The notes under the pieces: generated by a model
What the model saw: the letters and a program-made list of their open reading frames with translations, nothing else
Told to the model about the DNA's origin: nothing
The model's database searches: none
Position numbers and translations under genes: made by a program
Shown here: positions 1 to 26,102 of the stretch, one piece after another
How the letters are laid out: the number at the start of each line of letters is the position of its first letter
Numbering within the stretch: position 1 is the first letter of the stretch
IMG/VR virus record: IMGVR_UViG_3300027467_000261
Location: 1-26,102 of that record
DNA length: 26,102 bases
Source: a virus
Direction: 5' to 3' (one strand)

Positions 1-1
1 T

Positions 2-2224
2 CTCACGCCCTACGAAAGCGGCTACCGTGCGGAGCCCACACTCCCCGCCCGCGCACCGCTGCAAGGCGTCTCCGACCTCGCTGCCGGGATCGAGATCACG
101 AAGGCCCCGCCCGTCAAGCTCGACGACGTCGCGCCTGAGTGTGCGTTCATTCGCGATGCGCTGGCTGACGGTGGCGCGGGTTACTCGAACCCGCTGTGGA
201 ACCTGACCACGCTCATCTCCACGTTCACCGAAGGTGGCCGTGACGATGCCCACCGCATGGCGCAGGGACACGAGGGCTACACGCAGGAGAGCACCGACGA
301 GCTCTACGACCGCAAGCTGCAGGACAAGGAACGCAAGAACCTTGGCTGGCCGTCGTGTAACACCATCGCATCGTCGGGGTGCACAGCGTGCAACGTCTGC
401 CCCCATCGCATGGATGGCAAGAGCCCGCTTAACTTCGGTAGTAACCTCGCGCCGAAGAAGCAGCCTATCAAAACATCCAACGATCTCCCTCCTCACTACA
501 CGAGGGACGCAGATGGTTTCATCTTCCAGCTCATCGCTCAGGAGGATGGAAGTTTTGATCGTGTGATGGTGGCTCCCTACCCGATCACTGACGGCTGGCT
601 TCAACGCAATCCGTGGATCTTGAATTTCACGGTGACGATCAACGAAGACATCACGTCCCAGATCAACATTCCCTTCGAGCTCATGCCCACGAAGGAAGGC
701 TTCTTCAAACACATCAGCAATCAAGGAATGAACTTGCAAGAGCAGTACATGCGCAAGTTCAAGGAGTTCATTATGGCTTGGGTAGACAAGCTGCGTCAGG
801 GACGCAATTCGGTTGTGACGTCTAGCCCGTTTGGGTGGACGACAGCCAACGGTTCGCTCGAGGGCTTCTCGTTCGGCGGCACGGTGTTCATGCCGCATGA
901 CGAGCGCCCCGGTGCAAACCCCAACCCCAACATCCAGGTGCAGTACACGCCGACCGGCACGCGCGATCCGTGGATCACGGCAGCCAAGATGATTACCGAC
1001 CAGCGCCGCCCCGGCCTGGACCTCATCATCGCAAGCGCGTTCGCAGCTCCCTTGGTGCGGTTCACCGGACAGCGCGGGTTACTTATCTCGAGTTACTCGC
1101 TCGAGAGCGGCATCGGCAAATCGACGGCGGTGTCTATTGCTCAGGCCGTGTGGGGCAATCCCGTGAAGGGCGTGCAGCAGCTCAACGACACGCAGAACAG
1201 CGTCGTCAACAAGCTCGGCGAGATCAAGAACCTGCCCTTGTACTGGGACGAGCTCAAGACGGAAGAGGACACGCGCAAGTTCGTGAACCTCGCGTTCCAG
1301 CTCTCAAGCGGCAAGGAGAAGTCGCGGCTGACGGCTCAGGCATCGCAGAAGGAAGTCGGCACATGGGAGACCATGATGCTGTGCGCTTCCAACGACAGCC
1401 TCATCGACTTCATCACCCGCGCGACGAAGATGACGACGGCGGGCCTGATGCGCGTGCTCGAGTACACGCTCGCACCGGGCACGACGGGTCAGATCGACAA
1501 GACCGCTGCGGCGCTCATGGTCGCCAAGCTCAACGACAACTACGGCTGCATCGGTCTGGAGTACGCGGAGTTCCTGGGACGCTACCACCCGCAGATCGAC
1601 ATCGAGATGTCGCTGCTCTCCTCGCGCCTCGCTGACCGCTTGCAGACCGACGCAGAAGAGCGCTTCTGGCACGCTGCTGTGGTGTGCCTGGTGCAGGGTG
1701 CCGTCTACGGCAACAAGCTCGGCTTCACCGACATCGACGTCCCCGCACTCGAGGAATTCCTGGTTACTTGCGTGAGTAACATGCGCGCTGAACGCGCCAG
1801 CCAGACCGTCGACATGCGCAAGCAGATCAACGTGTCGAACGTGCTGACCCAGTTCCTCGGCTCGATGCGCGCTCGCCACACGCTCTACACCAACAAGATC
1901 CATGTCGCGAAGGGCAAGCCGCCGACCGGCTCGATCAAGGTGGTGCGCGACAACACCAGCAAGCTCGAAGGCATCTACGTCCAGGTTGGCGTTGACGACG
2001 GCCTGCTGCGCATCAGCTCGTACCAGTTGCGCGAGTGGCTCTCGAAGGCTGGCTACTCCAACCACGTCTTCCTCAAGGCGCTGGAGAAGGAGTTCGGGAT
2101 GCACCAGACGGTCGGTCGTCTTGGTTCGGGAACCGACTTTGCAACCGGCAGCGAGTACGTCTTGCAGATCCATGTGGTGGGAACCCCGCTCGCAGAAATT
2201 GCTGCGCAGGAGGAAGCTGCGTGA
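2..2224 (+). CDS. Phage primase-helicase, 5'-truncated (AEP-primase-type zinc region + DUF927-like P-loop ATPase)
   Basis: The reading frame is open from the left edge, so the N-terminus, probably including the primase active site, is missing; 740 residues remain. A cysteine cluster at about 356-405 (C-x7-C-x2-C-x2-C, followed by a GKSPL-type motif) resembles the zinc-binding C-terminal part of phage archaeo-eukaryotic-type primases. Downstream is a P-loop module: Walker A ESGIGKST (1103-1126), Walker B LYWDEL (about 1237-1254) and an Asn-containing sensor-like segment CASND (about 1382). The motif order and the VWG following Walker A resemble DUF927-type helicase domains. The inferred role is priming and unwinding at the phage replication fork. 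It heads the visible + operon and is coupled to the next gene by a GTGA overlap. Three copies of the window-wide GTTACT palindrome (429, 1078, 1763) lie inside it. The assignment rests on motifs only; confidence in 'replicative ATPase' is higher than in the primase half. Confidence 0.82.
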   Translation, partial: LTPYESGYRAEPTLPARAPLQGVSDLAAGIEITKAPPVKLDDVAPECAFIRDALADGGAGYSNPLWNLTTLISTFTEGGRDDAHRMAQGHEGYTQESTDELYDRKLQDKERKNLGWPSCNTIASSGCTACNVCPHRMDGKSPLNFGSNLAPKKQPIKTSNDLPPHYTRDADGFIFQLIAQEDGSFDRVMVAPYPITDGWLQRNPWILNFTVTINEDITSQINIPFELMPTKEGFFKHISNQGMNLQEQYMRKFKEFIMAWVDKLRQGRNSVVTSSPFGWTTANGSLEGFSFGGTVFMPHDERPGANPNPNIQVQYTPTGTRDPWITAAKMITDQRRPGLDLIIASAFAAPLVRFTGQRGLLISSYSLESGIGKSTAVSIAQAVWGNPVKGVQQLNDTQNSVVNKLGEIKNLPLYWDELKTEEDTRKFVNLAFQLSSGKEKSRLTAQASQKEVGTWETMMLCASNDSLIDFITRATKMTTAGLMRVLEYTLAPGTTGQIDKTAAALMVAKLNDNYGCIGLEYAEFLGRYHPQIDIEMSLLSSRLADRLQTDAEERFWHAAVVCLVQGAVYGNKLGFTDIDVPALEEFLVTCVSNMRAERASQTVDMRKQINVSNVLTQFLGSMRARHTLYTNKIHVAKGKPPTGSIKVVRDNTSKLEGIYVQVGVDDGLLRISSYQLREWLSKAGYSNHVFLKALEKEFGMHQTVGRLGSGTDFATGSEYVLQIHVVGTPLAEIAAQEEAA
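429..445. repeat. GTTACT palindrome copy, one mismatch
   Basis: TTAACTTCGGTAGTAAC matches GTWACT-N5-AGTWAC except for the first base. It lies inside the primase-helicase gene. Confidence 0.5.
1078..1096. repeat. GTTACT palindrome copy, relaxed spacing
   Basis: GTTACTTATCTCGAGTTAC has both arms (AGTTAC as right arm) but a 7-base spacer instead of 5-6. It lies inside the primase-helicase gene, just before Walker A. Confidence 0.4.
1763..1780. repeat. GTTACT palindrome copy, exact
   Basis: GTTACTTGCGTGAGTAAC: perfect 6-base arms, 6-base spacer. It is read as L-V-T-C-V-S-N in the primase-helicase. Confidence 0.8.
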
Positions 2225-2427
2225 TCGCAGCTTACGGTGGCAAACGGATCGAAGACATGACCCGCGACGATCTCATCAAAGCGCTCGATGAAATGAGCGA
2301 GCGCTACATGATGTTGCTTCGTACCCGCATGGTTACTTCCGAAGTACCCGTCTTCCACCCCGACATGGACGAGTGGAATGACCGATTAGCTGAGTGGTTC
2401 AATGTCCCTAACACAACTCAACCCTAG
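2221..2427 (+). CDS. Small phage protein of unknown function (68 aa)
   Basis: I choose the GTG at 2221, which overlaps the primase-helicase stop (GTGA) and has a strong AGGAGG at 2208-2213 seven bases upstream. A frame extending further upstream would run inside the helicase gene and has no comparable ribosome site. The protein begins VIAAYGGKRIEDMTRDDL and is acidic, largely helical in composition, with no recognisable domain. Its middle codons (M-V-T-S-E-V-P) are written over a near-perfect copy of the GTTACT palindrome (2332-2348). Its end overlaps the next gene by 26 bases. Position suggests an early or replication-linked accessory protein; no function is assigned. Confidence 0.7.
   Translation: MIAAYGGKRIEDMTRDDLIKALDEMSERYMMLLRTRMVTSEVPVFHPDMDEWNDRLAEWFNVPNTTQP
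2332..2348. repeat. GTTACT palindrome copy, one mismatch
   Basis: GTTACTTCCGAAGTACC: left arm perfect, one mismatch in the right arm, 5-base spacer. It lies within the 68-aa gene. Confidence 0.6.
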
Positions 2428-2623
2428 TATCCCTCTCTACATTCCAGAACGAAATGCCGGTGGCGAGGCTATTGCTGTCATTGATTACGGCGTCGAACAC
2501 GATCTCATGTGGGTCGTCATCATGGACGACACCGCTGAAGTCTGGGCCGTGCCGAACGGCAAGGTGAGAGGCTTTAAGAATTGGTCTGTTGGTCGAACGC
2601 TGGAGGGAAAGAATGGCCAATGA
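2402..2623 (+). CDS. Conserved small phage protein (73 aa), function unknown
   Basis: The protein has a clear beta-rich pattern: AIAVIDYGVEHDLMWVVIMD, then an EVWAVPNGKVRG segment. This resembles small proteins I recall beside replication genes of GC-rich podophages (VIDYG.EH...WVV and PN..VR motifs). The ATG at 2402 lies inside the end of the preceding gene (26-base overlap) and lacks a strong Shine-Dalgarno, so translation is probably coupled. Its 3' end overlaps the next start by 11 bases. No domain name can be assigned. Confidence 0.72.
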   Translation: MSLTQLNPSIPLYIPERNAGGEAIAVIDYGVEHDLMWVVIMDDTAEVWAVPNGKVRGFKNWSVGRTLEGKNGQ

Positions 2624-2813
2624 TTTGTTCGACTGGGTCGACGATCTCGACCCCGATACCCGCAAGCTGCAGGATCGGATCAAGTGGCTCGAGATGACCA
2701 AGAAGCGCTACGAGGATGCGCTCAACCAGATCATCTACGACAAGGAGGTCAATACGCTCGTGCGGGCTGTCGTCCGTGCCAAGCAGGCGCTGGGAGTGGC
2801 GAACGATGACTGA
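2613..2813 (+). CDS. Small helical protein (66 aa), function unknown
   Basis: The start is the ATG at 2613, preceded by GGAGGG at 2602-2607; an ATG at 2589 in the same frame has poorer spacing and would lengthen the overlap with the previous gene. The protein begins MANDLFDWVDDLDPDTRK and continues as a charged, probably coiled-coil helix (KWLEMTKKRYEDALNQIIYD, then AVVRAKQALG). It overlaps the next gene by eight bases (ATGACTGA). Nothing identifies a function; size and context are typical of phage early accessory proteins. Confidence 0.68.
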   Translation: MANDLFDWVDDLDPDTRKLQDRIKWLEMTKKRYEDALNQIIYDKEVNTLVRAVVRAKQALGVANDD

Positions 2814-3003
2814 CTGGAGGCGCAGGAAACAGCTCCGCGAGGAGCGTCTCGCAAGGCCGGTGGTGTTGGAAGAGTTCGAGGTCTCGACGAAGTTCGAGAC
2901 CACCTTCAACGGCAGGATCGTGCCTATGAGTGTCCGCAAGCTGCACTGGCTCGACCGGGCCGATCAAACCATCAAACGATTGGACGCCAAAACCCGAGCA
3001 TGA
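2806..3003 (+). CDS. Small basic protein (65 aa), function unknown
   Basis: The ATG at 2806 overlaps the preceding stop (ATGACTGA) and has GGGAG at 2792-2796 as a plausible ribosome site. The protein begins MTDWRRRKQLREERLAR, an Arg-rich amphipathic stretch, followed by a short beta-like segment (STKFETTFNGRIVPMSV) and a basic C-terminus. The high Arg/Lys content would allow nucleic acid contact, but no known fold is recognisable. It ends the first tightly overlapping block; an 85-base gap follows. Confidence 0.6.
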   Translation: MTDWRRRKQLREERLARPVVLEEFEVSTKFETTFNGRIVPMSVRKLHWLDRADQTIKRLDAKTRA

Positions 3004-3088
3004 TCCAACCAAACACGCCTGAAAAAATCCAATAGACTAGGGCGTAACCGTTGATAACACTGGCCTTCCCACCACCAGGGAGAGACGA

Positions 3089-3337
3089 GTGAGACTATCG
3101 GATAAGGTTCTGGCAGCCACCAAGAAGGCTGGGATCATCACCTACTTCGCCGACCGCCGTGTCACCAAGCACTGGAACTCTGAGAGGGATCAGGATGAGC
3201 CGGTGCGATACGGTGGCTGGTACTGGCACAGGCAGGTAAAGCGCAGGATTGTCTCGACCGACGAGGAGGGACCGTTCCGCAGCCAGAGTGCTGCACTGCG
3301 GGATGCCTATGTAAAGTTACAGCTTAGTATCAGGTAG
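3089..3337 (+). CDS. Conserved small phage protein (82 aa), function unknown
   Basis: GTG start at 3089 with AGGGAGAG at 3077-3084. The protein is rich in aromatic and basic residues (YGGWYWHRQVKRR) and ends with a segment like FRSQSAALRDAYVKLQL, a pattern I recall from small phage proteins without assigned roles. The alternating aromatic-basic central region suggests a compact beta domain, perhaps binding nucleic acid, but this is inference. It is separated from neighbours by an 85-base gap upstream and a 59-base gap downstream; the latter carries a perfect inverted repeat. Confidence 0.68.
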   Translation: MRLSDKVLAATKKAGIITYFADRRVTKHWNSERDQDEPVRYGGWYWHRQVKRRIVSTDEEGPFRSQSAALRDAYVKLQLSIR

Positions 3338-3352
3338 TGGGGGTCTTTCTTC

Positions 3353-3384
3353 TGTAACCCGGCAAGTATAGCGTCCGGGTTACA
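3353..3384 (+). promoter_or_regulatory. Perfect 10-bp inverted repeat touching a ribosome-binding site
   Basis: TGTAACCCGG (3353-3362) and CCGGGTTACA (3375-3384) are exact reverse complements separated by 12 bases. The last base of the right arm is the first base of the AGGAGG (3384-3389) that serves the gene starting at 3397. As RNA it would form a 10-bp stem next to the ribosome site; as DNA it could be an operator. No T-run follows, so it is not a classical terminator. Confidence 0.55.
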
Positions 3385-3396
3385 GGAGGCCCACCC

Positions 3397-3627
3397 ATGT
3401 CAAACGTAGTCAAGTTTCCCGGTGAGACGCTGTTAGATCTCAATCCTGATGACATCCTCGAGGAAGCCAAGGGCAAGCTCGATAAGGTTATGGTCATCGG
3501 ATACGCAGAAGATGGGTCTGAGTATTTCGACAGCTCTTTCGCTGACGGCATGGTCGCCGTATGGCTTCTTGAGCGCATTAAATCCATGATGATTAACATC
3601 GTCGATGACGATGAGGACGACGATTAA
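3397..3627 (+). CDS. Conserved small phage protein (76 aa), function unknown
   Basis: ATG at 3397 with AGGAGG seven bases upstream. The protein reads as a well-conserved phage type: a leading FPGETLLDLNPDDILEEAKG segment, a beta strand with IGYAEDGSEYF, a helix ending in VWLLERIK, and an acidic tail (five of the last six residues plus earlier Asp/Glu). Similar small proteins occur near early regions of phages, but I know of no assigned activity. A 10-bp hairpin ends at its ribosome site, suggesting translational or operator control. The stop (3625-3627) is directly followed by the next ATG. Confidence 0.75.
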   Translation: MSNVVKFPGETLLDLNPDDILEEAKGKLDKVMVIGYAEDGSEYFDSSFADGMVAVWLLERIKSMMINIVDDDEDDD

Positions 3628-3858
3628 ATGGCCCGACCACGCAACCCATTCATTAACAAAACTTACAACATCATCCTGTCGGAAGAGCTCTACGACTGGG
3701 TACAAAAGACAGCGCGCCAGAGCGGGAAGTCTGGCGCGGCTTATATCCGTGAGATCCTGATGAAGGAGAAGCGGATCGACGACCGCCTGCGGGATGTGAT
3801 GGAGGCGTTAGACGCCATCGCGCCAGCCACGGTTCCGCCCCTTGGGGATCGCTCGTAG
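3628..3858 (+). CDS. Ribbon-helix-helix (Arc/CopG-like) DNA-binding protein
   Basis: A 76-residue protein whose residues 12-47 fit the RHH pattern: a short strand (TYNIIL, 12-17), helix 1 (SEELYDWVQKTARQ), a GKS turn, and helix 2 (GAAYIREILMKE). RHH proteins bind DNA as dimers through the paired strands and usually recognise inverted or direct repeats, often as autorepressors. The gene starts at the base after the preceding stop (TAAATG) and ends the + operon. Its stop TAG (3856-3858) directly abuts a copy of the window-wide GTTACT palindrome (3859). It overlaps the convergent HNH gene by 51 bases, and its middle carries a likely terminator for the opposite strand. The fold call is fairly sure; targets are not known. 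Confidence 0.78.
   Translation: MARPRNPFINKTYNIILSEELYDWVQKTARQSGKSGAAYIREILMKEKRIDDRLRDVMEALDAIAPATVPPLGDRS
3702..3738 (-). terminator. Likely rho-independent terminator of the leftward late operon
   Basis: On the - strand CGCGCCAGA, an 8-base loop and TCTGGCGCG form a perfect 9-bp GC-rich stem (3713-3738), followed by CTGTCTTTTG. It lies about 70 bases beyond the stop of the final - gene (HNH, 3808). On the + strand the same hairpin is inside the RHH coding sequence and is not followed by T residues, so its polarity fits the leftward transcript. Confidence 0.5.
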
Positions 3859-4074
3859 GTTACTCCGAGAGTTACCTCCGCCACTGCGTAGTGGCGTCTT
3901 GTGATCCACGTCCTTCCCATCCCCCTTCTTCACCACACCCTCTTTCATGAGCATGGCGCGGGCCTGGTTGTTCTTGACGCGCTTCTGCAAGTTCTCAGGG
4001 CGGGCGTTGTAGCCCTTCACCTGCTTGCGGACTTGCTCAGGCGTGCGATGGGAGATCGGATCGCGTTTGCTCAT
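3808..4074 (-). CDS. HNH-family endonuclease (88 aa)
   Basis: The C-terminal half carries an HNH signature: DVDHKTPLRSGGGNSRSNLR at residues 55-74, with D57-H58 as the first element, N72 in the middle, and N81 where a His is more usual, so an HNN variant. The N-terminal half is basic (MSKRDPISHRTPEQVRKQV). Small HNH proteins of this type in phages act as homing or packaging-associated nucleases; which applies here is not shown. ATG at 4074 with GAGG five bases upstream, three bases after the stop of the giant polyvalent gene, so it is translated last in the late operon. Its last 51 bases are antisense to the RHH gene. The GTTACT palindrome at 3859 lies within its coding sequence. Confidence 0.75.
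   Translation of the reverse strand: MSKRDPISHRTPEQVRKQVKGYNARPENLQKRVKNNQARAMLMKEGVVKKGDGKDVDHKTPLRSGGGNSRSNLRAIPKGRNRGWRDGV
3859..3875. repeat. GTTACT palindrome copy at the operon junction
   Basis: GTTACTCCGAGAGTTAC fits GTWACT-N5-AGTWAC exactly. It starts at the base after the RHH gene stop and lies within the convergent HNH gene. Confidence 0.7.
3879..3900 (+). terminator. Possible weak terminator of the rightward operon
   Basis: CGCCACT (3879-3885), loop GCGT, AGTGGCG (3890-3896), then TCTT. This gives a 7-bp GC-rich stem with a tetraloop, beginning 20 bases after the stop of the last + gene. The T-tract is short, so it may be weak, or it may be a by-product of the HNH coding sequence on the other strand. 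Confidence 0.35.
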
Positions 4075-4076
4075 TG

Positions 4077-7000
4077 TTACCTCGCAAAGTTGTAGGGGGC
4101 GGCAGCGCGCTCGCTGGCCTGGCGCTCGGCCTCGTTACGGAACCGGGCTCCGCCTGACACCATCCCAGCAGCCTTGTCCTTCTGGAACTTTTTGGCGAAG
4201 GCGCGGAACTGCGCGGGCGTCTGACGCTCTTCCTCGGGCAGCGTGGCGTTGAGCTGCTTGAGACGGTTGAGGACACGCACGCGCTCGCCTTCGTTCTTGG
4301 CTTCGGCGAACTGGTTCTTCAGTTTGCTCATCGAGCCGGTGACTTCACGACGACGCTCCGTCTCGGCAATCTGCGCACCCTTGGCAGCGCTACGCTCGGC
4401 CTGATCCGCCGTGCGGAAGCCCAGTGCGTTGATCGCCGCAGTGCCGATGCCAATCGGATCTTCCGTCTGACGACCAGACTTAGCGCTCGTCGAGCCTTCC
4501 ATCGCTTTGCGTGCGGCCTTCGCCGTGTCAGCGATGAACTTCGGCAGCGGCAGGAGCTCGGCGGCTTTCGCAGCCTGGCTTGCGTCTCCGTCCTTGATCG
4601 CGTCAGCGAAGCCGCGCGCGGCCTTGAACTGGTCGACGACCAGCGAGCCCGGCGCACCAGCGAACACGTTGAAGAGGTACGCGCCGACGTTCGTCTCGTC
4701 GTACTTCTTCGGCTCGCCGAATGTGAGCAAGCTGTCTGCGCCCAAGCGGGTCGACAGGTCGAGGCCAATGGCGCGGGGGATGATACCCTTGGTGATGAGC
4801 TCGCCTGCGGTCTTGCTTCCAAACAGGTTGGCTGCAGCCTCGCGAACTTCACGTTCGAAGTCGTCGTAACCACCGCCCAGACCCAGCGCACTTGCCGCCA
4901 TCACACCAATCTTGATGACCTCCATGCCGGGGACACCAAGCGCACCGGCAGCCAGGATCTGCACCGACACGAGGTGGGCGAGCTGCTTGCGGGCAACGGC
5001 GCGTTCTTGGGGAGAGGCGTCCTTGAACGCACGGTAGAGCATGTCGCCGAACAGGGCGTAGTACATCTGCCCGTACTTCTTGAACTGCAGCGAGATGCGC
5101 CAGATCGGATGGTTGAAGATCGCCGGAGCGTTACTCGCCGAGTAATCGCCCTGCGTGTTGGCCACCGCGTCGAACGCCATCTGCATCGCCTTCTCGGGCG
5201 AGGCTTTGCTCTCGATAGCCAAGCGATACGCGGCAATCGCCGTGACCGCGCGGTTGACCTGTTCGACGGCAGCGGGGAGCTGACGGGCGATGCGGTCGAC
5301 TTTCGAGAGGCCCATGGCCCACTTGCCACGGCCCTTGGTCACCACCTCGGCCACTTCCATCCCGGCGTTCTTGTCGATCATGCCGCGCTCGGAGAGCTCG
5401 TTGAGCAGGGCGGTCAGCGCCTGGCCGTCCGGCTGACTGCTGACGTTCTTCATGATCGAGCCCAGCACGTCGGTGCTGTCGATAGCCGCCTTGGCGAACT
5501 GCGTGATCGCCTGCTTGGTGTTGCGGAAGCCACCACCGATGGCGGCACCGGCACCAATCGAACGATACGCCTGAGAGATCGCACCGCCTGCCTGACCGAC
5601 ACCATAACGGCCCGACAGGTAGGGCAGCGTCATCATGGTGGGCTGCATCACCTGAAGGAACGAGTAGGCAGGCGAGGCCAGCTTGTCGATGTAGGACATC
5701 GTCATGATGTCGCGGATGATCGGCGAGGTCTCCTGCTCGGTGACCACGTTGCCGTCAACGCGGGCGCGCAGGTGCTGCACGATCTGGTCCATCGCCTGAT
5801 GGTCCTTCGTGTAGCGGGCGGCGTCCGTCAGCTTCTGCATCTCGGTGAACGCTTCGCGCACCAGCGGCATGTAGCGCAGCTTGCCCAGGTAACGGGTCGA
5901 CGCCTCGGCATAGACGAGGGTGTTACGGGCGAGATCGCTCGATGCGCCGATGAACCCGCGACGCGGGAGCGCACGCTTCTGCACGCGGTTGCCAGCCATC
6001 TGCCGGACTGCCGCCTGCTTCAGCGCCGTGAGCATCATCTCCTTCTGACCTTGGGAGATGCCCTCACGAGCGCTGATGGATTTGGCGATGGCGGCAAGGG
6101 CGGAGTTAGAGAGCTCCCCGCCAAACGTGCCGTCATCGCGCTTGAGGAGGGGAGCCTCGCTGATCTGGGCATACTTGCCCTTCTCGCTTTGGATGAAGCT
6201 CTCGGCCTCCGCCTGGGTGTCGAAGATGTGCAGCCCGTCGAGCTGCACCTTGACCCGGAATTTGTAATCGCTGCTGTCCGACGAGACCTCGCGTGCGGTC
6301 GGGCCAGACAGGATGAGCGGCACGCCGTCTTCCTTGGTGAAGCCAGCGCCCTTGGTCTCACGCTTCGCGAAGGCTTCCGCCATCTTGAGCGCGTCCTTCT
6401 CGGTCTTGCCGGTGAACTCAATCACACCGGGCTCGACCTCGACGCCGCCCATCAGATCGCCAATCGTGTCGCGCGTCTGAACGACGAACTCGCCATGCCG
6501 CATGAGCGGGAAGTAGTCTCCCTGGATGAGGCGCAGGGCGCGTGCATCCTTGAGCGCGTTGAAGATCGTCGAGTTGTTGATGAGCTCCTTGGCTGCATCG
6601 TCGAGCGTACCCTCCATCACCTTCTTGGTGATCGAGGCGCGGTCGGCGCTGGACAGGTCCATGTCATGCTCGGCGAGGATGTTGTCGACGAGCTGGCGCG
6701 TGATCTCGTTCTGCGTGTCGCGGTAGTAGGCGACCATGTCCTCGTAGAGCTGACGTGCGCCGGGGCTGGCGTTCTCAACCTGGGCGAAGCGGCGCTGTAA
6801 CTCTGGGAGTAACGCACGCGCCTGCCAGCTATCACGACGGTTGTCGCCCCAGTGCTCGTTCGGCCCGAAGAGGTTCGCGTTGAGCATCGTGACCGAGTTG
6901 GCGATGTCGGCGAACTCGTTGGCTGCCTCGCGGTTGTTCGCCGCGAAGTCCATGAAGCGCTGGGCCAGCTTCTCACCGCGCTCGCGCTTGTCGTCGGCGA

Positions 7001-10000
7001 ACGGACGGATGCGCTGGATGTTGGAGATGAGCTTCTCCAGAACGTCCTGGCCCCTCTCATTCACGAACGTACCGCGATACCACTGCCGGATTTGATCGAG
7101 CGTCGAGACGGCGAGCAGCTTCTTGCGGTTGCCGATGGTCGTCGGCGTCATGCTTTCTGCAAAGCCACGAGCGGCCTGCATCGCCGCATCGCGGGAGATG
7201 AATTGGCCCATCGCATCGGCAGCTTTGAGCTGCGCGTCGGCAGGCATGTTGCGCTGCGCGGCCATCACGTCCTTGGTCACGCGCATAACACCCTCGAGCG
7301 CCGTGAAGGTGTTCGGGGGCATGTTCAGGAGCTTGCGCACCGCGTTGACCATGGCATCCCACAGCGAACGCGCCGACCAACTCTGCATCCCGAGCTGCTT
7401 GGCCAGCTTGTCCGAGATCTGGATCTCGGAGAGCATCTTCTGGAACATGGGGTTCGAGAAGGCTTCAGCCACGAACTCGTGCATGTCGGTGAAACCATAC
7501 TGCTCAGTGAGCAGCGGGTTCTCACGCTCCTCGAGCGTGACGCCGAGCAGGTCGCTCATGCGCTTGCCGCCAATGACCGAGCGCACTTCGTCCGCGATAG
7601 CTTTAAGCGTCCCGAAGAACTGCTGGTCGTTGTCGAGCGCGATGGAAGTCAGGCCGTGCATGGCTTCGTGCGTCAGCACCGCAGTCGTGTGGAACGGGTC
7701 GGCCAGTTTCTGTGCTGACAGGACAATAAAGTCTGTCGTCCCTGCACGAGAGTAGAACGCATCGGCGTTCTTTGCGAAGCTCAAAACGTCCGCCTCGTCC
7801 AGGATCAGAACCTTCATGTTCGGGATGCGCGCGTCGATGCGCTCCCAAACAAACTTCATTACTTCCCGAAGTACCGGGTTCTCGATTTTGTCGAGGTTCA
7901 TCATGAACCTCTTCATCTCTTTGATGGTCGAGACCTGGAGAGCTTGGAACATCTCCCCATTACGACCAGGAAGTATGCCATTGTTGATGGCCTCTTCCCG
8001 CGTCATCGAGGGACCGCCGAAGGGGTCCGGGTTCTCGTTATAAAGGAACTGAATGAAGCCGTCGTCGAACTGCGCCCGCTGTGCAGCCGACAGAGCGTCC
8101 CAACGTTTGAACTTGTTATTGAGCCAGGTGACTGGGTTCAGACCACCGCGCGCGTTGTCGGCGAAATCCTCCTCCGACATAGCTGCCATGTACTCGAGAG
8201 CGTTGTTGTCAAACAGCGCCTTCTGCTCGTTGGTGAGCGTGTTCCAACCAGCCAGGCCATCCTGCAGTTGGAAGCCGTCGTCCTTGGTGTACGGCAACCC
8301 GCCGAGGATCAGATCGAAGTCGATCCCATTCTCTTCGGCGAGCGCCCGCGCTTGTGCTTCCGTCGGTGCACGGCGGCGCGACCGGTAGATCTGTTCTGGA
8401 GCCCGGTCAGGGTTGAACCCTTCGATGGTGCGGCGTACCGATTTTTTGATCTCGGGCGTCGAAGCCTTCTTCGTCAGGGCGATCTTGCCCTCGACCTTCG
8501 GGCGCAGGCCCTCGATCTTGCGCTTGCTCTCGACCTTGAACTTGCCTTCCTTGTTCTCGCCCTTGACGACGGAAGCCGCGACGATCTTCTCAATCAGATC
8601 GGCGCTGCCGCCCTCTTCGATACGGCGAACAGCGTCCTGCGCTGCAGCGCGCTCGCCCTCGGTAGCTGCCGCGTCATTGGCAAGCGCCCTGATCTTGTCG
8701 ATCTTGTCTTTGTTGCGCTCAAGCGCCTCACGACGCGCGCGGTCAAAGATGCTCTCGCGCTCGTTCGCGTTCTCGACGACTTCCTTCTCGTCGCGCAGGA
8801 CGATCTCGTCCTCGGCTTCCTGCTTTGCGATGAGCGCATCTTCAGGCGTTGCGTCTTCCGTCAGGTCGGCTTTGGCGTCGACGTCGCCCTGGTCCTGGCG
8901 GCTCGCCATCTCACCTTCAGAGCGGCGCTCCGACTTAACCTCGTCGACCTCGCCCTTCTTGATGGCCAGCTCGCGCCCCAAGAACGTCAGGATGCGATCA
9001 TCGCTGACCTTCTTCTTATTGGTCTTCATCTCGGTGCGAAGCGCACGCGCCTCGGTGAGGTAGGCGAGCTCACCGCTCACCGTGTCACCCAGCACCTTGC
9101 CAAGGATCTTGACGCCACGCTCCTTAGCTTCCTTGAGCATACCGTCGAGGCGGTCGAAAAGTGCCTGGCGCTCTGCGTCCGTCTGCGGGAACGACGTGTT
9201 CTCCGGCACCCACTTCTGGAAGAGTTCCTTCGCGGTAGCGTTGTCAGCTTCGCGCTTCGCCTTCTCTTCGTTGTCCTTGAAGGTGCGAGGAGCCTTTGGC
9301 TCGGCTTCCGCCTCCTTCAGGTTCTTCTGGATGGCCTTGTTCGTGGCCTTCTGATTGGCCTTGTTCGTCACAGCCTCGAGGATGCGGCCCGTCTTTGGCG
9401 CAATCTTCGGACCACGTTGCTCTGCAAGATCCTGTTCGCGACCCTCGATGCGCTCCTGGAGCACGGCTTGAGGGTCATCGCGCACGACGACTTGCGTATC
9501 AGCCGGAGCTTGTGCCGCGATCTGCTGCACGTCCTGCGCAACGGTCTCACTGGACGATGCAGCGTCCAGAACAGAAATGCCGTCCTTGAGAACCTGCACG
9601 ACCTTGGGATCAGCGCCGCGTTCCTTGACAGCTTTGACCGCCTCGAACTGCGGCGTCGCGCCCATCGGGAGGATGTCGTTAAGGCGATCAGCAGCGTCAG
9701 CCTTGCGGATGTAGGCAGGCTTCAAGCGTGCGGGGTTGTAGTAGACGATGCCATTCTTGACGAACACCTTCTCGATGCCCTTGGGCTTCTTCGGGCGCTC
9801 GGCTTCGGGCGTCGTGAACGGAATGTACACGGCCTGGCGGTCGCCAGTCGTGAGCATCTTGACCTGCTCTTGCAGTGTGCGAGGGCGCTCAGGCACCGGA
9901 CCATCAAGCGCTTCCACACCTGCCTGCATCGCAGCTTCATCAGCCTGCTGCTGGGTCTGGACGGGCGGAGCGGCAGGAGCCGGAGTAACGGCTGGCTTGG

Positions 10001-11315
10001 CGCGATTGGCGATGTCAGACGTGATGGCGTTGAACGCAGCGAACCGGGCCGGGTTGTCGCGACCCGACGTCGTCTTGAGCATCTCGGTGACGCGCGTCGA
10101 CAGCTCATCGGCCATCTCTGGCGAGAGCTCGATGCCCTGTTTCGCGAAGCGATCCAGAGCCATCTTGTAGAAATAGTTGTAAGCCCGTGGGGGTGCGGGC
10201 GGTGCGGGAGGAGCTGCCTCGCCAGCGGGTGGTGCCTCAGTCGGGGGAGTTGGCGTTACTCCGGGAGTAACCGGAGCAGCGGTGCTCGCTGGCGGTGCAG
10301 GCGGCGGAGGAGCTGCCTCATCCTGCTGCTTCTGATCGAGTGCGAACTTCGTGGCCGGGTCGAGCGGACCAGCGTCGGTCTTGCCGATACCGCCAAGAGC
10401 ACCACCGGCTGCACCGAGCACGCCACCAACCACACCACCTTCAATGGCAGCGTTGAGAGCCTTGATCCAGTTGCGCTGGCCGATGCCTTCGCTGACCAGA
10501 GCGTCCTGAGTGAGTACTTCGCCGGACCCACTTTCGAGGGCTTCCTGCAGGGCTTCGGTTGCAGCGCCGCGCTTTGCACCCTTGATGATGCCTTTGGCTG
10601 CTTCACCACCGATGCGCCGACCGAGCTGGCCTTCGAGGCCCCCCGTCATGTAGGTGATGGCACCCGCGATGATCGGAGCGTAGCCGACCGCGTCCTTGCG
10701 GAACTTCTCCTTGGCTACTTCCTGGCTGTCACCAGCCTCGATGTAGCTGCGGTATTTCTCACTCTGCATCAGAGTGTCGTGGTCGAGCTTCTCTACGTTC
10801 TCATAGATCTGACCAGCGACGTCGCCAGCGTTCTGGAGAGCGGCAGAGCCTTTTGCGGCAGCGCCAACAAGGGGAGCACGAGCTGCAGCGCCAACGCCCA
10901 GCAGGCGTAGTCCCAAGCTGACCGGCATGACGGATGCGACTGTCGCGGCCAGAGACGGAGCAGCCAGGGTTGACTTAGCCGCAAGGGCTCGACCGATGCC
11001 GACGTCCCAGATGCTAAGGTCATCAACGGTCTCAGGTAGGAAGGCGGCACCTGCTGCACGCTGGAAGGCGGGCGAGGTCTCCTTCATCTGCTCGTCGGCG
11101 AGCTCCTTGAAGGTTCGCCGTGTCTCTCCGCCAACCGCCCCATCAGTCAGGTATTCGGTGGCAGCAGCGATACCAGCGCCGACGTTGAGCGCACCGATAC
11201 CCAGGGCGCGACCATAATCGCCCCAGGTCGTGTCCCGCTCGTTCTCCGCTACCTCACGAGGAGGCTTCGAACCCTCAAACGTTTCGAAGAGGACGGAGAG
11301 ATCATCATCAGCCAT
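4077..11315 (-). CDS. Giant phage polyvalent / internal virion protein with zincin-like metalloprotease motif (2412 aa)
   Basis: The largest gene in the window. The N-terminal 310 residues contain several hydrophobic and Gly/Ala-zipper stretches (about 130-170 and 285-310), suited to membrane interaction during DNA ejection. A Pro/Ala-rich linker spans about 335-375, followed by long charged, helical regions. A zinc-protease signature HEAMH lies at residues 1216-1220, with EFVAEAF at about 1280-1286 supplying a likely third, glutamate ligand. The region from about 1790 to 2060 (SSDLARNTLVYAEAS ... NTQGDYSASNAP) resembles the large-polyvalent-protein-associated helical domains of phages, and hydrophobic helices follow near 2110-2148. 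Multi-domain polyvalent proteins are thought to be delivered with phage DNA and act on host or invader functions. ATG at 11315, 17 bases after the preceding stop. Substrate and delivery are inferred. Confidence 0.82.
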   Translation of the reverse strand: MADDDLSVLFETFEGSKPPREVAENERDTTWGDYGRALGIGALNVGAGIAAATEYLTDGAVGGETRRTFKELADEQMKETSPAFQRAAGAAFLPETVDDLSIWDVGIGRALAAKSTLAAPSLAATVASVMPVSLGLRLLGVGAAARAPLVGAAAKGSAALQNAGDVAGQIYENVEKLDHDTLMQSEKYRSYIEAGDSQEVAKEKFRKDAVGYAPIIAGAITYMTGGLEGQLGRRIGGEAAKGIIKGAKRGAATEALQEALESGSGEVLTQDALVSEGIGQRNWIKALNAAIEGGVVGGVLGAAGGALGGIGKTDAGPLDPATKFALDQKQQDEAAPPPPAPPASTAAPVTPGVTPTPPTEAPPAGEAAPPAPPAPPRAYNYFYKMALDRFAKQGIELSPEMADELSTRVTEMLKTTSGRDNPARFAAFNAITSDIANRAKPAVTPAPAAPPVQTQQQADEAAMQAGVEALDGPVPERPRTLQEQVKMLTTGDRQAVYIPFTTPEAERPKKPKGIEKVFVKNGIVYYNPARLKPAYIRKADAADRLNDILPMGATPQFEAVKAVKERGADPKVVQVLKDGISVLDAASSSETVAQDVQQIAAQAPADTQVVVRDDPQAVLQERIEGREQDLAEQRGPKIAPKTGRILEAVTNKANQKATNKAIQKNLKEAEAEPKAPRTFKDNEEKAKREADNATAKELFQKWVPENTSFPQTDAERQALFDRLDGMLKEAKERGVKILGKVLGDTVSGELAYLTEARALRTEMKTNKKKVSDDRILTFLGRELAIKKGEVDEVKSERRSEGEMASRQDQGDVDAKADLTEDATPEDALIAKQEAEDEIVLRDEKEVVENANERESIFDRARREALERNKDKIDKIRALANDAAATEGERAAAQDAVRRIEEGGSADLIEKIVAASVVKGENKEGKFKVESKRKIEGLRPKVEGKIALTKKASTPEIKKSVRRTIEGFNPDRAPEQIYRSRRRAPTEAQARALAEENGIDFDLILGGLPYTKDDGFQLQDGLAGWNTLTNEQKALFDNNALEYMAAMSEEDFADNARGGLNPVTWLNNKFKRWDALSAAQRAQFDDGFIQFLYNENPDPFGGPSMTREEAINNGILPGRNGEMFQALQVSTIKEMKRFMMNLDKIENPVLREVMKFVWERIDARIPNMKVLILDEADVLSFAKNADAFYSRAGTTDFIVLSAQKLADPFHTTAVLTHEAMHGLTSIALDNDQQFFGTLKAIADEVRSVIGGKRMSDLLGVTLEERENPLLTEQYGFTDMHEFVAEAFSNPMFQKMLSEIQISDKLAKQLGMQSWSARSLWDAMVNAVRKLLNMPPNTFTALEGVMRVTKDVMAAQRNMPADAQLKAADAMGQFISRDAAMQAARGFAESMTPTTIGNRKKLLAVSTLDQIRQWYRGTFVNERGQDVLEKLISNIQRIRPFADDKRERGEKLAQRFMDFAANNREAANEFADIANSVTMLNANLFGPNEHWGDNRRDSWQARALLPELQRRFAQVENASPGARQLYEDMVAYYRDTQNEITRQLVDNILAEHDMDLSSADRASITKKVMEGTLDDAAKELINNSTIFNALKDARALRLIQGDYFPLMRHGEFVVQTRDTIGDLMGGVEVEPGVIEFTGKTEKDALKMAEAFAKRETKGAGFTKEDGVPLILSGPTAREVSSDSSDYKFRVKVQLDGLHIFDTQAEAESFIQSEKGKYAQISEAPLLKRDDGTFGGELSNSALAAIAKSISAREGISQGQKEMMLTALKQAAVRQMAGNRVQKRALPRRGFIGASSDLARNTLVYAEASTRYLGKLRYMPLVREAFTEMQKLTDAARYTKDHQAMDQIVQHLRARVDGNVVTEQETSPIIRDIMTMSYIDKLASPAYSFLQVMQPTMMTLPYLSGRYGVGQAGGAISQAYRSIGAGAAIGGGFRNTKQAITQFAKAAIDSTDVLGSIMKNVSSQPDGQALTALLNELSERGMIDKNAGMEVAEVVTKGRGKWAMGLSKVDRIARQLPAAVEQVNRAVTAIAAYRLAIESKASPEKAMQMAFDAVANTQGDYSASNAPAIFNHPIWRISLQFKKYGQMYYALFGDMLYRAFKDASPQERAVARKQLAHLVSVQILAAGALGVPGMEVIKIGVMAASALGLGGGYDDFEREVREAAANLFGSKTAGELITKGIIPRAIGLDLSTRLGADSLLTFGEPKKYDETNVGAYLFNVFAGAPGSLVVDQFKAARGFADAIKDGDASQAAKAAELLPLPKFIADTAKAARKAMEGSTSAKSGRQTEDPIGIGTAAINALGFRTADQAERSAAKGAQIAETERRREVTGSMSKLKNQFAEAKNEGERVRVLNRLKQLNATLPEEERQTPAQFRAFAKKFQKDKAAGMVSGGARFRNEAERQASERAAAPYNFAR
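5130..5147. repeat. GTTACT palindrome copy, one mismatch
   Basis: GTTACTCGCCGAGTAATC: one mismatch in the right arm. It encodes G-D-Y-S-A-S-N in the polyvalent protein. Confidence 0.6.
6797..6813. repeat. GTTACT palindrome copy, exact
   Basis: GTAACTCTGGGAGTAAC, 5-base spacer. It encodes A-L-L-P-E-L-Q in the polyvalent protein. Confidence 0.75.
7858..7875. repeat. GTTACT palindrome copy, weak
   Basis: ATTACTTCCCGAAGTACC: two mismatches, 6-base spacer, inside the polyvalent gene. It is listed because it fills an interval in the series. Confidence 0.35.
10255..10271. repeat. GTTACT palindrome, best copy
   Basis: GTTACTCCGGGAGTAAC: perfect 8-base arms around a central G. It encodes P-V-T-P-G-V-T in the Pro/Ala-rich linker of the polyvalent protein. 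A lone half-site GGAGTAAC lies at 9982-9989. Confidence 0.85.
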
Positions 11316-11332
11316 GGAAGCCTCGAAGGACT

Positions 11333-13906
11333 TTAATCAACAGGGAGCGCACGCTTGCCGGAACCGAAGCGACCACGCGGGTCGTTCTGCGGGGCGTACA
11401 TAGGCGGTCGTGCCTGGGCCGGGGTCGTGTCTTCGGGGATCGGAACGGTGATCCGCTTCTGGCCCAGCGCGTCGATCATGCGACCTGGGACCGAGAGGAT
11501 GTTGATGTCGTTCCCCTGTGCGTCCTTGACCTGCAGGTTCTTGTTGCCCTTCTCGATCAGCGGTGACGGATCGAGAGCGTCAATGATACGGCGCGTCGTA
11601 CTAGGCTTCGGCGGCTCCTTCGGCTTGGAAGCCTCGGCCTTGTACTTGTTGCGCAGGCGAGCGATGCCTTCGAGCGTCTCGTCGTTGACGAACAAGCGCT
11701 TGCCGCCATAGACGACGCGACCCTTGGCGTCGACCTCGAGCCGGTACTCGCCGTCGCGGGCGATACCGTCGATGAACTTGGCGATGTCCACCCCGTCGAC
11801 GTTGTCGTTCTTGCGGCGGATCATATCCATCATGCGCAGGTACTCACGGCGCTCCGGCGTCTTGTCGAGACGCGGATCGTTCGCTTCACCCTTGTTGCGC
11901 TTGAGAGCCAGATCTTCCGGGCTCGTCACGCCGAGATACTCGTTCAGAGCGTCTTCGTTCTCGGACTTGCGAGCAGAATAGTTTTCCTTGTAGCCGGGGC
12001 TGTCCTCGACCTCATCGTAAACCTTCTTGGCGTACTCGAGCTTCAGACGCTGGCGCAGAGGCTCGATGGTCTTGCGAGCAGCTTCCTGCTCTTCCTTCGT
12101 CGCCTTGTAGGACGGGTCACGCTGGACGGTCGCCTTGCCGTTCTCGTCAATCGGCACGCCGAACTGCTCGAGGATGTCCGCGTTCTGGATGCGACGGCGC
12201 AGGACTTCGACCTCGTCGACCTCGTCCTCGCCCTTCTTGTTCTTCTTCGTCGGCACGTTCGGCTGGTTGAGCCTGCCGCCACCCTTGTTCGGGCTGGGCA
12301 CGGTCGCTGCCGTCGGCACGTTGCCAACGCCAAGGGCGCGAAGCACCTTGTCGCGATCCTTGCCGCCGACCTTGTCAGCGTAGGCAATGGCGCGGTCTTC
12401 CTGCGCCTGCACCGCACCCTTCACCTTCTCGAAGTACTCCTGCCACTCAGGGCTGTCGTCCCGGTCAGCAAGAGCCTGCGCGTAGGCGCGACGGGTCGTC
12501 AGGAGCCCACGCTTGATGTCGTCGTCGATGGCCGGGCCGGAGCTGCCACCACCCTGCGCACGGGTCTTCGCCGCCTTGCGGTTGCTTTCCCACTGGGTGA
12601 TGAGATTGAGCGACTGCTGCGAGTGAGCCTGGCCGGACGCCACCTGCTGGATGAGGCCCTTGAACTCCTGCGGCGTCGCCTCGACGCTCTCGACCACCTG
12701 GCCATCGCGGATGACGTCAGCCTTGATGTTGCCGTTCTGGAGAACGGCGGGCTGGATCAGGTCTGCGCCGGGCAGATCCTGCTCGTAGGTGTCCTTGATG
12801 ATCTTCGCGGCGGCGGGGAGATTGCCGTCCTCGAACGCCTGCATGGCCAGCATACCGCGCGTCTGCGAGTTGCGACGGTCATAGGCAGCCAGGCGGTTGA
12901 TGAGGTCTTCAGCCTTACCTTCCTCACCGCGCTCCGAGTAGTACTTCCAGATTGCCGCGACGCGGGCAGCCGACTTCGCCTGCGGAGGCAGACGGTTCTG
13001 CGGGTCGATGATGGCGTCAATCGCCTTGACCTCCTCGTCCTTCGCAGCGTTATCGCCGCGCAGGAAAGAGGCTGTGCGTGCATTGGTCTCGGCTTCATCC
13101 GGCACGCCAGACGGGGGCGAGAGCTCCTGCGACGCGCGACGGAACGCAGCCGCGTAACCCGGCATCGCCATGTCTGACATATCGCGGGCGACTGTGTTGG
13201 GGTCTTCATCAACCGGGGCCTCGGCCACCGGCTCTTGGTAACTTGCGGGAGTAACCGGGATGGCCTCTTCGTCCATCTCCGGGACCAACCCACCAACAGC
13301 GCCGATGAACGTACCGCGTGCGCGATAAGCGTCTTCATCGACCTCGGGGTCGACCTCAAGCGCTTCGTTCTCGACCCGGTCAGGCAGGGCAGGCAGGGTG
13401 CTCTTCGGCTTCGGAGCGTAGCCACCCTCGGGCAGTCCATAATTCTTGGGAGCAGCCGTATCCGCCACTGCCGGTTTCGGAGCAGCTTTCACAGCGGGCT
13501 TCGCAACAGGCTTGGCCGCACCAGAAGAACTCGGCAGCTCGTTGAGCCGCTTGATGTTCTTCATGATGGTTTCCATGCCCTTCAGGTCGCCCTTGCTCTC
13601 GGCAGCCTTGTAGGCAGCGTTGAGCCGACCGAAGGTGGTCTCACGCGGATTAGCTTCAGAAGTCGGAGCGGCAGCGGTGCTATCGGGAGCAGGCACAGCG
13701 CCTTCGGTTGGCTTGTCGCCACCAGTGAAAAAGCCCTTCAGAGTGTCGAGGAACCCGCCACCCTTCTTGCCATCGTCACCGCCGTAACCGGCGTAGATGT
13801 CTTCGGCCTCATCTTCCTTGTCGCGGGCATAGCGACTGCGGCGATTGGTTTCCGCGATGGCTTTGTAGCCAGCGGCGAAGTCGCGCATCTCCTGAGCAAA
13901 GGACAT
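11333..13906 (-). CDS. Putative internal virion protein (857 aa)
   Basis: Begins MSFAQEMRDFAAGYKAI, an N-terminus common among phage internal or core proteins encoded next to DNA-ejection genes. Residues 35-270 are low-complexity, rich in Pro, Ala, Gly and Glu. The remainder is highly charged and mainly helical (for example RLAAYDRRNSQTRGMLAMQA, then KKNKKGEDEVDEVEVLRRR), without a domain I can name. The ATG overlaps the preceding stop as TGATG, indicating coupled translation with the internal virion protein upstream. Position between that gene and the giant polyvalent gene, and size, suggest a second large ejection or core protein. The palindrome copy at 13238 is written into the low-complexity section (V-T-P-A-S-Y). 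Confidence 0.7.
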   Translation of the reverse strand: MSFAQEMRDFAAGYKAIAETNRRSRYARDKEDEAEDIYAGYGGDDGKKGGGFLDTLKGFFTGGDKPTEGAVPAPDSTAAAPTSEANPRETTFGRLNAAYKAAESKGDLKGMETIMKNIKRLNELPSSSGAAKPVAKPAVKAAPKPAVADTAAPKNYGLPEGGYAPKPKSTLPALPDRVENEALEVDPEVDEDAYRARGTFIGAVGGLVPEMDEEAIPVTPASYQEPVAEAPVDEDPNTVARDMSDMAMPGYAAAFRRASQELSPPSGVPDEAETNARTASFLRGDNAAKDEEVKAIDAIIDPQNRLPPQAKSAARVAAIWKYYSERGEEGKAEDLINRLAAYDRRNSQTRGMLAMQAFEDGNLPAAAKIIKDTYEQDLPGADLIQPAVLQNGNIKADVIRDGQVVESVEATPQEFKGLIQQVASGQAHSQQSLNLITQWESNRKAAKTRAQGGGSSGPAIDDDIKRGLLTTRRAYAQALADRDDSPEWQEYFEKVKGAVQAQEDRAIAYADKVGGKDRDKVLRALGVGNVPTAATVPSPNKGGGRLNQPNVPTKKNKKGEDEVDEVEVLRRRIQNADILEQFGVPIDENGKATVQRDPSYKATKEEQEAARKTIEPLRQRLKLEYAKKVYDEVEDSPGYKENYSARKSENEDALNEYLGVTSPEDLALKRNKGEANDPRLDKTPERREYLRMMDMIRRKNDNVDGVDIAKFIDGIARDGEYRLEVDAKGRVVYGGKRLFVNDETLEGIARLRNKYKAEASKPKEPPKPSTTRRIIDALDPSPLIEKGNKNLQVKDAQGNDINILSVPGRMIDALGQKRITVPIPEDTTPAQARPPMYAPQNDPRGRFGSGKRALPVD
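13238..13255. repeat. GTTACT palindrome copy, exact
   Basis: GTAACTTGCGGGAGTAAC, 6-base spacer. It encodes V-T-P-A-S-Y in the 857-aa protein. Confidence 0.75.
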
Positions 13907-15003
13907 CAGATAGCTCCTGGACGGGACACGAAGTTCGGACGCTCAGGTCCGGGCACGACGGCGACGTCCGGGATCGCACCGGAGCGCTGCGGCAGCTCCG
14001 TCTTCTCCTTCTTCGCCTTCTCGATCATCTGGTGCATGGTCTTCTCGCCGACCCAGGAGACGACCTCCTTCGGCACGACGAACTCGCCAGCGTTGAGACG
14101 TGCAGGCACATCGTCGACCGCCTGCCCGCGAGTGGGCGACGCCGCTTCGGGAACCGCACCGCCATCGGCGAGCATCCCAAGCGCCGTACCCTTCAATGGT
14201 GTGGTGAGCAGACCAAGCCCCATGCCGAGCGCGGTGCCGATACCAGACGAGCTCTGCTGGTTGGCCTTCCACGCATCAAGCGAGTTCTGGTAGCCCATAT
14301 TGAGGATGTTGCCCCACTGGCCGACGGCCTGGTTGCCCAGACCCTGCCACTGGGTGGCGGTGCCCATGGTGTTGGCACCCGATGCTGTGGTGGCAAGGCC
14401 GGAGTTGACCGCCTGGTTGCCGCTCTGAAGCGCTGTACCGTAGGTCGCTGCGACCTGGCCGGGATAGCCCTTGCCGACGTTGATGGCTTCGGAGCGAAGA
14501 GCGCGCTGGATCGCATCGACCTGGGCGTTCGCCTGGTTGCCCGCAGCCGCCGTAGCAGCCGCCTGATTGGTACGCACGCCGATGTCGAGGGCCGCGTAGC
14601 GCGTCGAGCTTGGGTCAATGCCGAAGCTCTCAAGGTTACGGGTTGCAGCCTGCCGTGCCTGCTCGAACTGTTGAGCGACGTTGGCTTCGGCGCGACCCAT
14701 CTCGAGCTCGCGCCGCTCGGCACTGCCATAGGTCTGCGCGTCGCGGATCAGATCCTGCTCGAGTGGCCTGTAATTCTGTTCGTAGAACGCTCGATCCCGT
14801 TCCGCAGCCAGTTGGTTCGCGTCCATGATCTCCATAGCACGACCGATGACACGGTCGGAGATCTCGCGATCCTGGGCGTACTGCTCTTTGGCCCAAGCAA
14901 GCTGTTCCTGTCCGAGCTTGTAGGAATACTCTGCAGACTTTTCAGAAGCGGCAGCGAGCTGGCTGTAATCCGGGGGTGGCGGAGCCTTAGATTTACCGCC
15001 CAT
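13906..15003 (-). CDS. Internal virion / DNA-ejection protein (365 aa)
   Basis: The N-terminus (MGGKSKAPPPPDYSQLAAAS), then a long helical region with EQLAWAKEQY and RPLEQDLIRDA, followed by NLESFGIDPSSTRYAALD and GYPGQVAATYGTALQSGNQA, matches a widespread family of phage virion proteins annotated as internal or DNA-injection proteins. The C-terminal section (about 276-315: DGG, SPTRGQAVDDVPARLNAGEF, VVPKEVV) is also typical of that family. It probably leaves the capsid with the genome and helps form the ejection conduit. AGGAGG seven bases before the ATG; the start overlaps the acetyltransferase stop as TGATG, and its own stop overlaps the next ATG the same way. The family call is firm; the exact role is inferred from relatives. 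Confidence 0.85.
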   Translation of the reverse strand: MGGKSKAPPPPDYSQLAAASEKSAEYSYKLGQEQLAWAKEQYAQDREISDRVIGRAMEIMDANQLAAERDRAFYEQNYRPLEQDLIRDAQTYGSAERRELEMGRAEANVAQQFEQARQAATRNLESFGIDPSSTRYAALDIGVRTNQAAATAAAGNQANAQVDAIQRALRSEAINVGKGYPGQVAATYGTALQSGNQAVNSGLATTASGANTMGTATQWQGLGNQAVGQWGNILNMGYQNSLDAWKANQQSSSGIGTALGMGLGLLTTPLKGTALGMLADGGAVPEAASPTRGQAVDDVPARLNAGEFVVPKEVVSWVGEKTMHQMIEKAKKEKTELPQRSGAIPDVAVVPGPERPNFVSRPGAI

Positions 15004-15443
15004 CAGGCAGCCTCCTCTTTCAAGAACGCTTTGCTGGGTCTGAGGTTCAGCCAGCGGCAGTCTTCGCGTAACATCGAGAGCACGAACAAGTCTTCGTCCG
15101 GGAACACGTCAGCGATCCTGGCTTCTATCTTAAACCCGAAGTTAAGAGAAAAGTCCAGTGATCGCTTATTGTTTGCTGGTATCTGAGCGAATACCTTCTT
15201 GCAACCAAGCTGCTTGAACATATAGTCGCAAGTCATCCACAACAGGTCGCGGTCAATCCATTTTGGGTTCTTACCCCAGATATGCACGTTTATGCTGGCA
15301 CCGGTATAATTGTTGAAAATCACACCACCGCGTAGTTCGCCATCGACAACACGGGCTAGGACCACATCCACTGCCGGGTTGAAAGTGACGCCCGCACCGC
15401 GTGCTACCGCGTGCCCATGCTCAGGGTTGTTGGTTACGATCAT
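15003..15443 (-). CDS. GNAT-family N-acetyltransferase
   Basis: A 146-residue protein with a compact GNAT pattern: strands around GGVIFNNYTGASINVHIWG (39-57), a helix (IDRDLLWMTCDYMFKQL), then the acetyl-CoA-proximal element with QIPANNKRSLDFSLNFGFK at 87-105. GNAT enzymes transfer acetyl from acetyl-CoA to amines. Such genes recur among the structural genes of podophages, where the substrate is unknown; a virion protein or a host factor are both possible. It overlaps the preceding small gene by 23 bases without a strong ribosome site, and is coupled by TGATG to the internal virion protein that follows, so its expression is late. Confidence 0.8.
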   Translation of the reverse strand: MIVTNNPEHGHAVARGAGVTFNPAVDVVLARVVDGELRGGVIFNNYTGASINVHIWGKNPKWIDRDLLWMTCDYMFKQLGCKKVFAQIPANNKRSLDFSLNFGFKIEARIADVFPDEDLFVLSMLREDCRWLNLRPSKAFLKEEAA

Positions 15444-15630
15444 TCGGCTTTGGGTACTTGTCTTTGATGGCCTGGCACTGGTCGATCCACGCCAGCGTAT
15501 CGGCGGGGAGCTCGATACCGGCGTCCTTGAGTGCTTTGGCCAGTTTGAAAACGGCGTCGAGCTGGTCGCCGGATGAGGGGTACTCGCCCTTCCTGAGACC
15601 AGCGTAATTCTGTTTGATCTGAATAATCAT
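15421..15630 (-). CDS. Small tail-fibre-associated protein (69 aa)
   Basis: The sequence contains LRKGEYPSSGDQLDAVFKLA near the N-terminus and ends with AIKDKYPKP, a pattern shared with short proteins found directly after fibre genes in many phages (YPs.gDQLDA ... vK.kYPKP). These are thought to assist fibre assembly or form a small tail component. ATGA overlap with the gene upstream. Function inferred from position and family resemblance. Confidence 0.7.
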   Translation of the reverse strand: MIIQIKQNYAGLRKGEYPSSGDQLDAVFKLAKALKDAGIELPADTLAWIDQCQAIKDKYPKPNDRNQQP

Positions 15631-15989
15631 ACCACCACCGTGACTGAGGCGGGCAGATAGAGCGGGTGCTGAAACGTCACAAGGATCGACTGAGGGTAGT
15701 TACCACTGAGAGTAACCGACCCCGTGTCGACGATATAGTTCGGCTCGTTGGGGATCAGAAGCTCCGCACCGACAGGGATATTGCTGATCGTCGTGCCGGA
15801 AACGATGAGGGGCATCTCTGGTTTCTTCTGAAGCTGACCCGCAACAACCATGTACTCGGTGATGTTGTCTGGCGGGTCGCTCGCCAAGATCGCCTCGTTC
15901 GGCCCTTGGTTCAGAGCGACGATCTCATCCGTGGCTTCGATAGCCTTTGTGATGACGCCAGTCGTTATATCGTAATAGATCGCCTTCAT
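15627..15989 (-). CDS. Tail-fibre-linked hypothetical protein (120 aa)
   Basis: The N-terminal half (MKAIYYDITTGVITKAIEA ... YMVVAGQLQKKPEMPL) matches a type I recall directly downstream of fibre genes in GC-rich phages. The C-terminal half is a beta-rich domain ending ASVTVVV. It probably takes part in fibre assembly or decoration, but no biochemical role is known to me. The ATG overlaps the stop of the 717-aa fibre gene (ATGA) and its stop overlaps the next ATG similarly. A palindrome copy with one mismatch (15699) encodes V-T-L-S-G-N-Y. Confidence 0.65.
   Translation of the reverse strand: MKAIYYDITTGVITKAIEATDEIVALNQGPNEAILASDPPDNITEYMVVAGQLQKKPEMPLIVSGTTISNIPVGAELLIPNEPNYIVDTGSVTLSGNYPQSILVTFQHPLYLPASVTVVV
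15699..15716. repeat. GTTACT palindrome copy, one mismatch
   Basis: GTTACCACTGAGAGTAAC, 6-base spacer. It encodes V-T-L-S-G-N-Y in the 120-aa protein. Confidence 0.6.
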
Positions 15990-18139
15990 CGCGCTGCTGC
16001 CAATATAAACGCTGTGACGTTACGGGGGCACGATCCTGTTGAGGGGTAACCACCGGCATTAACCGTACTGGGTGTAATGGTAATGCTGAAGCTCTTCGTG
16101 CCACCGCTCGCGACTGAACGCGATGCGATCACACTACTCAACGCGCCTTGCATGTGCGGCGGCGTTTCATCGAACACTCCAACACCGTCAATGCTGATCT
16201 GTATTCGCGACGAGAACGATAGCGGGTAGAACGCCGTAGCACTTGAACTGACGCCATAGACGACCGTGGTGTAACCATACCCGGTATCATCCACATAGTA
16301 ATTGTTGTCGTTCGGCAGTGCGACGGAGACAACCAGCAGGACATTGGCGGCGTCGGGTAATGTGAACGAGCCAGTGAATGTGCTCCCACTTCCGGCTACC
16401 GAACCAAACGAATACCGGACCGGGACCGTGACCTGGTTGGCTCCGATCTTGAGTGTAGTGATCTCAGCGTTGCCGATCTTTGCGTTCGTGATCGCGGCGT
16501 TGGCAATCTTTGCGCTGGTGATCTCGGCATCGCCGATCTTTGCGTTGACAATGGCACCGTTGGCGATCAGCGCACTCGAAACTGCGAGGTTGTCGATATA
16601 CGTCGCTGCACTCGCCGCAGGGATCTTGCTCAGTGTAGCGAACGCACCCAGCCCGGCGATCTGCGACGTCGTGAGCTGGCCGTTGACATTGGCCGCAGCG
16701 ATCAGCGCATTGACCGCGAGCTGCCCGCTCGTGACCGCAAACGGTGTGTAGGTGTCAGTCGCGTTGGCAATGATGAACTGGTCGGTGTTGAACTTGACCC
16801 GGCTCGTGCCGTTCGACATCGCTTGGATACGCATCCCGGCAGTCGAGTACGTCGAGTTCGCCCCACTCTGAGCGGCACGAACCTGGATCTGAAACTCGGC
16901 CAGCGCTCCGTCAGCGGGAGACGCAGAGGCCAGCAGCCGATAGAAGCCCCCCGCCGAACCACCCGTCGTTTGGACCTCGAGGTTCGTGAGGTCGCTCGCC
17001 AGCGCTTCGGTGCGCGTCGCCGTCGTAATCTGGGTGTTGTTGATAGTCGCCGAGTTCCCGTCGGGAGCCAGCGAGATCAGGTTGTCGATGCGCGTCGCGG
17101 TCGTGCGGTCGGCATCGGTCTTCGAGATGCTCTCCGTCACCAACGTGGAGAGCAGCACGCCGAGGTTGTCGACGTTTGCAACCGTCACCCACGCCGTGCC
17201 GTTCCAACGTTTAAGTGCGTTGGCCTGCGTCGTGTCGAGCCAGAGATCACCAACTGCAATCGTCGTCGGTGTGCGCGACTGCACGAACGCAGCCTGTGTC
17301 ACCCAGGCCGAACCGTTCCACAGTTTGAGCAGGCTGACCGTCGTGTCGAACCACAGCGCGTTGGTGGCAGGGGAGCTCGGAGCCGTCGCTGCGATGGTCG
17401 CCGTGCGCGTGGTCCACGTCGATCCCGACCACTGCTTGACGACCGGCGTCGCGCCGTTGAGATCGACCCAGTAGGCGTTCGTCGTCAGAGACTGCGGCTG
17501 CGTCGACTGGATGTAGGTCTTGGCGTTGGTCGACGCCGTCGTCACCGCGTTGATCTGCGTGGCGATGGCCCCAGTTGGGCCGGACAGTGCAAGGATCTCG
17601 TTGGTGACTGCCGCGAGGCTGCCCTGCGTCTGGGCGCTCACGGTGTCGATGCGACCGGCCAGGGCCTGTGTCGCAGTGACGCGAACGAGCTCTTCGCTCG
17701 AGATCCTGGCGTTGTTCTCTTCGACGCTCGCTTCGAGCTGCGTGATCGACGCCTTGATGACGGCGTTGTCGTCGACGTAGCCGTTGCGAAAGTTATCGAA
17801 AGCGGTCTGGAGCTTGGCGAGCGCGATACGCGCCTCGTCACGGGTATCCTGCGCGAGCCGATCCGCCTTGGCCGCAGCGCGGTCGAAGATGACGTCGATA
17901 GTCGGATCGTTGAGGAGCTGGCTCCAGTCGGTGTTATTGGTCGCCTGGTTGGCGGCAGTCGTGACCGCTGTGGTCAGATCGGCAACCGTGGCAGCCCAGT
18001 CGTCCTCGTTGCCCGACTGCCGTGACAGGACGTCGACTGTCTGCTTCAGAGCGCGCACCGCCGTGGCGATGCTCTGGAGGTCATCACGGACCTCCGGGAT
18101 CGCCGTGTAGCGGTTGTTTCGATTATTTCGATTAGACAC
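15986..18139 (-). CDS. Tail fibre / central tail protein (717 aa)
   Basis: The start is GTG at 18139, with GAGGGAG about seven bases upstream, overlapping the previous stop by eight bases. The N-terminus is MSNRNNRNNRY, followed by a predicted coiled coil (EVRDDLQSIATAVRALKQTV; AKADRLAQDTRDEARIALAK). Residues about 220-325 hold three modules of the type ALWFDTT...LKLWNGSAWVT, common in phage fibre proteins. Near 525-570 is a run of 10-residue repeats (AEITSAKIAN, AAITNAKIGN, AEITTLKIGA) typical of fibre stalks, followed by a beta-sandwich-like C-terminus. It would form a trimeric fibre or tail-tip element contacting the host. Small fibre-associated genes follow it. Confidence 0.8.
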   Translation of the reverse strand: MSNRNNRNNRYTAIPEVRDDLQSIATAVRALKQTVDVLSRQSGNEDDWAATVADLTTAVTTAANQATNNTDWSQLLNDPTIDVIFDRAAAKADRLAQDTRDEARIALAKLQTAFDNFRNGYVDDNAVIKASITQLEASVEENNARISSEELVRVTATQALAGRIDTVSAQTQGSLAAVTNEILALSGPTGAIATQINAVTTASTNAKTYIQSTQPQSLTTNAYWVDLNGATPVVKQWSGSTWTTRTATIAATAPSSPATNALWFDTTVSLLKLWNGSAWVTQAAFVQSRTPTTIAVGDLWLDTTQANALKRWNGTAWVTVANVDNLGVLLSTLVTESISKTDADRTTATRIDNLISLAPDGNSATINNTQITTATRTEALASDLTNLEVQTTGGSAGGFYRLLASASPADGALAEFQIQVRAAQSGANSTYSTAGMRIQAMSNGTSRVKFNTDQFIIANATDTYTPFAVTSGQLAVNALIAAANVNGQLTTSQIAGLGAFATLSKIPAASAATYIDNLAVSSALIANGAIVNAKIGDAEITSAKIANAAITNAKIGNAEITTLKIGANQVTVPVRYSFGSVAGSGSTFTGSFTLPDAANVLLVVSVALPNDNNYYVDDTGYGYTTVVYGVSSSATAFYPLSFSSRIQISIDGVGVFDETPPHMQGALSSVIASRSVASGGTKSFSITITPSTVNAGGYPSTGSCPRNVTAFILAAAR
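16441..16580 (-). repeat. 30-bp tandem repeats encoding 10-residue fibre repeats
   Basis: Four to five units in exact 30-base phase (boundaries near 16471, 16501, 16531, 16561) share a core GATCTTTGCG on the + strand. Translated on the - strand they give the repeating I-x-N/S-A-K-I-x-N/D-A-x pattern of the 717-aa fibre. The repeats are divergent enough to be an old expansion. Confidence 0.75.
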
Positions 18140-19454
18140 TGGCGAGCTCCCTCGAGGTGCTTGCCACCTGCATGTCCGTGACCTTCACACGCGCCTCGAC
18201 CTCGAACTGCCACTCCTCGGCCTTGAAGCCGGACGGCAGGCGGAACTCGGTGCCGGACACCCGTAACTCTCGGGAGTAACGCAGCACCCCATCGCAGTAC
18301 ACGCGCACGATCCCATACATGGTGGCGGTCAGCGTCGTCGGGCTTACCACTTCCGTGGTGAGCGTCGGCGCTCCCGTCGGCACCGTGAAGTAGACCTTCA
18401 TCGCGGCGAGGTTCTCCTTGTCGCGCATCTTGAAGATCTTCGACCGCCACTTGTACGGCTGGAGGTTCGTCCCGTCGGGCTGGTCGAGCACATAGATCTG
18501 ACCGCCGCGAATGATGATGGGCGTCGACGACCACGGGTCGGCCATGATGTTCGTGATCGTGTAGGAGCTGTCAGCCAGCTCGATGTACCCATTTCGGGTG
18601 TAAGCCTGTGATGGTTCGATCATCAGGCCCTTGGTGCCGGACGTGCCGGGAGCCTGATACGCCATGTATGCCGTGTTGAACTGAACGGCGCGCAGCTTGC
18701 TCGTGTCAGTCGCCGCCTGCCACTCTGCCGGACCGATAAGTCCGTTGGTCAGGACATTGACGGCACCGGGCACAGCAACCACGAGCCCGTTCGGGCTGGC
18801 GTAGATCACGCCGCCAGGTGTCGAGATGATCGACCCGCGAGACACGCAGGGCTCGTAAGAGTTGATCTTGGCGAGCGACATGACCGACGGATGCACGCCG
18901 GTCGCCGTCCACGGAGAGCCCGTGGTGCAGATGACGAGCGTCTGCCCCATGACGCCGCAACCGACGACGGGGTAATCCACGACTGCCACATACTCGGCGG
19001 GCCAGGCGTGCGGACGATAGGGCTCGGAGAACCAGATCTCGTTGTCCTTCCACCCGGCGATGATGCCGTTCGGCATCGCCACCCAGCCCTTGAGGGTCGC
19101 GGGCGGTTCGGTCCAGCCTTCACTCTCGAGGACGCCGTTACCCGTGATGTCGTCGTCAGCGTAGGTGTCGGCAAACGCCGTGATGCCCACGTTGATCTCG
19201 GCGACGAAATAGTAGGAGGCCGTGCCGTTCAGCGCCGTCACCGTGCGATAGATGCGCTTCTTGGTGATCGAGCGATTGACGAGCTGCGGAGCAGTTGGAT
19301 CTGGAATGACCAGGTTCCACGTCTGACCGACATTGCCTGTCTTGACGGTAGGCGCGCTTGGCGGTCCTTCCTCTCCGTACTCGGAAACATAGGTGTAGAC
19401 GTAGGAGCGGCTAATGACGATGGGATCTTCCCAGACGGCGACAGGATCAGTCAT
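18132..19454 (-). CDS. Phage tail protein, C-terminal half of a split gene (440 aa)
   Basis: Carries conserved blocks of a large phage tail/virion protein family: SYVYTYVSEYGEEGPPSAPT near residue 20, KKRIYRTV, an LKGWVAMPNGIIAGWKDNE propeller-like strand set, EPYRPHAWPAEY, and SPNGLVVAVPGA. In relatives I recall, these blocks follow, in one polypeptide, the N-terminal blocks found here in the separate 488-aa gene. The ATG overlaps the stop of that gene as TGATG, with GGGAGG upstream, so the two halves are made together and probably assemble. Likely location is the tail or head-tail junction. A palindrome copy (18263) encodes R-Y-S-R-E-L-R near the C-terminus. Confidence 0.78.
   Translation of the reverse strand: MTDPVAVWEDPIVISRSYVYTYVSEYGEEGPPSAPTVKTGNVGQTWNLVIPDPTAPQLVNRSITKKRIYRTVTALNGTASYYFVAEINVGITAFADTYADDDITGNGVLESEGWTEPPATLKGWVAMPNGIIAGWKDNEIWFSEPYRPHAWPAEYVAVVDYPVVGCGVMGQTLVICTTGSPWTATGVHPSVMSLAKINSYEPCVSRGSIISTPGGVIYASPNGLVVAVPGAVNVLTNGLIGPAEWQAATDTSKLRAVQFNTAYMAYQAPGTSGTKGLMIEPSQAYTRNGYIELADSSYTITNIMADPWSSTPIIIRGGQIYVLDQPDGTNLQPYKWRSKIFKMRDKENLAAMKVYFTVPTGAPTLTTEVVSPTTLTATMYGIVRVYCDGVLRYSRELRVSGTEFRLPSGFKAEEWQFEVEARVKVTDMQVASTSRELASV
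18263..18280. repeat. GTTACT palindrome copy, exact
   Basis: GTAACTCTCGGGAGTAAC, 6-base spacer. It encodes R-Y-S-R-E-L-R in the 440-aa tail protein. Confidence 0.75.
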
Positions 19455-20920
19455 CAGGCACCTCCCCCACCGTTGTTCGGATCGTATGGAGCGTAATTCG
19501 GGTTCTGGTTCACGACGCTGACGTCAGTGAAAGCCGCGGCAGCGACATTGTTCGAACCCAGGATCTTCGTGCCTGATCCGTCTGATGCGTAGTAGGTAAC
19601 CCGGACGACGTCGCCATAGGCCGTGGTGACCGGCAGTGTCAGGTAGACGAGCTTGTCTGGGCCGTCGGTGTTCACCTGGATCGGATTGCGCGGGACGGCG
19701 TTCACGGTGACTGCAAACTGAGCGATAGCCGGGGTGTTGTTCGTCAGCGCCAGATCGAACTTCAGGTTGAGGATGTTGTTGATCGCCGAGGTTGCCACGA
19801 GCTTCGGCACCGCCGTATCAACGCTGAAGTTGGTGACCAGCTTGCGGTAGAAGCTCTGAGCGTCGTTGCCCGCAGTGTCCTGGATCGCAGTTGTGTCGTT
19901 GCTGTAGGTCGGATCGGTGTAGCTGACGTAGGTCGTCTCTCCCGGCTGGATGGAACGTGCCAGAGTGAGCACGACCGCCTTCGCCGCCGCATCCACGGTG
20001 TATGAGCTGATGGTGACGGCGCTGCCGTTGGAGATAACCTCGAACACGGACTTGTTCGGCAAGTCCGTCGTCTTGAGCGGGTTGGCGTCCGTGAACCAGA
20101 TCGTGAGCGCCGCGTTCGTGACGTGCGCCTTTTCGAAGACCGGTCCGGTCTTGTCGAGCGTCTCGTTCGTGCAGGTCAGAGTGAACGACGGCGCGTCGTT
20201 GCCAGCCTCGTCCTGAATGGCGTTGAGATCGTTGCCTCCGGTTGGCTTGGTGTACGCCACAGTGACAGTCTCGTTCGGATCGGCGCGCTCGCTGAGAAGC
20301 AGGCCAATCTTGCGGTTGGGTCCGTCGACTGCAAGCGACGTGATCTCGAACTCGCGGGTTGCCGAGGTGATGCGAAACGCGGTCTTGAGCGGCACGTTGA
20401 CTGCGTCGAGCTTGCGCTCTTCCGTAAAGATGACCGTGACGAGCGCACCGTTGATCGTGGCAGATGCTGCGACCGGCGCGACAGTGTCCTCCGGCGTGAC
20501 GGGCGCGTTCACGGTGGGAGCGGTCGCAGGCTGCGGGATGCCGAGCTTGTAGGCAGCAGACCCGGCAGCGATGCGGGCGTAGGTGTTGTAGGCGGGCGTC
20601 GTCGTCGGCCCGACCCAGTAGTAGCGCTGGTAGCTGTCGTCGCGCACGGGAGCGCGGAGCACCTCAACGTCCGCGTCCTGGAACTCCATCCAGAACGAGT
20701 TGTTGAAGTTCGTCTTCTCGTAGGGATCGTTCGGGATGCGGTAGACCCGCTTCGCCGTCGAGCTCACCAGGTTGCGGATATACCGAGGGGTCTTGAACCC
20801 CTCGATGGACCCCGAATAGAGCCAGGTGTTCTGGGCAAGGGCAGCGCCTCCGTCCGGCAGCAGGCGTTCATCCTGTGCCGGGATCATCCCGCCAAAGACG
20901 TTGATCCGAAGCGCAACCAT
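19454..20920 (-). CDS. Phage tail protein, N-terminal half with three SwmB/Ig-like repeats (488 aa)
   Basis: The first 130 residues (RINVFGGMIPAQDERLLPDG ... ALAQNTWLYSGSIEGFKTPR ... RYYWVGPTTTPAY ... YKLGIPQP) match the start of a widespread phage tail/virion protein. Residues about 145-470 are three beta-sandwich repeats: each starts D-x-x-x-P or D-K-T-G-P, has a strand with G/N-A-L-x-V-x-F, and the first two close with AIQDEAGNDA or AIQDTAGNDA. This resembles SwmB/cadherin-like surface domains. Such Ig-like insertions in virion proteins often serve weak surface binding. The ORF ends in a Gly-rich tail (NNGGGGA) and is coupled by TGATG to the gene for the other half. The fold assignment is from pattern only. 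Confidence 0.78.
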   Translation of the reverse strand: MVALRINVFGGMIPAQDERLLPDGGAALAQNTWLYSGSIEGFKTPRYIRNLVSSTAKRVYRIPNDPYEKTNFNNSFWMEFQDADVEVLRAPVRDDSYQRYYWVGPTTTPAYNTYARIAAGSAAYKLGIPQPATAPTVNAPVTPEDTVAPVAASATINGALVTVIFTEERKLDAVNVPLKTAFRITSATREFEITSLAVDGPNRKIGLLLSERADPNETVTVAYTKPTGGNDLNAIQDEAGNDAPSFTLTCTNETLDKTGPVFEKAHVTNAALTIWFTDANPLKTTDLPNKSVFEVISNGSAVTISSYTVDAAAKAVVLTLARSIQPGETTYVSYTDPTYSNDTTAIQDTAGNDAQSFYRKLVTNFSVDTAVPKLVATSAINNILNLKFDLALTNNTPAIAQFAVTVNAVPRNPIQVNTDGPDKLVYLTLPVTTAYGDVVRVTYYASDGSGTKILGSNNVAAAAFTDVSVVNQNPNYAPYDPNNGGGGA

Positions 20921-20927
20921 TCTTGCC

Positions 20928-21284
20928 TCACTTCAAGTTCGCGAGCTTGTAAAAGGTCTTGAAGTAGACCTCTGCAAGGTTGTCGACGAGGTTCTCGATT
21001 GCCGGGGTGTTCTTGGCGATTTCTGACCGGCACTCGCAGATCAACTTCGCCTCGTCACCGATGAACTCCAGAAAGTCCTGGTAGCTGATCTGCTTGAGCC
21101 CGACTGTCCCGATCAAGCCGAAGTAGCCCTGATAGGCTTCCACCAGCGTGTCGAGACGCTCGATCACCTCGTCGTAGAACTCACCAAGCGCCTGATGCTC
21201 GGCATACGACTTGGTCGTCCAATGCGTCAGGTGCGCTGCGTCGCGCGTCGAGAAGACGCGGTTGATGAGTTCTTCAATCGTCAT
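20928..21284 (-). CDS. DUF5856 ferritin-like-type protein (118 aa)
   Basis: All-helical protein beginning MTIEELINRVFSTRDAAHLT, then HWTTKSYAEHQALGEFYDEV and LVEAYQGYFG. The spaced Asp/His/Glu residues in these helices are characteristic of the phage DUF5856 family, which has a ferritin-like four-helix architecture; no activity has been established for it that I know of. The ATG overlaps the preceding stop (ATGA). It sits between small basic proteins and tail genes, so it is made late. The family call is from memory of the motif. Confidence 0.72.
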   Translation of the reverse strand: MTIEELINRVFSTRDAAHLTHWTTKSYAEHQALGEFYDEVIERLDTLVEAYQGYFGLIGTVGLKQISYQDFLEFIGDEAKLICECRSEIAKNTPAIENLVDNLAEVYFKTFYKLANLK

Positions 21285-21439
21285 TTGCCAGCCGCGATCT
21301 TTGCGAGCGCCTTCTTGCCCGCTTCCATTTCCTCGAGCGTCGCCTTGCTGAGAGCCGGAGCGGCTTCGGCCTTCTGCTCGGTCACCGTCACGGTTACTTC
21401 GGGAGTAACCGCTTCATTCTTCGTGGGGGTCTTAGCCAT
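21281..21439 (-). CDS. Tiny phage protein (52 aa) beginning MAKTPTKNEAV
   Basis: ATG at 21439 with AAGGA six bases upstream (an adjacent ATG at 21442 is less well spaced). The stop overlaps the start of the DUF5856 gene as ATGA, strong evidence that it is translated. It has a Val/Thr stretch (AVTPEVTVTVTEQKAEAAPA) and a helical basic C-terminus (EEMEAGKKALAKIAAGK). The V-T-P-E-V-T codons are exactly a palindrome copy (21393-21409). No function is recognised. Confidence 0.7.
   Translation of the reverse strand: MAKTPTKNEAVTPEVTVTVTEQKAEAAPALSKATLEEMEAGKKALAKIAAGK
21393..21409. repeat. GTTACT palindrome copy, exact
   Basis: GTTACTTCGGGAGTAAC, 5-base spacer. It encodes V-T-P-E-V-T in the 52-aa protein. 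Confidence 0.8.
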
Positions 21440-21450
21440 CATCGTTCCTT

Positions 21451-21705
21451 TCAGCAGTTCCAGGCCCGCAGCGACTTGTTGATGCGGGAGTTGGGATCGT
21501 TCGCAGTCTTCTCGCTCGTGAGCTTCTTCTTCATGCCCTTCATGCGGGCACAGAAGCTGTCACGCCGAGGACCGCCCTCCGGCTGCGGGGCCTTGAGGCC
21601 GGGCTTGCCGGGGTTAGCTTTGTTGTAGGAGGCGCGACCCTTGGCGTTCAGACCGCCATTCGGGTTCTTGCCTTCCTTGCGCTGCCACGCGGGTGTCTTA
21701 GCCAT
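21451..21705 (-). CDS. DUF6321-type small basic phage protein (84 aa)
   Basis: Starts MAKTPAWQRKEGKNPNGGLN, followed by AKGRASYNKANPG, PRRDSFCARMKGMK and a closing SLRAW motif. This order (WQRKEGKNP.GGLN.KGR.SY ... RR.SF.AR..GM) matches the small phage family DUF6321, of unknown function. It is strongly basic and could bind DNA or sit in the virion, but that is inference. It lies one base after the stop of the preceding small gene. Confidence 0.78.
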   Translation of the reverse strand: MAKTPAWQRKEGKNPNGGLNAKGRASYNKANPGKPGLKAPQPEGGPRRDSFCARMKGMKKKLTSEKTANDPNSRINKSLRAWNC

Positions 21706-21706
21706 G

Positions 21707-21868
21707 TCACTTCCCCTTGCGCGCAGCGCGCATGTTATCGACGAGGTTGGGGTAAGGACGCCCGGCCTTCTTGGCTGCGGCTTTCGCTTCAGCCTTCTGT
21801 GCCGGGCTCAGGGGCTTGGATTTGCCCAGCCCCTTCGGACGCGGCTTATCCCAGACGTCCTTGGCCAT
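21707..21868 (-). CDS. Small Lys/Ala-rich protein (53 aa)
   Basis: Translation starts at the ATG at 21868, which overlaps the upstream stop as TAATG. The protein reads MAKDVWDKPRPKGLGKSKPL, then an AEAKAAAKKAGRPYPNLVDN region and a basic end. The DKPRPK, AGRPYPNLVDNM pattern recurs in small phage proteins I recall beside DUF6321 genes. It is too short for the usual size cut-offs; the overlap and family pattern support it. Role unknown. Confidence 0.72.
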   Translation of the reverse strand: MAKDVWDKPRPKGLGKSKPLSPAQKAEAKAAAKKAGRPYPNLVDNMRAARKGK

Positions 21869-22017
21869 TACTTGCCCTTCTTCATCTTCATGAGGAAGGC
21901 AGGCATCTTCTTGTCCTTCTTCATGTCGGCCTTGGAGCCTTCCTTGACGCCAGCCTTCTTGTCGGCCTTCTTGTCCATCTTCTCGAAGATCGCCATACGC
22001 TTGGACATCTTTGCCAT
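21868..22017 (-). CDS. Small Lys/Met-rich protein (49 aa)
   Basis: Of the possible starts, the ATG at 22017 is best: GGAG of the o-spanin end is seven bases upstream, whereas the ATG at 22023 is only one base from it. The protein (MAKMSKRMAIFEKMDKKADK ...) is extremely rich in Lys and Met and ends MKMKKGK. It has no hydrophobic core and may be disordered and nucleic-acid binding. It is the first of a run of four tiny MAK-starting genes between lysis and tail genes. Confidence 0.62.
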   Translation of the reverse strand: MAKMSKRMAIFEKMDKKADKKAGVKEGSKADMKKDKKMPAFLMKMKKGK

Positions 22018-22019
22018 TG

Positions 22020-22211
22020 TCATTCTCCGCAGAAGCCCGACCGGCGGGCGTTGTTGAACTTGTTCCCCCGGATCGTGTCGGGTGTGTCCTTGGTCGACCA
22101 GCTCGTGGCAGGCCAGACCGCGCATACACTATCGACAGTCACGGCAGTGCCCGTCGTCCTTGAGCACGCTCCCAGGATCAGTGCTGACAGCATCACCAGC
22201 GCGTATCGCAT
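22020..22211 (-). CDS. o-spanin, Rz1-like outer-membrane lipoprotein (63 aa)
   Basis: Begins MRYALVMLSALILGAC: a basic residue, a hydrophobic stretch and a lipobox (L-G-A-C, Cys16) for lipoprotein processing. The mature part contains PATSWSTKDTPDTIRG and two further Cys. The ATG at 22211 has AAGGA six bases upstream and is preferred over a TTG at 22226. The gene begins inside the preceding i-spanin gene in another frame (83-base overlap), the classic Rz/Rz1 arrangement. It should pair with the i-spanin to fuse inner and outer membranes in the last lysis step. It is not proline-rich like lambda Rz1. Confidence 0.8.
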   Translation of the reverse strand: MRYALVMLSALILGACSRTTGTAVTVDSVCAVWPATSWSTKDTPDTIRGNKFNNARRSGFCGE

Positions 22212-22371
22212 CCGTGATCCTTCCAAGGCTTTCGGTCATGATCTCGGTCTGCACGCCCTCGCGGACGGAGGACCGGATCTTCCAATAGATGCCGCCCAGT
22301 ACGCTGACGGCGAGCAGGAATATAGCAACGTATCGTCCGATTGGCGAGAGGAACCAAGCCAGTATTGGCAT
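22129..22371 (-). CDS. i-spanin, Rz-like inner-membrane protein (80 aa)
   Basis: I start it at the ATG at 22371, two bases after the endolysin stop, rather than at a longer in-frame ATG at 22410 inside the endolysin. It has a single N-terminal membrane segment (IGRYVAIFLLAVSVLGGIYW, about residues 11-30) followed by a periplasmic helical region (VREGVQTEIMTESLGRITDA) and a Cys-containing tail (HCRDC). The short length and topology fit an i-spanin, and its 3' part overlaps the lipoprotein gene. The terminal cysteines could form intermolecular disulfides, as in Rz dimers. Confidence 0.78.
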   Translation of the reverse strand: MPILAWFLSPIGRYVAIFLLAVSVLGGIYWKIRSSVREGVQTEIMTESLGRITDAIRAGDAVSTDPGSVLKDDGHCRDCR

Positions 22372-22373
22372 GG

Positions 22374-23141
22374 TTACGCCCCCGTTTCTTCCAGCATCTG
22401 ATACCGCCAATACCAGATGGCGGCAGCGAGAGCCAGAATGACGATTGCGATCCAGAAGGTCGGCGACTTGAGCAGAACTGTCAAAATCCCGACACTGTCG
22501 TGCGCAGCCGACGCAGAACTGACAGCCGTACTAAACTGGTTGGCTGCCTCGATCCCGCCTGCGATGCCCACACCTACCGAGGCGTTGGCGATCTTGGACT
22601 TCGTAATCGGCTTCTCGGGCTTCGGTACGTCGACCGGTGTGGAAACAGCCGCAACATCAGATGTCTTGAGCTGCCGCCATACCGCCACTTCAGCGCGACG
22701 GCGATTAACAAGTCCCGGAACAGGCTCGCCATTCTGGTTCACCCACTTCATGAACTCAGCGGGCACCTGGTCGAATTGACGGGCGTTGACCTTCTTGAGG
22801 AGGGTCGACTTGCCAAAGGCACCAATCCCGACGTTATAGGCAAAGGAGACCAGGGCATCGAACTGGTTCTGAGTTACTTCCGTAGTAACGAGAGCGTCGA
22901 CCTTGGCAGCGAAGTTCTGCGCGTCCTTCGAGAAGATCCGGTCAGCTTCGGCCTTGGTGATCTTCATGCCCGGCACGACCGTAGGCTCACCGGCAGCCGA
23001 CGTGTGGCCGTAGCCGATGGTGAGCGTGCCCTTCGGTTTGCCTCGCAGAAACGGCTTGTTGGGGTTCTTGTCATCATAGGCGTAGAGCTTGAGCCCCTCG
23101 CCTTCCTTGATGAGCTTTTCACCCTGGGCGCTGAGTTTCAT
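22374..23141 (-). CDS. GH24 lysozyme-type endolysin with C-terminal membrane anchor (255 aa)
   Basis: Residues 1-165 are a phage lysozyme (muramidase) domain: catalytic Glu in EGEGLKLYAYDD (E15), Asp24, and Thr41 in TLTIGYGHT, the E-D-T triad of the T4/P22 lysozyme family, then SFAYNVGIGAF and a closing NRRRAEVAVW. It cuts the glycan strand of peptidoglycan. A low-complexity linker follows, then a C-terminal hydrophobic helix FWIAIVILALAAAIWYW (229-245) with a short charged end. No N-terminal signal or SAR helix is seen, so the only membrane segment is C-terminal, which is unusual. ATGA overlap with the holin gene. A palindrome copy (22873) encodes V-T-T-E-V-T. Confidence 0.88.
   Translation of the reverse strand: MKLSAQGEKLIKEGEGLKLYAYDDKNPNKPFLRGKPKGTLTIGYGHTSAAGEPTVVPGMKITKAEADRIFSKDAQNFAAKVDALVTTEVTQNQFDALVSFAYNVGIGAFGKSTLLKKVNARQFDQVPAEFMKWVNQNGEPVPGLVNRRRAEVAVWRQLKTSDVAAVSTPVDVPKPEKPITKSKIANASVGVGIAGGIEAANQFSTAVSSASAAHDSVGILTVLLKSPTFWIAIVILALAAAIWYWRYQMLEETGA
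22873..22889. repeat. GTTACT palindrome copy, exact
   Basis: GTTACTTCCGTAGTAAC, 5-base spacer. It encodes V-T-T-E-V-T in the endolysin. Confidence 0.8.
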
Positions 23142-23356
23142 CGCGGCAGGGTCCAGATGTAACTAGCAATCTTATAGAACAACATGGTCGCGGCTGATGC
23201 CGCACCTCCGACCATGACCATCACCTTCCACCCGCCCCTGGCCTGGTGGAGGATCTGGAGCATCTCGTTCTGGTTCTTGATGAGCGTGGAGACGTCCCGC
23301 TCCAGGCGGTCGATCTTGGCCTCAAAATTACCGACTGTGCGCTGGATGTCGTCCAT
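23138..23356 (-). CDS. Holin candidate, XhlA-like (72 aa)
   Basis: An N-terminal coiled coil (NFEAKIDRLERDVSTLIKNQ) is followed by one membrane helix (VMVMVGGAASAATMLFYKIA), the architecture of XhlA-type lysis proteins. I prefer the ATG at 23356, ten bases after the preceding stop with GAGAG upstream; the in-frame ATG at 23398 has an AGGTG-like site and would add 14 residues with a 32-base overlap, so it remains possible. The stop overlaps the endolysin ATG (ATGA). It probably forms or regulates the membrane lesion that triggers lysis. Confidence 0.72.
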   Translation of the reverse strand: MDDIQRTVGNFEAKIDRLERDVSTLIKNQNEMLQILHQARGGWKVMVMVGGAASAATMLFYKIASYIWTLPR

Positions 23357-23366
23357 GGTGGTACTC

Positions 23367-23654
23367 TCAGATGTCTCGAACGGCAAAGACAACGACATCT
23401 TCTTTCACCTGTCCGGTAGAGGTCGTTATCTTTACTTCCAGATTATAGGTTTCAAAGTCGTCTCCGCCGCTGACGTAGAAGGAGATCTTCTTATTTCCGG
23501 TCAGGATAGACTGAGCGTCTACCACAAAAGTGGTAGCCGGAACGGGGGTGTAGACGACCGAGGCGACAGTCTCGCTCGTGTCCAACCAATCCGTATAATC
23601 AATCGTGTAGCGCTTGCGCTCCGCAGGCGTCTTACTGAATTTTCCGAGCCGCAT
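23367..23654 (-). CDS. Putative phage fibre-tail adaptor protein (95 aa)
   Basis: Begins MRLGKFSKTPAERKRYTIDY, followed by TDWLDTSETVAS and a beta-rich C-terminus with SFYVSGGDDFETYNLEV and KITTSTGQVKED. This layout is shared with small beta-sandwich proteins annotated as fibre-tail adaptors, which link fibres to the tail. The ATG has GAGGAG six bases upstream and lies ten bases after the preceding stop. It stands between the repeat-built tail protein and the lysis cassette, consistent with a virion role. Confidence 0.72.
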   Translation of the reverse strand: MRLGKFSKTPAERKRYTIDYTDWLDTSETVASVVYTPVPATTFVVDAQSILTGNKKISFYVSGGDDFETYNLEVKITTSTGQVKEDVVVFAVRDI

Positions 23655-23664
23655 CGCTCACTCC

Positions 23665-24576
23665 TCACTGCGTAACTAATAGATCCCGCGTGTCATTCGG
23701 GACGATGGCGTCCCTGAGTTCGAACGGGACGATGACGTCCCGAAGCTCAAACGGCACGGTGATGACTTCTGGGCCGTCCCCAGCGAAGGAAGCCATCTTG
23801 AATTGGATTGCCTGCCCGTTGGCGTAGAAATTTACCCGAAGCAGATCGAACTTCCTGGCGTAACCAAGATTGATGTTCGATGGGGTTGCAGTAACCGCAC
23901 CGTTATCCGCGCGAAGGATGAACGTGCGACGTCCACTAATAACTACACCCGTGGCTGCGAACGTGCCGTTGGCGAGAGTGAGCGCTGTGCTCCGACGCAG
24001 ACCCGCCTGGGACCCTGTTACTCCGAAAGTAACGCCAGCCAGGAGGATCTTGCGCTGGGCGATAACGGTGGCCTGGACGCCGGTAACGGCGTATTCGCCG
24101 TTCGATAGTGTGATGGTGTTTGTTTTACGAAGCTCGGCGGCAGCGCCCGTCGCCGAGTACGAGGCACCGTCGAGCTGCACCCCCAACCCGAAGAGAGGCG
24201 TCGTAGGTTCGCCTGTGAGCGTGTAAGCACCGGTATCGAGCGGGAGTGGGTAGGCACGTTGAAGCGCCGCGTCGTTCCCAGTGAGATTGGCGATGTACCC
24301 GTCGTGGCTGATGACCCAGGTGCGGTTGAAGCCGACGGCTTGCCCGACCGTGAAGTAGGCAGCGCCAGACAGAGTGTTGATCCCGGCGAACCTAAACGCC
24401 TGCGGGTATCCTGTCGTCGTGAAGGTGCCTGGATCAATGCCAAGCACCTCTGCACTCAAGAGAGTGGCTTGGACCCCGGTCGACGTGTAGCTTCCGGCAT
24501 CAAGCACGAGTGAGTACGCGGCGGGAACTTCGAACGCCGTCGTCTCGAACGCTGTCCTCTCGAACGCCGCTGCCAC
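23665..24576 (-). CDS. Repeat-built tail/virion protein (303 aa)
   Basis: GTG start at 24576 with GGAGAG six bases upstream. After a short Phe-rich repeat (AAFERTAFETTAFEV) the protein consists of about eight units of about 20 residues built on the pattern L-x-L-x-x-G-x-Y/F-x-x-T-G, for example LVLDAGSYTSTGVQATL and ITLSNGEYAVTGVQATV. These predict stacked beta hairpins, as in fibre shafts or a decoration protein. The C-terminus has a separate nine-residue tandem repeat (VPFELRDVI, VPFELRDAI, VPNDTRDLL). It lies between the tail chaperone and the adaptor. The exact role is unknown; I infer a tail or fibre component. Confidence 0.7.
   Translation of the reverse strand: MAAAFERTAFETTAFEVPAAYSLVLDAGSYTSTGVQATLLSAEVLGIDPGTFTTTGYPQAFRFAGINTLSGAAYFTVGQAVGFNRTWVISHDGYIANLTGNDAALQRAYPLPLDTGAYTLTGEPTTPLFGLGVQLDGASYSATGAAAELRKTNTITLSNGEYAVTGVQATVIAQRKILLAGVTFGVTGSQAGLRRSTALTLANGTFAATGVVISGRRTFILRADNGAVTATPSNINLGYARKFDLLRVNFYANGQAIQFKMASFAGDGPEVITVPFELRDVIVPFELRDAIVPNDTRDLLVTQ
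23698..23751 (-). repeat. 27-bp tandem repeat, each unit with a small palindrome
   Basis: Two 27-base units (23698-23724 and 23725-23751) begin CGGGACGATGRCGTCCC on the + strand, and a decayed third follows. Each unit contains the palindrome GGGACG-N4-CGTCCC. They encode the F-E-L-R-D-x-I-V-P repeats at the C-terminus of the 303-aa protein. Confidence 0.75.
24017..24033. repeat. GTTACT palindrome copy, exact
   Basis: GTTACTCCGAAAGTAAC, 5-base spacer. It encodes V-T-F-G-V-T in the 303-aa repeat protein. Confidence 0.8.
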
Positions 24577-24598
24577 CGGTTACTCTCCAGTTAATGGA

Positions 24599-25045
24599 CT
24601 ACGGGGCTTCTGGCCAAGTAATCTCGAACGGATCTACTTGTGTTGTAACATCTCGCAACGCCTGGCGGTAGGTAGCCCACGCTGCTTTTTCTTCCTCATT
24701 CAGCGGGACGTCTGCAAGCTGCGTCCAGTCCGAAGCGGCGAGGCGAGCGTTGCGATCTGCACGAACGGCGTCCCACTGGCGCTCGGTCGCAGCGGTGATC
24801 GCGGCTTCATCCCAATCGACAGCGGAGTAGACCCACACCCAGTTGCCCAGGGTGTCCTGCTCGGGGCCAGAGCGCACCGCAGACTGAAAGCGGGTGAGCG
24901 TGGGTTGCGCGCCCTCGAGCACAGGGTCGACGCCCAGTGCGTCTAGGTCGTCAGCGCTGGGGGGCATCGGGATCGAGACGTTGGGGAAAGCGCGTGCCAG
25001 ATCGGTGATGATCTCTTCAGAGGCGCGGATACGGTATTCGGGCAT
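24599..25045 (-). CDS. Phage tail assembly chaperone-like protein (148 aa)
   Basis: The C-terminal 80 residues carry RADRNARLAASDWTQLADVP, then LNEEEKAAWATYRQALRD and a closing DPFEITWPEAP, the signature of the Phage_tail_APC (XkdW-like) family often found after fibre genes. The N-terminal half (MPEYRIRASEEIITDLARAF) is less conserved. It probably assists folding or attachment of the tail fibre encoded immediately upstream. AAGGAGG six bases before the ATG, partly formed by the end of the fibre gene, shows tight coupling. Confidence 0.82.
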   Translation of the reverse strand: MPEYRIRASEEIITDLARAFPNVSIPMPPSADDLDALGVDPVLEGAQPTLTRFQSAVRSGPEQDTLGNWVWVYSAVDWDEAAITAATERQWDAVRADRNARLAASDWTQLADVPLNEEEKAAWATYRQALRDVTTQVDPFEITWPEAP

Positions 25046-25056
25046 GTCGTGCCTCC

Positions 25057-26102
25057 TTATGCGATAGCTAGGTAAATGTAGGTTGCAGCGTTTACGTTGA
25101 CGTTCGTGGCAGCGACTTGGTTGACCGTGAAGCCGGTAGACAGCGGATCAATGGTGTCGTTCGTTGTCACCTCAGCCGCTGTGGTATTCAGCGACAGGTG
25201 CGGATCGTTGGCTGCGATAATCCCGCGTGCGGTATCCCAAACGTACCAATCGCCTGTGCTATCGGTGCGCTTAATCAGGACAAAGCGTGCGCCGTTGGTG
25301 AACCCACAGTCGATGTTCTGTGAGGAGCCATTACCTGTGTAGCTGCCTACCTTGGACACACCGGGACACGATGCAAAGAGGTAGGCAACACAGTTGTCAT
25401 TGACACGATTAATTGGATCTGTGCCCCCCAGCGAGAACGAAGTAACGGTGGGTGACGTGTTATTCCATATCGTTGATGACGTCGTTGGTACTGCCGTTGA
25501 ATTTAATAACAAGTAGCTTCCGCTATTCCCAAAGTACACGGCCCAGCCTTGAGTGGCAGATTGACGGTTCTTTGCGATCATCAACTCAGGAGCCACGCGA
25601 AGATTATGGCTTACCGTGCGCGCCGCTCCTGTCCCCGTGTAGCAGACTACGTCGAAGAAGCCGGGGGCGCGCCTTAAAAGATAATTGATGTATGTTGTTC
25701 CCGCGTTCACTCTCCCATCACCACCAACCTTTACGCCATTTTGCACATCCCACGCATTTGCTTGGAATACAGTTGTATCTGCAAGTTCTGCTGCCGTTAA
25801 ATTACTTTGCAAAAAGGCATTTCCGACAAGCCTGTGAGAAAAAACAGGATCTTGAGCAGATGCTCTAGCTTTAATAATTGCTGCATCAGCAGCGTCTAGT
25901 CCGGTAACAGTTGTGTTTGCATTTGTTCCAGTTCTTGCCGTAATACCCAACACTTTCGTCGCATCAGTCGGTGTACGCATAGGGCCACGGCGGATGGCGA
26001 GGTAGATGATTGTCGCTGATCCCCATGTATCTGTTGTAAAGCCAGTGGGTGTTGGAGCGACATAAGCAGTTGTAGCGCCTGATGCACTTTCTGCATCAGA
26101 TG
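25057..26102 (-). CDS. Tail fibre / receptor-binding protein, 5'-truncated (DUF7483-like)
   Basis: The frame is open through the right edge, so the N-terminus is missing; an internal ATG at 25980 is not taken as the start. The visible 348 residues contain a C-terminal beta domain with GSYTGNGSSQNIDCGFTNGA, FVLIKRTDSTGDWYVWDTAR and GIIAANDPHLSLN, a pattern of phage tail proteins classed with DUF7483-like domains. An earlier related module (CYTGTGAARTVSHNLRVAPE, LMIAKN, WAVYFGN) suggests two tandem copies. It is likely a host-contacting fibre. The part nearest the right edge is visibly richer in A and T than the rest of the window. Confidence 0.78.
   Translation of the reverse strand, partial: SDAESASGATTAYVAPTPTGFTTDTWGSATIIYLAIRRGPMRTPTDATKVLGITARTGTNANTTVTGLDAADAAIIKARASAQDPVFSHRLVGNAFLQSNLTAAELADTTVFQANAWDVQNGVKVGGDGRVNAGTTYINYLLRRAPGFFDVVCYTGTGAARTVSHNLRVAPELMIAKNRQSATQGWAVYFGNSGSYLLLNSTAVPTTSSTIWNNTSPTVTSFSLGGTDPINRVNDNCVAYLFASCPGVSKVGSYTGNGSSQNIDCGFTNGARFVLIKRTDSTGDWYVWDTARGIIAANDPHLSLNTTAAEVTTNDTIDPLSTGFTVNQVAATNVNVNAATYIYLAIA

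Follow-up and report, generated by a model that had tools for sequence, protein, structure and literature searches.

Introduction

A virus record of 26,102 nucleotides (IMG/VR record IMGVR_UViG_3300027467_000261) encodes a 2412-aa protein with a single HExxH motif near its middle, which raises the question of whether this giant protein carries an intact protease and, if so, when and on what such an enzyme would act. The window analyzed here is the whole stretch of DNA, positions 1 to 26,102, and because it spans the entire 26,102-base virus record, that record is probably a fragment.

Results

A giant polyvalent protein at the end of an ejection gene run

The original prediction described a late polyvalent protein of 2412 residues at positions 4077 to 11315 and left its strand unstated. 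The open reading frame is real and lies on the minus strand, where its ATG is at 11315 and its end at 4077, and the plus strand of the same interval is broken by stops. The gene and its upstream neighbors are as follows.

4077..11315 (stop included), minus strand: 2412-aa large polyvalent and very likely ejection protein (ORF, PHROGs, NCBIfam)
11333..13906, minus strand: 857-aa ORF, probable second ejection protein by position only (phrog_35176, unknown function)
13906..15003, minus strand: 365-aa virion structural protein, probable first ejection protein (phrog_8003, E 2.5e-83)
15003..15443, minus strand: 146-aa GNAT acetyltransferase in the same gene run (phrog_4470)

The 2412-aa protein matches phrog_37402 with 1015 bits, and its weaker PHROGs matches include a DarB-like one at residues 1781 to 2375. 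A Pfam scan returned nothing above family cut-offs, with no match to a T7-like RNA polymerase domain or to the SLT and lysozyme domains that are the hallmark of lytic transglycosylases and endolysins. Used alone as a query, the protein recovered one near-identical viral contig (L009), no match among genome contigs, and nothing better than E 3 among plasmids; a tRNA search of the window found none. The protein belongs to the large polyvalent proteins of phages, giant chains combining several unrelated domains: it joins a zincin to a tail-700 domain, and relatives carry ART, InPase, and LPD22 domains. This kind of protein is already known, giant zincin-bearing polyvalent proteins having been described in 2017 by Iyer et al. 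with the N4 virion RNA polymerase (vRNAP) zincin among them (PMC5512222), and the 2412-aa protein adds a member.

The gene order resembles that of podovirus ejection proteins in that the largest gene comes last after two smaller virion-protein genes (365, 857, and 2412 aa in order), of which only the 365-aa product has a virion-protein match. Rhizobium phage RHph_TM27A repeats this order, with a GNAT followed by a protein of ∼350 aa, a larger protein, and a giant one. The 365-aa protein resembles in position the virion protein gp64 of Burkholderia phage JC1, the 857-aa ORF sits where JC1 has virion protein gp68, and no PDB relative was found for either. The JC1 paper reports 332-aa, 510-aa, and 4515-aa (DarB-like) products in virions by mass spectrometry, the giant one with 51 unique peptides, and places the three genes after a 146-aa acetyltransferase gene with a few genes between (PMC9144972). 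The link to JC1 is indirect; its close Bcep22-like kin match the giant protein of Ochrobactrum phage POI1126 in the zincin stretch only. The Pfam Acetyltransf_4 score of the GNAT encoded in the window is slightly under its cut-off, and a GNAT gene likewise stands inside the ejection gene run in RHph_TM27A and JC1.

Further upstream on the same strand are a probable tail fiber (phrog_5616, weak), two ORFs with matches to phrog_511 (internal virion proteins), and an endolysin. The ORF at window positions 19457 to 20920 has three SWM_repeat (PF13753) stretches together with an internal virion protein family match, and a primase/helicase-like ORF with DUF927 occupies positions 257 to 2221 on the opposite strand. 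Late expression of the giant gene, part of the original prediction, is suggested by its position at the end of this same-strand run of structural and lysis genes. By analogy with its homologs the 2412-aa protein would be packaged and ejected, and in all likelihood it represents the third ejection protein, that of gp16/vRNAP type, in a podovirus-like phage; the earlier idea of ejection with the genome draws support from homology to ejection proteins that cryo-EM or mass spectrometry detected in virions.

A zincin fold with a conserved active site

Models and fold matches identify the central domain as a zincin, with the following features.

7281..7895, minus strand: zincin metallopeptidase domain, approximately residues 1141-1345 (models, fold matches, profile match to ejection proteins and zincins)
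7656..7670, minus strand: HEAMH, residues 1216-1220, two predicted zinc ligands and predicted general base Glu1217 (motif conservation)
7476..7478, minus strand: Glu1280, predicted third zinc ligand (kept in all 11 divergent relatives; on a helix after the HExxH helix in the model)

Structure prediction and structural search by segment had been proposed as the check on a gluzincin-like protease. AlphaFold2 modeled the zincin alone with a pLDDT of 84.8 and a pTM of 0.78, and the secondary structure of the model runs helix, three strands, HExxH helix, Glu helix. Metallopeptidases come first in a VIA-align search of this model against the PDB, led by the catalytic domain of anthrax lethal factor (Z 7.9, 138 residues, 4.1 Å) and followed by SPRTN (Z 7.7), PPEP-3 (6.9), and selecase (6.8), with N4 vRNAP also listed; Z values below 8 lie in the range that VIA itself calls common. 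With Foldseek, neither model reached E ≤ 0.001 against any PDB entry; several metallopeptidases stood near the top for the zincin-only model. In BFVD, 18 entries reached that threshold, among them Vibrio virion RNA polymerases, a phiKMV-like internal core protein, internal protein D of a Bordetella phage, proteins from crAss-like phages, and others named large polyvalent. The secondary-structure order and the VIA metallopeptidase matches point to an intact zincin fold, and the suggested gluzincin-like combination of HExxH with a downstream Glu (Glu1280) in a large polyvalent protein is supported. No Pfam model matches the zincin of the 2412-aa protein, and among 52 zincin stretches Pfam yielded scattered weak matches, several falling on metallopeptidase families (DUF6782 in 5, SprT-like in 3, lethal factor in 3, and M78 in 1).

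The HEAMH motif and the downstream EFVAEAF, at residues 1280 to 1286, are present as originally claimed, and HEAMH is the sole HExxH in the protein, where ∼0.005 would be expected from residue composition. We scanned viral contigs with the C-terminal halves of the 2412-aa and RHph_TM27A proteins and the patterns [HE]EFVAEA and FSNP[MA]FQ, neither of which contains HExxH, and kept 80 of 156 relatives, a set that includes L009 and other near-duplicates. HExxH is present in 79 of these 80 loci, and the exception (L036) is cut by the contig end. An 85% identity filter and the requirement of a stop inside the contig left 50 of the 79 loci; alignment A7 comprises the window and all 50, and alignment A3 the window and 47, with three loci of odd length (L054, L077, and L085) left out. 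Of 48 rows, 47 have E at position 1280 and one has D, but one of the fetching patterns contains EFVAEA, so sets derived from the 80 loci are unable to test the third ligand. For that purpose, 11 divergent relatives were hand-picked from 60 listed of 153 records obtained by tblastn with the phikF77 gp37 zincin. These were chosen without regard to the motif; all 11 have HExxH, and when read by eye all 11 have Glu at the position of 1280 and none at that of 1284, so the third ligand is likely Glu1280, not Glu1284. Conservation of the general-base Glu equals that of the two His ligands: the three residues occur together in the same 79 of 80 loci and in all divergent relatives. Because a purely structural zinc site needs no general base, this conservation pattern makes catalysis by the zincin of the 2412-aa protein likely.

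Flanking regions and modular architecture

Three further segments were delineated.

4227..6221, minus strand: tail-700/PLxRFG domain, residues 1699-2363 (NCBIfam NF032893, 229.4 bits, cut-off 100)
10866..10967, minus strand: mildly hydrophobic Gly/Ala segment, residues 117-150 (Kyte-Doolittle peaks 1.4-1.6)
10383..10451, minus strand: Gly/Ala segment with conserved GxxxG (G297, G301), residues 289-311

The model and the above-cut-off NF032893 match confirm the C-terminal helical domain of polyvalent type that had been anticipated. When the whole C-terminal model was searched against the PDB with Foldseek, it returned helical noise only (ABC transporters at TM 0.06), which we discarded. The anticipated Gly/Ala segments are also there, with G297 in 36 and G301 in 37 of the 39 aligned rows that have a residue at that position (alignment A5), but their hydrophobicity is mild only, with Kyte-Doolittle peaks up to 1.6 at residues 117-150, 289-311, and 2112-2146.

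The length from HExxH to the C terminus is steady across relatives (median 1138, SD 73; n = 47 of 50), and that of the N-terminal part is variable (SD 299; n = 39 of 50). No Pfam family matched the N-terminal 1124 residues of the 2412-aa protein. Among the 40 rows scanned (the window and 39 of 49 listed stretches), the N-terminal part bore effector domains in some (ART-PolyVal in 4, and InPase, RadC, and GNAT in 1 each), and LPD22 and others turned up in single rows. The zincin and the remaining C-terminal region are separable modules, because the zincin of the DarB-like protein of Serratia phage Parlo (L100) lies ∼1,500 residues upstream of the match to the rest of the C-terminal profile.

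The same zincin in phiKMV/PhiM1-type ejection proteins

Searched against PDB sequences, the A3 profile (48 rows) recovered 9sfn_G, named internal virion protein (9.9e-21), 8vb2_A (PhiM1 gp48; 3.4e-16), 23sg_S (gp10; 2.2e-11), and lethal factor (2.6e-4); N4 vRNAP is absent from this match list. The gp37 protein of phikF77 matches 9sfn_G along its full length, and tblastn with the phikF77 zincin reached schitovirus virion RNA polymerases (2e-8) and the Parlo DarB-like protein (2e-7). Many of the tblastn records bear the name “peptidoglycan lytic exotransglycosylase” or “internal virion protein with endolysin domain.” In phikF77 gp37 (L005, 3735-7748) no lytic domain is detected by Pfam, which does find a lysozyme domain in gp36 and, as a control, the SLT domain of T7 gp16 at residues 15 to 127; the labels on phiKMV-type proteins are probably a transfer from T7 gp16. 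T7 gp16 itself was rejected as a zincin carrier, its single HExxH (559) lying outside any profile match.

The PhiM1 paper names Asp268-Asp528 of the tetrameric ejection protein an endolysin/exotransglycosidase-like domain (PMC11440229), and its main text uses none of the terms protease, peptidase, metallo, or HExxH; the zincin match on 8vb2_A runs from residue 380 on, so that its start falls inside this domain. According to a 2020 paper, Phikmvvirus products include no predicted proteolytic domain (PMC7552054), the terms protease, zinc, metallo, and HExxH do not occur in an ejection-protein review (PMC8954989), and we found no paper in the open-access literature that names a zincin in phiKMV-type proteins. 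The zincin predicted by profile in phiKMV/PhiM1-type proteins annotated as “endolysin/exotransglycosylase” therefore goes beyond what we found in print.

A probable second zincin in N4 virion RNA polymerase

The zincin of N4 vRNAP is already known in print (Iyer et al., PMC5512222; PMC8472413; PMC12633501), and hhalign aligns this C1 domain with the zincin of the 2412-aa protein at a probability of 97.7%. Both N4 vRNAP rows of the VIA search nonetheless place the latter zincin on residues 2374-2579, not on C1 (Z 7.2, 142 residues, 4.9 Å; and Z 7.1, 149 residues, 5.8 Å, from 2378). Sliding hhalign windows along an alignment of N4-like C termini (six sequences, two of them almost alike) gave 97.7% for the HExxH domain and 72.6% for 2378-2617 (E 3e-5, a single comparison); from window 2538-2777 onward no value exceeded 3.3%. 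The region at approximately 2374-2617 of the N4 vRNAP (L089) directly follows the HExxH domain and has no HExxH of its own; the N4 paper describes C2 (2376-3500) as being without significant structural homology (PMC12633501). That this region is a second, degenerate zincin copy is a moderately supported conclusion, and it too goes beyond what we found in print. Between N4 C2 and the C2/tail-700 region of the family of the 2412-aa protein, hhalign found no sequence link, and we do not claim a like fold for these regions, the sole pointer to one being a loose VIA match (9pnr, Z 7.1, rmsd 19.3).

Discussion

What the zincin may do

We consider it fairly probable that the third ejection protein of this podovirus-like phage carries a zincin that is active after ejection. 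The 2412-aa protein would reside in the capsid and enter the host alongside the genome. Once there, whether at the envelope or in the cytoplasm, the zincin would act as a zinc endopeptidase whose target may be its own chain, partner proteins of the ejectosome, or a protein of the host. Of these we favor the ejected complex, meaning the protein itself or its partners, whose cleavage would fit the need to dismantle the channel after DNA entry. Cleavage after ejection is the leading, if unproven, reading.

An earlier time of action was part of the original prediction, which allowed for maturation of virion proteins. As proposed for P1 DdrB, which has an MPTase domain and is cut before packaging (PMC5512222), the zincin might process the 2412-aa protein or other virion proteins during assembly. 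However, N4 vRNAP, with its homologous C1 zincin, is reported to be packaged uncut, and its zincin-containing region to be needed for packaging (PMC5512222), so that self-cleavage before packaging is not general and is less likely here; the N4 paper also describes no evidence of degradation of recombinant full-length vRNAP (PMC12633501). We regard a maturation role as quite improbable. A fold and metal site kept solely as a structural or binding module with no peptidase activity is likewise unlikely: the apparent second zincin of N4 vRNAP, which has lost HExxH, suggests that the fold can outlast catalysis, but in the family studied here the general-base Glu is conserved like the His ligands.

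It is possible, though we doubt it, that the zincin is instead an effector cutting host defense, transcription, or envelope proteins after ejection. Polyvalent proteins of relatives carry other, possibly host-directed domains, such as the InPase upstream of the zincin in RHph_TM27A, host-directed metalloproteases are among the closest solved folds, and Iyer et al. list this option (PMC5512222). The original suggestion was that the protease could disable host defenses; Pfam and PADLOC detect no defense-related domain in the 2412-aa protein. The phiKMV-like phage LUZ19, with a gp37 zincin region 92.8% identical to its phikF77 counterpart, offers a comparison: the host RNAP alpha subunit is cleaved there, but expressing only the GNAT Rac is reported to suffice, and no other degraded host protein is reported from 2D gels (PMC7552054), which argues against broad host proteolysis. 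The zincin is thus not needed for the RNAP alpha cut, and we set aside alpha cleavage by the phiKMV zincin.

Implications and comparison with known systems

We tentatively extend the postejection reading to a single zincin family that might be a shared ejectosome part of phiKMV/PhiM1-type proteins, schitovirus vRNAPs, DarB-like proteins, and PLxRFG and crAss-like giants, mislabeled as endolysin in phiKMV/PhiM1, duplicated into active and dead copies in N4, and serving, after genome entry, as a protease that takes apart or remodels the injected channel or its cargo; as a whole, this scheme is more speculative than the reading for the 2412-aa protein. How podoviruses dismantle the injected channel and what giant ejected proteins do are questions that bear on the zincin, and an intact protease site conserved across several phage groups makes its role testable by one inactivating point mutation. 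Our findings also suggest correcting the “endolysin” and “peptidoglycan lytic exotransglycosylase” labels on many phiKMV-type records, together with the 2020 statement on Phikmvvirus products cited above (PMC7552054).

Among solved peptidases, the best fold match, the anthrax lethal factor catalytic domain (15% identity), is a fold relative only, its delivery being unrelated. The phiKMV-type gp37 and PhiM1 gp48 ejection proteins have the same zincin by profile (HEAVH in phikF77 gp37) but are shorter, at 1.26 to 1.34 kaa, and phikF77 gp37 has no tail-700 match. The vRNAP gp50 of N4 (Schitoviridae) is likewise an ejected giant protein whose C1 zincin has HELVH at 2228 and an NEF Glu, whereas Pfam recognizes no RNA polymerase domain in the 2412-aa protein. 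Although its zincin lacks a Pfam model and its N-terminal half a recognized domain, the 2412-aa protein resembles the polyvalent MPTase proteins described by Iyer et al. in being a giant late multidomain chain with HExxH and a Glu on the following helix (PMC5512222). The RHph_TM27A protein QIG66915.1 differs in having an InPase (PF18823) upstream of its zincin but is 31% identical over its whole length and shares HExxH (as HEATH), EEFVAEAFSNP, the tail-700 domain, and similar neighbors.
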